The position numbers and the translations under genes were made by a program. This document shows, piece by piece, positions 1 through 64,000 of a stretch of 64,000 nucleotides of DNA (positions are counted from its first letter, which is position 1; every line of letters begins with the position of its first letter). Under the pieces are notes generated by a model. It did not search any database. It saw only the letters and a program-made list of their open reading frames with translations, and was not told the origin of the DNA. Source of the stretch: Fontisphaera persica (lineage in GTDB: Bacteria > Verrucomicrobiota > Verrucomicrobiia > Limisphaerales > Fontisphaeraceae); assembly GCF_024832785.1 (NCBI RefSeq), contig NZ_CP116615.1, forward strand, positions 434,001 to 498,000, in the 5' to 3' direction.

Positions 1-509
1 ACCAGCACTGTGCTGTCAGAATCCGCCACCCGCTCAATGGTCTTGAACAGGGCCTTCATGGCGGGCGAGGCGCCGATGATTTGATTGAATTGAATTGCCC
101 GCTTGAGCTGCTTGCGCAGATAGACATTTTCGCTGATGGCGTCGTTGTACGACAACGCCCGCTGTACCGTCAGCCGCAGCTCCTCCAGTTCAAAGGGTTT
201 GCGCAGGTAATCGTAGGCCCCCTTTTTCATCGCATCCACCGCCGTCTCGATGCTGCCAAAGCCGGTGATGACAATCACCGTGGCTGGTGGATTCAACGCG
301 CGGGCCTTCTCCAGTATCTCCAGCCCGTGGGCGCGGGTGCGGTCCAGGTACAGGTCAGTGATGACCAGCTCCGGATTATGTTCCTCCAGTCCCTCCATGG
401 CCGCGGCGCCGTTGGTGTAGGGGAACACCTCGTGCCCTTCCGAGCGCAACAGCTCGGAAACCATTTGCACCATGGTTATTTCATCATCTACCAGTAAGAC
501 TTTTGCCAT
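1..509 (-). CDS. NtrC-type sigma-54 response regulator, N-terminal part
   Basis: Reading the minus strand from the ATG at 509 gives MAKVLLVDDEITMV, a CheY-like receiver domain. The acidic pair is D8/D9, the likely phospho-acceptor is Asp52 (VITDLY), the conserved Thr is in VIVITGFGS (about T82) and the conserved Lys is K104 (YLRKPFE). From about residue 140 the sequence IIGASPAMKALFKTIERVA is the typical opening of a sigma-54 AAA+ activator domain, so the protein should continue through a Walker A motif and a C-terminal HTH beyond the window. It lies 114 bp downstream of the GspF/PilC gene on the same strand, so it may be a pilus or secretion regulator of the PilR type; that link is inference. 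No partner kinase is visible. The gene is truncated at its 3' end by the window edge, not broken. Confidence 0.9.
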   Translation of the reverse strand, partial: MAKVLLVDDEITMVQMVSELLRSEGHEVFPYTNGAAAMEGLEEHNPELVITDLYLDRTRAHGLEILEKARALNPPATVIVITGFGSIETAVDAMKKGAYDYLRKPFELEELRLTVQRALSYNDAISENVYLRKQLKRAIQFNQIIGASPAMKALFKTIERVADSDSTVL

Positions 510-623
510 GGAACCAGTTCACCCTTCCGCCGTACACCACGCCGTCCGGGGCGGGTTGGTGGCGGTTCGCCATCTGCTGCGGGCCGCCGGAGTGGCGAGC
601 GGGGCGGCCCTGCCTGCCGCGGC

Positions 624-1841
624 TTACCGCGGCGGATTGATGATGTCGCTCATCTTGAAGATGGGCAGGAACATGCAGATGGCAATGCCGCCCACCGTCA
701 CCCCAAGGAATACAATCAACAGCGGCTCAATCAGCGACGTCAATCCGGAGAGCGTGTTTTCCACTTCCTCGTCCAGGAAATTCGCAATGCGCTCCAGCAT
801 GCTGTCCACCTTGCCGGTTTGCTCGCCGGCGGTCATCATGCGGATAATCATCGAAGGAAACAAATCCGGCCGCTTGGCAAACGCGCTGGACATGCTCTCG
901 CCTTTTTCAATGTCCGCCGCCGCCGTGCGGATGGCCTTTTCCATTCCCACATGGCCCACGGTGTTGGCCACAATATTCAGCACTTCCAGAATGGGAACAC
1001 CGCTGCGTATCAAGGAGGCCAGCGTTCGCGTGAAACGGCTCAGGCAAATCTTGTGTCCAATCACCCCGAAAATCGGCAGCCGGATGCGTATCCTATCCCA
1101 AAACTCACGTCCCGGCTTGGTCTTGATGTACGCCAGCCAGCCCCACACCACCGCAATGACCACCCCCAGCAGCGTCAACCCAAAAGGCCCGCGCAATTTG
1201 TGGCTCAAATCAATCAGGAATTGCGTCGGCCCCGGCAGCTTCGCGCCAAAGCCGGCGTAAATCTCGCCGAACACCGGCACTACTTTGACCAGCAGGAAGA
1301 TGGTGATGCCAATGGCAATGGTGGTAACCGCCGCCGGGTACATCATCGCCGACTTCACCTTCTTGCGCAGCCGGGCGGTGTTTTCCAGGTACGTCGCGGT
1401 GCGCGCCAGAATCTCCGCCAGCAAACCGCCCCGCTCACCCGCTCCCACCATGCACACATACAGGCGGTTGAACACCTTGGGATGCTTGGCCAGCGCCTCG
1501 CTAAAACTGTCGCCCGCCTCCACGCGCGCCGTCACGTCCTTGATGACGTCGCGCATGAGCTTGTTCTGCGTCTGCTCCGCCAGCGCCTGCAGCGACTGCA
1601 CAATCGCCAGGCCCGCGTCAATCATCGTCGCCAACTGCCGCGTGAACACCACCAAATCCTGCAAGCTCACACTGCCGCCGGCGGCCTTGCCTTTCTTGAC
1701 CGCCTTCTCCTGGATGTCCACCACCAGGAGGTTGCGATTCAACAGCGCGGCCACCGCCGCTTCCTTGGTTGAGGCGTCCACGGTGCCCTTGGTTTCCTTT
1801 TGTGTCGCCGGATCGCGCGCAACGTAGGTGAATGCTGGCAT
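624..1841 (-). CDS. gspF: GspF/PilC inner-membrane protein of type II secretion or type IV pilus
   Basis: This polytopic inner-membrane platform protein of the type II secretion/type IV pilus family interacts with the assembly ATPase and pseudopilins. The chosen start (ATG at 1841, MPAFTYVARDP) gives 405 residues, the usual family length; an upstream in-frame extension to 1979 has no homologous look and was rejected. The duplicated T2SSF domain is clear. Copy one is around residues 70-190, starting FTRQLATMIDAGLAIVQSL, and copy two around 270-395, starting FTRTLASLIRSGVPILEVL. Hydrophobic segments occur near residues 170-195 (YPAAVTTIAIGITIFLLVKV), 220-245 and at the C-terminus (LLIVFLGVTVGGIAICMFLPIF). 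No strong Shine-Dalgarno is seen. Whether it serves secretion or pili cannot be decided from this window, because the ATPase and pilins are absent. Confidence 0.93.
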   Translation of the reverse strand: MPAFTYVARDPATQKETKGTVDASTKEAAVAALLNRNLLVVDIQEKAVKKGKAAGGSVSLQDLVVFTRQLATMIDAGLAIVQSLQALAEQTQNKLMRDVIKDVTARVEAGDSFSEALAKHPKVFNRLYVCMVGAGERGGLLAEILARTATYLENTARLRKKVKSAMMYPAAVTTIAIGITIFLLVKVVPVFGEIYAGFGAKLPGPTQFLIDLSHKLRGPFGLTLLGVVIAVVWGWLAYIKTKPGREFWDRIRIRLPIFGVIGHKICLSRFTRTLASLIRSGVPILEVLNIVANTVGHVGMEKAIRTAAADIEKGESMSSAFAKRPDLFPSMIIRMMTAGEQTGKVDSMLERIANFLDEEVENTLSGLTSLIEPLLIVFLGVTVGGIAICMFLPIFKMSDIINPPR

Positions 1842-2048
1842 AATGATGCTATTTCGAACTAATACATAACTTAAGGCCCCTCGCTTGGCAAGCCTTTCGT
1901 TTGCAAAATTGAGAAGCCATCTCGCCCCGGCTTTCATGCCCCAACGTTGTGTCAAACCTTGACTGGCGCGCCATCCCAATCTGGTGAGCGGACATCATCC
2001 GATGTCCTGCTTTTTGTATTCTGAAAGGCGAACGCCCATAGTGAAAGC

Positions 2049-2438
2049 ATGATGTACCAACAATCTCAACACCGCTACCACACGCCAGGTGCCGGACGGC
2101 GCCCACTGCGACAGGCCTGGCTTTTTCAGCCCCCACCGCCGCCGCTTCAACCCCTCGCCGAAGCCATTGACCAGGCCCTGCACGGCGTCTCCCGCCCTGC
2201 ACCTCCCGCTCCTCGTCCTCCGGCTGCTTCCGCTCCGCCCCAAAAGGCCCCGCCCGCCGCGGCCCAAACCAGCCCTCAACCGAAGCCCGCCGCGTCAAGC
2301 CCGCCGGTCGCCCCATCCCCAATTGAGCTATCTCCATTGCGTTATTGTAGTGTAAGGACGCATGAACCCGGACGATGCGGCTGTGGTGCGCCAACCATTC
2401 CGGGCGAGAACTTCTGTTATCACTGCATTGGCGATTGA
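2049..2438 (+). CDS. Small proline-rich protein with C-terminal zinc-ribbon-like motif
   Basis: This 129-residue ORF has a long Pro/Ala/Gln-rich middle (about residues 25-95) and ends in a compact Cys cluster, CGCGAPTIPGENFCYHC. The pattern C-x-C ... C-x2-C resembles the short zinc ribbons used as single knuckles in many bacterial proteins. The Pro-rich segment could be a disordered linker. The region is also open on the minus strand, but those frames are Arg/Gly-rich with no domain look. The purine-rich GAAAGG about 20 nt upstream is only a weak ribosome-binding candidate. No family is recognised; the zinc motif is the main reason to believe it is coding. Confidence 0.45.
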   Translation: MMYQQSQHRYHTPGAGRRPLRQAWLFQPPPPPLQPLAEAIDQALHGVSRPAPPAPRPPAASAPPQKAPPAAAQTSPQPKPAASSPPVAPSPIELSPLRYCSVRTHEPGRCGCGAPTIPGENFCYHCIGD

Positions 2439-2549
2439 GCAGACATTGACTCGTTTCCGCCGACGGCCCAAACCCATGGCTACCGCCCATGATTGACAAT
2501 CGTTTTGCAATTCACCCCTGACTTAACTAAACTTCAACGCATCCATACT

Positions 2550-3791
2550 ATGGCAACTCCCCAATCCACTTCCCAGCGTGTGGCACTGATAGCCGTCACC
2601 GGCATGTCGCCGGCCATTGTCACCGAAACAGTATGGGCGCTGGCTCACGAGAAGCCCGCCATCATCCCTGATGATGTGTATGTGCTCACCACCTCTCGCG
2701 GCGCAGCCGACCTCCGGCGCGAGCTGCTGACCCCGCGCCCGGACCTGCAAGAGCAAACCATCTGGCAGGCCCTCCGCCAGGCCATTCTTGGCGCTCGCGC
2801 CACCAAGGATAAACGCCTGACCCTGCATGACCCCATCTTGCTCACCACCCATGACACCACCCGCGGCCAGCCCCGCCCTCTCGAGGATATACGCACGCCG
2901 GAGGACAACGCCGCCGCGGCGGAAGTCATCCTTGATGAAATCCGCCGCCTCACCGCCAATGATGATTTGCGCCTCATCGCCTCCCTGGCAGGCGGGCGCA
3001 AAACCATGAGCGCGCTCCTGGCCTGCGCCATTTCCCTGCTGGGCCGGAAGGAAGACCGCCTCACCCACGTCCTCGTCAACGAGCCCTTTGACCATCCCGC
3101 TCTGGAGCCGCGTTTCTACTTTCCCACTCCCCAGCCCACCCTCCATAAACTCCAAACTCCGCAGGGCACGCAAACCGTTACCAGCGACCAGGCCATTTTG
3201 CAGCTTGCCGATGTGCCTTTCGTGCCCCTCAGCTACCTTTTCCGTGAGCAACTGGGGCGCTCCCCCGGCCGGTTTGTGGACCTGGTCCGCTCCGCCACCC
3301 AAATGGTCACCGAAACCGCCCAGCCCATCACCCTCAGCTATGATTATAAAACCTACACCGCTTATTTCGATGGCGTGGCAGTGGAACTCATGAACCGGGA
3401 CATTCCCTTTTTTGAATTTCTCTACCACCGCGCCAAAGAAGGGCTGTTGCCTTATAAATACCATGAGGAAGCGGAAAAACCATTTGTGGAATTCCTTGCC
3501 CAATGGATTCCCAAACATCCCGATGTTAATCTGACCCATGGAGGCGGACTCGACTGGGCCAAGAGCCCTCCTGGGAAGGATGATTTTCGCAAACGCCTTA
3601 GCAGCCTCCGGGACCGCATGCACAGGGCGGGCATCGGCTACCTTGTGCAGCGCATTTTTCCGCCTCATGGCCCGCTGGGCATCCCCTTGGGACAGGTCAC
3701 TTTTGAAGATTCACCCACCTCCCAACCCAAAAATCCAAAAAAAAATTTCCAGGTCACGAGCCAAAAACCCCCAAAAAGGGGGGGCTCGTGA
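2550..3791 (+). CDS. CRISPR-associated NE0113-family CARF/ring-nuclease protein with C-terminal winged-helix-like domain
   Basis: The N-terminal 220 residues match the CRISPR-associated NE0113 family (CARF fold, related to Csm6/Csx1 sensors and annotated as ring nucleases). The first strand is ALIAVTGMSPAIVTETVWAL, and the signature SLAGGRKTM, at about residue 145, corresponds to the cyclic-oligoadenylate-binding loop. After a linker, about residues 270-365 look like an OmpR-type winged helix (FDGVAVELMNRDIPFFEFLY, then DDFRKRLSSLRDRM), which is inference. The last 30 residues are low-complexity Lys/Pro. The ATG at 2550 is preferred over an upstream TTG at 2493 because the homologous start falls a few residues after it. 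The gene lies directly upstream of the CRISPR array on the same strand. Likely roles are degrading or sensing the cA4/cA6 messenger of a type III system; no HEPN RxxxxH motif is obvious. An inverted repeat covers the stop codon. Confidence 0.85.
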   Translation: MATPQSTSQRVALIAVTGMSPAIVTETVWALAHEKPAIIPDDVYVLTTSRGAADLRRELLTPRPDLQEQTIWQALRQAILGARATKDKRLTLHDPILLTTHDTTRGQPRPLEDIRTPEDNAAAAEVILDEIRRLTANDDLRLIASLAGGRKTMSALLACAISLLGRKEDRLTHVLVNEPFDHPALEPRFYFPTPQPTLHKLQTPQGTQTVTSDQAILQLADVPFVPLSYLFREQLGRSPGRFVDLVRSATQMVTETAQPITLSYDYKTYTAYFDGVAVELMNRDIPFFEFLYHRAKEGLLPYKYHEEAEKPFVEFLAQWIPKHPDVNLTHGGGLDWAKSPPGKDDFRKRLSSLRDRMHRAGIGYLVQRIFPPHGPLGIPLGQVTFEDSPTSQPKNPKKNFQVTSQKPPKRGGS

Positions 3792-3898
3792 CCTAAGTCA
3801 TAAACCATTGATGGAGAGCAAGATGCTCAAACTTGAGAAAATCTGTATCGTTAAAGAAGCAAACAGCGTGCCAACACAAAAATGGCCTCGTGACCTGG
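3749..3898. repeat. Three-copy inverted motif CCAGGTCACGAG between the CARF gene and the array
   Basis: CCAGGTCACGAG at 3749-3760 has a perfect 12-bp inverse copy at 3887-3898. A nearer inverse copy, part of an 11-bp perfect arm (3783-3793 pairing with 3752-3762), spans the stop codon of the CARF gene. The near pair encloses a second small stem of five C and five G (3768-3772 with 3778-3782) around an A5 loop. The first arm can therefore pair with either partner, giving two mutually exclusive RNA hairpins. There is no U-tract, so it is not a standard intrinsic terminator. It could be an attenuator-like switch or a protein-binding site; function is unknown. Confidence 0.7.
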
Positions 3899-3941
3899 AA
3901 AACACTTGCGCCCTTGCGCCACAATGGGTTACAAAGGTGCT
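3794..3941 (+). promoter_or_regulatory. Probable CRISPR leader
   Basis: This 148-bp non-coding stretch lies between the CARF gene and the first repeat. It is placed at the leader end because the opposite end of the array carries the truncated repeat. It contains a short palindrome (CTCAA-AC-TTGAG, near 3827-3838) and the third copy of the CCAGGTCACGAG motif at 3887-3898. No convincing -35/-10 pair is seen. Confidence 0.6.
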
Positions 3942-6024
3942 GTCGGGAACGCGGTGAATGCCGAAAGGCAATGGAGACCTAATTGTACGTTGGCCAGCCT
4001 CCCGCCGAAGCGGGGAGTCGGGAACGCGGTGAATGCCGAAAGGCAATGGAGACTTATTTCTTGCCCTTGCCCTTGACCGTGGCGGCGACTTGTCGGGAAC
4101 GCGGTGAATGCCGAAAGGCAATGGAGACCCATCGGGGATGAGTGAAGCCGTATCTTCAGCCAGCTGGCGGTCGGGAACGCGGTGAATGCCGAAAGGCAAT
4201 GGAGACCCTGTGAGGCAAGGGTGGTTATTTACCCTTGCCCTTCTGTCGGGAACGCGGTGAATGCCGAAAGGCAATGGAGACTGCATGTTGCAGGGATGCC
4301 TTTGATTGTGACCGCGTCGGGAACGCGGTGAATGCCGAAAGGCAATGGAGACGTCTTCCGCCAGTTGGCGGATTTCATCCGCCTCACTGAGCCGTCGGGA
4401 ACGCGGTGAATGCCGAAAGGCAATGGAGACACTAAGCTCGTAGCCATTGGCCGCCTCTTCTGGAGGGTTGTCGGGAACGCGGTGAATGCCGAAAGGCAAT
4501 GGAGACAAAGCAAAACTTTGGGAGTTGCCTTATGGGGATTTCTTGGGTCGGGAACGCGGTGAATGCCGAAAGGCAATGGAGACAAGCGGGGGTGAACGGC
4601 ACGTCCAACGACCGAGTCTTACCGTCGGGAACGCGGTGAATGCCGAAAGGCAATGGAGACTGGTTATTTGCCCTTGCTCTTTGGCGCGGCGGTGCTGGCG
4701 GTCGGGAACGCGGTGAATGCCGAAAGGCAATGGAGACTACTCACTGTGAGTAATCTTTCAGTTTTTCCAAGCGGTGTCGGGAACGCGGTGAATGCCGAAA
4801 GGCAATGGAGACCGTGGAAGGCAAGAAGTTATTTCTTGCCCTTCTTGACTTCGTCGGGAACGCGGTGAATGCCGAAAGGCAATGGAGACTGTGAGGCAAG
4901 GGCTGGTTATTTCTTGCCCTTGCCTTTGAGTCGGGAACGCGGTGAATGCCGAAAGGCAATGGAGACTTGCCTTTGACTTCGGCGGCAACCTGGCGCCGAA
5001 GTCTCCAGTCGGGAACGCGGTGAATGCCGAAAGGCAATGGAGACGACGGTTATTTCTTGCCCTTCTTTGGCGCGGCGGCGTCGGGAACGCGGTGAATGCC
5101 GAAAGGCAATGGAGACGGTTAACGGGACGTTGGCCAGACGCCCGCCGAAACGCGGGTCGGGAACGCGGTGAATGCCGAAAGGCAATGGAGACGCAAGAAG
5201 CACTACTTCTTCTTCTTGGCCTTGGCGGCCTTGTCGGGAACGCGGTGAATGCCGAAAGGCAATGGAGACGACCTTGGTACCCGTTGCGGCCGCCAGGCGT
5301 TCGGCCTGGTCGGGAACGCGGTGAATGCCGAAAGGCAATGGAGACGCCTTGCCGGCTTTGTTGGCTTTGGCGGAGATGCTCCGGTCGGGAACGCGGTGAA
5401 TGCCGAAAGGCAATGGAGACGGAAGGCCAAGGCAAGACCTATTTCTTGCCCTTGGCGGCGTCGGGAACGCGGTGAATGCCGAAAGGCAATGGAGACGGAA
5501 CGTAACCGTCACTGGATTGCACGACCATTCCGTCTCGTCGGGAACGCGGTGAATGCCGAAAGGCAATGGAGACCAGTGATGTACCACTGGGCTTCCCCAT
5601 CGGGAATGAGGCTGGTCGGGAACGCGGTGAATGCCGAAAGGCAATGGAGACCGGGACGCCCTGGATAACGACCTTGACCCCGGCGGCCTGCGGTCGGGAA
5701 CGCGGTGAATGCCGAAAGGCAATGGAGACGGGTTAAATCATACAAACAACTGGTGTTGCTCTCAGTAAGTCGGGAACGCGGTGAATGCCGAAAGGCAATG
5801 GAGACCCTAAAAATACCATACTTGTTCATGTACCATCCGGGCCGTCGGGAACGCGGTGAATGCCGAAAGGCAATGGAGACTTGATAATTTCAACGGGGTG
5901 GTCTGGCTCTATCCAGATTTCGTCGGGAACGCGGTGAATGCCGAAAGGCAATGGAGACGATCATGCGGCGGACGCGGTGATCGTCGTTGGTGAATTGTCG
6001 GGAACGCGGTGAATGCCGAAAGGC
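3942..6024 (+). CRISPR. CRISPR array, 27 full 37-bp repeats plus one truncated repeat, 27 spacers
   Basis: The 37-bp repeat begins GTCGGGAACGCGG and ends GGCAATGGAGAC, with an internal TGCC-GAAA-GGCA mini-hairpin. Repeats start at 3942, 4017, 4092, 4170, 4245, 4316, 4394, 4470, 4547, 4624, 4701, 4776, 4853, 4930, 5008, 5080, 5156, 5233, 5309, 5384, 5460, 5537, 5615, 5693, 5769, 5844 and 5922. A last copy at 5997 matches for 28 nt and then degenerates. All 27 full copies look identical. Spacers are 34-41 bp. The degenerate right end puts the leader on the left, so the crRNA has + polarity and its 5' handle would end GGAGAC. Type III is suggested by the neighbouring CARF gene and by spacers antisense to coding sequence; no cas1, cas2, cas6 or cas10 is present in the window. 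Open frames translating the repeat in all six frames are artefacts. Confidence 0.98.
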
Positions 6025-6319
6025 GGAGAAGTGTTCAGTGTTCAGTTGGCAGTGTTCAGTAGGGAAGGGTTGTCGGCGGCGTTGTGGGAAGGGGAGCCGT
6101 GGAGAAGTTTCAAGTTTCAAGTTTCAAGTTGGAAGTGAAGAGGCGCCCCCTTTGCTCATGGCGGTAGGGGGGGACATCTTGAAACTTGACACTTCACACT
6201 TGAAACTCCCCTCCGCAGGAGGGGAAAAACTGAAAACTCCCCCACACGCCGCCAGGCGTGCAGGGCGGCTCCTTGAAACTTGACCCTTGAAACTTGTAAC
6301 TCCCTCCGCAGGAGGGGCA

Positions 6320-6446
6320 GTGAATGCCGAAAGGCGGAGAAGTGTTCAGTGTTCAGTTGGCAGTGTTCAGTAGGGAAGGGTTGTCGGCGGCGTTGGGGGA
6401 AGGGGAGCCGTAGGGAAGTTTCAAGTTTCAAGTTTCAAGTTGGAAG
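6320..6446 (+). repeat. 127-bp direct duplication carrying a CRISPR-repeat fragment
   Basis: The segment 6320-6446 repeats 6009-6135 at a constant offset of 311 bp with only a few substitutions. Its first 16 nt (GTGAATGCCGAAAGGC) are the 3' part of the truncated terminal CRISPR repeat, so the duplication copied the array edge together with the flanking repeat mosaic. Confidence 0.9.
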
Positions 6447-6547
6447 CGGCAGCCCCTTCCCCTCGCTTAAGGCAACCGGAAGGACTGAACACTGAACACT
6501 GCAAACTGAACACTCCCCAAACGCCGTCAGGCGTAAAGGGGCGTTTG

Positions 6548-6650
6548 AAGTTTCAAGTTTCAAGTTGGAAGTGAAGAGGCGCCCCCTTTGCTCATGGCGG
6601 TAGGGGGGGACATCTTGAAACTTGACACTTCACACTTGAAACTCCCCTCC
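6548..6650 (+). repeat. 103-bp perfect direct duplication
   Basis: The segment 6548-6650 is identical to 6112-6214 (offset 436 bp), including the run GGCGGTAGGGGGGGACATC and the flanking TTCAAGT / ACTTGAAACT arms. Perfect identity suggests a recent duplication or gene conversion. Confidence 0.92.
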
Positions 6651-6770
6651 AACGGAGGGCAACGACTGAACACTGAACACTGCAAACTGCACACTCCACC
6701 GAAACCCCGCCAGGCGTGCAGGGGCAAACTCCCCTCCGCAGGAGGGGGAGGATTTTGCTCTGCCCCAAAA

Positions 6771-9700
6771 TCAATCGGCCACGGGAAGGAAAAGATTGGC
6801 GGTGCAACCGCCCTCGGGTGAATTGAAGACTTCAATCCAACCGCCAATTTGTTTCATGCCGCCATAGGCGGCGGCGAGGCCCATGCCGGTGCCCTGGCCA
6901 ATGTCTTTGGTGGTGAAGAACGGTTCAAACAAATGGGCTTGAGCTTTTTCGGAAAGGCCCTGGCCTTTGTCTTTGATTTGAATTCGGACAAAAGGCTGGG
7001 GCGGTGAGGGCTGGGACGCAGCGGGGGAAACCGGCGGAGGCGGGGAGCGCAGCACTGGCTGTATTTCCATTTCCACCAAGGCAGCCGCCGGGCTGGCTTG
7101 CAGGGCGTTATCCAGCACGGTGGTGAGGGCTTGCTCCAACATGTGGGCATCGGCCTTGATGAGGGGCACTTCGCCTTTCCAGGTGACGCGCACGCGGCCG
7201 GGGGGATAGTGGGCCAAATGGCTGGGAATGAATTGGCGCAGGTCCAAGGTTCCCATGCGCAGCCAGTGGCGCTGGCCATAGGCGAGCAGTTGCGCGACGA
7301 TGCGGGCCGATTTGCTGATGGCCTCCTCGATATAGGCCACGTGACTGCGCACTTCCTGCGGGTTGTTCCATTCTTCCCGCAGCAGGGCGGCGCTGGATTG
7401 GATGGCTTGAAGCTGATTGTTCAGGTGGTGGGCGGTGCCGGCGGCCATCTGGCCGATGGTTTCCTGCTGTTTACGGGCCGAGGCGGCCTGCTCCAGCCGC
7501 AGGCGTTCAGCCATGACCTGCTCCAACTCGCGGGTGCGCTCGGCCAGGCGGGCGCTTAACAGGGCATTGCGCCGTTCCAGCAATCGGACTCGCCAGCGGT
7601 AACCGCCATAAATGCCGGCAGTGGCCAGGCCCAGCAGGGCAGCGTAAAACCAGGTGGTTTGGTAAAAGTAGGGTTGGATGATCAATTCCACTCCCGCCCC
7701 TGCGGCGCTCCATTGGCCGTGCCCATCGTCGGCGGTGACGCGGAATTCAAACCGGCCTGGCCCCAGGTTGGCGTAGGTGGCGGTCCGGCGGTGGTACGCC
7801 TCAATCCATCCGGCATCCACGCCGGATAACAGGTAACGATGCCTGACTTTCTCCGGCTGCCGGAAACTGAGGCCTGCAAAATCAATTTCCAGGACGCGGG
7901 AGCCGGGGGGCAGCTCTACCACGGGGGCTACGGGATAATCGCGACCGTTGACACGGATGCGATCGATGACCACGCGTGGTGGGGTGAAGGTGGAGGACAG
8001 GTTTCTGGGGTCAGCAACGGCCAGCCCGCGGCGGGTGAGAAAGATAAGGCGGCCATCGGAAGTCTGGCAGCCGGGGGATTGCCGGCCACCCAAGCATTCC
8101 ATGCTTAAAAGGCCGTCGCTCTGGCTGAACATCAGGGGGGTGGGAAGTGGCCGTTCACCCCGCCAATGCGCCAGCAGCAAGGCGGTTTCCACGCGAAAGA
8201 TGGTCCAGGGGGTGGTGTACCACAGGAAGCCTTGTTCATCCAAGGCCAGCCAATAAACATGGTACGTGGGGAAGCCTTGCGAAGGCTTATAATGCCGCCA
8301 AACTCCATCCCAGCGGCAGACGATGCCCTGGGCGGTGCCCAGCCAAAGTCTGCCTGCGCGGTCTTCCCTGATGTAATAAACCAGGGCCGCCGGGAAACCC
8401 TGGGCTTGGCCGTAATAGTTGGTGGTCTCGGCAGAAAGATGGTACAGGCCGTTTTGAGTGCCAATCCACAGCGAGCCGTCCCGGGCGGCGTGAAGAGAGC
8501 GGATTACCGGCTGCGCCTGCTCCGTGGTTACCGGCAAATCCACCGCAACAAACTGTCCATTGGTCAAGCGGCACAAACCGGCTTCGGTACCGGCCCAGAG
8601 CACGCCTTGGCGGTCTTCCGTCACTGCGAAGATATTAAGGCTGCTTAATCCATTGGCCTTGCTGTAAGTCGTGGTGGATTGTTCTCCCTGGTAACAGATT
8701 AGGCCGTCCCGGCGGGTGCCCACCCACAACCGGCCTTGGCGGTCGGGGTAAAGGAGGCTAATCATGGCCTGCCGTTGGTAACGGGGCAGGGGGCGGATAG
8801 AGCCGTTATCCCAGGCATACACCTCGCCCTTGAAGGTGCCCAAAAGGAATAGGTTGGTGGCGGTTTCGGCCAGGGTGATGACTTCTTCATCACGCAGCCC
8901 ATGATCTGAGGAAATCGTTAGAAAAGTGCGGTTTTGCAGGCAATGCAGGCCGTTGCCCGCGCCAATCCAGAAATTGGCCTCGCGGTCTTCAAAGAAGGAA
9001 AAAACGCTGGTGTTACGCAGGCCGGGGATTTCATCTTCTGCGATGACTTTTCCCTGACGCAGGCGGCGCAAACCCGTGGTGGTGCCAATCCAGACGGTGC
9101 CGTGGCGGTCCTCAAGAATGGCGCGTACCCGCACTTCACCCAGCGCGGGGATGAATTGAGCAGCGCTGCGTCCCCGGTCGCTGGTCACCTGGAATAACCC
9201 GCTGTCGGTGCCTGCCCATAGATGGCCTTCAGGAGCTTCCGCCAACGCAAAGATTTGGCGGCTGGAGAGATGGGGCACAGGCACGGCGCGGGGAAGGGAG
9301 GCATCCATGGGGCCGAAAAGGCCACGGTCGGTGCCCACCCATAAATTCCCCTGCTTGTCCTCCCGCAGGCTCCAGAAAACGGTGTTGGTGGCCAGGCCGC
9401 GAATGGTGATGGCTTCGAGCCCTCCTGTGCTCCAGAGGTGCAGCCCCCGGTCACTTAAGACCCACAGGCCGCCCCGAGCACGTGGGGCAAAGGCACGCAC
9501 GGAATTGCCCATCAGGCCGGTGTCGGGTCCGAAACGTTGGAAGAGCCCTTGATGATAGGTGATTAATCCGCCTCCTTCGCTGCCGGCCCAGAGAGCGCCG
9601 GAGGGGCCAAGGCTGAGGACAGTGAGGAAAGGACGGTTGAGAGCATCCTGGTTTTTGGGGGTGAAGGCGAAGAAACGCTCGCCGTTGAAGCGGGCCAGAC

Positions 9701-9953
9701 CGTATTCCGTGGCGGCCCATAGGTAGCCATCCGGGGTTTGGTGCACCGCGCGGACGGTGGCATGAGGCAGCCCGTGGGCAATACCCCAATGGCGGTGTTC
9801 GTATTCTGTCAATTTATAGGCGGGGTGAAGGGCGAAGAGGGGCAGGGCCAACAAAACAAACCCCACCATTCCCAACGTTTTAGCGTGGAAAAAGACGGCC
9901 TTCTTCCTCAGGCCAAAGGGGTTTGGAGGCCGCTTTGCCATCGGAGGTGTCAA
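6771..9953 (-). CDS. Sensor histidine kinase with Reg_prop beta-propeller sensor
   Basis: This 1,060-residue membrane sensor kinase has a single N-terminal hydrophobic segment (about residues 28-43). It is followed by about 600 residues of two-component regulator propeller repeats (recurring W(I/V)GT..GL.R pattern), a Y_Y_Y domain (about 690-755; FAGLSFRQPEKVRHRYLL), a second membrane segment (about 770-790; TTWFYAALLGLATAGIYGGY) and a cytoplasmic kinase. The phospho-accepting His sits in AAGTAHHLNNQLQAIQSS (about 843). The ATPase shows LDNALQAS, DKGQGL and GTGMGLAAAYGG. There is no receiver or HTH, so it must signal to a separate regulator, none of which is adjacent. In Bacteroidota such propellers sense oligosaccharides or drive polysaccharide use; here the ligand is unknown. 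A start at 9941 (MAKRPP) is also possible. Confidence 0.93.
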   Translation of the reverse strand: MTPPMAKRPPNPFGLRKKAVFFHAKTLGMVGFVLLALPLFALHPAYKLTEYEHRHWGIAHGLPHATVRAVHQTPDGYLWAATEYGLARFNGERFFAFTPKNQDALNRPFLTVLSLGPSGALWAGSEGGGLITYHQGLFQRFGPDTGLMGNSVRAFAPRARGGLWVLSDRGLHLWSTGGLEAITIRGLATNTVFWSLREDKQGNLWVGTDRGLFGPMDASLPRAVPVPHLSSRQIFALAEAPEGHLWAGTDSGLFQVTSDRGRSAAQFIPALGEVRVRAILEDRHGTVWIGTTTGLRRLRQGKVIAEDEIPGLRNTSVFSFFEDREANFWIGAGNGLHCLQNRTFLTISSDHGLRDEEVITLAETATNLFLLGTFKGEVYAWDNGSIRPLPRYQRQAMISLLYPDRQGRLWVGTRRDGLICYQGEQSTTTYSKANGLSSLNIFAVTEDRQGVLWAGTEAGLCRLTNGQFVAVDLPVTTEQAQPVIRSLHAARDGSLWIGTQNGLYHLSAETTNYYGQAQGFPAALVYYIREDRAGRLWLGTAQGIVCRWDGVWRHYKPSQGFPTYHVYWLALDEQGFLWYTTPWTIFRVETALLLAHWRGERPLPTPLMFSQSDGLLSMECLGGRQSPGCQTSDGRLIFLTRRGLAVADPRNLSSTFTPPRVVIDRIRVNGRDYPVAPVVELPPGSRVLEIDFAGLSFRQPEKVRHRYLLSGVDAGWIEAYHRRTATYANLGPGRFEFRVTADDGHGQWSAAGAGVELIIQPYFYQTTWFYAALLGLATAGIYGGYRWRVRLLERRNALLSARLAERTRELEQVMAERLRLEQAASARKQQETIGQMAAGTAHHLNNQLQAIQSSAALLREEWNNPQEVRSHVAYIEEAISKSARIVAQLLAYGQRHWLRMGTLDLRQFIPSHLAHYPPGRVRVTWKGEVPLIKADAHMLEQALTTVLDNALQASPAAALVEMEIQPVLRSPPPPVSPAASQPSPPQPFVRIQIKDKGQGLSEKAQAHLFEPFFTTKDIGQGTGMGLAAAYGGMKQIGGWIEVFNSPEGGCTANLFLPVAD

Positions 9954-10061
9954 GCCACGATGTATATGATGTGCCAGCAGTAAAGGTATCGGCCAGGGGC
10001 ACGTTTTTCTAAAGTTATAAGGGTAGTGGAGATGCGGGTTGCCGATGCCAGCTTGCGGCCA

Positions 10062-10916
10062 TCAAGTAGCACCACTTCGCCGGTTGCGCTGGGCCAATAA
10101 TTCCACCACCAAGGCCAGCACTTCTTCGCGGTCTTGTCCCTCCATCGCCAGCGCCAGTTGGGCGGTCAGGAGGCCATATTTGACGCCGATATCGTAGCGG
10201 CGGCCGGCCAGCTCGGCGGCCAGATAACGTTCGCGCCCGGGCAACTGGGCCAGTGCCGCCGAAAGTTGGACAGGCGGCTGGCCTTTTTGGACCAAGGCAT
10301 CCAACAGGTCCATGACGGCGGGCGCCAGCACGTGCATGCCAAAGAAACAGAGATAATGCCCGGCGCGGAGGCCGGGGACAATCAGGTGCTGTTCCGCCTC
10401 AGTGGGTGTGGGTTTTTCGAGGACGTCGGTGATTTCGTAGAGTTCCCGTCGGCCAGCCACGCGGCGGCCTCCCACGGCGCCGTAATAGGGCAGCTTGCTT
10501 TCGTGGGTGGGTTGCACGGCGGAAACGGAGCAATTTTCTGCGGCCGCGATTTCCACCAATTGTTGGGCGCAGGATTGGGGTTGTCCACTGACATACAAAT
10601 GATCGCCCACCAGAAGCAGAAACGGCTGGTTGCTGGTGAAGGAGCGGGCGCACCAAACGGCGTGACCGTAGCCCAGTGGCTCGGTTTGCTCCACAAACGT
10701 CAGTCGGCGGCCGTCGGAACCGGCGGCTGCGGTGAACGCGCTTTGTGCTCCCGGGGGAACCACCACCGCCACTTCGCTGATGCCTGCCTGGGCGATTTCC
10801 TCCAAGAGAATGGCAAGGGCGGTGCGAGCCTGGCCGTGACGGTCCACGAGGGTTTGCAAAGGCAGTGTGCTTTGATGACGTCCGGCGGCGGTGATGACAG
10901 CACGTTTGATTTCCAT
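10062..10916 (-). CDS. GalU-like nucleotidyltransferase with altered nucleotide-binding loop
   Basis: This 284-residue protein has the fold order of UTP-glucose-1-phosphate uridylyltransferases: the N-terminal RAVITAAGR strand, [17 protein letters not shown] (sugar-nucleotide signature), [10 protein letters not shown] with the metal Asp, [10 protein letters not shown], and the closing [10 protein letters not shown]. The usual GxGTRxxPxTK loop after the first strand is replaced by [11 protein letters not shown], and the signature Lys of that loop is missing. Catalysis may be weakened or the substrate changed, so it may not be a housekeeping GalU. The start codon at 10916 gives the normal N-terminus. 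It is transcribed divergently from the giant gene at 11211 and sits 108 bp upstream of the propeller kinase on the same strand. Confidence 0.8.
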
Positions 10917-11028
10917 GTTTTAAGTGGCCTGCGGCCAGCGGCCACAGCATCGCAAAAAGCCGTCGTGGCGTCAATTCTACAGCGGCATGGTCCGGATTGA
11001 GGCGGCGGCGGTGAACCATTCAAGGGCC

Positions 11029-11048
11029 TTGTAACCTGACTGTTACAA
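11029..11048. promoter_or_regulatory. Operator-like palindrome TTGTAAC-N6-GTTACAA
   Basis: A perfect 7-bp inverted repeat with a 6-bp spacer lies in the 294-bp region between two divergent genes (starts at 10916 and 11211). It has the size and symmetry of a dimeric repressor site. No other clear promoter element is seen in this intergenic stretch. Confidence 0.4.
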
Positions 11049-11210
11049 AGTGCGTCTTACAACACAGCAACCCATGATGGGGAACGAGCATATGAGGGCC
11101 CTGGTGCGGCTCATCCGTGACGACGACGTACCGCAAGGTATATGCCTGCGCGTCCTTGGACAGTCTGGCCGTTTTGGCCCATATCCGTTGCCCATGCACC
11201 CCGAGCTGTT

Positions 11211-14200
11211 ATGAAAATACGCACCTCCGTTTTGATTGGGCTTTTGATGTTGACCGGGTTCCTCGCTGCACCGGGCAGGGTGCAAGCGGCGGCGGTGGCG
11301 GCCAATGGCGGTTATGTCAACCGCTTTGAAACGCAGCCGCCAGCCGCGGATTGGGCGACGTTCAGCCGCGCGGGCGGCGCCAATGACTCATACGAGATGG
11401 ATGCCGATGTCAATGCCAACGTCACTGCCGCTGGTGTGACGGCAGCGGTGGCGTCCGACAGTGCCAACCCGCCCGCTGCCAATGCCAATGCTGTTTGGAG
11501 TTCCGGGGGTCAGTATTTGGCGGTGCGGCCCACTGGCAACCGCTATACGGTGCTCATGGGCAAGTTTGTCAATGCCACCGGCACCAACGCCACTGAAGTC
11601 ACCGTCGCTTACCAGCTCACTATTACGGGCGGCGGCGCGGCGGAGGAGAGCGCCCGTGGCACGCGGGTTTATTACAGCTTGAGCGGGTTGGCGAACTCCT
11701 GGACCAACATCCCCGCCTTGAGCACCACGGCCAATGAAATGGCGGCCACGGTGATGACAGCTCGCCTGGGCATTGAATGGACCAACGGCGCTACATTGTA
11801 TCTGGTTTGGGCGGATGATAACGCGACTGGCAACCCCACCGATTCTGCCCATTTGATAGATAATTTCTCGGTTCAGGTCACCGCCGGCTTGCCGGAGTCC
11901 ACCAATCTCCTGTGCGCGTTGACCGCCCCCACCAATGGCCTGGTAGTGGCTAGCGGCACGGCGGTGGCTGCCGCTGCGGTGGTGGCGCGAGGCACGCCCC
12001 CCTATTCGTTGCAATGGTTTGTGGATGATGCACCCTATGGGGATATTCAGACGGCCGCGCCTTTCGCCCGTGAAATCACCGGCTTGACGGTGGGCACTCA
12101 CCGGGTTTATGCGCGGGTGACAGATATGGGGGGGGAGACGGTGTACTCGGCCACCAACAACATCCAGGTATTGCCGGCCCTGGCCGTTACGATTGCAGCT
12201 CCGGCCGATGGCGCCACAATGGACCATCTGTTGGATGTCATTGCCTCAGCTTCCGTATCCGGCGGCTCCCAGCCTTATTCCGTTCAATTTTATGTGGATG
12301 ACGAACCCGTGGGCAACGCGCTTACGGAACCGCCCTTCACGGCGAACCTGGGCCGTTTATTTGTGGGGCCACACACCTTGCAGGCGCGGGTGAGGGACGC
12401 CCGGGGTTGGGAAAGCGCCTCGCCGGTTCACCAAATCACCATCAGCGGGCCGCTGGCGGTGCAGTTGCTTCCGGGAGATGGCACGCGGTTGAATTTTGGC
12501 GCGGCGCTGCTGTTGCAAACGGAGCTGGGCGGCGGCACGGCGCCATATACCCTGACGTTTTACACCAATGATGCGGTGGCGGGGACGGTCAGCAATGCGC
12601 CGTATGAGCTGAACTTGGGCCTGATGCCGGTGGGCAGTTATACCTGTTACGTGCAGGCGGTGGACAGCTCGCCCACCACGCAAACGGCCTATTCCACCAC
12701 GAACATCATCACCATCCGGGACAATCCTCTGACGGTGACCCTGACCAGCCCCACCAATGGCCAGCGGGTGGCCACCAATAATGTATATGCTGTGACGGCC
12801 AGTGCTTCAGTATTGCCGCCGGTGACCATTGCGCAGGTGGAGTTTTTCTACGACGGGATTTCCTTGGGAGTGGACACCACCGCGCCATTTTCTTTGGTGA
12901 TTTCCAATCGGCAGTTGGGCCCCCACACCGTTTATGCCGTGGCCACCGACAGCTTGGGGCGGCAAAGGGCGTCGGCCACCAACACTATGGAGTTCATCAT
13001 AGACCCCTTGGCCAATGACAATTTTGTCAACCGCACCCGCCTGAGCCTGCCAGCCACGGTCACCGGCTCCAACGTGGGGGCCACCACGGAAGCGGGCGAG
13101 CCGCGGGGCTCGGGATTCTTTCAGCGTGGGGCCTCAGTGTGGTTTAGTTTTGTGGCGCCGCTTGGCGGCTCGGTGCGGGTGGATACCTTTGGCAGCAGCT
13201 TCAACACCACCTTGGGCATCTATCGGGGAACTGCCGTCAATGCGCTGACAGAAGTGGCCTATAACGACAACGCTCCCGGCTACTCGGATGTGAGCCTGGT
13301 CACCTTCACCGCCACCGAGGGGGTGGAATATCACATCCAATTGGCGGGTGCACCCGGCTTCGGCACGCCGCCAGCCACTGGCACTTATGTGCTTAACCTG
13401 AGCATGCCGCCAGTGGTGCGTATCGTCAGCCCCACCAACAACATCTTGTACCTGGTGGGTGATCCGATACCCGTGTCCATTACGGCCACGGCGGCCGTGG
13501 GCACGCTGGAGCGCGTGGAGCTGTATCGGAATGGCGCGCTGGTCGGCGCGGATGCCACGGAGCCTTATGAATTTATGATTACGAATGCTCCGGCTGGCAG
13601 CAACACCCTCGTGGCGGTGGCGGTGGACAGTCTGGGGCAAAGAGCATCCTCAACCGCGGTGAACCTGTTGGTGGCCAACCTGGGCATGACCATCACCTCG
13701 CCGGTGGACGGTGCGGCCTACCTGTCCACCAACCCCATCACGGTCAATGCGCTGGCCATGTTGCCGGCGGGCACCATGACCAACGTGGAGTTTTATGCCG
13801 ATGGCGTTCGCTTTGCCTCCGATAACACCGCGCCTTATTCTGGCGTATGGAGCAATGTTACGCCCGGGGTGCACGAATTGCTGGCGGTGGGGACGGATGA
13901 AATCGGCAAGCAATATAACAGCACGCCGGTGCTCATTGCGGTGGCTTACCGGCTCATTCCCAGCAACTCCGTCTGGAAATACCTGGATAATGGCTCCGAC
14001 CAGGGCACGGCGTGGCGGGAATTGGATTTTGATGACAGCGAATGGGCCAGTGGTCCGGCGCAACTGGGCTACGGTGATGGTGATGAAGCGACGGTGGTCA
14101 ACGGCGGGCCTTCTGGCAATTTCTATATCACCACTTATTTCCGGCGGGAGCTGATGGTGGCGAATCCCGCGCAATACAGCAATCTGGTGTTTCAGGTGTT

Positions 14201-17200
14201 GCGGGATGATGGGGCCGTGGTTTATGTCAATGGCGTCCAAGCAGCGCGTTACAACATGCCGGGGGGCACGATTACTTACACGACACCGGCCAACAATGCC
14301 ATGGATGATGGCACGGTTTTCTATGATGCCACGGTTTCCCCGTCGCTGCTGCGGCCGGGGCGCAACGTCATTGCGGTGGAATTGCACCAGTCTTCTGCCA
14401 CCAGCACCGATACCAGCTTTGACTTGCAATTGCTCGCCGTGCCGTTTATCCCGCGCAACAAGTTGCCGGAGGTAAGCGTCACGCAACCGTCTGCTCCCGC
14501 CAAATATTTGTTGGGCGAGACCATCAACGTGTCCGCCACCGCCGCAGACCCCGATGGCGAGGTGGTGCGGATGTCCCTTTACGCCGGCGGAGTGCTGCTG
14601 GCCGCCGCGGAAGGGGACACCCTGAACTATGTTTGGACGAATGCGCCGGCAGGGGTGCACGCCCTGGTGGTGGAGGCCGAGGATGGGGAAGGGGGGCGTG
14701 GGCGGTCCCAGCCTCTCCAGGTGGCCGTTTTCCCGCCGGGCAACACCGGTTGGCGGGCGGTAAACGACCAGCAACCCGGTCCGGCTTCTCACCCTTATGC
14801 CACCTTTTACTCGCCCTTTGGGCGCGTGGGCGGTGCGTTGTCTGCTGGCCCCTTGTGGGATGTTTTTAGCGGCGCACCGCTGGCGGCGCGTCTGCAAGTC
14901 TCCGGTCAACAAATCATGCCTACTACTCAATGCGGCGCTCCGCCGCCGGGGACGCCGGCCTACCAGCTTTTCGGGCCGTACGTGGACTTTGGCACTTACT
15001 ATGGGGACAATGGCATCCTGATGTTTGGACAGAGCCAGGTGGTGCACGAGTTCACGGGGCTTAACCCGGCGCGAAAATATCGCCTGCGGGCCACGGTGGT
15101 GGGGGGCAATGCCAGCTATGCGAATTGGTGGACGTTGTTCGCACTGGAAGAGGCCGCGGCTTACGTCCCTGCCCACACCACCAATGTCCTGACTCAGGCG
15201 CAATACCCCATGGCCCTGCAGGCGCATCAGGCCGCCATGGCGGTGGGCGACAACCGTACCGGCGATGTTATGGGATGGGAGGACATCGTACCTTCGTCCA
15301 ATGGCCGTTTGCGTTTGGTGTCGAGTTTGTACACCGGCCCCACGCCTGATGGGCAGACGCCCAGCCCGCTGACTTACGCGCCCGTGGCGGTGATGTTGGA
15401 GGAGTCCGGCGGTCCGATGCCGCTGGTGTGGCTGACGGCGCCCACCAATGGTTGGGTGGAAGAAGGGCCGCTGGCGGTCACCTTGCAAGCCGAGGCGCTG
15501 GCGTATGATTCCGTCAGCCGGGTGGATTTCTTGGGCAACAATCAGCTTCTCGCTTCTCTTACTGCCGCCCCTTACCGTTTCACCTGGACGAATGCTCCTT
15601 TTGGGACCAACGTGGTTCTGGCCGTTGCTCATGCGGCTTCGGGCATCAGCGCCACCTCGGCGCCGGTATCGTTTGTGTTGACCGTGCCGCCGCTCAATGA
15701 ACTGCCGCCCACCGTGGTGTATGTTTCACCCGCGCCGGGGACAGTCACCAACCTGACCCGTATTCAGGTGGTGTTCAGCGAAAAGGTGACGGGCGTGAAT
15801 GCCGCCGATTTGTTGATTAATGGCGTGCCCGCCACCAACATGACCGGCAGCGGCTCCAATTACGTTTTCTATTTCCCGCAGCCGCCCTTCGGCCATGTGG
15901 GCGTCCAATGGGCGGATGACCATGGGATTACGGATTTGGGCTGGCCCAATCGCCTGGAGTTTTACGAGTTCAGCGCCGGCGCCACGTGGGATTATGAGTT
16001 GTTGGACTTGACGCCGCCCACCGTGGCGGCCAAGTCGCCGCCGGCTGGCGCATCGCTGACCAACCTGACCCAGGTGACCGTTACGTTTAGTGAACCGGTG
16101 GCCGGGGTGGATGCCGCCGATTTCCTCATCAACAACGTGCCGGCCTACGAGGTGCAGCAGCAGAATCTGACCAATTACACGTTCTTCTTCTCGCAACCGG
16201 CTTCGGGGACGGTGAACATTTCCTGGGCGTTGAACCACGGCATCACCGATTTGGCCACACCGCCCAACAACTTTAATCGCACCGGCTCCGGGGCCACGTG
16301 GACCTATACCCTCGACGCGAAGACCATCCTCATTCCTTCCAACAGCCTCTGGTTGTTCGTCAAGGGCACGCAGGAGGCTTCTGACCCGCCCGATGCCTGG
16401 CGGCAGTTGGGATTTGATGATTCGGGGTGGTCCAATGCGCCGGCGCCGTTCTTCTTTGGCGATCCTTATTCCAATGGCGTGCCGGCCTATACGTTGTTGG
16501 ACGACATGCGCTCCAACTATACCAGCATTTATCTGCGGCGGCCGTTTGTGGTGCCCAATCCCACGGCGGTGACGAATCTGTACCTGCGGGCCATCATGGA
16601 TGACGGCATGGTGGTGTGGATTAATGGGGTGGAGGTGTTGCGCTACAATGTGCCCGCCGGTGACCTGGCCTACAATGCCACGGCGTCCGGGGCCATTATC
16701 GAGCAAAATGGCCTGCCCTACACCAATCATGTGTTGCTCAATCCACGGCTTTACTTGCGCCCCGGCACCAACCTTATCGCCGTACACGCCTTGAACGAGT
16801 CGCTTTCCGCGAGCAGCGACTTCTGCTTCAACGCCGAGTTGTTCACTTACATCGCCAACACGGAATTGGAGGCGCCGCGGCTGGTGCAACGGCTGCCGGA
16901 TGCCACCTACCTGTTTGCGTTGACCAACATCACGGTGGTGTTCAGCGAGCCGGTCACCAACGTGCAGGCGGCAGACCTGCTCATCAACGGCCAGCCCGCC
17001 GCCGGGGTCAGCTCGCCCAGCAACCATGTTTACCTCTTTGACTTCCCGCAGCCGCCGTATGGGCCGGTGACCGTGGCCTGGGCGGCGAATCACGGCATCG
17101 TGGACCTGGACCTCGTGCCCAAACCGTTCACCGGCGGAACCTGGCAGCACGTTTTGCTGAACCCCGATTTGCCTTATGTTACCGCCGTTTCACCCGCGGG

Positions 17201-19310
17201 CGGGAGCCGAGTGGGTGAACTGACGCAAATCGCCATCACCTTTTCGGAGCCAGTGCAGGGCGTGCAGGCGGGGGATTTGTTGATTAACGGCACGCCGGCC
17301 ACCGGCATGAACGGAGGGGGCTCGCAATACCTGTTCACTTTCCCCCAACCGGCTTATGGGACGGTCAATGTGACCTTTGCTGAGAATCACCAAATTCGCG
17401 ACTTTGCGGCCAGTCCTAATCGTCTGGATGTGACCTGGCCGGTTCATTCCTGGAGTTACACCCTCGTGGATTTGAGTCCGCCGGTGCTGGCGGCCATCCA
17501 GCCGCCGCCCGGCACGGCCGTGCAGTCGCTGACGCAAATCACGGTGACCTTCAGCGAGCCGGTTTCCGGCGTCACAGCCAATGATTTGCTGATTAATGGA
17601 CGACCCGCCCGCAGCGTGTCCGGCTCCAATGCGGTGTACACCTTTACCTTCCCGCAGCCGAATGCCTCCCAAATCACGGTGACTTGGGCGGCCAATCATG
17701 GCATTCGTGACCTGGCTACCACCCCTAATGCCTTTGATGCCACAGCGCCCGGGGCCACGTGGGGATATATAACTTCCGACAACCTGCCGCCCTCCCTGGC
17801 GAGTCTGTCGCCGGGCGCCAACTTGCGCGTACGCTCGTTGAAACGCATCCGGGTGACTTTTGACGAGCCCGTGACGGGCGTGGATGCCGCGGACTTGCAC
17901 GTGAACAACCAGCCGGCGCTCTCCGTTTCGGGCAGCGGGGCCGGCCCGTATGAATTCGTGCTGCCCGCCGTGGCCACCGGCACGGTGACGGTGGCCTGGG
18001 CGGCCAATCATGGCATCCGTGATGTGGCTTCACCGGCCAATGCTTTTGGCGGCGGAAGCTGGCGCTACACGGTGGAGCCAGGTTTGCCCGGCCCTTACGC
18101 GGTACGCCACGTCATCCTGATTAGTGTGGATGGTTTGGGGGCGGTTTATCTGTCCAATTATGTGAACAACGCCTCGGAATATTTCCCGAACTTTACCCGC
18201 TTGTTCACCGAAGGCAGCAGCACTTTGAATTCGCGCAATGATTGGACGCAATCGGAAACGGTGCCCAACCATTCCTCGATGTTAACTGGTCGGCCAGTGG
18301 CTCAACCGGAGGGCTGGGATAATACCACCCATCACGGCGTGACTTTCAACTCGGACAACGGCCTTACCATCCATGTGACGGGCAACACTACCGTGCCGTA
18401 CAAGGCCAGTCCGTTTGACGTGGTGCATGACTACGGCTTGAGCACGGCGTTCTTGTACAGCAAACAATCACTGACCTTCCTGGCGCGCAGTTGGAGCACG
18501 GGCGGGGGGGCGGACTTGATTGGCTCGGACAACGGCTCCAACAAGATTGACCGGCTCCTGTCTTCAGTCAGTTCCGGTAATTATGGTCCCAGCTCGGCGC
18601 TGGTGGATGAACTGGTGGAGCGCATTGCGGCCACCAATCTCTGGACGTTCACCTTCATGCACTGGACCGAACTTGACCAATATGGCCATCAGTCAGGTTG
18701 GGGCTCGGCCACCTATAGCAACCAGATGCGTAATTTGGATGTGCAAATGGGGCGTTTGCTGGATGCGCTGCAGGCCAATCCGGAGGTGGGCAGCCAAACC
18801 GTTGTGATTGTGACGGCTGACCATGGCGGCACCGGCATTGGTCATGGAGATCCCAGCAATTCCACCATCTACACCATTCCTTTGTGTTTCTGGGGTGCCG
18901 GCATCCCGGCGGGCGGCGATCCTTACCAGATGTTCAGCAATCGGGCGGACCCCGGCCCGGCGCGCTACAATTACAACGAGACGCGGGTTTTGCTGCCCTT
19001 GTACAACGGGGATTGCGCCAACCTGAGCACCACCTTCCTGGGGCTGCCTCCCGTGCCGGGTTCAAGCCTCTTGCCGGTGTTTGGACCGAAACCGGTCACG
19101 ATGGTGGCCGGCAAGTCTCAAGGCGCGGTGCAAATTGCCTGGCCTGACCATGAAGCCTTGGTCTTGCAAGTGTCATCGGCGCTTGGGCCGCAGGCCAACT
19201 GGCAGCCGGTGACCCAGGGAATCGTCCTGGAAAATGGGCGGCGTGTTTTCCGGGTGACACCAGCGCCCGGCACTCCGCCGCAATTCTATCGGCTAGTAAG
19301 GGAAGATTAA
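11211..19310 (+). CDS. Giant secreted multi-Ig protein with C-terminal phosphodiesterase/alkaline-phosphatase-superfamily domain
   Basis: This is a 2,699-residue exported protein. The start at 11211 gives a signal peptide ending near residue 26 (GRVQA). An N-terminal beta-sandwich (about 30-230) is followed by Ig-like repeats near 233, 324, 414, 507, 734, 824, 1085 and 1404 (motif SPTNG ... VEFY.DG ... TAPYS). A PPC-like domain lies at about 602-732. Two similar galactose-binding-like sandwiches lie at about 914-1082 and 1706-1884 (RELDFDDSEW ... DDGAVVYVNGV). Six modules of about 95 residues fall within 1498-2290 (VTFSEPV.GV.AADLLING ... NHGI.DL). The last domain (about 2292-2625) carries the phosphodiesterase/nucleotide-pyrophosphatase core: ILISVDGLG (metal Asp2307), ETVPNHSSMLTGR (nucleophile loop), HWTELDQYGHQ and VTADHGGTGIGHGD. 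All metal ligands appear present. It is probably a surface or secreted phosphohydrolase on a long stalk; the substrate is unknown. Confidence 0.92.
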   Translation: MKIRTSVLIGLLMLTGFLAAPGRVQAAAVAANGGYVNRFETQPPAADWATFSRAGGANDSYEMDADVNANVTAAGVTAAVASDSANPPAANANAVWSSGGQYLAVRPTGNRYTVLMGKFVNATGTNATEVTVAYQLTITGGGAAEESARGTRVYYSLSGLANSWTNIPALSTTANEMAATVMTARLGIEWTNGATLYLVWADDNATGNPTDSAHLIDNFSVQVTAGLPESTNLLCALTAPTNGLVVASGTAVAAAAVVARGTPPYSLQWFVDDAPYGDIQTAAPFAREITGLTVGTHRVYARVTDMGGETVYSATNNIQVLPALAVTIAAPADGATMDHLLDVIASASVSGGSQPYSVQFYVDDEPVGNALTEPPFTANLGRLFVGPHTLQARVRDARGWESASPVHQITISGPLAVQLLPGDGTRLNFGAALLLQTELGGGTAPYTLTFYTNDAVAGTVSNAPYELNLGLMPVGSYTCYVQAVDSSPTTQTAYSTTNIITIRDNPLTVTLTSPTNGQRVATNNVYAVTASASVLPPVTIAQVEFFYDGISLGVDTTAPFSLVISNRQLGPHTVYAVATDSLGRQRASATNTMEFIIDPLANDNFVNRTRLSLPATVTGSNVGATTEAGEPRGSGFFQRGASVWFSFVAPLGGSVRVDTFGSSFNTTLGIYRGTAVNALTEVAYNDNAPGYSDVSLVTFTATEGVEYHIQLAGAPGFGTPPATGTYVLNLSMPPVVRIVSPTNNILYLVGDPIPVSITATAAVGTLERVELYRNGALVGADATEPYEFMITNAPAGSNTLVAVAVDSLGQRASSTAVNLLVANLGMTITSPVDGAAYLSTNPITVNALAMLPAGTMTNVEFYADGVRFASDNTAPYSGVWSNVTPGVHELLAVGTDEIGKQYNSTPVLIAVAYRLIPSNSVWKYLDNGSDQGTAWRELDFDDSEWASGPAQLGYGDGDEATVVNGGPSGNFYITTYFRRELMVANPAQYSNLVFQVLRDDGAVVYVNGVQAARYNMPGGTITYTTPANNAMDDGTVFYDATVSPSLLRPGRNVIAVELHQSSATSTDTSFDLQLLAVPFIPRNKLPEVSVTQPSAPAKYLLGETINVSATAADPDGEVVRMSLYAGGVLLAAAEGDTLNYVWTNAPAGVHALVVEAEDGEGGRGRSQPLQVAVFPPGNTGWRAVNDQQPGPASHPYATFYSPFGRVGGALSAGPLWDVFSGAPLAARLQVSGQQIMPTTQCGAPPPGTPAYQLFGPYVDFGTYYGDNGILMFGQSQVVHEFTGLNPARKYRLRATVVGGNASYANWWTLFALEEAAAYVPAHTTNVLTQAQYPMALQAHQAAMAVGDNRTGDVMGWEDIVPSSNGRLRLVSSLYTGPTPDGQTPSPLTYAPVAVMLEESGGPMPLVWLTAPTNGWVEEGPLAVTLQAEALAYDSVSRVDFLGNNQLLASLTAAPYRFTWTNAPFGTNVVLAVAHAASGISATSAPVSFVLTVPPLNELPPTVVYVSPAPGTVTNLTRIQVVFSEKVTGVNAADLLINGVPATNMTGSGSNYVFYFPQPPFGHVGVQWADDHGITDLGWPNRLEFYEFSAGATWDYELLDLTPPTVAAKSPPAGASLTNLTQVTVTFSEPVAGVDAADFLINNVPAYEVQQQNLTNYTFFFSQPASGTVNISWALNHGITDLATPPNNFNRTGSGATWTYTLDAKTILIPSNSLWLFVKGTQEASDPPDAWRQLGFDDSGWSNAPAPFFFGDPYSNGVPAYTLLDDMRSNYTSIYLRRPFVVPNPTAVTNLYLRAIMDDGMVVWINGVEVLRYNVPAGDLAYNATASGAIIEQNGLPYTNHVLLNPRLYLRPGTNLIAVHALNESLSASSDFCFNAELFTYIANTELEAPRLVQRLPDATYLFALTNITVVFSEPVTNVQAADLLINGQPAAGVSSPSNHVYLFDFPQPPYGPVTVAWAANHGIVDLDLVPKPFTGGTWQHVLLNPDLPYVTAVSPAGGSRVGELTQIAITFSEPVQGVQAGDLLINGTPATGMNGGGSQYLFTFPQPAYGTVNVTFAENHQIRDFAASPNRLDVTWPVHSWSYTLVDLSPPVLAAIQPPPGTAVQSLTQITVTFSEPVSGVTANDLLINGRPARSVSGSNAVYTFTFPQPNASQITVTWAANHGIRDLATTPNAFDATAPGATWGYITSDNLPPSLASLSPGANLRVRSLKRIRVTFDEPVTGVDAADLHVNNQPALSVSGSGAGPYEFVLPAVATGTVTVAWAANHGIRDVASPANAFGGGSWRYTVEPGLPGPYAVRHVILISVDGLGAVYLSNYVNNASEYFPNFTRLFTEGSSTLNSRNDWTQSETVPNHSSMLTGRPVAQPEGWDNTTHHGVTFNSDNGLTIHVTGNTTVPYKASPFDVVHDYGLSTAFLYSKQSLTFLARSWSTGGGADLIGSDNGSNKIDRLLSSVSSGNYGPSSALVDELVERIAATNLWTFTFMHWTELDQYGHQSGWGSATYSNQMRNLDVQMGRLLDALQANPEVGSQTVVIVTADHGGTGIGHGDPSNSTIYTIPLCFWGAGIPAGGDPYQMFSNRADPGPARYNYNETRVLLPLYNGDCANLSTTFLGLPPVPGSSLLPVFGPKPVTMVAGKSQGAVQIAWPDHEALVLQVSSALGPQANWQPVTQGIVLENGRRVFRVTPAPGTPPQFYRLVRED

Positions 19311-19407
19311 ATCGGGACCACCGCCGTGGGGCGCAGGGGCCGCGCGCATCGAGGCTTGGGCGAGTTGCGCCACGGCTGGGATGAGGTGATATTGGGTTGG
19401 TTTAATT

Positions 19408-19728
19408 ATGAAAACGTCAGCTAAGTTTTGGTTGGTTCTGGTCTGCGGGGTGCTCGCGGCCACTGCTTGGGCTGCGGAGGCACCGGCGAAGGGAACGGTC
19501 GGGCCGGTGAAACCCGGATGCGGCATGGGTCCCGGCGCTGGATGCGGGCGAGGGCCGGCCTTTTGCGGCGGCAATCAGGCTGGGAAAGGTAAGAATAGCC
19601 AGCCGGCACAGCCTGCCGCTCAAGGAAAACGTGGCCTGAAAGCCGGTGACCCAAAACCCGGTTGTGGTCTGGGGCCCGGGGCCGGTTGTGGCAAAGGACC
19701 GATGTGGTGCCGCCTGAATGAGGCCTGA
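19408..19728 (+). CDS. Small secreted Gly/Cys-repeat protein
   Basis: This 106-residue protein has a clear signal peptide (MKTSAKFWLVLVCGVLAATA, cleavage near WAAEA). The mature part is built from two copies of a 16-residue motif, CGxGPGAGCGxGPxxC (once with M/R/AF, once with L/K/MW), separated by a Lys/Gln/Ala linker. Six Cys in two identical C-x7-C-x5-C sets suggest disulfide-bonded or metal-binding knuckles. It is 97 bp downstream of the giant gene and ends 1 bp before the stop of the convergent DUF1080 gene. No family is recognised. Confidence 0.75.
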   Translation: MKTSAKFWLVLVCGVLAATAWAAEAPAKGTVGPVKPGCGMGPGAGCGRGPAFCGGNQAGKGKNSQPAQPAAQGKRGLKAGDPKPGCGLGPGAGCGKGPMWCRLNEA

Positions 19729-19729
19729 C

Positions 19730-20482
19730 TCAAGGGAGTTCCTTGAGCCGCACGTTGCGAATTTGGACGTGAATGTCGCCCCGGCTTAGCTCTTGAAAGC
19801 CGAGGTGGCCGTATTTGGGCCGGTCCTTGATGGGCGGGGCGAGGGTGCCGTCGTGACGTTTGACTTCCTGGTTTTGCTCATCAAGGTTGATATCTTGGAT
19901 GACCTCCCCATTGAGCACCACATGCAAATGTGAACCGCGCAAGGTAATTCGGTATTTATTCCACTCTGTGGGGCGATAAACTTGTTTGCGCGGGGCAACG
20001 GCCCGGTAGAGACCGCCCGTCAGCTCAGAATCTTTGGCTTGAGGATTATAGCGCAAATCGGCCATTTGCAGCTCCATTCCGTCAAAAGCCGGGTCCCCCC
20101 GCATCGGAGCGCGCAGGGCGCAGCCGCTGTTGCCGGTTTCTCCCAGCTTGAACTCAAACTCGAGGATGAAATTGGTGTATTGGCGTTCGCTGACCAGCCA
20201 CGTGCCGCGGGTGGTGCTGCCGTGGAGAATGCCCTTTTCCACCCGCCAGACCACGCCGGTAGGAGCCGGTTGAGCCAGGTCATTCCATTGCGTCACCCGC
20301 CAACCCTTGGGCACGCCTTCTTCGCGAAACAACAGAGTGAAACCCTCCGCATCCACTGGCCCCGTCTGAGCCAGGAGCAGGGCGGGGGACAGCGTCAGCA
20401 GGCCCCACCAGGCGAGGAGGCAGGCCGCCGCCTGCACGAAATGGCGCGAAGGACGGGGGACTTGGGCAATCGCAGTTTTCAT
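19730..20482 (-). CDS. DUF1080 / 3-keto-disaccharide hydrolase-type secreted protein
   Basis: This is a LamG-like jelly-roll of the DUF1080 family (3-keto-disaccharide hydrolase in current nomenclature), common and expanded in Verrucomicrobiota and Planctomycetota. Hallmarks are FTLLFREEGVPKGW, VVWRVEKGILHGS, YTNFILEFEFKLGETGNSGCALR, WNKYRITLRGSHLHVVLNG and GHLGFQEL near the end. The start at 20482 (MKTAIAQVP) gives a signal anchor (LLAWWGLLTLSPALLLAQ) and 250 residues; the longer frame from 20551 would run into the upstream gene. It lies 55 bp downstream of the PQQ-like propeller gene, probably co-transcribed. The assigned reaction comes from the family name only. Confidence 0.9.
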   Translation of the reverse strand: MKTAIAQVPRPSRHFVQAAACLLAWWGLLTLSPALLLAQTGPVDAEGFTLLFREEGVPKGWRVTQWNDLAQPAPTGVVWRVEKGILHGSTTRGTWLVSERQYTNFILEFEFKLGETGNSGCALRAPMRGDPAFDGMELQMADLRYNPQAKDSELTGGLYRAVAPRKQVYRPTEWNKYRITLRGSHLHVVLNGEVIQDINLDEQNQEVKRHDGTLAPPIKDRPKYGHLGFQELSRGDIHVQIRNVRLKELP

Positions 20483-20537
20483 TTTTCGGACGTTCAGAGT
20501 TAAGGCATTGAAACCCGCGCAAGGTGTTGCGTCCAGT

Positions 20538-21749
20538 CTATTGTCGCACATCCAAGGCCACCACCTGGCCGGCGGCGTTGCGGCAGTAAATCCGGCCTTG
20601 TGAGAGGACGGGCGTGGTCCAGCATCGGCCGCTCAGGACTTGAGCTCGGGCCAGCGGGGTGAACTTTTGCGGCGTGGCCTGCACGATTAACAACTCACCT
20701 TTTTCGCCTTGCACAATGAGTTTGCCATCGGCGGCCATCAAGGCGCCCAGCCCCACGGAGCGCTCCTGCCATTTGACCTGTCCGGTGGCCCATTCCATGC
20801 ACATGAGGTAACTGGCCTGGCCGGATTCGCCGGTGGTGCCGTATAAATGGCCGTCAATCAGCACGCACGTGTTGAAATGATTGCGCATGTATTTGTTGGC
20901 ATAGATTTGCCGGACTTTGCCCTGATTGAATTCAATCAACGCGCAACCCTTGCCGTAGGAGGAAGAGAGAAAAACCTGATTGCCGGAGATAATGGGGTCG
21001 GCGGCGTTGACGTCGTACTTGGTTTCCCAGGGGAAGCGCCAGGCTTCCTTCCCTGTTTGTGGGTCCACGGCAAACAATGTATTGGCGCTCAAAATGGCCA
21101 TTCGGGTGGCTGCGCCCTCTTGAAAAGGCACCACGGACGCATAACCGCAAATGTCCTTGCCATTGTCCCATACCCGTTGGCCGGTGTTTTTATTGACGGC
21201 CAGCCCGGCTGTGCCGGCGTTGAGTAATAGCAATTCGCCCCAGACCAAAGGCGAACTGGCGAACCCCCATTCCGGCATTTTCATGCCCCAATCCTCGGTC
21301 AAATGCTTTGACCAAATGACCTTGCCGCTGGCTGCATCCAGGCAAAAAAGGTGTCCGCGCTTGCTAAGGGTGTACACCCGGTTGCCGTCCACGGTGGGGG
21401 TGGCGCTGGTGCCGCCTTCGTAATACTTGGGGTCCAATGGGTGAGGGTAGGTGTGCCGCCAGAGTATTTTTCCGGTTTCGGCGTCGAAGCAAAACACGGT
21501 ATCATTGCCGTTGGCATTCCCGGTAGTGAAGACTCGTCCTGCGCTCACGGAGAATGAGGCAAACCCCGTGCCGACCTGGGCGGTCCACAATTTTTTGGGG
21601 CCTTCGGCCGGCCAGGTGCTGCGCCAGCCGGTTTCTTTGGAGATGCCATTCAGGTCCGGGCCGCGCCAGCGGTACCAGTCCACCCCGGCGCCCATGAGGG
21701 AGTAAGAGACCAGCCAACTCATTGCCATGAATAGTGAGCAGTATTTCAT
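20538..21749 (-). CDS. Exported PQQ-like beta-propeller protein (BamB/quinoprotein-like)
   Basis: This 403-residue exported protein has a short signal peptide (MKYCSLFMAMSWLVSYSLMG). It is followed by DWYRWRGPDLNGISKETGW, the opening typical of the verrucomicrobial/planctomycete outer-membrane biogenesis BamB-like group. Repeated blades carry GKILWRH, GKVIWSK, GKEAWRF and GQVKWQE (the A-x-[TD]-G-x-x-x-W type tryptophan-docking motif). No Cys pair or quinohaem features are seen, so PQQ dehydrogenase activity is not supported; a scaffold or assembly role is as likely. It is divergent from the exosortase promoter. Confidence 0.9.
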   Translation of the reverse strand: MKYCSLFMAMSWLVSYSLMGAGVDWYRWRGPDLNGISKETGWRSTWPAEGPKKLWTAQVGTGFASFSVSAGRVFTTGNANGNDTVFCFDAETGKILWRHTYPHPLDPKYYEGGTSATPTVDGNRVYTLSKRGHLFCLDAASGKVIWSKHLTEDWGMKMPEWGFASSPLVWGELLLLNAGTAGLAVNKNTGQRVWDNGKDICGYASVVPFQEGAATRMAILSANTLFAVDPQTGKEAWRFPWETKYDVNAADPIISGNQVFLSSSYGKGCALIEFNQGKVRQIYANKYMRNHFNTCVLIDGHLYGTTGESGQASYLMCMEWATGQVKWQERSVGLGALMAADGKLIVQGEKGELLIVQATPQKFTPLARAQVLSGRCWTTPVLSQGRIYCRNAAGQVVALDVRQ

Positions 21750-21962
21750 GCTGCTACATTAAAAGCGGGTCCGGGGCACGTCAACCTTTATGCCATGCCC
21801 TGCCATGACCGCCTCAACCTTTTGCGGGTTTTTTGCGGGTTAGTTATGAACGGCCGTAAAGTGTGAGCATTGAGGTGGCCTGTCAGGGGACTGAAATTTA
21901 TTGTCTGATGAGGACTACCCCAGGTCGTGGAGGTGCGAAGGGCAATTCCTGCCGGCTTTTCC

Positions 21963-21990
21963 TTGAAAATGGCCTCAAGTTTTTTATAAT
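21963..21990 (+). promoter_or_regulatory. Sigma-70-type promoter for the exosortase operon
   Basis: TTGAAA at 21963-21968 and a consensus TATAAT at 21985-21990 are separated by 16 bp. Transcription should start near 21997, just before the ATG codons at 22001 and 22028. This favours the ATG at 22028, or leaderless use of 22001. The rest of the 250-bp intergenic region shows nothing else clear. Confidence 0.6.
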
Positions 21991-22027
21991 ATACGCACAC
22001 ATGCCTTTATTGGCCGGCAATACTGAG

Positions 22028-23614
22028 ATGCGCACCAAACGCCGCTGGTTGCGGTTGAGTTTGGTGGTGATGTTGTTGGGCTTTGCGCCCTCGCTGTTTT
22101 TTTATTTCCAAAACCTCTGGCAGCGAGAGCATTACCAATTTTTCCCTCTGGCGGTGGCTGCGGCCATTTATCTGGCACGCCGGGATTTGGCGGAGGTGAA
22201 GGAGACTGCAGCTCAGCCGTGGTGGGGGTTGGCAGCAGCCCTGGCGGCGCTGGGTGGGTATGCCATGGCAGCCTGGCTTTGGTCGCCGTGGCTGGGTTAT
22301 TTGTCTTTCCTGGGGGCGGTGGTGGCCCTGTTGCTGGCGGTGGGCGGGCTGCCGCTGGTCAGGGCAGCCGTGCCGGCGCTCATCATGATGGCCACCCTCA
22401 TCCGGCCGCCCATGAATCTGGATACGGAACTGGCCCTCAAACTGCGTTACCTCGCGGTGGGATTAAGCACTTATTTGCTGGATTTTGTGCGCGTGCCGCA
22501 TTTTGTCAACGGGGTGGTGATTGAAATTCCATGGGACCGTTTGCTGGTGGAAGAAGCCTGCAGCGGCATCAACTCCACCTTTTTCGTTTTCGCTTTCGCG
22601 GTTTTTCAAACCTTGCGCATGAAGCGGCGATGGCATCATGGGGTGCTGTTGGTGCTGCTGGGCTTCAGCTTCGTCATTCTGGGCAACGTGGTGCGCATCT
22701 CTGCGGGCGCTTTTTTCCGGTACCGTTATGGGATTGACCTGCTGACGGGGTGGTCCCACGAGGTTTTTGGGCTGGTGTTGTTCGTGATGTATGTGGTGTT
22801 GCTGCTCAGTGCCGACGCCTTGCTGGCGTTGCTGCTGGGGGGACGCGATGAGCTGCCCGGCAGCAAGAGCGTGATTTGGAGCGACCTGCTGACCCAATGG
22901 CTGGGGCCCCAAATGCCGCTGAGCGCTCTGCGCGGCTGTGCCGTGATGGCGGCGGTGTTTCTGGCCGTGGGCGCCGCCCAGATGGTGCTGGCCACCCAAC
23001 AAATCAACAAACCCAAAATTCTGGTGCCCTCGCGTTTGAAACCGGGGGCGCGCTTTGTTTTGCCTGAATTCGTGGCGGGCTGGCGCAACAGCACGGGCAA
23101 AATCCCGATGGGCACCCAGCATTACATTCAGATTGGCGCCATTCATTCGCAGGTCTGGACCCTGGAAAAAGGAGGGCTGCAACTGATGGTGGCGTTGAGC
23201 TACCCGTACCACGGCTGGCATGATTTGAACTATTGTTACAGTGGCCATGGCTGGAAATTGACGGAGCCGGTTTTCCGCACGGATGGGGTCAGTGACAAAC
23301 AGAGCATCATCGAGGTGGAAATGAGCCGCAAGCCGATGCACAGCGCCTACCTGTTGTACAGCGCCTTTACAGAGGATGGCGAATGGCAGCCCCCCGGCCG
23401 ACTGGAAAGACGATTCAGCATTCGGCCGGATGTGGATGAGGACATTCGGACCACCTATCAGGTCCAGCTTTTGTACATGGGCTATGCGCCGTTGCCGCAG
23501 GAGGAAAAAGGCGAGGTCATGCAGTTGTTTTTGGAAGTGCGGAAACTGCTCATGAAACAGGTCTATGACCAATTGGTGCCCAGTGCTGCCAAATCCATCC
23601 CCACCCCCCAATGA
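22028..23614 (+). CDS. Exosortase with C-terminal EpsI-like domain
   Basis: This polytopic membrane transpeptidase-like protein belongs to the exosortase/archaeosortase family, which processes PEP-CTERM-type C-terminal sorting signals. With this start the triad is Cys178 (VEEACSGINS), Arg223 (GNVVRIS) and His244 (GWSHEVFG), all in the expected spacing between membrane helices. About 200 residues after the last helix form an EpsI/DUF3485-like periplasmic domain (ALSYPYHGWHDLNYCY). This fused architecture resembles XrtU-type exosortases of Verrucomicrobiota/Planctomycetota; the subtype is a guess. The alternative start at 22001 adds 9 residues. The stop overlaps the start of the next gene by 4 bp (ATGA), so the two are translationally coupled. 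No protein in this window has an evident PEP-CTERM tail. Confidence 0.93.
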   Translation: MRTKRRWLRLSLVVMLLGFAPSLFFYFQNLWQREHYQFFPLAVAAAIYLARRDLAEVKETAAQPWWGLAAALAALGGYAMAAWLWSPWLGYLSFLGAVVALLLAVGGLPLVRAAVPALIMMATLIRPPMNLDTELALKLRYLAVGLSTYLLDFVRVPHFVNGVVIEIPWDRLLVEEACSGINSTFFVFAFAVFQTLRMKRRWHHGVLLVLLGFSFVILGNVVRISAGAFFRYRYGIDLLTGWSHEVFGLVLFVMYVVLLLSADALLALLLGGRDELPGSKSVIWSDLLTQWLGPQMPLSALRGCAVMAAVFLAVGAAQMVLATQQINKPKILVPSRLKPGARFVLPEFVAGWRNSTGKIPMGTQHYIQIGAIHSQVWTLEKGGLQLMVALSYPYHGWHDLNYCYSGHGWKLTEPVFRTDGVSDKQSIIEVEMSRKPMHSAYLLYSAFTEDGEWQPPGRLERRFSIRPDVDEDIRTTYQVQLLYMGYAPLPQEEKGEVMQLFLEVRKLLMKQVYDQLVPSAAKSIPTPQ

Positions 23615-25491
23615 TTGATCGTCTGATACAGTTTTGGCAGGAGATGATGCGCGGCCAGGGGCCGTGGGGGCGGTATCTGCGCGTCTTGTGGCGTTTTTGG
23701 GATGGTCTGGTGGCGGTGCTGTTGTTCGTGCCGCGTTTCATCGTGCGGGGCCTCTCGCGGGTGTTGGAAGCGCTGGATAATTTCTCGCTGCGCAGCCTTA
23801 TTTTCGGGGAGGGAGGCGGCGGCTACGGCTACGGTTACGGTTACGGCTATGGGTATGGCTATGGCTACGGGTACAGCAGCGGAAAGCCTCATCCCAAGCG
23901 CAAATGGTATAACCCACTGGTTTGGATTGCCGCCGTCTGGGTCTTGTTGAGGACGGTAACGCGCGCCTTTTTCGGGCTCAGCACCGAGTCCATGGTGCCG
24001 GGGGCGGTGGTCGAAGGCTACGGCCGCACGCGGGCCAAATTGGAATCCGCGGTGGACCGTCATCAGTTGATGCTCAAGCTCAAGGCTGTGCCGGCCGTGC
24101 TCGTCATCCTGGCCTGGCTTGGTTTGCTGGGATTGGTTTTGTGGTTCACGCCCGCGCGAATCGAGGCACGCTACACCAAATGGGCCGATGACGCCTATGG
24201 CATGGGCAACCTGCCGCGCGCCCGGGTGGCTAGCGAGCGGTTGTTGCAGCTCGAAACCACCAACCAGCCGGCGCATTTATTGCGGCTGGCGCGCAATTTG
24301 GCCGCCATGGGCTACGCTGATGACGCGCTGGCGCTGGCCAGCCGGGCGGCGGGAGCAGCGGGCGGGCCGGCCGCCATGCAAATTGAGGTGGCCGAAAACA
24401 TTATTGGCAATCCGGCGGCATCCCCAGCCATGTTGCATCATGCCGAGCGTTATTTGCTGGGGCTTTTTGCCGGCAAACCGGACCAGGCTGATGCCGGCGT
24501 GCTGCTGGGGCGTTATTATTACCGGCTGGGGGATTGGGAGGAGGCGCGCTGGTATTTGAAGCGGGCCTTCCCCAAGCGCAACGATGCGGGACTGGTTCTG
24601 GCCGCCATTGAGATGGGTTACGGCAACACCCTGGCGCGGGACCGCTGGGCCTCGGCCGCCGCGGAGTATTTCAAAATCAAAACCACCACCGGCCGCCCCA
24701 AGGACCCGAAAACCTGGATGGCCCGCCGCCAATGGGCGGAGGCCGAATTGATGCAGGGCAATTTGACCAACGCACTGAGTATTTTGAATGAAGGCATTGC
24801 CAGCACCGGCCTCAAGATTTACCAGCGCATGGCGGCCAGCATCTATTGTGATTTAATTAAACGCAGTTGGGCGCTGGACCCCACCAATCACTGGCAGCGC
24901 CTGGAGTGGCTGCGCACCGGCTTGAATCATGACGCGCAAAACGAATTTTTACTCCGCCAGCTCGCCGGCACCGCCAACGGCCAGGGGCCGACGGCCGAAG
25001 CGGCGCTTTCATTGGCCCGCGAACTGGGCGCCGTGGCGGCCAATCGTCCCCATGTTTATTACTACCTGGGCATGGACCTTTACTACCGCGGCCAGCAGCA
25101 GGGGGCGCGCAACCACCTGGAAGTGGCTTATTTGGGCCAGCCTGACAACCCGGTGGTGGCCAATAATTTCGCCTATTTACTGGCGGTTACGGAACCGGCC
25201 GACCCTTCACGGGGATTGAACATCATGAATACCGTCATCGAACGGCATCCGCGTGAATTAATTTTCCGCGAGACCCGGGCCCAGATTTTATTGAAGATGC
25301 AGCGCTGGCAGGATGCGTTGACTGATTTGGAGGCCGCCAAGCCCCTCTTTCAAAGTAACTCCGTTTTTCATGCCAGCCTGGCCAAAGCCTACGCGGGTCT
25401 GGGACAAACCGAACTCAGCCGGCAGCACGACGACCAGGCCCGGGAATTACGCGCCGCGGAGTTGCGCATGCAAACCCCTCAGGCTCCTTGA
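23611..25491 (+). CDS. Membrane-anchored TPR protein with Gly-Tyr repeat tract, exosortase partner
   Basis: This 626-residue protein is translationally coupled to the exosortase. The N-terminal 60 residues are amphipathic/hydrophobic. Residues 71-88 are nine consecutive Gly-Tyr dipeptides encoded by GGN-TAY hexamers. Hydrophobic segments follow at about 101-115 (NPLVWIAAVWVLLRTV) and 161-179 (PAVLVILAWLGLLGLVLWF). After residue 190 the protein is a chain of TPR helices (YTKWADDAYGMGNLPRARVA, LLGRYYYRLGDWEEARWYLK, NFAYLLAV and others). The TPR domain is presumably periplasmic and may present or organise exosortase substrates; this role is inferred from coupling only. A similar TPR partner commonly accompanies XrtU-type exosortases. 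Confidence 0.88.
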   Translation: MIDRLIQFWQEMMRGQGPWGRYLRVLWRFWDGLVAVLLFVPRFIVRGLSRVLEALDNFSLRSLIFGEGGGGYGYGYGYGYGYGYGYGYSSGKPHPKRKWYNPLVWIAAVWVLLRTVTRAFFGLSTESMVPGAVVEGYGRTRAKLESAVDRHQLMLKLKAVPAVLVILAWLGLLGLVLWFTPARIEARYTKWADDAYGMGNLPRARVASERLLQLETTNQPAHLLRLARNLAAMGYADDALALASRAAGAAGGPAAMQIEVAENIIGNPAASPAMLHHAERYLLGLFAGKPDQADAGVLLGRYYYRLGDWEEARWYLKRAFPKRNDAGLVLAAIEMGYGNTLARDRWASAAAEYFKIKTTTGRPKDPKTWMARRQWAEAELMQGNLTNALSILNEGIASTGLKIYQRMAASIYCDLIKRSWALDPTNHWQRLEWLRTGLNHDAQNEFLLRQLAGTANGQGPTAEAALSLARELGAVAANRPHVYYYLGMDLYYRGQQQGARNHLEVAYLGQPDNPVVANNFAYLLAVTEPADPSRGLNIMNTVIERHPRELIFRETRAQILLKMQRWQDALTDLEAAKPLFQSNSVFHASLAKAYAGLGQTELSRQHDDQARELRAAELRMQTPQAP

Positions 25492-25508
25492 CGGCCATGC
25501 TTTTGGGG

Positions 25509-25533
25509 GGCTGGCGGGCCACCTGTGCCAGCC
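25509..25533. terminator. Possible bidirectional hairpin between convergent genes
   Basis: GGCTGGC (25509-25515) and GCCAGCC (25527-25533) form a 7-bp perfect stem with an 11-nt loop. It sits in the 80-bp gap between the convergent TPR gene and gyrA. There is no good T-run on either side, so intrinsic termination is uncertain. Confidence 0.35.
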
Positions 25534-25572
25534 GTATGGGATTCGTGGGACGCGCCGCCGCCGTCAGTTGGC

Positions 25573-28275
<2,703 letters not shown>

Positions 28276-28299
28276 TGCCCATTGCTGCCGGTTGCGCCG

Positions 28300-30882
<2,583 letters not shown>

Positions 30883-30930
30883 TCAGGCGCCATCACCTGG
30901 GCTTGCGCAGGCGATGTCTCCCGTGTCCAA

Positions 30931-30958
30931 AGTGTATCAAAAAACAGGTTTATGACAA
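30931..30958 (-). promoter_or_regulatory. Candidate gyrB promoter
   Basis: On the minus strand TTGTCA (30953-30958) and TACACT (30931-30936) are spaced by 16 bp, giving a leader of about 80 nt before gyrB that contains the hairpin at 30858-30880. The remaining intergenic DNA (30959-31103) shows no gene. Confidence 0.4.
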
Positions 30959-31103
30959 TGTTAATTTAGGTGTAAAATTATGGCTCATGCCCCTACTAAT
31001 AGTAGGATGCAAATGGCTCGCCAACAATAAGTTGTGGCCTTGGCATGGTGGCCCGATGGGTGGTGGTTTCTGTAATCAAGGCTGTCGCCAGCCCTGAAAA
31101 TGC

Positions 31104-31119
31104 GCCGCTCTGGGGCGGC
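31104..31119 (-). terminator. Possible terminator of the metal-efflux operon
   Basis: GCCGC (31104-31108) pairs with GCGGC (31115-31119). On the minus strand the stem is followed by GCATTTTC, a weak T-run. It lies 60 bp after the pump gene's stop. Confidence 0.35.
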
Positions 31120-31178
31120 TCATGAAAACCACGCCTTCCAAAGCCAGCAGTGATCGCAAAATAAAAAATCAGGCAGGT

Positions 31179-34100
31179 TCAGCCCGCCGGGGAAAGGGTT
31201 GCCGGGTTTTGGCGTGGGGGGCAGAAAGTTGCGTAGAGCACCGGTAAAACGACGAGGGTCAACAGGGTGTTGGTAAAGATGCCGCCGATAACGACCGTGG
31301 CCAGCGGACGCTGCACTTCGCCCCCCACCCCCACGTTGATGGCCATGGGCAAAAACCCAACCGCTGCCACCAGTGCCGTCATCAACACCGGCCGCAAGCG
31401 CGCCAGGCATCCTTCGCGCACGGCCTGAGCCGGGGTCATGCCTTGCTCCCATTGTTGCCGGATGAAAGTGACCAAGACCAAACCGTTGAGTATGGCCACC
31501 CCGCTCAAGGCGACAAAGCCAATGCCTGCGCTCACCGTGAAGGGCATGTCCCGCAGCCAGAGGGATAAAACCCCGCCCACCGCCCCCAGGGGAATGCCCG
31601 TGGCCACAATCAGCACATCGCGCAGGGATTTCAAACTGAAAAAGAGCAGGATAAAAACCAGGGCCAGCGCCAACGGCACAACAAACATCAGCTTGCGATT
31701 GGCGCGCTCCATGTTTTCAAATTGTCCCCCCCATTCCATGGAGTACCCGGGCGGCAGCTTGATTTGGGCCTCCATGCTTTCCCGGGCCTCGGCCACGAAA
31801 CTTTTTACGTCCCGGCCTTGGACGTTGCATTGAACGGTGATGCGGCGACGGCCCCATTCCCGGTTGATGGTGGAGGGGCCTTCTGTTTCGGTCAGATTCG
31901 CCAACTGTTGCAGCGGCAGCACCGGCCCGGCTGCGGTGGGGATTAACGTGGCGGCCAGCGCTTGGGGGTCCTGGCGTTGGGTGTCGGGCAGGCGGACAAC
32001 CAGGGGGAAACGTCTTTGCCCCTCTCGAACTTCCCCCACACGCCGCGAGCCTACGGCCTCCACAACATTGAGTACGTGCCGGGCGGGCACGCCGTAGCGG
32101 GCCACTGCCTCCGGATTCACGCGCACCTGCAGGAAGGTCTGGCCGGTCAATTGTTCGACGGCAATTTCGCTGGCCCCGCGAATCCTGGCCAGCACGCTTT
32201 GCACCTCGTGGCCCAGCCGCCGCAATTCTTCCAAATCGTCCCCGTAAATCTTGATGGCCAGGTCGCCGCGCGCGCCGGCAATCATTTCATTCATGCGCAT
32301 CTCGATGGGCTGGCTGAAGGCGGGCCGCAACCCCGGCACCTGGTTGAGCACCTCCCGCAGTTTTTCGATTAATTCCGCCTGGGTACGCGCCTTCTGCCAT
32401 TGCTCCCGCGGCTTGAGCGCCAGGAAAAAGTCTGCCAGCTCCACCCCCATGGGGTCAGTGGCCACTTCTGCTGTGCCCAGGCGCGTCCAGACGTGCTCAA
32501 TTTCGTCCGGAAACTCCGCCAGCAGTCGTTGTTCGATTTGGTGATTTTGGGCCACAGATTCATCCACCGAAATGCCGGCCAGCCGCACACTGGTGGCCAC
32601 AATGGCGCCTTCCCCCAGTTTGGGCAGGAACTCGCCGCCCATGCGGGTGGCCAGCCAGGCGCCGCCGGCGACAATGGCTACGGCCATGGCCAGCACCAGG
32701 CCGCGATGCCGCAATGCGGCATCCAATACCGGCGCATAACACCAGCGCGCCGCCCGCACCACCCACGGCTCGGTGGTCTTCATGTGGCGGGACAGCAACA
32801 GACTGGCGAGCACCGGCATGAGCACCAGCGACAGCACCAGGGAACCCAGCAGCGCAAAAATCATGGTCAGCGCCATGGGACGGAACAACTTGCCTTCAAT
32901 CCCTTCCAAGGTGAGCACCGGCAGAAACACCACCAGGATAATCAACTCGCCATACAACGTGGGCTGGCGCACTTCAAGGGCGGCTTCCCGAATCACCTCC
33001 ATCCATGGGCGGTCCTGGTGACGGGCGGCGTGGCGCGCACAATTTTCCACCATGATGACCGAACTGTCCACAATCAGGCCGAAGTCTATCGCGCCCAGGC
33101 TCAGCAGGCTTGCGGCGATGCCCGTTTGCAGCATGAGATTACCCGCGAAAAGCATGGATAGCGGAATGGCCGCCGCCACAATCAAGCCCGCGCGCAGATT
33201 ACCCAGGAAGGCAAACAACACCGCGATGACCAGCAGTGCCCCCGCCAGCAGGTTGTGCTGCACGGTGTGAATGACTTTGTCCACCAGTTCCGTCCGGTCG
33301 TAGAGCACTTCCAATTTAACATCGGGCGGCAGCGATTTTTGCACTTCGGCCAGCCTGGCCTTCAAGGCGCGGGTAACCACCGCGCTGTTTTCTCCCATCA
33401 GCATGAAACCCAGTCCCAGCACCGCCTCCCCGCGGCCATTGGCGGTCACCGCGCCGCGGCGGATTTCGTGATCCTCCTTCACCATCGCCACGTCTCCCAC
33501 CCGCACCGGTGTGCCATTGAAGCTGGCAATCACGATGTTGGCGATTTCCTGCGCATTGGTGGTCAATCCCACTCCATGCACCAACAGGGCTTCGCCGCTG
33601 CGCACAATCTGGCCGCCGCCTACATTCTGATTGTTGGCCTGCAGCGCCGTGAACAGGTCTTCCAAGGTTAACCGGTATTTGATGAGACGCTCGGTTTCCA
33701 CCACCACATGGTATTGTTTTTCATAGCCGCCCCACGTGTTGACTTCGGCCACGCCGCGCACTTTGCGCAATTCAGGTTTGATTACCCAATCTTGCAGAAT
33801 CCGCAATTCGGTGAGGGTCCGGTTGGTGTTTGTGGACCAGACCAGGTAATGGAATACTTCACCCAGTCCCGTGGCGATGGGACCCAGTTGCGGACGCTCC
33901 AAGCTTTCCGGCAGCTCGACGGTTTGCAGGCGCTCGGTGATTAATTGGCGCGCTTTGAGAATGTGGATGCGGTCGTCAAAGGTGGCCACCACTTGCGAGA
34001 GGCCAAACCGGGAAAGGCTGCGCACATTTTGCAAGCCAGGCAGCCCGCTGATGGCCAGCTCCACCGGGATGGTGATTTGCGCCTCCACCTCGTGGGGATT

Positions 34101-34268
34101 GAGGGCGGGCGCCGTGGTATTGATTTGCACCTGCACCGGAGTGGTGTCGGGGAAGGCGTCAATGGGGAGGAGGGTTAAGTTGCGAATGCCCACGGCCACC
34201 AGCACGCCAGCCAGCACGCACACCAGCAGCCGGTTCCTGAGCGAGGCGCTGATAATCCAGTTCAACAT
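31179..34268 (-). CDS. Heavy-metal efflux RND pump (CzcA/CusA family)
   Basis: This 1,029-residue proton-driven inner-membrane pump belongs to the HME-RND family, which exports divalent or monovalent metals across both membranes. The N-terminus (RNLTLLPIDAFPDTTPVQVQ) is diagnostic for CzcA/CusA. The transmembrane-4 signature AIDFGLIVDSSVIMVEN carries the acidic relay residues in the DFG-IVD form typical of divalent-cation (Czc-like) members rather than Cus. The twelve-helix, two-repeat layout with large periplasmic loops is evident. It is the last gene of a tight operon (8 bp after the adaptor). The metal (Co/Zn/Cd/Ni or Cu/Ag) cannot be decided from sequence alone. Confidence 0.94.
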   Translation of the reverse strand: MLNWIISASLRNRLLVCVLAGVLVAVGIRNLTLLPIDAFPDTTPVQVQINTTAPALNPHEVEAQITIPVELAISGLPGLQNVRSLSRFGLSQVVATFDDRIHILKARQLITERLQTVELPESLERPQLGPIATGLGEVFHYLVWSTNTNRTLTELRILQDWVIKPELRKVRGVAEVNTWGGYEKQYHVVVETERLIKYRLTLEDLFTALQANNQNVGGGQIVRSGEALLVHGVGLTTNAQEIANIVIASFNGTPVRVGDVAMVKEDHEIRRGAVTANGRGEAVLGLGFMLMGENSAVVTRALKARLAEVQKSLPPDVKLEVLYDRTELVDKVIHTVQHNLLAGALLVIAVLFAFLGNLRAGLIVAAAIPLSMLFAGNLMLQTGIAASLLSLGAIDFGLIVDSSVIMVENCARHAARHQDRPWMEVIREAALEVRQPTLYGELIILVVFLPVLTLEGIEGKLFRPMALTMIFALLGSLVLSLVLMPVLASLLLSRHMKTTEPWVVRAARWCYAPVLDAALRHRGLVLAMAVAIVAGGAWLATRMGGEFLPKLGEGAIVATSVRLAGISVDESVAQNHQIEQRLLAEFPDEIEHVWTRLGTAEVATDPMGVELADFFLALKPREQWQKARTQAELIEKLREVLNQVPGLRPAFSQPIEMRMNEMIAGARGDLAIKIYGDDLEELRRLGHEVQSVLARIRGASEIAVEQLTGQTFLQVRVNPEAVARYGVPARHVLNVVEAVGSRRVGEVREGQRRFPLVVRLPDTQRQDPQALAATLIPTAAGPVLPLQQLANLTETEGPSTINREWGRRRITVQCNVQGRDVKSFVAEARESMEAQIKLPPGYSMEWGGQFENMERANRKLMFVVPLALALVFILLFFSLKSLRDVLIVATGIPLGAVGGVLSLWLRDMPFTVSAGIGFVALSGVAILNGLVLVTFIRQQWEQGMTPAQAVREGCLARLRPVLMTALVAAVGFLPMAINVGVGGEVQRPLATVVIGGIFTNTLLTLVVLPVLYATFCPPRQNPATLSPAG

Positions 34269-34276
34269 ATGGCCCC

Positions 34277-35830
34277 TTAATCATCCGCACAGCCTGCGCC
34301 CAAGCGGGAAATCAGCATGGCCGATTTCAGGGCGAAAGCCCGGTTGACGGCTACCGGCTCATGAGGCTGCAATCCAGCGAGAACTTCCCGGTATCCGCCG
34401 GTGCCCACGCCCAGGACCACGGGCCGAACTTCAAAGAGGTCCTCCGCCCGTTGAACAAACACCAGAGGTTTGCCTTCCAGATATTGAATGGCGTCACGGG
34501 GCACCAGCACGGCGCCCTCCGTGCGGCGCACCACAATGCGCGCGCGGGCAAACATTTTGTCCTTGAGGAGCCCGTCGGGGTTGGGAAATTCGGCTTTGGC
34601 GCGGGCCATGCGAGTGCGTTCATCCAACGCCGGCCCCACCCAGGTCAGCCTGCCCTGAAACACCCGTCCCGGCAGAGAGTCCACCTGCAATTCCACGGTT
34701 TGGCCGACTTTGACCGGCGGGAGGGCGGCTTCCGGCACTTGCAGCATGGCCCACATGGTGGTGGTGTCGGCGAGGCTGAACAGCGGTTTGCCAGCCTCCA
34801 CCAACGCGCCGCGCACGACCATGCGTTCGATGATTTCTCCGGCAAACGGTGCGCGCACTTCCAGGAGCACTTTTTCCAGCGGTTGCCTTCCCACTTCGTC
34901 AATTTGTTGTTCCGTGAACCCCAGAGTCCGTAATTGCTGGCACACGGCCTGGTGGGCGGCTTCGGCCTCGTCCAACGCGGCTTGCGAGGTGACGCGGCTG
35001 GCCCGCAACTTGCGTTCTCGTTCCAGGGTCTGATGCGACAACACCGCTTTGGCCACCGCTTCGGCAATGGCCGCGGACCAGATTTTGGCCAGGGTCTGTT
35101 TTTCCTCCACGCGCGCGCCAAGCTCCGCCTCCACGGTTTGAATGATGCCTCCCACGGGAGCGACAATTTGGGCCAGCCGGTTTTGGTTGAAGACCACTTC
35201 CGCCAGGCACTCAACGCCGTCGGTGACGGTGCCTCGTTGGGGCGCCGCAGTTTGCAAGCCCACCATCGCCATGGACTGGGCGGAGGGGAGGCGAACCTTT
35301 AGCCCTTCGCCGGGTTGCAGGCGTGCCACGGCTTCCGGGCGGCAGACCGCGCATTCGGCTTCTGGCACGCTATGTTCATGGCACATCAACGCGGCACTGG
35401 TGGCCGGCTTTGGCGATGATTTTTGTTTCAGCTCGGGATGGCAGAGGAAACATTCATCCTCGTAGAGCGAGTGTTCTTTGCACCAGAGCCGCTGCTTGTC
35501 CTGGGCCTCAGGATGACACAGCCAGCAACGGTCCTCGTAGCGGTTGTGTTCGTTGCACCACAGCCGGCCCGGCTCGCGCAGGCGGGCATCGCAAATGAAA
35601 CACCATGCTTTGGGGGCGTTGTGCGCGGCGCAACGCGCCCCGGCAGGCGATGTCCCGTCCGCCGGCCGGCTGGTGGGCGGACGCTGCACCACGCCATGTT
35701 GATGGCCGGCGTGGTCCTCTCCTTCAAGGTCGGTGCGGCTGTCCTGTTTTTTGCACCCGGTCCACATGGCCAGCGTGACCATAACAACCAGCGCAACAGG
35801 CTGAATCTTTCCAAGACAATCAGTTTTCAT
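34277..35830 (-). CDS. RND periplasmic adaptor with four CxxHx6CxxC metal-binding-like units
   Basis: This 517-residue membrane-fusion protein is probably a lipoprotein (hydrophobic leader then Cys26 in AMWTGCKK). A His-rich patch (DHAGHQHG, 39-46) is followed by four copies of C-x2-H-x6-C-x2-C: Cys67/His70/Cys77/Cys80, Cys92/His95/Cys102/Cys105, Cys117/His120/Cys127/Cys130 and Cys150/His153/Cys160/Cys163, several ending in HPE. The HlyD/CusB core follows from about residue 175: lipoyl/barrel VAPVGGIIQTVEAELGARVE, alpha-hairpin about 255-300, and FAGEIIERMVVRGALVEAG. It overlaps the outer-membrane gene by 4 bp. The Cys/His modules may capture metal or read redox state before handing cargo to the pump; that is inference. 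Confidence 0.92.
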   Translation of the reverse strand: MKTDCLGKIQPVALVVMVTLAMWTGCKKQDSRTDLEGEDHAGHQHGVVQRPPTSRPADGTSPAGARCAAHNAPKAWCFICDARLREPGRLWCNEHNRYEDRCWLCHPEAQDKQRLWCKEHSLYEDECFLCHPELKQKSSPKPATSAALMCHEHSVPEAECAVCRPEAVARLQPGEGLKVRLPSAQSMAMVGLQTAAPQRGTVTDGVECLAEVVFNQNRLAQIVAPVGGIIQTVEAELGARVEEKQTLAKIWSAAIAEAVAKAVLSHQTLERERKLRASRVTSQAALDEAEAAHQAVCQQLRTLGFTEQQIDEVGRQPLEKVLLEVRAPFAGEIIERMVVRGALVEAGKPLFSLADTTTMWAMLQVPEAALPPVKVGQTVELQVDSLPGRVFQGRLTWVGPALDERTRMARAKAEFPNPDGLLKDKMFARARIVVRRTEGAVLVPRDAIQYLEGKPLVFVQRAEDLFEVRPVVLGVGTGGYREVLAGLQPHEPVAVNRAFALKSAMLISRLGAGCADD

Positions 35831-37134
35831 AGGCTTTTATCAGAGAGGGACGGCAGAATGGGCTGCGGCTGCAGCAAGGCTTCCAATTCAGCCCGGGCCA
35901 CATTGAGTTCAAGCAATTTTTGCCAGTAGGCCAGCCGTGCCTCGGCAGCCGTCCGCTGGGTATCCAGCAAATCCATAAAATTGAATTTGCCTTCCTCGAA
36001 TCCGTTTTGAACCAGGCGCAGCGCCTCCTCGGCTTTGGGCAGCAGGCGTTCCCGATGGCGGGCTACCTGGGCGGCGGCGGTGCGGTAACGTTTCAAGGCA
36101 TTGGCCAGCTCCTGTTGTAAAAGTTGTTGCACGTGGTGCAGCTCGGCTTCCGCCATTTTCACCTGAGCCAGCGCCTCTTGTTGTTTGCCCCTGCCCCGGT
36201 CAATGAGCGGGAGGGGGAAGGAGATGCCCAATTCAATGATTCCGTGGTCGGATTCCCCAATGCGTCCGCCTCCCAACGCCAATTTAATATCCGGGTAGGG
36301 CTCCAGGCGCGTGCGCCGATGAGCCAGCCTGGCCCGGTCCAAATGAGTTTGCGCGGCCGCGGTGCTGGGATGCCGTGCGAGCCAAGCCGGGTCCTCGGGC
36401 GTCAAGGCAAGATCATCGGCCACCTCAGCCAGGGTGCCGGTGAAAGTGGCATCTTTTAATTCCGGATGCCCCAGCAACGTGGCCAGGCGCTGCCGGGCCA
36501 TTGCCCATTCACGTTGAAATTCCCCCACCTCGGCGGTGGCCTGTTCCAGTTGTACCTCTGCGCGCAGTTGCTCCTGATAAGCTGCCGCGCCGGCCTCGAC
36601 CCGCCGTTGGGCGGTGGCGGCGGAAGCTTCGGCCACCGCCAACAACTGGGTGGATACTCCGAGCAGCCGCTCCAGCGCCAAAACGCGATAAAAACCGATT
36701 TTGACGTCACGTACCAATTCCGTCCGACGTAGTGCCAGCTCTGTTTCGGAAAGTTTGACCTCCGCCCCTGCGACTTGTTGGTCCAGCGACTTTTTACCGG
36801 GGTAAGGCAGGGTTTGAGCAATGGCGAGGGTGTGTTTGGCGTCGGAAAAGCCCCGCCCGCGTGTGATTGGCCATTCTTCTGTTTTGATCTCCAACTCGGG
36901 GTTGGGCCACTTCCTGGCCTGCTCGACGCGGCCAAGGGAGGCCTCCGCGCGCGCACTGGATGCGCGCAAAGAGGGATTATTGGCAAGTGCCAGCCGGATG
37001 GCCTCTTCCAGCGTCACATTGTTTGTGACCACCACCAGCGGCGCCGGGGCGGCCAGGGTCACGGCTCCCGCCATAACCCAACAGACTGCCCAGGTTGGCC
37101 AACGCCGTTTTTCAATCTGCCCAATCCTTCGCAT
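35827..37134 (-). CDS. TolC-family outer-membrane efflux protein
   Basis: This 435-residue protein has an N-terminal signal sequence (WAVCWVMAGAVTLAAPAP) and two outer-membrane efflux protein repeats. The first starts VTLEEAIRLALANNPSLRAS; the second, with long amphipathic helices, ends ARLAYWQKLLELNVARAELE. It is expected to form the trimeric exit duct for the pump and adaptor encoded immediately downstream (4-bp overlap). In CzcC-type members the gene order C-B-A is the same as here. No promoter is evident in the 126 bp before it. Confidence 0.93.
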   Translation of the reverse strand: MRRIGQIEKRRWPTWAVCWVMAGAVTLAAPAPLVVVTNNVTLEEAIRLALANNPSLRASSARAEASLGRVEQARKWPNPELEIKTEEWPITRGRGFSDAKHTLAIAQTLPYPGKKSLDQQVAGAEVKLSETELALRRTELVRDVKIGFYRVLALERLLGVSTQLLAVAEASAATAQRRVEAGAAAYQEQLRAEVQLEQATAEVGEFQREWAMARQRLATLLGHPELKDATFTGTLAEVADDLALTPEDPAWLARHPSTAAAQTHLDRARLAHRRTRLEPYPDIKLALGGGRIGESDHGIIELGISFPLPLIDRGRGKQQEALAQVKMAEAELHHVQQLLQQELANALKRYRTAAAQVARHRERLLPKAEEALRLVQNGFEEGKFNFMDLLDTQRTAAEARLAYWQKLLELNVARAELEALLQPQPILPSLSDKSL

Positions 37135-37260
37135 AGTCCAATAACCATGGTTTTCGTCCCTTTACTTAAAGGCTGACTCAAGAAAGCCGTGCGGGCACAC
37201 CGCACTCGCAGGAATAATTTAAGAAGGCCGTGTCAGCCTAAACGAACCGCATTCCATTGT

Positions 37261-37731
37261 TCAGGCGACAACGGAAGGAGCCCGTGGGGGCCAGGCCGCG
37301 CGAAGATAGAATTGCCAGCTTGGCAGAAGTCCGGGAGGAGGTTGGCCGGTCAGGCGGCAAATTTTTGCGGGCACCGTTATCGTCCGGTCTGAGGGGAGCG
37401 GCAGCAACGCCAGGGACAACTTCGGCTGGGGCACCAGGTCCCTGTGCTCCTCAATGCGGTACTTGGCCTTTTCCACGGCACAACCGTCGCTTTGACAATC
37501 CGGCGAGGCGGGTGAGGGAGCGCATTCTGAATCAACGAAACAGCAAGTCTTGAGAAAACTGAACCCAGGCACCGCTTCCAGAACACAATGCATTGCTGCC
37601 AGCACATACGCCGCCAGCATCAACGCCGCCCAGGTTCTGGTGAGCTTGCTCACAGGGTTAAAATAGCCTCGAAAATGGAAAATACCAACCTTATTCACCA
37701 AGCTGGCTGCGCGGCCGGGCGGCAGGGACAA
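37261..37731 (-). CDS. Small exported Cys-rich protein heading the efflux operon
   Basis: This small protein is of unknown function. The 156-residue frame starts at 37731, but a GTG at 37653 (SKLTRTWAALMLAAYVLAAM) places the signal segment at the N-terminus and is more likely, giving 130 residues. The mature part holds Cys in MHCVLEAVPGF, LKTCCFVDSEC and DCQSDGCAVEKAKYRIEE. It lies 126 bp upstream of the outer-membrane efflux gene on the same strand. Short Cys-containing exported proteins in this position are seen in other PVC-group efflux operons, so a periplasmic metal-binding or sensing role is plausible but unproven. Confidence 0.65.
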   Translation of the reverse strand: MSLPPGRAASLVNKVGIFHFRGYFNPVSKLTRTWAALMLAAYVLAAMHCVLEAVPGFSFLKTCCFVDSECAPSPASPDCQSDGCAVEKAKYRIEEHRDLVPQPKLSLALLPLPSDRTITVPAKICRLTGQPPPGLLPSWQFYLRAAWPPRAPSVVA

Positions 37732-37775
37732 GCCTTGCTATTACACAAGGGTGTGGAGCCAAGGAGCAGGTGTCA

Positions 37776-38924
37776 TCAGGCCAGCGCATTCTCTACATGC
37801 GCATAGGCCTCCTGCCATTCACGTATGGCGGAACGCAGGGCCGCAGTCGCTTCGCGGAAATCGCGCTGGATGAGGGCCCACCTCTCGCGGGAGGAAGCCA
37901 GCCGGTTTTGCAAGGCCTGGCGGTATTCAATTTCCCTGGCCTCCCATCGAGCAAAGGTCTCTTGCAGGCGGACCTTGGTGGCCTGTAAGCGCGGGAGGGC
38001 GGGATGGACCTTGGGGGCGATGGCGGGATGAAGTCGAGATTCCAACCGCCGTTGTTTTTCTTCTATCTCCGCCAGCAGGATGCGTTCTGCTGGCACGCGG
38101 CGCAGGTCGGAAGCCAGGCCCAGGCGGGCCAGCAACCAGATGGTCCATTTGGTGGGATCAAACTGCCACGGTTTTACGCCGTTGCGGTAGTCGTACTGAA
38201 AGGCATGGTGGTAGTTGTGATAACCCTCGCCAAAAGTGAAAAAGGCCATGATGGCGCTGTCCTTGGCGGTATTGCGGCTGGAATAAGGCTGCCGTCCGAT
38301 GGTGTGGCAGAGGGAATTGATGAAGAAGGTGAATTGCTGCACCGCCACGATGCGGGCCACGCCCCCCATTAAAAAACCGCCCAACGCGCCCGGCCATCCG
38401 GCCCACAGGCCGCCCAGGACTGCCGGCAGCAGCAAACCGCAGACTCCGGCGATGGCGAGATAGTGTTGGTGTTGCCAGCGCACCAGGGGATCGGCCTGCA
38501 GGTCTTTCACATTGTCCAGATTTGTGGCTGGCTCCATTTTGAAAAGTATCCACCCAATGTGCGCGTGCCAGAAACCCTTGGAAATATCATAAGGGTCGTC
38601 ATCACTATCCGTGTGCTTGTGGTGTCGCCGATGGTCGCTGGCCCAGCAAAGGGCGCTGTTTTCAAACGCCGCCGCGCCAAACACCAGCGTTGCCAGACGC
38701 ACCGGCCAGGCGGCCCGAAACGAGCGGTGGGAAAAGAGACGATGATATCCCAAGGTGATGCTCAGGCCGGTGGCGCTGAAAAACACCAGAAAAAGAGCGG
38801 CTTGGTACCAATCGAGTCCGTACTGCCACAGGTAAATCGGCAGGCCAACCAGTGCCAGAACAATAAGAGACATCAAAAACACGCTGTTACGCCAATTCAC
38901 CCGATCCCATGGAATGCTTGTCAT
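37776..38924 (-). CDS. Delta-9-type fatty acid desaturase with C-terminal coiled coil
   Basis: This membrane di-iron acyl desaturase introduces a double bond into acyl-CoA or acyl lipids. The three His boxes are present: HRLFSH, HRRHHKHTDSDDDP and HNYHHAFQYDYRNG, with the extra NSLCHTIG His, between four hydrophobic helices. The ATG at 38924 is chosen because a candidate promoter overlaps the longer start at 38948. Residues from about 285 to the end (about 95 residues) form a charged helical extension (LAEIEEKQRRLESRL ... QALQNRLASSRERWALIQ), which is not part of the desaturase core and predicts a coiled coil. Confidence 0.93.
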   Translation of the reverse strand: MTSIPWDRVNWRNSVFLMSLIVLALVGLPIYLWQYGLDWYQAALFLVFFSATGLSITLGYHRLFSHRSFRAAWPVRLATLVFGAAAFENSALCWASDHRRHHKHTDSDDDPYDISKGFWHAHIGWILFKMEPATNLDNVKDLQADPLVRWQHQHYLAIAGVCGLLLPAVLGGLWAGWPGALGGFLMGGVARIVAVQQFTFFINSLCHTIGRQPYSSRNTAKDSAIMAFFTFGEGYHNYHHAFQYDYRNGVKPWQFDPTKWTIWLLARLGLASDLRRVPAERILLAEIEEKQRRLESRLHPAIAPKVHPALPRLQATKVRLQETFARWEAREIEYRQALQNRLASSRERWALIQRDFREATAALRSAIREWQEAYAHVENALA

Positions 38925-38938
38925 GATCAAAGTCCTAC

Positions 38939-38967
38939 AGTATAGCATTGCTTGTCTGCTGGCGCAA
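38939..38967 (-). promoter_or_regulatory. Candidate desaturase promoter
   Basis: On the minus strand TTGCGC (38962-38967), a 17-bp spacer and TATACT (38939-38944) precede the ATG at 38924 by a very short leader. The rest of the 328-bp divergent region up to 39253 shows no gene or other strong signal. Confidence 0.4.
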
Positions 38968-39252
38968 AAAATCGAGGATTCATTGGCTTTTTACGTCTCG
39001 CAAATGGGTGCACCGAGGCGAAGAGGCCAATTGTTGAGTAAACCAAACCGCCACTTGCTCTCATGAGCCCATGCAGTTTGGTGGCGTTCATGCCCCTCCT
39101 GTCTCGATGCAGGGCATGGTGATGCTCCGACAATATCAATTCCAGTGGTCCGCTTTTATCAGACCGCTTCCTTTTTCCCTACCATCCACCTAGAATCTGC
39201 GTCCGGGGTCTGCTCCTTCAGCAACTTGTTGGGAGTTGAGGTGTGGTTAATA

Positions 39253-39669
39253 ATGGCAGGTATGAATAATATGAAACCCAAACAACCCATAGCCGCCCTC
39301 CTGGGCGGATTACTTATACTCGCCGGATTGGCGTCGCTGGCGCTGCCCTTAAAATGGGTCGGCGTGATTCCCGCCATGATTGGCGGCTCGCTGCTTTATT
39401 TAAGTTACCGCCCCGGTCGAGGCGCCACGATGCTCTTCGGGCACGCCTGCCTGGTGACGGGCTGCCTGCTGGTGACTTGGGGGATTTACCTGCTGCCGCA
39501 TTCCGAACCCAAGCTGCTGCATATTTTGGGACGTCCTTTATTTTGGGGGCTGATTTCCATCTTTGGGGGCATCTGCGCCAACTACCACGGCTTCTGTCGC
39601 TGCGTGGGCGCGGCAGACGCCAAATCGGCCTGTAGTGAAACGCCGCGATGTTCTGCCCACAGAACCTGA
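39253..39669 (+). CDS. Small polytopic membrane protein, unknown function
   Basis: The chosen start (ATG at 39253) has GAGGTG nine bases upstream and gives 138 residues; the frame extends upstream without a better start. Four hydrophobic segments are visible: PIAALLGGLLILAGLASLAL, VGVIPAMIGGSLLYLSY, LFGHACLVTGCLLVTWGIYL and FWGLISIFGGICANYH. The C-terminus has Cys/His residues (GICANYHGFCRCVGAADAKS) that could bind a metal. No family is recognised; both neighbours are unrelated. Confidence 0.6.
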   Translation: MAGMNNMKPKQPIAALLGGLLILAGLASLALPLKWVGVIPAMIGGSLLYLSYRPGRGATMLFGHACLVTGCLLVTWGIYLLPHSEPKLLHILGRPLFWGLISIFGGICANYHGFCRCVGAADAKSACSETPRCSAHRT

Positions 39670-39803
39670 AAAGCGCAATGTGTTCACCGGCACCCAGATG
39701 GGGGAACGGGTTGGCCAGCCCCAACCGAGGCATAAGTATTGGCAAAACCACGTTTCCCGTCAGGCAGGCTGGTTGAATGTGTGACGCAAATCCTTTTGAT
39801 TTA

Positions 39804-39880
39804 TGGCGCGTCCGGCAGGACTCGAACCTGCAACCTTCTGATCCGAAGTCAGAAGCTCTATCCAATTGAGCTACGGACGC
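39804..39880 (-). tRNA. tRNA-Arg (anticodon UCG)
   Basis: The minus-strand sequence folds as a full cloverleaf. The acceptor GCGTCCG pairs with CGGACGC, the D arm is GCTC..GAGC, the anticodon stem TCTGA/TCAGA encloses the loop CTTCGGA (anticodon TCG at positions 34-36), and the T arm is GCAGG-TTCGAGT-CCTGC. The discriminator is G, and a CCA end appears to be encoded at 39804-39806. Confidence 0.96.
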
Positions 39881-40052
39881 CCACCCTCTAGGGGAGAGGC
39901 AGCATTTCCGGTTTCCTAACTCGGCCTAAAAATCCCGCAAATGGGGCGGGAATGCAATGGCAAAAGCCACACTTTCTGCAAATCCGAATTCAAAATCGGC
40001 CGAAACGGCTCCGTTGGACTTGTGCGATAGTGTCCCCGGTGAATGATAGGGC

Positions 40053-40589
40053 TTATGCTTTGCCTTTTTTACCGGGGATTTGGGTGAGGGTCCGTATTTT
40101 GGGCCACAACGGGCGCAAATCGTCATCCTTGAGGGCCATGGAGGTCAGGTGGGTGGCGTCTTCGGTCAAGCGAAAGGCGCGGAGCAACCAATCCCAGGCC
40201 TCCTCCAGTCGGCCCAACTGGGCAGCGTAGCAGGCCAGGTTATAGGGCACGATGTCCAGCTCCGGGAAAAGCCGGGCTGCGGGCAGGAGGGCGTGGAGGG
40301 CTTTTTCCAGTCCGCCCCCTTTTACGCGGCGCAGGGCATAGGCCTGATGGATGTAACCAGCCGGTTCAATGGGGTCCGCCTGGATTTGCTGCCGGGCGAG
40401 TGCAAGGGCTGTTTGCCAATCCGCCAATTCGTGAGCGATGCGCCACTGCAGTTCGAGGATGACCGGATGCTTTTGCGCGCCAGGGGAAAGCCGCTCCAAC
40501 TCGGCTTTGGCTTCGTGGGCATTGCCCAATTCCAGCCAGCCGAGGGCGGCGTTTGCCAGGAGGGCGTCAGCCGGGTCCAGCGACTTCAT
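40053..40589 (-). CDS. TPR-like soluble protein
   Basis: The ATG at 40589 (MKSLDPADALL) gives 178 residues without a signal peptide. Helical pairs follow the TPR pattern: ALLANAALGWLELGNAHEAK, LQWRIAHELADWQTALALAR, YIHQAYALRRVKGGGLEKAL and PYNLACYAAQLGRLEEAWDW. The C-terminus is basic (IPGKKGKA). It probably acts as a protein-interaction scaffold. It is divergent from the FAD oxidoreductase at 40710, with 120 bp between. Confidence 0.8.
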   Translation of the reverse strand: MKSLDPADALLANAALGWLELGNAHEAKAELERLSPGAQKHPVILELQWRIAHELADWQTALALARQQIQADPIEPAGYIHQAYALRRVKGGGLEKALHALLPAARLFPELDIVPYNLACYAAQLGRLEEAWDWLLRAFRLTEDATHLTSMALKDDDLRPLWPKIRTLTQIPGKKGKA

Positions 40590-40709
40590 GTTGATATACC
40601 ATAAGCTGGCGCAGCGGGAAATGCAAAGGGGGGCGGGGCGGCTTGGTGGTTGAATGTTTGGTGATATATTGAGGTGGAAGGGTAGTGAGCAACAGCCAAT
40701 CATTCACAT

Positions 40710-41972
40710 ATGCGCAAATACGAACAAACGGATGTTCTGGTGGTCGGGGCGGGGCCGAGCGGCATGGTCGCGGCATTGACGCTGGCCCGGGAAGGGGTGC
40801 CGGTCATGGTGGTGGACCAGGAATGGCGGCGCGCGGCTCGTAGTTATGCCTGCGCTTTGCATGGGCGCACCCTGCGTTTGCTGGCCGAACTCGGGTTGGG
40901 CGGGGAATTATTGAGCGCCGGGTGGCGCATTGAGCGACAGGTGTTCTACCTGCGCCATCAGAAAGTGGGCGAAGTGCGCCTGGACCAGTTGGGCGGCGGC
41001 TATCCTTACGTTTTAGTCATACCCCAAAGCGAGCTGGAGGGGCTGCTGGAAAAGGCGTTGCGACAGATGTCTCATGTGCAGTTGCTGTGGAATCATCGGC
41101 TGGCCAGCCTGGTGCCCGAAACCACCGAAGTGCTCAGCACGGTCGAAAAACTGGCGGAAAGCGCCACCGGTTACATCGTTCCGACCTGGGACTGGGTGGT
41201 CAAGGAGAGCTTTTTGAATCACGCCAATTATGTGGTGGGCGCCGACGGGCAACATTCTTATGTGCGGCGGGCCATGGGCATCGAGTGGCAAGCCGGGGCA
41301 GCGCCCGAGACGTATGAAATATTTGAGTTTATTCTGCCCTCCGAGGCCGGTCATGAGGCGTTGGTGGTGTTGGAAGAAAACGGACTTTCCTATTATTGGC
41401 CCCTGGGGCCGGACCGTGGGCGGTGGGCTTTTTCCAAAAACTCGCGGGCGGAGGAGGAATTTCAGCCCAAGTTGCGCGAGCCGGTTCAGGTGGTGCATCG
41501 TGGCCCGCAGGATGTGCTGGTCGGGCAACTCAGCGAGCGGCTCAAGCAGCGGGCGCCTTTCTTCAAAGTCGAACCCCAAGAGGTGGTGTGGCATGGGCAG
41601 GTGCGCTTTGAACGCCGCGTGGCGAGGCGTTTTGGGGTGGATCGTTGCTGGTTGGCGGGCGATGCGGCCCACCAAACCGGGCCGGCGGGCATGCAAAGCA
41701 TGAATGCGGGATTGTGGGAAGCGCATGATTTGGGCCGGCGTCTGGCGCGGGTCTTGCGGCAGCAGGGCGGCAGGGAATTGTTCGAGGAGTATCACCAGCA
41801 ACACCAGCGCGCTTGGCAAGCTTTGTTGGGGTTGCAAGGAGGATTGCAATGCGGGCCCACGGCGGAGGCCTGGGTTACTCAGCACCTGCCGCGTCTGCAG
41901 GCTTGTTTGCCGGCTCTCGGCGAGGACCTGGGGCATCTGGCCACCCAACTAGGCCTGGTGTGGCACGGCTGA
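40710..41972 (+). CDS. FAD-dependent aromatic-hydroxylase-type oxidoreductase
   Basis: This 420-residue flavoprotein belongs to the p-hydroxybenzoate hydroxylase-like group. The Rossmann dinucleotide motif is VLVVGAGPSGMVAALTLARE, the DG motif is NYVVGADGQHSYVRRAMG, and the GD motif is RCWLAGDAAHQTGPAGMQSM, where the usual HxxxPxGxxGxN is replaced by HQTGPAGMQSMN. FAD binding is therefore well supported; NAD(P)H-dependent hydroxylation of an aromatic or a quinone-like substrate is inferred from the family. The ATG at 40710 immediately precedes the first motif. It is a single gene, convergent with the TIM-barrel gene downstream. Confidence 0.88.
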   Translation: MRKYEQTDVLVVGAGPSGMVAALTLAREGVPVMVVDQEWRRAARSYACALHGRTLRLLAELGLGGELLSAGWRIERQVFYLRHQKVGEVRLDQLGGGYPYVLVIPQSELEGLLEKALRQMSHVQLLWNHRLASLVPETTEVLSTVEKLAESATGYIVPTWDWVVKESFLNHANYVVGADGQHSYVRRAMGIEWQAGAAPETYEIFEFILPSEAGHEALVVLEENGLSYYWPLGPDRGRWAFSKNSRAEEEFQPKLREPVQVVHRGPQDVLVGQLSERLKQRAPFFKVEPQEVVWHGQVRFERRVARRFGVDRCWLAGDAAHQTGPAGMQSMNAGLWEAHDLGRRLARVLRQQGGRELFEEYHQQHQRAWQALLGLQGGLQCGPTAEAWVTQHLPRLQACLPALGEDLGHLATQLGLVWHG

Positions 41973-42004
41973 ACGCCCGCCGTCCAAGTTGGCCAGCGAA
42001 GGAA

Positions 42005-42988
42005 CTAATCCAGCAAGGCAAAGGCCTTTTTCATGGCAGCCGCCACGGCCGCGCAGGCGGCGTCATTGTCCAGGTCATTCAGGGCCTGGTTGAAGGGTTC
42101 AGCGCGCACCGGGCCATCGTAGCCGATGTTTTGCAGGGAGTTCAAAAAATCCCGCACCGGTATGACCCCGGTGGCCATGGGCAACTCTCGCCGTCCATCC
42201 TGTTGTTGCTCAATGGCGAGGCCGGCGGGCGCGTCGTTCAAGTCCACCGAGACGACGTCGCTGTTTTTCAACTTGAGCAGGTCGGCAGCGGTTTCTCCAG
42301 CCTGCCACCAGTGCCAGCTATCCAGAATCACGCCGACATTGGGCTCGCCGATGTCCCGAATCAAGGCCAGGGTGTCCCGCAAGTTATAGAGAAAGACCTG
42401 CCGGTTGCCCGCGCGGGCGCTGCGCGTGCCCACGTATTCCAATCCCAGGCGCAGGCCATGGTCGCGCAAAATGCGCGCGCCCTCCCGCAGGCGCGTGACA
42501 TGGCGGGACCAGTTTTCCTCGCGGTTCAGGGTGGCATGGGTGGGCGAAAGCCATGTGCCCATGCGCTCCACCCCTGCGCGTTGCAGGGCAGCGGCGGTTT
42601 TGGGCAATTCTTTGAGACTGGCCTGGTAGGCGGCGTCATCTCCGCGAAATTGCAACGGGAAACCGGCCGCCGCCCAGGCCAACTGGCGTGCCGCCATGTC
42701 CTCGCGCAAGGTTTTCAGCGCCTCGTCCGAAAGCCCGGCCAAATAACTGGCGTAAGGCTCGACGGCTTCAAAGCCGTGCTTGGCTGCCAGTTGAATGGCT
42801 TCGATTTGATTGGCACGCACTCCAATGCTGCCGGGGGTCAGAGCCATCCGCATTTTACGGCGGGTTGGGGCGTTTTCAGCGGCCTGCAACCTGGGGAGGG
42901 TTGCGCCCATGGCCAGGAGGCTGCTGAGCATCAACCAGCGCCGGCGTGAGACACCAGGCATGGTCTCAATCAATGGAGTGGGCTTCAT
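42005..42988 (-). CDS. Tat-exported sugar phosphate isomerase/epimerase-like TIM barrel
   Basis: This 327-residue protein has a twin-arginine leader (GVSRRRWLMLSSLLAMGATL) followed by a xylose-isomerase-like TIM barrel (AP endonuclease 2 superfamily). Conserved elements are IEAIQLAAKHGFEAVEP, LRLGLEYVG (metal Glu), VGVILDSWHWW (metal Asp-x-x-His), SVDLNDAP and GPVRAEPF (terminal metal Glu). The full metal site looks intact. Tat export of such folded metal-dependent isomerases/epimerases is common in Planctomycetota and Verrucomicrobiota; the sugar substrate is unknown. Confidence 0.88.
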   Translation of the reverse strand: MKPTPLIETMPGVSRRRWLMLSSLLAMGATLPRLQAAENAPTRRKMRMALTPGSIGVRANQIEAIQLAAKHGFEAVEPYASYLAGLSDEALKTLREDMAARQLAWAAAGFPLQFRGDDAAYQASLKELPKTAAALQRAGVERMGTWLSPTHATLNREENWSRHVTRLREGARILRDHGLRLGLEYVGTRSARAGNRQVFLYNLRDTLALIRDIGEPNVGVILDSWHWWQAGETAADLLKLKNSDVVSVDLNDAPAGLAIEQQQDGRRELPMATGVIPVRDFLNSLQNIGYDGPVRAEPFNQALNDLDNDAACAAVAAAMKKAFALLD

Positions 42989-43106
42989 GGTTGAAGTATT
43001 CCCATTTCTTCTAGGGATGACAAGCCCATCCAGCGCGTGCTAACGCCGCCAAGCGCGTTCAAAACAGGATGCCCCTTGAGAAAAAGGCGAAGTGCCCTGT
43101 GCCAGG

Positions 43107-43859
43107 TCAGGGCTGGCTGACATCGAAAACCAGGCGCGTGCGGCTGCGGCTTTGCACGTTGCGCATTTCCATTTCTTCGAGGCGATACTGGCCGGCAACT
43201 TTTTTGAAGCTGTTCAGTTCAAATTCCTTCAGCAGCCTGCCCTGGGCGTCATAAGCCTGGGCGCGCAGGATGCCGCCGGTTTCGTTGTCAATCCACGAGA
43301 CCACGCGGCTGTAACCCAGGGAGGCATCGCCGGGGCCGGGGCGGCTTTCGAGGACGCGGCAGGGGCGGCTCATGGTCATTTCCTTGCGCAGCAGTTTTTG
43401 GTCGCGCCAGCGCAGAAATTCCAGGCCAAGGTCGCCAATGAAAAAATCCGAGCCGGCAAAAACCTCCGTGGGGGTAATGGCGGTGTTGGTTTGTGTGAAA
43501 GTGTGACTGCCGGGCGCTGCCGTGACCAAGACATAGAGGTTGGGGGCGTTGGGGGACCGATGAATGAGCAACTGGCGGGGCGGCAGGTTGGAATCGCCGC
43601 CCACGGTTTGATAAACACTGGTCCAGCGAGGCTGGCCCGGGATGACTTTGAATAAAAAAGGAATCTCGCGCGCGGGCTGGCCGCGCTGGCGGATGACCAC
43701 CTTGCCCGTCATTTCCACCGGTTCCTCCGGACTCAGGGCGCACAAGTCGGCGGCCAGAGCCTGGCCGGCGGCGGGGTCCGGGGCGGCGGTTGAAGGCAGA
43801 CCCCCAGGGAGCAGCCACAACAGCAGCAGAGGGAAGATGCGCAGGGGCGGAAAGTTCAT
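43107..43859 (-). CDS. LolA-like outer-membrane lipoprotein-sorting protein
   Basis: This 250-residue exported protein has a signal peptide (LLLLWLLPGGLPSTAA). The mature domain shows the half-barrel pattern of the outer-membrane lipoprotein-sorting family: FAGSDFFIGDLGLEFLRW, CRVLESRPGPGDASLGYSRV, VSWIDNETGGILRAQAYDAQG and VAGQYRLEEMEMRNVQS. It probably binds lipid or lipoprotein acyl chains in the periplasm. Its start overlaps the lon stop by 4 bp, so it is coupled to lon, an unusual pairing. Confidence 0.8.
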   Translation of the reverse strand: MNFPPLRIFPLLLLWLLPGGLPSTAAPDPAAGQALAADLCALSPEEPVEMTGKVVIRQRGQPAREIPFLFKVIPGQPRWTSVYQTVGGDSNLPPRQLLIHRSPNAPNLYVLVTAAPGSHTFTQTNTAITPTEVFAGSDFFIGDLGLEFLRWRDQKLLRKEMTMSRPCRVLESRPGPGDASLGYSRVVSWIDNETGGILRAQAYDAQGRLLKEFELNSFKKVAGQYRLEEMEMRNVQSRSRTRLVFDVSQP

Positions 43860-46249
43860 CGGGCACGGAGGGCAAGGCGAATGAGTTCATCCACGTGCCG
43901 GACAAAATGCACCTGCAGCCGGCGCCGCACTTCCTCGGGCACTTCGCTCCAGTCACCACGGTTTTCCTCGGGCAGCGCCACCTGTTTCAGGCCGGCCCGC
44001 GCGGCGGCGAGCACCTTTTCTTTGACCCCGCCCACCCGCAGGACGCGCCCGCGCAGGCTGATTTCGCCGGTCATGGCCAGGTCAGAGCGCACCCGGCGCT
44101 GGCTGAGAAGGGAGGCCAGGGCCACGGCAATGGTGGCGCCGGCGCTGGGGCCATCCTTCGGGGTGGCTCCGGCAGGCACGTGCACATGAATGTCCCATTT
44201 GTCATGATCATCCAGCTTCCATCCCCATTTGGCGCTTTGGCTGCGCAGATAACTCAGCGCGGTTTGGGCGCTTTCTTTCATGACATCCCCCAGCGAACCG
44301 GTGAGCAGCAGCTTGCCGCTGCCGGGCATGCGCGTGGCTTCGATGTAAAGCACATCGCCGCCCACCGGCGTCCAGGCCAGCCCAATGGCAATGCCGGCAT
44401 CGCTGATTTTTTCCGTCTGGTCCTTCAAAAACTTGGGCGGCCCAAGATGGCTTTCCAGGTCCTGGGGTTTGATGATGATGCGCGGGCTTTGACCGTTATT
44501 TTCCACCAGCCGCCGGGCCGATTTGCGCAGGAGGGAGGCCATTTCGCGTTCAAGCTGGCGGACCCCCGCCTCGCGGGTGTAATCGCTGATGATGCGCTTG
44601 ATGGTGGGGGCGGGGATGGAGACCTGCCGGGGAGTAAGGCCGTGCTCCTCCATTTGCCGCGGCAGCAAATGGCGGCGGGCGATTTGCAGCTTCTCCTCCG
44701 CGGTGTAACTGGGCAGGTTGATGACTTCCAACCGGTCGCGCAGGGCGGGGTGCACCGGTTCCAGCCAGTTGGCGGTGGTAATGAACAGCACCTGCGAGAG
44801 GTCGAAGGGCAAATCGAGGTAGTTATCCGTGAACGTGTTGTTTTGTTGCGGGTCCAGCACTTCCAGCAGCGCTGAGGCCGGGTCGCCGCGGAAATCCGCC
44901 CCCACCTTGTCCAATTCATCCAGCAAAATGACGGGGTTGCGGGTCTCAACGCGGCGCAGGCATTGGATGATGCGGCCGGGCATGGCGCCCACGTAGGTGC
45001 GACGATGGCCGCGGATTTCGGCCTCATCATGCATGCCACCCAGCGCGATGCGGGCAAACTTGCGGCCCAAGGCATCCGCCACACTTTTGCCCAGCGAGGT
45101 TTTTCCCACCCCGGGCGGCCCCACCAGACAGAGGATGGGGCCTTTGATTTCCCGTTTGAGCTTCAGGACAGCCAAAAACTCCAGCAAACGTTCTTTTACC
45201 TTTTGCAGGCCATAATGCTGGGCGTCCAGCAGTTGGGCGGCTTTATCCAGGTCAAATTGGTCCTCGGTGGTCCGGGCCCACGGCAGCGCCAGAATCCAGT
45301 CCAGATAATTGCGCGAGACGGTGTACTCGGCGACGTTGGGAGGGATTTGCTGCAAGCGCTCCCATTCCTTGAGGGCCACTTTTCGCACTTCTTCCGGCAG
45401 GGGGTCCTTTTCGATGCGCTCGCGCAGTTGGTTTAATTCGGTGATTTGGGGGTCGCTTTCCCCCAGCTCGCGCTGGATGGCGCGGATTTGCTCGCGCAGG
45501 AAATAATCGCGCTGCGACTTGGCCATGCTGGAGGCCACTTCATTCTGGATTTTGGTGCCCAGGGCAAGCACCTCCAGCTCGCGCTGCATCAGGGGCAGCA
45601 GGAAGGTCAAGCGGTCTTTGACCACCGGCTTTTCCAGCAATTGCTGGCGGTCTTGCAGGCTGATGTTGAGCGTGGGGGCAATCAAATCGGTCAGCGGCCC
45701 CGGCTCATGCGTGTTCAGGGCGGCCACCTTGACCTGTTCGCTCAAGGCTGGCGAAAGTTTGATGATTTCCTGGAATCTGGCCTGGACATTGCGCACCAGC
45801 GCCTCCATTTCCACGGAGTTCTCGGACTGGTCCTTGAGCAATTCCACCCGGGCCTTGAGATAGGGCGCATGGGCTACATATTCCACCACCCGAAATCGCC
45901 GCAGCCCCTCCACCAGCACGCGGACGGTATTGTCCGGGAACTTGAGCATTTTGAGCACCCGCGCCGCGCAGCCGAAGCGGAACAAATCATCAGGGCCTGG
46001 CTCCTCCAAGTCGGGTTTGTGCTGGAGAATCAACCCCAGAAAACGGTCGCCCCCCACCACGTCATCAATGAGTTTGATGCCTTGGGCGGATTCCACCAGC
46101 AGCGGCGCCACCATGCCGGGGAAAAACACAATGTCCGCCAGCCCCATGATGGGCAGAATGTCTGGCAAGGTTTTTCCCGTGGGCCGGGTGGCGGTGGTTT
46201 CTCCGCCTTCAGTCAGAATCGAGATGAACTCTGTATCGGGTGTTACCAT
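43856..46249 (-). CDS. lon: ATP-dependent protease Lon
   Basis: This 797-residue cytosolic AAA+ serine protease has an N-terminal LON substrate domain (LPIMGLADIVFFPGMVAPLLV), then RDYFLREQIRAIQRELGE, which leads into the ATPase with Walker A GPPGVGKTSLGKSVA (about residues 381-395) and Walker B VILLDELDK. The proteolytic domain has the Ser-Lys dyad: Ser in PKDGPSAGATIAVAL (about residue 700) and Lys in GVKEKVLAAARAG. It is full length. It lies 46 bp downstream of hsp20, giving a stress-response pair. Confidence 0.97.
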   Translation of the reverse strand: MVTPDTEFISILTEGGETTATRPTGKTLPDILPIMGLADIVFFPGMVAPLLVESAQGIKLIDDVVGGDRFLGLILQHKPDLEEPGPDDLFRFGCAARVLKMLKFPDNTVRVLVEGLRRFRVVEYVAHAPYLKARVELLKDQSENSVEMEALVRNVQARFQEIIKLSPALSEQVKVAALNTHEPGPLTDLIAPTLNISLQDRQQLLEKPVVKDRLTFLLPLMQRELEVLALGTKIQNEVASSMAKSQRDYFLREQIRAIQRELGESDPQITELNQLRERIEKDPLPEEVRKVALKEWERLQQIPPNVAEYTVSRNYLDWILALPWARTTEDQFDLDKAAQLLDAQHYGLQKVKERLLEFLAVLKLKREIKGPILCLVGPPGVGKTSLGKSVADALGRKFARIALGGMHDEAEIRGHRRTYVGAMPGRIIQCLRRVETRNPVILLDELDKVGADFRGDPASALLEVLDPQQNNTFTDNYLDLPFDLSQVLFITTANWLEPVHPALRDRLEVINLPSYTAEEKLQIARRHLLPRQMEEHGLTPRQVSIPAPTIKRIISDYTREAGVRQLEREMASLLRKSARRLVENNGQSPRIIIKPQDLESHLGPPKFLKDQTEKISDAGIAIGLAWTPVGGDVLYIEATRMPGSGKLLLTGSLGDVMKESAQTALSYLRSQSAKWGWKLDDHDKWDIHVHVPAGATPKDGPSAGATIAVALASLLSQRRVRSDLAMTGEISLRGRVLRVGGVKEKVLAAARAGLKQVALPEENRGDWSEVPEEVRRRLQVHFVRHVDELIRLALRAR

Positions 46250-46295
46250 GGCCCTGTTACCGCCCCCTGCCGCCCCGCCTAACCCTCACCCGTAA

Positions 46296-46700
46296 TCAGG
46301 AACCGCGTCCGGAGGAGGAGTGTCCGTTGCGCTCGGTTTGTTGGAGGGGGATGTCAATCCGCAAAAATCCGTTCACGTAGGCGGCTGTGGCGCGGCTCAA
46401 GTCATAACCGCTGGGGATTTCAATCACATTCTCAAACCGCCCGTAGTTGATTTCCATGACGAGGAAGTTGCATTTGGGAGCGCGGCAGCCGTCGGGGCGG
46501 TCGCCGCTGATGCGCAGGCGGTTTTCCTCGACCGTAAGCGACAAATCCTCCCGGCGCATGCCGGCCAGCTCCACTTTGATGACCAGCCCTTCGTCGGTGG
46601 TATATACATCGGTGTTGGGCACCCAATCGCCCTCGCCCAAGGCGGGGTCCGTGCGCGCCGCATTGCGCGCAAAATGCACCGACGACTTAATCCTATGCAT
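46296..46700 (-). CDS. Small heat-shock protein Hsp20
   Basis: This 134-residue holdase chaperone has an alpha-crystallin domain spanning about 25-118: DVYTTDEGLVIKVELAGM, RREDLSLTVEENRLRISGDR, YGRFENVIEIPSGYD and the closing YVNGFLRIDIPL. The C-terminal tail lacks an obvious I-x-I anchor. The ATG at 46700 gives a normal N-terminus. It lies upstream of lon on the same strand; no CIRCE or other heat-shock operator was found in the 57 bp before it. Confidence 0.94.
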   Translation of the reverse strand: MHRIKSSVHFARNAARTDPALGEGDWVPNTDVYTTDEGLVIKVELAGMRREDLSLTVEENRLRISGDRPDGCRAPKCNFLVMEINYGRFENVIEIPSGYDLSRATAAYVNGFLRIDIPLQQTERNGHSSSGRGS

Positions 46701-46757
46701 ACGATGACACCGTGGATACTTTACTCCATGACTCGCCCCGGCTCAAGCGCAGGTTTT

Positions 46758-46970
46758 TCATGCGGCGGGAGGTTTCAACTGGACGGAGACCGGGCCGTCC
46801 TTGGAGGCGCGCAGATGCACGTTCATGGGGCGGGCGGCGCTGTCGCGACCCCCGCAGCAATGGCCGCAGGCCGGTCCCTTGCCATGGGCGCGGCGCCACC
46901 AGCGCCATCCCAAGGCCATGACGGCCAGAGCCACCAGGCTCAGCGCGGCAATTTCCTGACCCTGCATCAC
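46758..46970 (-). CDS. Small single-span membrane protein with Cys cluster
   Basis: This 70-residue ORF has one transmembrane helix (IAALSLVALAVMALGWRWW), a basic stop-transfer segment and the cytoplasmic motif ACGHCCGG. This resembles the FeoB-associated Cys-rich membrane protein family, but no feoA/feoB is near. It starts 3 bp after the stop of the MnmC-like gene, suggesting translational coupling. A role in metal handling is only a possibility. Confidence 0.6.
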   Translation of the reverse strand: MMQGQEIAALSLVALAVMALGWRWWRRAHGKGPACGHCCGGRDSAARPMNVHLRASKDGPVSVQLKPPAA

Positions 46971-46973
46971 TCT

Positions 46974-47855
46974 TTACAATACGCCTGACTGGCCGGTGTG
47001 CAAGGGCTGAAATTGCGGATGCGCCTGGAGTTTTTCCCAGGTTGCGGAAGAAATCCGCTGTCGGTGGTAATGCGGGCCTTGGAGCGGCTCAGCACAGGTG
47101 GAGCGTTTGGCCCGTGCCAGCCAGGACGGGGGAAGGGGGCGCTCCACCAGCTCCAGATGCGTGGCGGCCAGGGTGGTTTCCTCTTTTTCGCCGGTGGCGC
47201 AACCTGTGCCCACAAAAAAGCCCGCCAGGAGCCAGGTGACCCGCAGCATGGTGCTGCGGGAATAGGTGGCCATGGCGCAGGGCCGCCCCGGGTCCAACAA
47301 GGAATGCAGCCTTTGAAACAGGGGCAGGGTCCACATCTCCGGGTTGCGAGCGGGCGAAAAGGGATCGTAGAGGATTAAATGCGGCTTGGGCCAGGAAGCG
47401 GCGTGCGGCCCGCCAAGCAAGGCGGGGAAATCGCCCACGCGCACCTCCCAAACCACCCGCATGGCTTGTGCTTGAAACACGGCATGTTGCTGCTTCCCAA
47501 GCTGGCTCAGCAGCGGTTCCCACCCGCGCGGATAGCCCAGCTCGGTGGCATGGGCAAGGGCAAATTGCAGGGGCTCCAGCGTGCAGTCAAAACTGAGCAG
47601 CCGCAAGGATGAGGGAATGGCCCGGGCGGCAGCCAACACCGCGAGGGCATTGGCGGCGCCGCCCAGGCCGACATCCCAGACCACAAATTCGCCCTGATGC
47701 GCCGCCAAACGTTCCGCGAGGCGCATTTGTTGCACGTACAACGCCTGCGCCTCGGCGGCCGGTCCGATGACCGGGTGGAAGGTTTCGCCCGCCGCCCTGG
47801 CCCGGATGCTGCATACGCCATTGGACAGGCGCACAATTTCGTAATCCGTGGCCAT
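46974..47855 (-). CDS. MnmC-like SAM-dependent methyltransferase (DUF752)
   Basis: The ATG at 47855 (MATDYEIVRLSNG) gives 293 residues; upstream in-frame starts look non-coding. The opening SNGVCSIRARAAGETFHPVIG, a glycine-rich SAM site (FVVWDVGLGGAANALAVL) and the family hallmark LILYDPFSPARNPEMWTLPLF match the methyltransferase half of MnmC, which makes the last methylation of 5-methylaminomethyl-2-thiouridine in tRNA. The oxidase half is missing, as in stand-alone MnmC2/MnmD-type proteins. It lies 34 bp downstream of apgM. Confidence 0.85.
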   Translation of the reverse strand: MATDYEIVRLSNGVCSIRARAAGETFHPVIGPAAEAQALYVQQMRLAERLAAHQGEFVVWDVGLGGAANALAVLAAARAIPSSLRLLSFDCTLEPLQFALAHATELGYPRGWEPLLSQLGKQQHAVFQAQAMRVVWEVRVGDFPALLGGPHAASWPKPHLILYDPFSPARNPEMWTLPLFQRLHSLLDPGRPCAMATYSRSTMLRVTWLLAGFFVGTGCATGEKEETTLAATHLELVERPLPPSWLARAKRSTCAEPLQGPHYHRQRISSATWEKLQAHPQFQPLHTGQSGVL

Positions 47856-47889
47856 GGCCGCGGTTGGGCTGCGCATGGGGGAGCGCCGT

Positions 47890-49116
47890 TCAGGCGCCGA
47901 ACTTGTCAAACATGCGGGCGTTGGCTTGCAGCAAACGGATGAGGTACTTGGCCTCAAAGACTCCCAGCGAACCTTGATTGGCGCCGGTTTCGGTGAACCG
48001 CTGCAGTTTGTCCGAGCCGCTGTAAGCAGAATGAATCAGCACCGGCTGCGGGTGCCAGGAGTGCGCCTTCAACGCGCACGGCGTGGAATGATCGCCCGTG
48101 ATGCACAGCACATCCGGTTTTTTCTCCAACAGAATGGGCAGGGCAGCGTCAAATTCCTCAATGGCCTTCTTCTTGGCCTCGAAATCGCCGTCCTCACCGT
48201 ATTTGTCGGTGTATTTGTAGTGGATAAAGAAGAAATCGAAGTTGCTGTATTCCGCCTGATAAGCGCGGAATTGCTCGGCAATGGTTTGCGGGCCTTCAAG
48301 CTTCTTCATGCCCACCAGTTGCGCCAGCCCTTTATACATGGGATACACGGCCAGGCAGGCGGGCTTGAGGAGGTAGCGCTCCTCAAAGAGCGGAATTTCC
48401 GGTTGATGGGCGATGCCGCGCATCAGGAAGCCGTTGGCTGGTTTTTCATTTTGCAGGATGGGCAGGGCAGCCTTGTAGAAATCGGCCACCAGTTTGGCCA
48501 TTTTCTTTTGTTTGGCGTTGGCGGGGTCGCGGGGTTTGACTTGCGGGATGGGGAAGCCTTCACGGTTGGGGTCGGCATCGGTCAGCGGCCCTTCCAGCCC
48601 TTTGCCGCGGAAAACGACCACAAAGCGATGTTCCTTGCCGGCTTTGATAATCACTTCCGTGTCCCCAATTTTTTTCACCTTGTCGGCGAGCATCTTGCAC
48701 AGGCGCTCGCAGGTTTCGGTGGGGATGCGGCCGGCGCGGCGGTCGGTGACGATGCCTTTGGCATCCAAGGTGGCGAAATTGGCCCGCGCGCAAACATCCC
48801 CCGCCTTCAATTCCACGCCCAGCCCCAAGGCCTCAATGACGCCGCGGCCCACCTGGTATTCCAGCGGGTCATAACCAAAGAGCGCCAGATGGCCGGGGCC
48901 GCTGCCAGGGGTGATGCCCGGCGCCACCGGAATCATGCGGCCCTGCGCGCAGCCTTGGGCCACCAAAGCGTCCAGATTGGGGGTCCGGGCGGCTTCCAAC
49001 GGCGTCATTTCCCCCTGGTTTTTAGTGGCCAGGTCGCCCAGACCGTCCAGCACCACCAGCGCGATTTTGGCATTGGTTTTGAGCGTCAGCTCCGAATATA
49101 CAGCGTCAAGATTCAT
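47890..49116 (-). CDS. apgM: Cofactor-independent phosphoglycerate mutase, archaeal type
   Basis: This 408-residue alkaline-phosphatase-fold enzyme interconverts 3- and 2-phosphoglycerate in glycolysis. The ATG at 49116 puts the conserved start KIALVVLDGLGDLA near the N-terminus. The phospho-accepting Ser is in ITPGSGPGHLALFGYDP. The metal ligands show in FFFIHYKYTDKYGEDGDF and VLCITGDHSTPCALKAHSWHP. The gene differs from the 500-residue GpmI type and matches aPGAM, which occurs in archaea and scattered bacteria. No GpmA/GpmI is in the window. Confidence 0.94.
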   Translation of the reverse strand: MNLDAVYSELTLKTNAKIALVVLDGLGDLATKNQGEMTPLEAARTPNLDALVAQGCAQGRMIPVAPGITPGSGPGHLALFGYDPLEYQVGRGVIEALGLGVELKAGDVCARANFATLDAKGIVTDRRAGRIPTETCERLCKMLADKVKKIGDTEVIIKAGKEHRFVVVFRGKGLEGPLTDADPNREGFPIPQVKPRDPANAKQKKMAKLVADFYKAALPILQNEKPANGFLMRGIAHQPEIPLFEERYLLKPACLAVYPMYKGLAQLVGMKKLEGPQTIAEQFRAYQAEYSNFDFFFIHYKYTDKYGEDGDFEAKKKAIEEFDAALPILLEKKPDVLCITGDHSTPCALKAHSWHPQPVLIHSAYSGSDKLQRFTETGANQGSLGVFEAKYLIRLLQANARMFDKFGA

Positions 49117-49270
49117 AGTCGTGATTCTTCCTGATGCTTCCGCTCCGTGGGGAAGGGAAGTCATCATGATTCAGTGCCATTGTTAACACCCTTGTGGTCG
49201 CGGGTGCAGGTTTCGCCCCGTGCGCCACCCTTCGCGCGATAATGCGGCCTTGAGCGATGGTGTCAATGGA

Positions 49271-50341
49271 TTATTGGGGCGCGGATGGCCACGACAGTTG
49301 CCACCGGCTGTCCGAAGGAGGCCGGGCCGTGGGCAACAGCGACAATACTTTAGCCAGCACGGCGGACGGCGTAAGCGCCGTGAGACACTCGAGTGCGGGC
49401 TGGCGGACACAATAATCCTTCATGCACGGCACACAGGGCAGGGCCAGTTGCAGGGTGTTCTGAAGCTGTCCGTAAGGGCCAGTGCGGGCGGGTTCCGTCG
49501 GCCCAAACAAAGCTACCACCGGCGTGCGCAGAGCCGCGGCCATGTGCATGGGACCGGTGTCATTGGTTACCACCACGGAGGCCAGCCGAAGCCATTCCAC
49601 CGTTTCCGGGAGGGTGGTTTGCCCTGCGAGGTTCAGGCAGCGCCCTGGCGCGGCATCCGCGATGACCCGGCCCAGCGGCGCGTCTGCCGCCGCGCCGAGC
49701 ACGACCAGATGCAGGGTGGGGTGGGCGGCCATAAGTTGGCGTGCCAGGGTGGTGAAATGTTCCAGCGGCCAGCGCTTGTTGGGCCAGCGCGCGCCCGGGG
49801 CCAGGGCCACCCACCGTTTGCCCTCAGGATGCCATCTTTGCTCAATGGAGCGGTGGGCCGCAAAGCGGGGGGGCAGCCAGTTGAAAGGCAGGGTCACCGG
49901 CACCTTCAGACGCTGCAGCACCGCCAGGTACCACTCCACCGCATGAGCTTGGGGGTGCGGGCGGGGCACGCGCAAATCATAAAAGCCGGGGGCGCCTTCG
50001 CGGTGGTCTTCCAGCCCCACCAATAAATTGCCATTGGCCAGCCAGGCAAACAGTCCGCTGCGGGCCAGGCTTTGGAGGTCAATGACCCAATCAAAGCGGC
50101 GGGCGCGCATCTGTTGGATGGTGTCCCACCACGCCCCCCAGCCGCGGGGCGTGCGCCAGCCTTGGCGGTCAAAGCGGTAAATGCCGGTTAAATCCGCATC
50201 TCCTTCCAGCAAAGGCGCATAGTCTTTTTCAATCCACCACCAGATTTCCGCGTCTGCACGCCAGCGCTTGAGGAGGCGCAGCACCGGCAACGCCTGCACC
50301 ACATCGCCCAGCGAGCTGGGCTTGAGCAGTAGAATCTTCAC
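49271..50341 (-). CDS. Glycosyltransferase family 9 (heptosyltransferase-like)
   Basis: The GTG at 50341 with GGAAGGG upstream is chosen over an ATG at 50422; it gives KILLLKPSSLGDVVQALPVL, the canonical GT9 N-terminus (356 residues). The C-terminal Rossmann half has VALAPGARWPNKRWPLEHF and VVVTNDTGPMHMAAALRTPVVALFGPT, the ADP-heptose-binding signature. It probably transfers a heptose or related sugar to lipopolysaccharide at the cytoplasmic face. Supporting context is kdsD at 53261 and an LpxR-like gene at 63337. It is divergent from scpA. Confidence 0.9.
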   Translation of the reverse strand: MKILLLKPSSLGDVVQALPVLRLLKRWRADAEIWWWIEKDYAPLLEGDADLTGIYRFDRQGWRTPRGWGAWWDTIQQMRARRFDWVIDLQSLARSGLFAWLANGNLLVGLEDHREGAPGFYDLRVPRPHPQAHAVEWYLAVLQRLKVPVTLPFNWLPPRFAAHRSIEQRWHPEGKRWVALAPGARWPNKRWPLEHFTTLARQLMAAHPTLHLVVLGAAADAPLGRVIADAAPGRCLNLAGQTTLPETVEWLRLASVVVTNDTGPMHMAAALRTPVVALFGPTEPARTGPYGQLQNTLQLALPCVPCMKDYCVRQPALECLTALTPSAVLAKVLSLLPTARPPSDSRWQLSWPSAPQ

Positions 50342-50530
50342 GCGAACCCTTCCCCGGGATTGAGCGAGAGCGAGAGGGAATAATCCAGAAAAAAATCCAC
50401 CGCCAGTGCGGGAATGGCCCATCGGCAGGCCTGGCCTGGATTGGGAAAACCCTTTTTCCGCGTTGCCAAAAGGGCAGGGGGGCTTCTAGGATGATTCCAC
50501 CCGCTGGCCTGAGCGACGCGGGCGGGCACC

Positions 50531-51445
50531 ATGTCAGATTACCGTGTCAAATTTGAGGTGTTTGAAGGTCCCTTGGACCTCCTTCTCTATTTAATCAAGA
50601 AGGAGGAGGTGGACATTTACGAGGTCAATCTGACCAAACTGGCCACCCAGTTTATCGAATACATCGAATTGATGCGGATGCTGGACTTGGAGGTGGCCGG
50701 TGAGTTTCTGGTCATGGCGGCCACCCTCATGTACATCAAAAGCCGCGAACTTCTGCCCAAGGACCAGCAGGTGACCCCGGAGGGCGAGGAAGACGAGGAG
50801 GACCCCCGGTGGGAGCTTATCCGCCAACTGGTGGAGTACAAAAAATTCAAGGATGCTGCCGCGCAGTTGCAGCAACTGGAGATTGCCCGGGAGAATACTT
50901 TTGTCCGCACTCCGGCCCACATCGAGCTGGAAGCGCCCGCGCCGCGGCGGGGCGAGGTTTCGATTTTTGATTTGCTCAATGCCGTGAATGCGGTGTTGAA
51001 GCGGTTTGCCGAACGGCAGCAGGCCACGGATATCCATGATGACCCCTGGACGGTCAGTCAGAAAATTGACTATCTGCATCAGCGGTTGAAGGAAACCCCC
51101 GTCCTGCGTTTTTCGGAATTATTCGCCGCCGCGCTGACGCGTGCCGAGGTCATTGTGACATTTCTGGCCTTGTTGGAACTGGTTCGCCTGCGAGCCGTGC
51201 TGGTGACGCAGACCGAAGACTTTGGGGAAATTGAAATCACCCGCGCTCCTGAACCCACGCCGCTGGAGGAGGCGCAGGAATTAAAGGCCAAAGCCGAGGA
51301 GCTGGCCGTGGCTCCGGATACACCTCTTCCGCGGCCGGTCACCGCGACGCATTCGGCCGATGCTCCCACCGTGGTGGTCAAAGTCCAACCGCCCGAGGCG
51401 CCGGGGACTGAGGCTCCCGCCTCTGCGCCGCCCAATCATTCGTAA
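50531..51445 (+). CDS. scpA: Segregation and condensation protein A
   Basis: This 304-residue kleisin bridges SMC heads in chromosome condensation. The N-terminal signature is YRVKFEVFEGPLDLLLYLIK, followed by EYIELMRMLDLEVAGEFLVM and LMYIKSRELLPKD. The C-terminal winged helix is FSELFAAALTRAEVIVTFLA. A Pro/Ala-rich tail of about 60 residues extends beyond the usual 250. It lies 3 bp upstream of scpB. Confidence 0.95.
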   Translation: MSDYRVKFEVFEGPLDLLLYLIKKEEVDIYEVNLTKLATQFIEYIELMRMLDLEVAGEFLVMAATLMYIKSRELLPKDQQVTPEGEEDEEDPRWELIRQLVEYKKFKDAAAQLQQLEIARENTFVRTPAHIELEAPAPRRGEVSIFDLLNAVNAVLKRFAERQQATDIHDDPWTVSQKIDYLHQRLKETPVLRFSELFAAALTRAEVIVTFLALLELVRLRAVLVTQTEDFGEIEITRAPEPTPLEEAQELKAKAEELAVAPDTPLPRPVTATHSADAPTVVVKVQPPEAPGTEAPASAPPNHS

Positions 51446-51448
51446 CGC

Positions 51449-52180
51449 ATGGAACTCAAGGACATTCTGGAAGCTTTGTTGTTTAACGCTCAAAAGCCGC
51501 TTTCGCCGGCCGAGCTGCGGGCGATTTTGTTGACCACCGCCGAGCAGGCGGAGGAGCCGGAAACCCGCGCTTTTAAGAAAGCGCCGCTGGAGAATATCGA
51601 AGCAGCGCTGGAACAGTTGGAGCGGGAACATCGGGAGGCGGGGCGGACCTTCAGACTGGCTTGTGTGGCAGGAGCCTGGCAGTTTGTCACCCAACCGGAG
51701 TATGCCCCCTGGTTGCGGACATTGGTGGGCCAAAAAATGCGCCCGCCGCGTCTTTCGCAGCCGGCGCTCGAAACCCTGGCCATCATCGCCTACCGGCAAC
51801 CGGTGACCCGAGCGGAAGTGGAGCAGGTGCGCGGGGTGGCGGTGGATGGGGTCATGCAAACCTTGCTGGAGCGCGGGCTGGTGGAGCAGGTGGGCCGGGC
51901 CGAGGCGCCGGGCCGCCCGGCCTTGTATGGCACCACCCCCCAGTTTTTGGAGTATTTTGGCCTGGCGCGGCTCGAGGATTTGCCGGCGGCCGATGAATTG
52001 CGCCGCCTGCCGGTGCCCAAGCCCGAGGCGCTGCTCACCGTGGACCCGGGACTGGCCACCGCGCCGCCTGAACAATTAAATTTGCCGGTGAATGCAGAGG
52101 CTCCGGCTGCAACGCCCGGCCCGGAGTCCGCCGCCGCGCCAGCGGCGGAGAGCGCCCCGCCCAAACCGGAATCCCCTTAA
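51449..52180 (+). CDS. scpB: Segregation and condensation protein B
   Basis: This 243-residue partner of ScpA in the SMC complex has two winged-helix domains: LKDILEALLFNAQKPLSPAEL and LSQPALETLAIIAYRQPVTR, with the family signature RAEVEQVRGVAVDGVMQTLL and GRPALYGTTPQFLEYFGLA. The last 55 residues are a Pro/Ala/Glu-rich tail. It is followed after 12 bp by pheA. Confidence 0.95.
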   Translation: MELKDILEALLFNAQKPLSPAELRAILLTTAEQAEEPETRAFKKAPLENIEAALEQLEREHREAGRTFRLACVAGAWQFVTQPEYAPWLRTLVGQKMRPPRLSQPALETLAIIAYRQPVTRAEVEQVRGVAVDGVMQTLLERGLVEQVGRAEAPGRPALYGTTPQFLEYFGLARLEDLPAADELRRLPVPKPEALLTVDPGLATAPPEQLNLPVNAEAPAATPGPESAAAPAAESAPPKPESP

Positions 52181-52192
52181 TGGCCCGCCCTT

Positions 52193-53254
52193 ATGAGCAT
52201 ATTGGAACATCGCAAGGCGATTGACCGGCTGGACGAGCAAATCGTCAAGCTGCTCAACGAGCGTACCCGGCATGTGCTGGAAATCGGCAACATCAAGCTC
52301 AAGGCCGGCGAGGAAATCTATGCGCCCCATCGCGAGCGGGCGGTGCTTTCACGCATCTGCCGCCTGAACCAGGGGCCGTTGACCAATGAATCTTTGCAGG
52401 CGATTTACCGGGAAATCATGTCCAGCGCCCTGGCCCTGGAGAAGACCATGGTCATTGCCTACCTGGGACCGGAGGCCACCTTTACCCACCAGGCTGCAAT
52501 CCAGCGTTTCGGCAGCAGCCTCCATTATGTTCCGCACAAAACCATCGCCGACGTTTTCCAGGAGGTCAGCAAAATGCGGGCGGATTATGGCGTGGTGCCG
52601 GTGGAAAACTCCACCGAAGGCGTGGTTACGCACACGCTGGACATGTTTGTGGAAAGCGATTTGAAAATCGTGGCGCAAATCGTCACGCCCGTGCGCCAGT
52701 GTCTCATGGGCAATGTGCGGCGTGATCACATCCGCACGCTCTTTGTCCATCCCCAGTCCCTGGCGCAGTGCCGCGAATGGATTCAGCGCGAGCTGCCCCG
52801 CGTGGAAATCATCGAAACCTCCTCGAATGCCCGTTCGGCGGAACTGGCGGCCAAAACGCCCCATGCCGCCGCCATTGCCGGAACGCTGGCGGCCGAGCGA
52901 TACAAATTGCGCATACTTGAATATGACGTACAGGACAGCGCGGTGAACGTCACCCGCTTTCTGGTGCTCGGCCGCAAATGCGGGCCGCCCACCGGCAAGG
53001 ACCGCACCAGCATCATGTTCAGTGTGCGGGATGAAGTGGGCGCGCTGCATCGCGCCCTGACGCCCTTCCGGCAGTACCGGATCAATATGACCAAAATCGA
53101 GTCCCGTCCCAGCAAGCGCAAGGCATGGGAATACTTTTTCTTCGTGGATTGCGACGGCCACATGCAGGACCGCAAAGTGGCGCGCGCCATCGAGCAGCTC
53201 GAATTGCATTGCTCGTTTGTCAAAATCCTTGGTTCTTATCCCAGTGTGGATTAG
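52193..53254 (+). CDS. pheA: Chorismate mutase / prephenate dehydratase (P-protein)
   Basis: This 353-residue bifunctional enzyme of phenylalanine synthesis has an AroQ chorismate mutase (about 1-85: HRKAIDRLDEQIVKLLNERT), prephenate dehydratase (about 90-270: VIAYLGPEATFTHQAAIQRF, VPVENSTEGVVTHTLDMF) and a C-terminal ACT domain with the Phe-binding ESRPS motif (MTKIESRPSKRKAWEYFFFV). Feedback inhibition by phenylalanine is expected from the ACT motifs. It is in an operon with scpAB upstream and kdsD 6 bp downstream. Confidence 0.96.
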   Translation: MSILEHRKAIDRLDEQIVKLLNERTRHVLEIGNIKLKAGEEIYAPHRERAVLSRICRLNQGPLTNESLQAIYREIMSSALALEKTMVIAYLGPEATFTHQAAIQRFGSSLHYVPHKTIADVFQEVSKMRADYGVVPVENSTEGVVTHTLDMFVESDLKIVAQIVTPVRQCLMGNVRRDHIRTLFVHPQSLAQCREWIQRELPRVEIIETSSNARSAELAAKTPHAAAIAGTLAAERYKLRILEYDVQDSAVNVTRFLVLGRKCGPPTGKDRTSIMFSVRDEVGALHRALTPFRQYRINMTKIESRPSKRKAWEYFFFVDCDGHMQDRKVARAIEQLELHCSFVKILGSYPSVD

Positions 53255-53260
53255 TGGCTT

Positions 53261-54235
53261 ATGAAAACCCACCTGTCGCGAGCGCACCAAGTGTTTGACA
53301 TTGAGATTGCCGGCTTGCGAGCGGTGCGCGCACAGCTCGATGACACCTTTGACGCGGTGGTGCAACGGCTGCTGGAAACGGTACGCCAGCGGGGCAAGGT
53401 GGTGGTGGTGGGCGTGGGCAAGTCCGGCATCATCGGGCGCAAAATTGCGGCCACTCTGGCCAGCACGGGCGTCACCAGCGTGGTGTTGGACAGCGTGGAT
53501 GCCGCGCATGGGGACGTGGGCATCGTCAATGACGGAGACCTGGTGTTGATTCTCAGTTACTCCGGGGAATCGGAGGAGTTGATTCAACTATTGCCGGCAA
53601 TCAAACGGTTCAATGTGCACCTGGTGGCGATTACGGGCAATCCCCGTTCCAGTGTGGGGCGGTATGCGCACCAGGTCTTGAACGTGCATGTGCCACGCGA
53701 AGCCTGCCCGTTCAATCTGGCGCCCACCACCAGCACCACGGCCATGCTGGTGTTGGGGGATGCCCTGGCGCTGGCCTTGCTGGATGCCCGGGGTCTCAAG
53801 CGCAGTGATTTTGCCCGTTACCATCCGGCCGGCGCAATTGGCCGCGCTTTGTTGCTCAAGGTCAGTGACATCATGCGCACGGGGGAGCGGCATCCGGTGG
53901 CTACGGAAAGCACAACGGTGCGCGACGGCCTGTTTTTGATGACCCGGGCCAAGGCCGGCTGCCTGACCATCATCAATCGCCACGGCAAATTGGCCGGCGT
54001 GTTCACCGATGGCGACCTGCGCCGGCACATGGCGGAAAATCCGGCGGTGTTGGAACGGCCCTTGCGCGAGGTCATGACGCCCCGGCCGGTGTGCATTCGG
54101 GAGGACGCGCTGGCGGCGGAGGCTTTGAAAATCTTCAATGAGCGGCGCATAGACGATTTGGTGGTCGTCAACGCTCACCGCAAGCCGGTGGGCCTGGTGG
54201 ATTCTCAAGATTTGCCACGGATGAAACTCATGTAA
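53261..54235 (+). CDS. kdsD: D-arabinose 5-phosphate isomerase
   Basis: This 324-residue enzyme converts ribulose 5-phosphate to arabinose 5-phosphate, the first step to Kdo for LPS. The SIS domain (about 40-175) has VVVVGVGKSGIIGRKIAATL, LSYSGESEELI, TGNPRSSVGRYAH and SDFARYHPAGAIGR. Two CBS motifs follow (VSDIMRTGERHPVATESTTV and REVMTPRPVCIREDALAAE). The full-length architecture equals KdsD rather than the CBS-less GutQ variants. It supports a diderm, LPS-making organism. Confidence 0.94.
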   Translation: MKTHLSRAHQVFDIEIAGLRAVRAQLDDTFDAVVQRLLETVRQRGKVVVVGVGKSGIIGRKIAATLASTGVTSVVLDSVDAAHGDVGIVNDGDLVLILSYSGESEELIQLLPAIKRFNVHLVAITGNPRSSVGRYAHQVLNVHVPREACPFNLAPTTSTTAMLVLGDALALALLDARGLKRSDFARYHPAGAIGRALLLKVSDIMRTGERHPVATESTTVRDGLFLMTRAKAGCLTIINRHGKLAGVFTDGDLRRHMAENPAVLERPLREVMTPRPVCIREDALAAEALKIFNERRIDDLVVVNAHRKPVGLVDSQDLPRMKLM

Positions 54236-54249
54236 CCTCCCCTCAACTT

Positions 54250-55011
54250 ATGATGAAACCCCACTCCCTCCTGATGTCCGCCTGCATGGCGGCGGTTTTA
54301 ATTATGGCTCCTCGTGTTGTTCATGCTCAAAAGGCTGGTGCGCAAACCCCTCAGCGTTTTGCGGCCGTCATCTCCCGTGAAGTGCATTTGCAGTACCTCC
54401 TGTACCTGCCCAAGGAATACAAGGAGGACACCACCCAGCGCTGGCCCTTGCTCCTGTTTTTGCATGGAGCGGGCGAGCGCGGCTCCGATATTAACAAGGT
54501 CGCCGTCCACGGTCCGCCGAAACTTATCCGCCAGGGCACCAATTTCCCGTTCCTCGTGGTGTCTCCCCAATGCCCCACAGATGAGCGATGGCGTGCGGAG
54601 GATTTAATCCGGTTGTTGGATCATCTGTGCGTGCATTATGCGGTGGATACCAACCGGATTTATCTTACTGGTTTAAGCATGGGCGGCTTTGGCTCGTGGA
54701 GCCTGGCCTCGCTTTATCCGGAACGGTTCGCCGCAGTAGCGCCCATTTGTGGAGGCGGGGAGGTCATTGATGTCTTGCTGGCTCCCGCCAAACGCCGCGA
54801 AGCTTTCAAGACGCTGGGCATCTGGGCTTTTCACGGCGCCAAAGACCCGGTGGTGCCGTTGTCGGAATCTGAACGCATGGTGGGGGCCTTCAAACGCGCC
54901 GGCTGCCAGGAGGTGGAATTGACCGTCTATCCGGAAGCCCAGCACGACTCGTGGACGGAAACATACGCCAATCCCAAACTTTACGAGTGGTTTCTGAAGC
55001 ATAGCCGCTGA
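54250..55011 (+). CDS. Exported alpha/beta-hydrolase (esterase/peptidase family)
   Basis: This 253-residue protein has a signal peptide (LLMSACMAAVLIMAPRVVHA) and an alpha/beta-hydrolase fold. The catalytic Ser is in IYLTGLSMGGFGSWSLA, the oxyanion region is LLLFLHGAGERGSD, the Asp is in WAFHGAKDPVVPLSES and the His in YPEAQHDSW. It resembles the phospholipase/carboxylesterase and prolyl-oligopeptidase-like groups, including feruloyl-esterase-like proteins; the substrate is unknown. It lies 14 bp after kdsD, so it is probably co-transcribed. Confidence 0.88.
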   Translation: MMKPHSLLMSACMAAVLIMAPRVVHAQKAGAQTPQRFAAVISREVHLQYLLYLPKEYKEDTTQRWPLLLFLHGAGERGSDINKVAVHGPPKLIRQGTNFPFLVVSPQCPTDERWRAEDLIRLLDHLCVHYAVDTNRIYLTGLSMGGFGSWSLASLYPERFAAVAPICGGGEVIDVLLAPAKRREAFKTLGIWAFHGAKDPVVPLSESERMVGAFKRAGCQEVELTVYPEAQHDSWTETYANPKLYEWFLKHSR

Positions 55012-55123
55012 GGGTTGGCGTGGGCGTTGCCTTGCTGGCGGGAAAGATTTCCAACGGCCGCAGGGCGTTCGCTGGCGGAGGGGCGGCATAATGTCCTATC
55101 ACCGTTCGCAAAGGGATTAAACC

Positions 55124-56539
55124 ATGTCATTCATCACGGACCATTTCCTGTTGCAAACCAAAACGGCCCGGCGTTTGTACCACGAATTTGCCGCGCCGCA
55201 GCCCATTCTGGATTATCACTGCCATTTGCCGCCCAAAGACGTGGCCGAAAACCGGCAATTCCAGAATCTTTTTGAAATCTGGCTCGAAGGCGACCATTAC
55301 AAGTGGCGGGCCATGCGCTCCAATGGTGTGCCTGAGCGTTACATCACCGGCGATGCCCCGCCCTACGAAAAATTCCTGGCCTGGGCCAAAACCGTCCCGC
55401 ATACCCTGCGCAATCCATTGTATCATTGGACGCACCTGGAGCTGCAACGTTACTTCGGCATCCGTGAGTTGTTGAATGCGGACACTGCACCCAAAATCTG
55501 GAAGCGTGCCAATGAACAACTTGCCCGCGCGGAGTTTTCGGCCCAGGGCATTCTGAAAAAATTCAAAGTCGTCGCTGTTTGCACCACCGATGACCCGGCT
55601 GACGACTTGTGCCATCATCAGGCGCTGGCCCGCTCCAGTCTGCCTTGCAAGGTGTATCCCACCTTCCGCCCGGACAAGGCGCTCATGGTACACCGGCCGG
55701 ATATCTTAAGGCCTTGGCTGGCCCAGTTGGAAAAAGTGAGCGATACCGAAATCCGCAATCTCGATGGGCTGCTCACCGCCTTGAAAAAACGGCATGACTT
55801 TTTCCATGCCCTGGGCGGACGCCTTTCGGACCACGGTCTCGAACGATGCTACGATGCCTTCATTCCTGAGCGCCGGGCGGCCGCGATTTTTGCCAAAGCT
55901 CGCGCCGGCCGCGCCGTGAGTCTGGAGGAGCAGTTTGAGTTTGCCAGCTTTATGATGCTGCAATTTGGCTATTGGGACGCCGAAAAAGGGTGGACCAAGC
56001 AGTTGCACATTGGCGCCCAGCGCAACAACAATACCCGCCTTTTCCGGCAATTGGGTCCGGATACCGGCTTTGACTCGATTGGCGACTGGCCGCAGGCGCG
56101 TGCGCTGGCCAACTATTTGGACCGGTTGGACCAGGATAATCGTTTGCCGCGGATGGTCCTGTATAACTTAAACCCCGCGGCCAACTATGTTTTCGGCACC
56201 ATGATCGGCAATTTCCAGGACGGCAGCGTGCCCGGCAAAATCCAGTGGGGCAGCGGCTGGTGGTTCCTGGACCAGAAGGAAGGCATGGAATGGCAGCTTA
56301 ATGCGCTCTCCAACCTCGGGTTGCTCTCGCGATTTATCGGCATGTTGACCGACTCCCGCTCCTTCATGAGCTACCCCCGGCACGAGTATTTCCGGCGCAC
56401 CCTCTGCAATTTGCTGGGGCGGGATGTGGAAAATGGCGAGCTTCCGGAGGACGACGCCCTGCTGGGGCCGCTGGTGGAAAACATTTGTTACCGCAACGCT
56501 TTGGAGTACCTGCGGCTGCCGGGGGTGGGAGCGGAATAA
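55124..56539 (+). CDS. uxaC: Glucuronate isomerase
   Basis: This 471-residue enzyme isomerises D-glucuronate/D-galacturonate to fructuronate/tagaturonate, the entry step of hexuronate catabolism. It has the family length and motifs: ILDYHCHLPPKDVAENRQFQ (metal HxH), WLEGDHYKWRAMRSNGV, VCTTDDPADDLCHHQAL, LHIGAQRNNNTRLFR and FIGMLTDSRSFMSYPRHEYF. No uxuA/uxuB is adjacent, so the pathway must be completed elsewhere. AAAGGGA precedes the ATG at 55124. A hairpin follows the stop. Confidence 0.96.
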   Translation: MSFITDHFLLQTKTARRLYHEFAAPQPILDYHCHLPPKDVAENRQFQNLFEIWLEGDHYKWRAMRSNGVPERYITGDAPPYEKFLAWAKTVPHTLRNPLYHWTHLELQRYFGIRELLNADTAPKIWKRANEQLARAEFSAQGILKKFKVVAVCTTDDPADDLCHHQALARSSLPCKVYPTFRPDKALMVHRPDILRPWLAQLEKVSDTEIRNLDGLLTALKKRHDFFHALGGRLSDHGLERCYDAFIPERRAAAIFAKARAGRAVSLEEQFEFASFMMLQFGYWDAEKGWTKQLHIGAQRNNNTRLFRQLGPDTGFDSIGDWPQARALANYLDRLDQDNRLPRMVLYNLNPAANYVFGTMIGNFQDGSVPGKIQWGSGWWFLDQKEGMEWQLNALSNLGLLSRFIGMLTDSRSFMSYPRHEYFRRTLCNLLGRDVENGELPEDDALLGPLVENICYRNALEYLRLPGVGAE

Positions 56540-56551
56540 GCGAGCGTCTGA

Positions 56552-56577
56552 CCCTCCGTGCCTGGACAGGCGGAGGG
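56552..56577 (+). terminator. Hairpin terminator after uxaC
   Basis: CCCTCC (56552-56557) pairs with GGAGGG (56572-56577), and GCCTG with CAGGC inside it. The stem is followed by CTTT. After it, 56590-56700 is strikingly AT-rich and probably holds the promoter of the respiratory cluster, although no unambiguous -35/-10 pair stands out. Confidence 0.5.
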
Positions 56578-56761
56578 CTTTGCGCTCTTCAATTATGATA
56601 ATGATTAAAATAAATAATACTAATTTACAAAAATATTTTTGCGTTTGCTAAACTGTAATTATATTTGGCCCGACGTCATGATAATGACTAATCATCCAAT
56701 GCGCCTAATCAGTTGGCCTGAACCCAGGGCCTGCGCGGCTGCCCCTCGAATGCTTTGATTT

Positions 56762-57901
56762 ATGAACAACGTCATTCCAGCCATGGACCCCATTCCGTTG
56801 CCGGCGCCGGTATGGCTGTTCAAATTGCTCCACATTCTGACGCTGGCGCTGCACTTTGTCACCGTGGAGATGCTGCTGGGCGGTCTCCTGGTGGCGGCCT
56901 GGCTTAATTTTCTGGGCACTCGCGGCGGGCCGCTGGCCGGGGCACGCCTGACGGCCGGGGCTGCGCTGGCCAAACGGCTGCCCATCGTCATGACCTATGT
57001 CATCAACCTGGGTGTGCCGCCCCTGCTGTTTGCGCAGGTGTTGTACGGGCGGGCCTTGTACACAAGCAGCGTGTTGATTGGCGCCTGGTGGATTGCGGTC
57101 ATCTTCCTGCTCATGGGCAGCTACTGGCTGTTGTATCGCTTTGCCGGTCGGGCGCAGGCCGGGCAGGCCGGTTGGATGGGCGCGCTGCTGGCGTGGCTGA
57201 TGGCGGGCATGATTGCCAAGATTTACTCCACCAACATGACCTTGATGTTGCGGCCGGATGTCTGGACTTCCATGTATTCCGCCAGCGCGCATGGCACCTT
57301 GTTGCCGCCGCATGACCCCACTTTGCTGCCGCGCTGGCTCTACATGCTGACCGGGGGGCTGGCGGTGGCGGGGTTGTGGATGATTTGGCTGGCGGCCAAT
57401 CGCAACATTGCCGAGGAGGCGCGGCATTACCTGGCCTCTCGGGGAGGAGCCTTGGGAGCGGTGGGCGCGGTGGCTTTAGTGCTGTTAGGGCTGTGGGTCT
57501 TTCGGGTGCAACCGGAAGCGGTTCGACAGGGGATGAGCACTTCCAGTTTGATGCAGGGGGGCCAATGGATGTGGGTTGCAGGATTATTTCTGGCATTGGC
57601 GGCGGGGGTCTGGAGCTGGTTGGGGCGCCCCATGTCCCGTTGGGCGGGCACCGTGGCAGCAGTGGGCGGCGTGGTTTGCGTGGGGGGAATGACCTTGGTG
57701 CGGGACGGGATTCGCGATTTCAGCCTCGCGGCCAAAGGGTTTGCCATTCAGGGGGTGGATTTGTGGCAGCGGGCCACGCACATCAACTGGGGGGTGTTAA
57801 TTCTGTTCTTTGTGACATTTATCATCGGGCTGGCGCTCCTGGGCTGGCTGATTTCCGTGGTGTTGCGTGCCAAACCCGTAACTGAAAAGGTGAATGTATG
57901 A
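56762..57901 (+). CDS. CydA-like polytopic membrane protein of the respiratory cluster
   Basis: This 379-residue protein has about nine membrane helices. The first, LFKLLHILTLALHFVTVEML, places His and Glu as in the first helix of cytochrome bd subunit I-like proteins, but overall identity to CydA looks low and there is no CxxCH. The segments MTYVINLGVPPLLFAQVLYG and MAGMIAKIYSTNMTLMLRPD are similar in layout to quinol-oxidase-like subunits. It overlaps the Rieske gene by 4 bp (ATGA) and opens a four-gene electron-transfer cluster. It may be a haem-b membrane subunit of the complex; the haem ligands are unproven. Confidence 0.7.
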   Translation: MNNVIPAMDPIPLPAPVWLFKLLHILTLALHFVTVEMLLGGLLVAAWLNFLGTRGGPLAGARLTAGAALAKRLPIVMTYVINLGVPPLLFAQVLYGRALYTSSVLIGAWWIAVIFLLMGSYWLLYRFAGRAQAGQAGWMGALLAWLMAGMIAKIYSTNMTLMLRPDVWTSMYSASAHGTLLPPHDPTLLPRWLYMLTGGLAVAGLWMIWLAANRNIAEEARHYLASRGGALGAVGAVALVLLGLWVFRVQPEAVRQGMSTSSLMQGGQWMWVAGLFLALAAGVWSWLGRPMSRWAGTVAAVGGVVCVGGMTLVRDGIRDFSLAAKGFAIQGVDLWQRATHINWGVLILFFVTFIIGLALLGWLISVVLRAKPVTEKVNV

Positions 57902-58389
57902 GCTCGACCACGAAAGCTTCCAACGTTTCGGCTGAGGGCACGGGGGGCGAGGCGGTGGACCGCCGCGTGTTTGTCGGGGCCGCCATGGGCGCAGTTGGCG
58001 TCTGCTATCTGGCGGCCATTGGGTATCCCGTGTACCGCTACCTGGCCTCGCCGGTGGAACGGGCCGAGGCCCAGGCGGCGGTGACCGAGGTGACCCTGCC
58101 GGAAGCGCACAAGCTGCCGCGCAAAAGTGCGTTGATGTTCAAGTTTGGGCCATTCACCGCGCTGTTGATTCACCATGAGGACGGAACGTGGAGCGCCTTC
58201 AACGCCAAGTGCACGCACCTGGGATGCACGGTGAAATATGAGCCGCACAACAACCGCATTTTCTGCGAGTGCCACGGCGGCATCTACGATGCCCGAAGCG
58301 GGGCCAACACCGGCGGGCCGCCGCCGCGGCCGCTGCAGGTTTACCAAGTGAAGGTTTCTGAAACCGGGGTGGTGGTCTCCAAGAGCTGA
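57898..58389 (+). CDS. Rieske 2Fe-2S protein of a bc-type complex
   Basis: This 163-residue protein has an N-terminal membrane anchor (VFVGAAMGAVGVCYLAAIGY) and a C-terminal Rieske domain. The two cluster boxes are CTHLGC and CECHGG, where the second is the CxCHG form with Glu in place of the usual Pro. Gly/Pro-rich DARSGANTGGPPPRPL follows. It transfers electrons from quinol to the next cytochrome. It is coupled to the upstream gene and 11 bp before the cytochrome b gene. Confidence 0.95.
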   Translation: MSSTTKASNVSAEGTGGEAVDRRVFVGAAMGAVGVCYLAAIGYPVYRYLASPVERAEAQAAVTEVTLPEAHKLPRKSALMFKFGPFTALLIHHEDGTWSAFNAKCTHLGCTVKYEPHNNRIFCECHGGIYDARSGANTGGPPPRPLQVYQVKVSETGVVVSKS

Positions 58390-58400
58390 GGAGGTGGCGC

Positions 58401-59483
58401 ATGAAATCCCGCATGGCATCACTTTACGGATGGCTGGATGAACGGCTGGGGCTGGAAGAACTGCTGGAGTTTGCCCGCCACAAGACGGTACCCGTGCACA
58501 AGCACACCTTCTGGTATTACTGGGGGGGCATCTCGTTGTTCTTCTTCATTGTCCAACTGTTCACCGGGGTTTTGCTGCTGGTGTATTACCGGCCGGGGCC
58601 GGAGGCGTATGATTCGGTGCGGCAGATTACGTACGACATCAACTTCGGCTGGCTGATTCGCAGCACGCATTCCTGGGCGGCCAATCTGATGCTGGTGGCC
58701 ATCTTTGTGCACATGTTCAGCGTGTTCTTCATGAAAGCCTACCGCAAACCGCGCGAGTTTGGCTGGTGGAGCGGCCTGGTGTTGTTGTTGATGACCATGT
58801 TGTTTGGTTTCAGCGGCTACCTGTTGCCGATGGATGAGCTGGCTTATTTTGCCACCAAGATCGGGCTGGAAATGCCGGAAAAAATTCCTTGGATCGGCCC
58901 TAAAATTGCCAGCCTGCTGCGGGGCGGTCTGGAGGTCAACGAATTCACCGTGCAGCGCTTCTTTGCCTTGCATGTGGTGATTCTGCCGCTGGCGTTTCTG
59001 CCCTTGTTGGGATTCCACTTGTGGCTGGTGCAGAAGCACGGCAACGCCGTGCCGCCCTCGGAGGAGGCCAAGCCGGTGGAGCAACGGCGGACGATGCCCT
59101 TTTTCCCCAACTTCCTGGCGAAGGACCTGGCCATGTGGCTGATTGCGTTAAATGTGCTGGCCGTGCTGGCGGCGTTGTTTCCCTGGCAGTTGGGCGAGCA
59201 GGCCGACCCCACCAAGGCCCCCCCGCCCGGCATTCACCCGGAATGGTATTTCATGAGCATGTTTTACGTGCTGGAGCTTTTCCAGGGGACGTGGGGACTG
59301 GCGGTGAGCATGGGCATCTTCACGCTGGGGCTGGTGCTCTGGACCTTAATACCCTTTTATGACCCCGACAGTCGCAATGGCAAACGCGCCCGGCAGGCCA
59401 CGTGGTTTGGCTTGGTGGTGGTGTTGATTCTGACCGCCACCACCATTCTCGGCTATTGGGGGGTGTACGGCAAAGGCCATTAA
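58401..59483 (+). CDS. Cytochrome b (b6/bc1-type, fused N- and C-terminal parts)
   Basis: This 360-residue quinol-oxidising cytochrome b is preceded by a strong GAGGAGG ribosome site. The haem-ligand His pairs are visible in STHSWAANLMLVAIFVHMF and RFFALHVVILPLAFLPLLGF followed by HLWLV. The Qo loop is PEWYFMSMFYVLE, corresponding to the PEWY motif. It contains both the b6-like and subunit-IV-like parts in one chain of about 8 helices, so it is a short bc1-like form. It is in the same operon as the Rieske protein. Confidence 0.95.
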   Translation: MKSRMASLYGWLDERLGLEELLEFARHKTVPVHKHTFWYYWGGISLFFFIVQLFTGVLLLVYYRPGPEAYDSVRQITYDINFGWLIRSTHSWAANLMLVAIFVHMFSVFFMKAYRKPREFGWWSGLVLLLMTMLFGFSGYLLPMDELAYFATKIGLEMPEKIPWIGPKIASLLRGGLEVNEFTVQRFFALHVVILPLAFLPLLGFHLWLVQKHGNAVPPSEEAKPVEQRRTMPFFPNFLAKDLAMWLIALNVLAVLAALFPWQLGEQADPTKAPPPGIHPEWYFMSMFYVLELFQGTWGLAVSMGIFTLGLVLWTLIPFYDPDSRNGKRARQATWFGLVVVLILTATTILGYWGVYGKGH

Positions 59484-59498
59484 CACACGGAACGCACT

Positions 59499-60884
59499 AT
59501 GAACTATCCATTTTGGGACGTGCCGCATATTGGCAGTGGGTGGGTGATTGGCATCATTGCCATCTTCCACGTCATGATTTCACACTTCGCCGTGGGGGGC
59601 GGTTTTTATCTGGTGCTCGCCGAGCGCAAAGCGTTGCGGGAAAACCGGCAGGATTGGTTGGAGATACTCCGAGGCCATTCCAAGTTCTTTCTGATTCTCA
59701 CGGGGGTGTTTGGGGCCGCCTCGGGGGTGGGCATCTGGTTTGCCATTGGGCTGGCGCATCCGGAGGCCACCAGCACGTTGATTCACAATTTCGTCTTCGG
59801 CTGGGCCATTGAATGGGTGTTCTTCATCGTCGAGCTGACCACGGCGGCGGTTTATTACTATACCTATGGCCGGGTTTCCAACGAGCTTCACCTCAAGGTG
59901 GGCTGGCTTTATGCCGCCGCTTCCCTCCTGACGCTGGTCATCATTAACGGCATTCTGACCTTCATGTTGACGCCGGGGCAAGCCTGGTTGAATCATGCTT
60001 TGAGTGGCCGGGAGGCGGATTTCTTCTGGCAGGCCTTTTTCAATCCCACCTACTGGCCCAGTCTGGTGTTGCGCACACTGGTCTGTGTTTCCCTGGCCGG
60101 CATTTGGGCACTGGTGACCTGCAGCCGGCTGGACGGCGAGACCCACGGCAACCTGAAAACCGAGCTGGTGCGGTGGAGTTCCAAGTGGTTGATTCCCTCG
60201 TTTTTCCTGATGCCATTCGTCATGGTTTGGTACTTGTTGTCCGTGCCGGAGACGCAGCGCGAGCTGCTCAAGCTGGGCATTTCCACCATCGGCTCCGGCG
60301 CCTTCACGCAGGTGACGCGCGTGGGTCTGGTCATCATCATGGCCTCGGCCACCATTGTGCTGGTGGTGTACTTTCTGGCCTGGCGTTCGCCGAAGGATTT
60401 CACCTTTTCCCATGCGGTATCGGTGTTGCTACTCGGGTTGGTAGCCACGGGGGCGGGCGAATACACCCGGGAAACCTTGCGCAAGCCTTATGTGGTGGGG
60501 CAGCACATGTACTCGAATGGCGTGCGGGTGAAGTGGGTGGAAAAATACAACAAAGAGGGTTACCTGAAACACAGCCCCTGGGTGCGGCAGGACCCGTCTT
60601 TACCGCCGGCAATGGCGGTGGGCGAGGCCATGTTCCGCGGCCAATGCATGAGCTGCCATACCCGTGACGCCTATCGCTCCATGGAGCGGCTGCTGGCGGG
60701 GCGCAATCGGGAATCCATTGGCAACGTGCTTAAAATCCTCCACGAAAACGGCGAGCCTTACCGGCGTTACATGCCGCCGCTGGTGGGCACGGCGGAGGAA
60801 ATCAAGGCGTTGGGGGATTACCTGGCCGCGATGGTGGCCCCCAAGACCAATGCTGCTCCTGCGGCATTAGCCGCCCGGCCTTAG
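59499..60884 (+). CDS. CydA-like quinol oxidase subunit fused to C-terminal cytochrome c
   Basis: This 461-residue protein has about nine helices related to cytochrome bd subunit I. The axial His of the first helix is H24 (IIAIFHVMISHFAVGG, same spacing to GG as CydA His19), and the Glu pair of the third helix is in AIEWVFFIVELTTA. The soluble C-terminal part (about 370-450) has one mono-haem c motif (MFRGQCMSCHTRDAY) with a distal Met near RYMPPLVG. The architecture equals the bd-superfamily members with a fused cytochrome c described as OR-C or OR-N types; which subtype is not decided here. The stop overlaps the stop of the convergent beta-helix gene. Confidence 0.85.
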   Translation: MNYPFWDVPHIGSGWVIGIIAIFHVMISHFAVGGGFYLVLAERKALRENRQDWLEILRGHSKFFLILTGVFGAASGVGIWFAIGLAHPEATSTLIHNFVFGWAIEWVFFIVELTTAAVYYYTYGRVSNELHLKVGWLYAAASLLTLVIINGILTFMLTPGQAWLNHALSGREADFFWQAFFNPTYWPSLVLRTLVCVSLAGIWALVTCSRLDGETHGNLKTELVRWSSKWLIPSFFLMPFVMVWYLLSVPETQRELLKLGISTIGSGAFTQVTRVGLVIIMASATIVLVVYFLAWRSPKDFTFSHAVSVLLLGLVATGAGEYTRETLRKPYVVGQHMYSNGVRVKWVEKYNKEGYLKHSPWVRQDPSLPPAMAVGEAMFRGQCMSCHTRDAYRSMERLLAGRNRESIGNVLKILHENGEPYRRYMPPLVGTAEEIKALGDYLAAMVAPKTNAAPAALAARP

Positions 60885-63214
60885 TTGCGGGCCTGCCACA
60901 ACTTCAGGCGCAGCGGGCCTTTGCCGGGTTTTTCAAAGGGGCCGGGCGTGGGCTGTGCGGTGCTGCGTTTTTTGCCGAAGTAATCCTGGTCAATCCTCAG
61001 GGCAGACCCATCCGGATTCACGTAAGGTTCGTTGGGGACTTTGGCGCGTCCCAGCAAGTCCGAAGTTACCAGGCCGGCGCCGCCGTGAGCCAGGCCGGGG
61101 CCGGGGTCAAAGTGCAAGTAGAAGCGGCCGTCCTGTTCCTCCAGTTTCAGGCGCGGATTGAGTTGGGTGAACACCAGGGGGAATTTTTCCGCCTGCGCTG
61201 GTTCCGCGCCGAAATAATACACGTTGCCTGCGGCAAAGGTGGGAAAGTCGCGGCCGTCATATCCCCACAGGCCATGACTGGCAATCCAGCGGATTTCCTT
61301 GAGGTTGCCCCGGCGTTCGGGCGGGGTGGTGTGGCCCGGCCCAACAAAGATATTATTGTAGAAACGATTGTCGCCGCCGGTGGTTTTGGCCAGGCCAGCC
61401 ACGGCGGTTTCGTGATTGTGATGGTAGGGAGTGTCGCGGGTGGGTTCGGGGCGGTTGCTGAGGTGGCCGCCAAAAAGATTGTGCACATACGCGCCGCCTT
61501 CGGACATGTCCAGCAGGTTGCGATTGGACAGGAAAATGTTGTTATCCACTAAAAACGGCCCGTGATTGACCTCCATAAACAAATCCTCCCAGGCGTTGTC
61601 GTGAAACAAGTTTTGCGTGACGCGAGTCCCCTGCGCCATCCAGTCCAGCCAGAGGCCGCGGCAGGTGCGGTAGATATGGTTGCGGCGGATGATGGTATCA
61701 ATAGCCCCATGAAATTTGATGCCAGCCATTTCCGCGCCGGTGAACAGCTCGCGCACATGGATGTCATGGATGACATTATCGGTGACGGTACAAAAGGCCG
61801 CGCCGAGGCTGCCCACGATGCCGGCCTGTTCGCAGTGGGAAATACGATTGTTGCGGACAATATGGTGGCCAATGTTGTCGCGCGTCCAGGCAATGGGGTG
61901 TGCGTGGGCGCGTTTGATGGTTTCAACATAGCCCTCCGCGGTATCGGCCGAGGTGTTGTCGAATCGGTCTCCATGTTTGCCAAGGGCGATGCCTGAGCAA
62001 ATGGAATGGCTGATGACGTTATTTTCAATGACCCAGCCTTTGCTCCAGTGGGTGCCAATCAATCCCACCTGTTCGGCGGTGGGTGGCGCCCAAGGGGTGG
62101 CGGCATGGCGCAGGATGAACCCGCGTACGGTGATATAATTACGCCCCGGCTGGTCAGGATAAAACACGGTGCGCCGCACATTGATTTCCACCAGTTGCTC
62201 GTTGGGATTGACCCGCGGGAATTGGGCATAAATGATGGTTTGGGCATCGTCCACCTCGGCAAACCACAAGGGCGCCGACAAGGCGGCTGGGGGCTGGCCT
62301 TTGAACACCAGGTACAAGGTTTGCCGGCCACGCAAGGGAACGAGGCGGGCCGTAAAAGTATCCCATTGCTGCCAGTCACCCGTATGCGGAATCACACACC
62401 GGCCTACCAGCGGCCCGTCCGGGCGGTCGAGATGAAACTCAATCACCCCGCCTTGAGAAGCGGAGGCGCCGCGCACTTCGATGGTTTCAGATTGGCTGCC
62501 GAAATCCACCTGGTCAAAGCGCAGCCAATGGCCGTGTTCAATGAATCCCACACAATCGCCGCCTTCGGTGCAAGGGGCGTTTTGGGTGCCTTTTTTGGCA
62601 CTGAAACTGGTGGCGGGGATGCGGTGGCCAGGGCCTTGCGCGCCCACCGTTCTAAACCATGCGACATTGAGGAGGTAGCCCTGGCGCGCGCGAGACAACC
62701 AGGCGGGCGTTTCACCGGGCGGCAGGAAAAGGTCGTCCAGTTTGGCGGCTTCAATCAGCCAATCGCCGTTGAGATAGACGGCGCCGGTGTGATGGACCCG
62801 GCCCCTGGGATTAAACCAATCGCCGCGAATCACATCGCGGTAGGGATTGAAGGGGCCAAAAAAAGAGTTGGGAAGAGTGGCTTTCCAAACATCGTTGGAG
62901 ACACGCACCCAGTTTTTAATCACCTCCGAGCCTTTGATTTCCACGCGCTCGCCCTGGGCGGCCTGAAACGTGATGCGTTGCCGGTCGGAGGTGCCTCCGC
63001 GCGGCGGGTTGATGCGCTCGCGGTAGGTGCCGGCATGTACGGTGATGGTGTCGCCGGGCAGGGCGGCCTCGGCGGCCCGCTGAATCGAACGGAAGGGTTT
63101 GGCGCGGGTGCCGGGCCAGGTGTCGTTGCCGGAGAGGGCGACGTGATATTCAGCCGCGCAAAGAGTGTAAATGCTGAGCGAGAGAACCCATAGGGCAGTG
63201 AGCGCTGTTTTCAT
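60881..63214 (-). CDS. Secreted right-handed beta-helix protein with inserted CBM6-like domain
   Basis: This 777-residue exported protein has a signal peptide (TALWVLSLSIYTLCA) and the start block YHVALSGNDTWPGTRAKPFR ... AALPGDTITVHAGTYRER typical of Pel9A/right-handed parallel beta-helix proteins. A beta-sandwich inserted at about residues 220-315 (HWLRFDQVDFGSQSETIEVR, TGDWQQWDTFTARL) looks like a carbohydrate-binding module of family 6. Repeating N/D-I turns follow (VIENNVISHSICSGIALG, IVRNNRISHCEQAGIVGS, IIRRNHIYRTCRGLWLDW). It is probably a polysaccharide lyase or glycoside hydrolase; the catalytic residues are not identified. It overlaps the convergent CydA-like gene by 4 bp at the stops. 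Confidence 0.88.
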   Translation of the reverse strand: MKTALTALWVLSLSIYTLCAAEYHVALSGNDTWPGTRAKPFRSIQRAAEAALPGDTITVHAGTYRERINPPRGGTSDRQRITFQAAQGERVEIKGSEVIKNWVRVSNDVWKATLPNSFFGPFNPYRDVIRGDWFNPRGRVHHTGAVYLNGDWLIEAAKLDDLFLPPGETPAWLSRARQGYLLNVAWFRTVGAQGPGHRIPATSFSAKKGTQNAPCTEGGDCVGFIEHGHWLRFDQVDFGSQSETIEVRGASASQGGVIEFHLDRPDGPLVGRCVIPHTGDWQQWDTFTARLVPLRGRQTLYLVFKGQPPAALSAPLWFAEVDDAQTIIYAQFPRVNPNEQLVEINVRRTVFYPDQPGRNYITVRGFILRHAATPWAPPTAEQVGLIGTHWSKGWVIENNVISHSICSGIALGKHGDRFDNTSADTAEGYVETIKRAHAHPIAWTRDNIGHHIVRNNRISHCEQAGIVGSLGAAFCTVTDNVIHDIHVRELFTGAEMAGIKFHGAIDTIIRRNHIYRTCRGLWLDWMAQGTRVTQNLFHDNAWEDLFMEVNHGPFLVDNNIFLSNRNLLDMSEGGAYVHNLFGGHLSNRPEPTRDTPYHHNHETAVAGLAKTTGGDNRFYNNIFVGPGHTTPPERRGNLKEIRWIASHGLWGYDGRDFPTFAAGNVYYFGAEPAQAEKFPLVFTQLNPRLKLEEQDGRFYLHFDPGPGLAHGGAGLVTSDLLGRAKVPNEPYVNPDGSALRIDQDYFGKKRSTAQPTPGPFEKPGKGPLRLKLWQARN

Positions 63215-63336
63215 CTGGTAACGGGGTTGGCGTAACCTGAAATGCCGTTCAGGTCAAGCCAGCAGATGAAGACCAGGCGTGCACGGCACTCTGGGTGCCC
63301 GCGGAGCCGGGAATTTACAGGATTTATTGGGTGTGA

Positions 63337-64000
63337 TTAGAAGGTGTAACTCAACGTCAGCGCGCCAAATTCAGAATAATTCTGTTGAGCTTTGAATTCT
63401 TTCCCCCAAAAGACGTAGGTAAAGGCCGCCTGAAATCGCCGCCAGTACACAGCCATGCCGACTTCGGCGGCTGGCACAAACCATTCCTTGTCCACGCTAC
63501 GGCTATCGCGCCAGGTGTTGCCATCGAGGGTGATGTCACGGGCGACAAGATTCACGTTGCCGCCTCCAAACCAATAAATGCCCCATTGGGGACCTCCGGT
63601 TTCACGTGGTGAGCGGGGTGGCGGCAGGTGCACCATGCCGCGCATGAGGGTGGTGCCGAAATCATCGGGAATACGATAGCCCACCCGCAACTGAGCGCCC
63701 GCCTGGCCCTGGATGAGCACATTGCCCAGCATGGCATTGGCCACGGGGAGGGCTTCAAGGCTGACCCCGCCCGCCTCGCCCAGCAGCCGGTATTTGCGGC
63801 GGTGTTCATAGACGAGGTTGAAAATGGGCTCGTTGCGGAGTTGATATTGCCAGCCTTGGGGACGGCTGCTGTCCACGAGGTCATGCACAAATTGTTGGGT
63901 GTCCTCCGCCAGAGACCACGGTCCAATGACGCCCGTAATGAATTTCAGGCCGTGGTAAAGATGGTCCCGCTCGACATGCAACGATAATCCCGCAAACAAG
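63337..64000 (-). CDS. LpxR-like lipid A deacylase family outer-membrane protein (partial)
   Basis: This is the C-terminal 220 residues of a DUF2219/LpxR-like outer-membrane beta-barrel: HGLKFITGVIGPWSLAEDTQ, WQYQLRNEPIFNLVYEHRR, NVLIQGQAGAQLRVGYRIPD, PQWGIYWFGGGNVNLVARD and the closing aromatic strand SEFGALTLSYTF. LpxR removes the 3'-acyloxyacyl chains of lipid A. The N-terminus, with the catalytic His/Asn region, lies beyond the window end, so the gene is cut, not broken, and activity cannot be judged. Confidence 0.85.
   Translation of the reverse strand, partial: LFAGLSLHVERDHLYHGLKFITGVIGPWSLAEDTQQFVHDLVDSSRPQGWQYQLRNEPIFNLVYEHRRKYRLLGEAGGVSLEALPVANAMLGNVLIQGQAGAQLRVGYRIPDDFGTTLMRGMVHLPPPRSPRETGGPQWGIYWFGGGNVNLVARDITLDGNTWRDSRSVDKEWFVPAAEVGMAVYWRRFQAAFTYVFWGKEFKAQQNYSEFGALTLSYTF

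Follow-up and report, generated by a model that had tools for sequence, protein, structure and literature searches.

Spacers of four CRISPR arrays in Fontisphaera persica read as the antisense memory of two small invader proteins

Introduction

CRISPR spacers of no known source are the rule, and single spacers are usually unreadable. The array studied here raises the question of what its spacers record, since three of them had been read, from the letters alone, as pieces of one continuous 28-residue peptide of an invader protein. The array lies in a stretch of 64,000 nt of the Fontisphaera persica genome (positions 434001-498000 of the 4.73-Mb single contig), hereafter called the window, whose numbering is used below.

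Results and Discussion

Four arrays and a type III-B system

The window array (L011; 3942..6033, plus strand) contains 27 exact 37-nt repeats and 27 spacers of 34-41 nt, and ends with a degenerate 28th repeat copy from position 5997 (plus strand). It belongs to a family of four arrays with 166 spacers in all (27 in L011, 56 in L012, 36 in L014 and 47 in L015), and a pattern search of the genome gave 166 intact repeats (130 in forward and 36 in reverse orientation), the common repeat of L014 being a two-base variant of the 37-nt repeat. A nearly identical 160-nt leader side (3782..3941, plus strand, in the window) is found 5' of all four arrays, which also share the same degenerate last repeat. 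Among the 387 genomes searched with the 37-nt repeat, only its own genome gave matches.

The genes adjoining L014, called by PADLOC for Cas10, Cmr and CARF among ORFs of at least 150 aa, are Cas10, Cmr3, Cmr4, Cmr6, Cmr1, Csx1 (CARF-HEPN), CARF-PDDEXK and Cas1, Cas10 being seen only as a 224-aa piece because the locus ends within the gene, and the genome as a whole gives three RAMP matches. The association of Cas10/Cmr2 with Cmr RAMP subunits identifies the system as type III-B. Accessory nucleases predicted to depend on cyclic oligoadenylate are present by family match, Csx1 and CARF-PDDEXK at L014 and Csm6/NE0113 at the window array, where the gene of the Csm6 / cas_NE0113 family (2550..3791, plus strand; match over residues 12-227 of the scanned frame 2553-3791) lies directly 5' of the leader. 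The Cas1 next to the array is an unfused frame of 374 aa, and neither a reverse transcriptase nor an RT-Cas1 was found in the genome with the profiles PF00078 and TIGR04416, both of which do give matches among 14 control genomes (in 3 each). A second CRISPR locus, carrying Cas9 together with a Cas1 of its own, is located at 6369-10702 of L016.

Three overlapping spacers and their extension to the four arrays

The opposite-strand translations of spacer 6 (L011_6; 4353..4393), spacer 3 (4129..4169) and spacer 22 (5574..5614) are LSEADEIRQLAED, RQLAEDTASLIPD and SLIPDGEAQWYIT, respectively, as the sequence-only reading had given them; spacer 3 ends in a partial codon GG for which only Gly is possible, so that it covers RQLAEDTASLIPD(G). 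Both overlaps differ by synonymous changes only, as had been noted: RQLAED is written CGC CAA CTG GCG GAA GAC in one spacer and CGC CAG CTG GCT GAA GAT in the other, and SLIPDG is written TCA CTC ATC CCC GAT GG and AGC CTC ATT CCC GAT GGG. Spacers from two other arrays also cover this block, among them L015_8 (EGLTAEEIRQLA) and L012_7 (EEVQQLAEDTASL). At one place L011_6 (LSEADEIRQ) is one residue longer than L015_2 (VEGLEADEIRQ), and the family of this protein, called P1 below, seems from these sequences to differ in length among its members, in steps of whole codons.

Each of the 166 spacers was scored against a profile of P1 and of a second protein, P2, from which its own residues had been left out, with a threshold of 25 bits-like units; P1 and P2 had first been assembled by hand from the same spacers, and the test, although leave-one-out, is not fully independent. 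By this test 92 of the 166 spacers were placed, 64 on P1 and 28 on P2, without exception antisense to the coding strand; one sense placement in the first profile round was gone in later rounds. The placed spacers come from every array (14 of 27 in L011, 31 of 56 in L012, 25 of 36 in L014 and 22 of 47 in L015). In a null set of 830 shuffled spacers, 95% of the scores lay below 22.9 and 99% below 26.7, with a maximum of 33.0. Since the three overlapping spacers reach 51, 40 and 41, their continuity exceeds chance, and the proposal that they derive from different strains of one protein, read in the right frame, is supported and strengthened by the 92 placements. Only 87 of the 92 exceed the shuffled maximum, and a few of the five lowest-scoring placements may therefore be due to chance.

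An unseeded control, in which all spacers were compared with all spacers in six frames, gave 164 matching pairs, of which 125 were minus/minus, 39 matched best in plus/plus and none had mixed orientation, whereas the one shuffled set used for comparison gave no pair. The 39 plus/plus pairs are complementary frames of the same overlaps, partly from the Lys-rich tail of P1. The minus/minus pairs involve 83 spacers, 10 of them outside the 92. By eye, 17 further spacers might be added (L011_4, 9, 10, 17 and 20; L012_5, 12, 25, 43 and 46; L014_7 and 24; L015_17, 21, 26, 27 and 31), which would bring the total to 109 of 166. Further small groups were read as parts of the same two proteins, and one other, unexplained pair stood out: the older spacers L012_41 and L015_40 share a peptide (RVYFGGGIY and WVFYGGGIY) and perhaps come from another invader gene.

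The two reconstructed proteins

P1 is read from Met to stop over about 119 aa. The majority reading of its placed spacers starts with MKKHERV, continues with PRFGGRLANVPLTANWRISLLRFACAAERL and CRDGLEQWRLRR, and ends in a Lys-rich tail, KGKGKK, before the stop codon; every position is covered by 2 to 10 spacers. P2 is roughly 100 aa, in an ORF that is not closed, and reads MGSLNEQM, EVNSAREALAR and RGLEG-DGEAVRCLW up to EDSALSEW-RRN; a single four-residue gap in it carries no placed spacer. An IPTPTFGEC-like motif common to three spacers (L012_43, L015_26 and L015_31) comes, by eye, after RGEI and would fill this gap, and in L014_24 an AAAGGA-like site is seen by eye a few bases 5' of the P2 start codon. 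No spacer bridging the two ORFs was seen among the 166 of the four arrays. The sequence-only reading had thus missed the scale of the record: P1 is readable nearly whole, a second protein is tiled as well, and the bias is strictly one-stranded.

In the window array, all the spacers read on P1 lie on the minus strand relative to the window. In addition to the three overlapping spacers, which both their translation and the leave-one-out profile assign to P1, the profile places spacer 1 (3979..4016; PRFGGRLANVQL), spacer 16 (5117..5155; PRFGGRLANVPLT), spacer 18 (5270..5308; QAERLAAATGTKV), spacer 23 (5652..5692; QAAGVKVVIQGVP), spacer 5 (4282..4315; AVTIKGIPATC) and spacer 14 (4967..5007; WRLRRQVAAEVKG). 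Spacer 19 (5346..5383; RSISAKANKAGK) falls in the C-terminal region with a score of 28, below the null maximum. The C-terminus itself is read in spacer 2 (4054..4091; VAATVKGKGKK and stop, by the profile), in spacer 15 (5045..5079; AAAPKKGKK and stop, score 29, below the null maximum), and, with 3' flank after the stop, in spacer 12 (4813..4852; EVKKGKK, a weak score of 25) and in spacer 13 (4890..4929; KGKGKK), where a hairpin spans the stop codon. Spacer 4 (4207..4244; KGKGK, stop and 3' flank) was placed there by eye, under the profile threshold, and so were spacers 10, 17 and 20.

Coding signal, strain diversity and order in the arrays

The 303 overlaps of at least 15 nt between placed spacers have a mean nucleotide identity of 0.70 (0.22 to 1.0, the very low values being due in part to indels and to a few doubtful placements), and only 4 are identical. 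Differences fall on 25.9, 16.4 and 46.5% of the first, second and third codon positions, respectively. Reading in the called frame makes 815 of the 1495 differing codons synonymous, whereas the two shifted frames give 241 of 1608 and 98 of 1564; the third-position and synonymous excess is thus confined to the frame that had been proposed. Because the overlaps are about 70% identical with changes concentrated at third codon positions, many strains must have been sampled. Placed spacers lie closer to the leader than unplaced ones (mean relative position 0.39 versus 0.64 of the array length, p=7e-8), and none of the last 12 spacers of L015 is placed. The window array holds 14 P1 and no P2 spacers, compared with 50 P1 and 28 P2 spacers in the other three arrays (p=0.005), and the arrays therefore record different episodes or chances.

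RNA structure of the targeted sequence

The folding energy of the 92 placed spacers is lower than that of controls in which synonymous codons were resampled (mean z -0.87, t-test p=5.5e-9; z below -2 for 18 of the 92), whereas 400 windows of host genes within the 64-kb stretch give a mean z of -0.06. Against dinucleotide shuffles, placed spacers have a mean z of -1.19 and the 74 unplaced ones -0.48 (p=7e-4). Of the two strands, the sense strand has a slight edge in folding stability (51 versus 37, p=0.03). This excess of hairpins in coding RNA hints at a parasite with an RNA genome. The hairpins are in excess but are not shown to be conserved in place: in overlapping spacers, changed predicted pairs remain pairable in 27.4% of cases (26.5-39.3% in slid controls), changes on both sides of predicted pairs amount to 7.3% (3.4-8.4% in slid controls), and within stems of at least 5 pairs the share of changed pairs that remain pairable is 30.2% (25.0-36.9% in slid controls). 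Since changed pairs were kept no more often than in the controls, conserved stems were rejected as a general claim. By eye, single places show good-looking stems, at nt 23-49 of P1 (with G-U variants) and at nt 242-257 of P2 (with GC/AT and CG/TA variants).

Search for the invader

To be confirmed as a target, an invader protein holding the three blocks in order had been expected from a tblastn search of the 28-residue peptide. The search returned no match from phages and a single match from plasmids (E=7), and gave no target; the proposal that part of an invader protein can be rebuilt from immune memory thus stands for the peptide, which is real according to the spacers of the other arrays, and stops short of its source. 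More generally, no convincing relative of P1 or P2 was found in the collections searched, i.e., 50,697 phage records, 72,556 plasmids (with P1 as query), IMG/VR and 84,980 species genomes. P1 gave four matches at E 4-5 in phages and 17 in plasmids (best E 4), none of them a convincing relative, and P2 gave no match in phages. In IMG/VR, P2 found nothing and P1 found a single locus, with 38% identity over residues 2-53 inside a larger frame and EEIRQLAED in common, which was judged a chance match. The same collection yielded 5 relatives of the MS2 replicase used as a control query, and it does hold RNA phages. Mosaic alignments A1 and A2, each represented by two peptide patterns only, gave 110 and 15 pattern stretches in IMG/VR and no relative, and three degenerate patterns gave none. 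In the species genomes, one scan matched 352 stretches with no relative among them and a further scan matched 2, where about 2 are expected by a rough count; the one of these two that was inspected (L039) falls in a hairpin in the interval separating a receptor gene from its neighbour.

In 288 genomes of the phylum, P1 matched in 8 at E<=0.01, its own included. The best outside match (G123, E=1.2e-6) has an internal stop and runs over the end of an amidotransferase-like frame (by eye), and was judged due to chance; the other match examined from the seven outside genomes (L028) falls, by eye, in an excinuclease-like frame. The P2 alignment matched only its own genome at E<=0.001. In the host genome, every one of the 26 P1 matches listed at E<=10 falls inside one of the four array regions, and a chromosomal source was therefore rejected. 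Neither protein matched a family of Pfam or NCBIfam; PHROGs gave one match at E=0.084, too weak to be useful, and PDB nothing better than E=1.2. The array DNA itself has three short matches in phages (best E 0.2). Leviviricetes, considered as a possible target, carry maturation, coat and RdRp genes; on inspection of the spacer clusters, none was recognised as an RNA-dependent RNA polymerase (RdRp).

Nature of the record

With their common coding frame, strictly antisense orientation, diversity of strains and concentration on the leader side, the spacers are read as the type III-B immune memory of one family of hypervariable invaders that was encountered repeatedly. We give this reading a probability of about 0.9, which covers the shared invader and the type III memory as such, the DNA or RNA nature of the invader being graded apart. 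We propose that independent acquisitions from many related strains would have tiled the two small genes, which would be linked on one molecule. The crRNAs would pair with the P1 and P2 transcripts, the Cmr complex would bind them, and Cas10 would make the cyclic oligoadenylate to which the CARF nucleases (Csx1, CARF-PDDEXK) respond. Spacers of the other orientation, or from genes transcribed late or weakly, would give no protection and be lost, and in this proposal only antisense spacers in two genes remain because the non-protecting ones have disappeared. Variants would escape, and the array would be renewed from the leader side. The strand bias would then come from selection for RNA-targeting crRNAs. 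That low-complexity or palindromic sequence produced the continuity of the peptide by coincidence is hardly credible; the Lys-rich C-terminal spacers are of low complexity and some also match in the complementary frame (the 39 plus/plus pairs), but the shuffled set gave no pair, 87 of 92 placements exceed the null maximum and the third-position pattern is that of a coding sequence.

Spacers acquired without a reverse transcriptase are expected from DNA of both strands. The strict antisense orientation seen here is probably due to selection on the surviving spacers, as in Thermus, which in our analysis is the best-supported account. In Thermus thermophilus, which has no reverse transcriptase, the surviving type III spacers against phage phiFa are strongly strand-biased and confined to a narrow early region through selection (PMC7515739).

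Regarding the invader itself, we lean slightly towards a family of DNA phages or plasmids, in which P1 and P2 would belong to a larger genome and be transcribed early or strongly, the bias and the narrow location being produced purely by selection. The lack of a reverse transcriptase, the unfused Cas1, the same pattern with a DNA phage in Thermus (PMC7515739) and the AAAGGA-like site shortly before the P2 start codon, seen by eye in L014_24, all favor it, whereas the unusual hairpin excess and the absence of P1 and P2 from phages, plasmids (P1 only), IMG/VR and the species genomes speak against it. A phage with the usual set of genes should leave shared clusters in more of them, and only the L012_41/L015_40 pair stood out, which counts against the main reading of the record. 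That only two small ORFs are hit could have either of two causes: a DNA element may transcribe these two early, or the element may be so small that they form most of it, and in the latter case the hairpins would suggest an RNA replicon. Such a replicon, which could be a small RNA phage or a viroid-like RNA of the Obelisk kind, its hairpin-rich genome carrying two short ORFs, is a less likely possibility. In its favor are the low folding energies of the placed spacers relative to codon-resampled controls, with host genes near zero, their greater structure compared with unplaced spacers, the slight advantage of the sense strand, the absence of P1 and P2 from the DNA collections searched and the published matches of CRISPR spacers to Obelisks and other circular RNAs (PMC13096302). 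The two ORFs, at about 119 and 100 codons, would fit on a circular RNA of about 1 kb, which is all that their length says. Against it, no reverse transcriptase that could convert RNA into spacers was found, and integration of RNA by an enzyme of the host genome was rejected since neither PF00078 nor TIGR04416 matches; compensatory change gives the stems no support, no polymerase cluster was recognised, and IMG/VR holds RNA phages yet no P1 or P2. It is doubtful that the arrays are the first trace of a family of hairpin-rich RNA replicons with two proteins, remembered antisense by a type III-B system devoid of reverse transcriptase. A repeated, non-viral gene family of neighbouring cells or of a host plasmid (e.g., a conjugated or naturally transformed element) is improbable: the variety at each position would fit a multicopy family too, but no relative occurs in the 288 phylum genomes beyond matches judged due to chance, nor in the species genomes, and the strict antisense bias implies selection for interference.

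Comparison with known systems and significance

The system read here resembles that of Thermus in the lack of reverse transcriptase, the very strong strand bias and the crowding of spacers in a narrow transcribed region, attributed to selection for functional spacers; the Thermus study (PMC7515739) deals with one known phage strain, whereas our arrays record dozens of divergent variants of an uncatalogued invader, with at least 92 of 166 spacers in two small ORFs. As in the RT-linked type III-B arrays of Arthrospira, the spacers are almost without database match, but the Arthrospira arrays come with a reverse transcriptase (PMC5513706), while here none was found and the spacers match each other and rebuild proteins. 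The likeness to Obelisks and other circular RNAs lies in small coding elements, targeted by spacers of RNA-targeting systems and rich in RNA structure; Obelisks have been described from RNA sequence and encode Oblin-1, and the authors of PMC13096302 tie their uptake as spacers to a reverse transcriptase, whereas ours are read from spacers alone in a genome where none was detected. A search of titles and abstract openings found no report of such a reconstruction, which does not prove its absence.

In this single genome the memory is redundant enough that one protein can be spelled out nearly whole, and a second for the most part, ahead of any sighting of the invader. P1 and P2 can serve as protein queries for finding it, and the host is named as a place to look. 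The arrays also offer a clean example from nature of a type III system whose spacers are strictly biased to one RNA strand although no reverse transcriptase was detected and, if the target is RNA, would bear directly on how such systems record RNA parasites.

On the 3' side of the window array, positions 6006-6747 contain imperfect direct repeats of 130 nt (at 6006 and 6317) and of 132 nt (at 6107 and 6543), together with further short repeats, and the first part of this region is found behind all four arrays. Next to it, on the minus strand (6771-9953), is a frame of 1060 aa for a hybrid sensor that combines propeller repeats with a histidine kinase.
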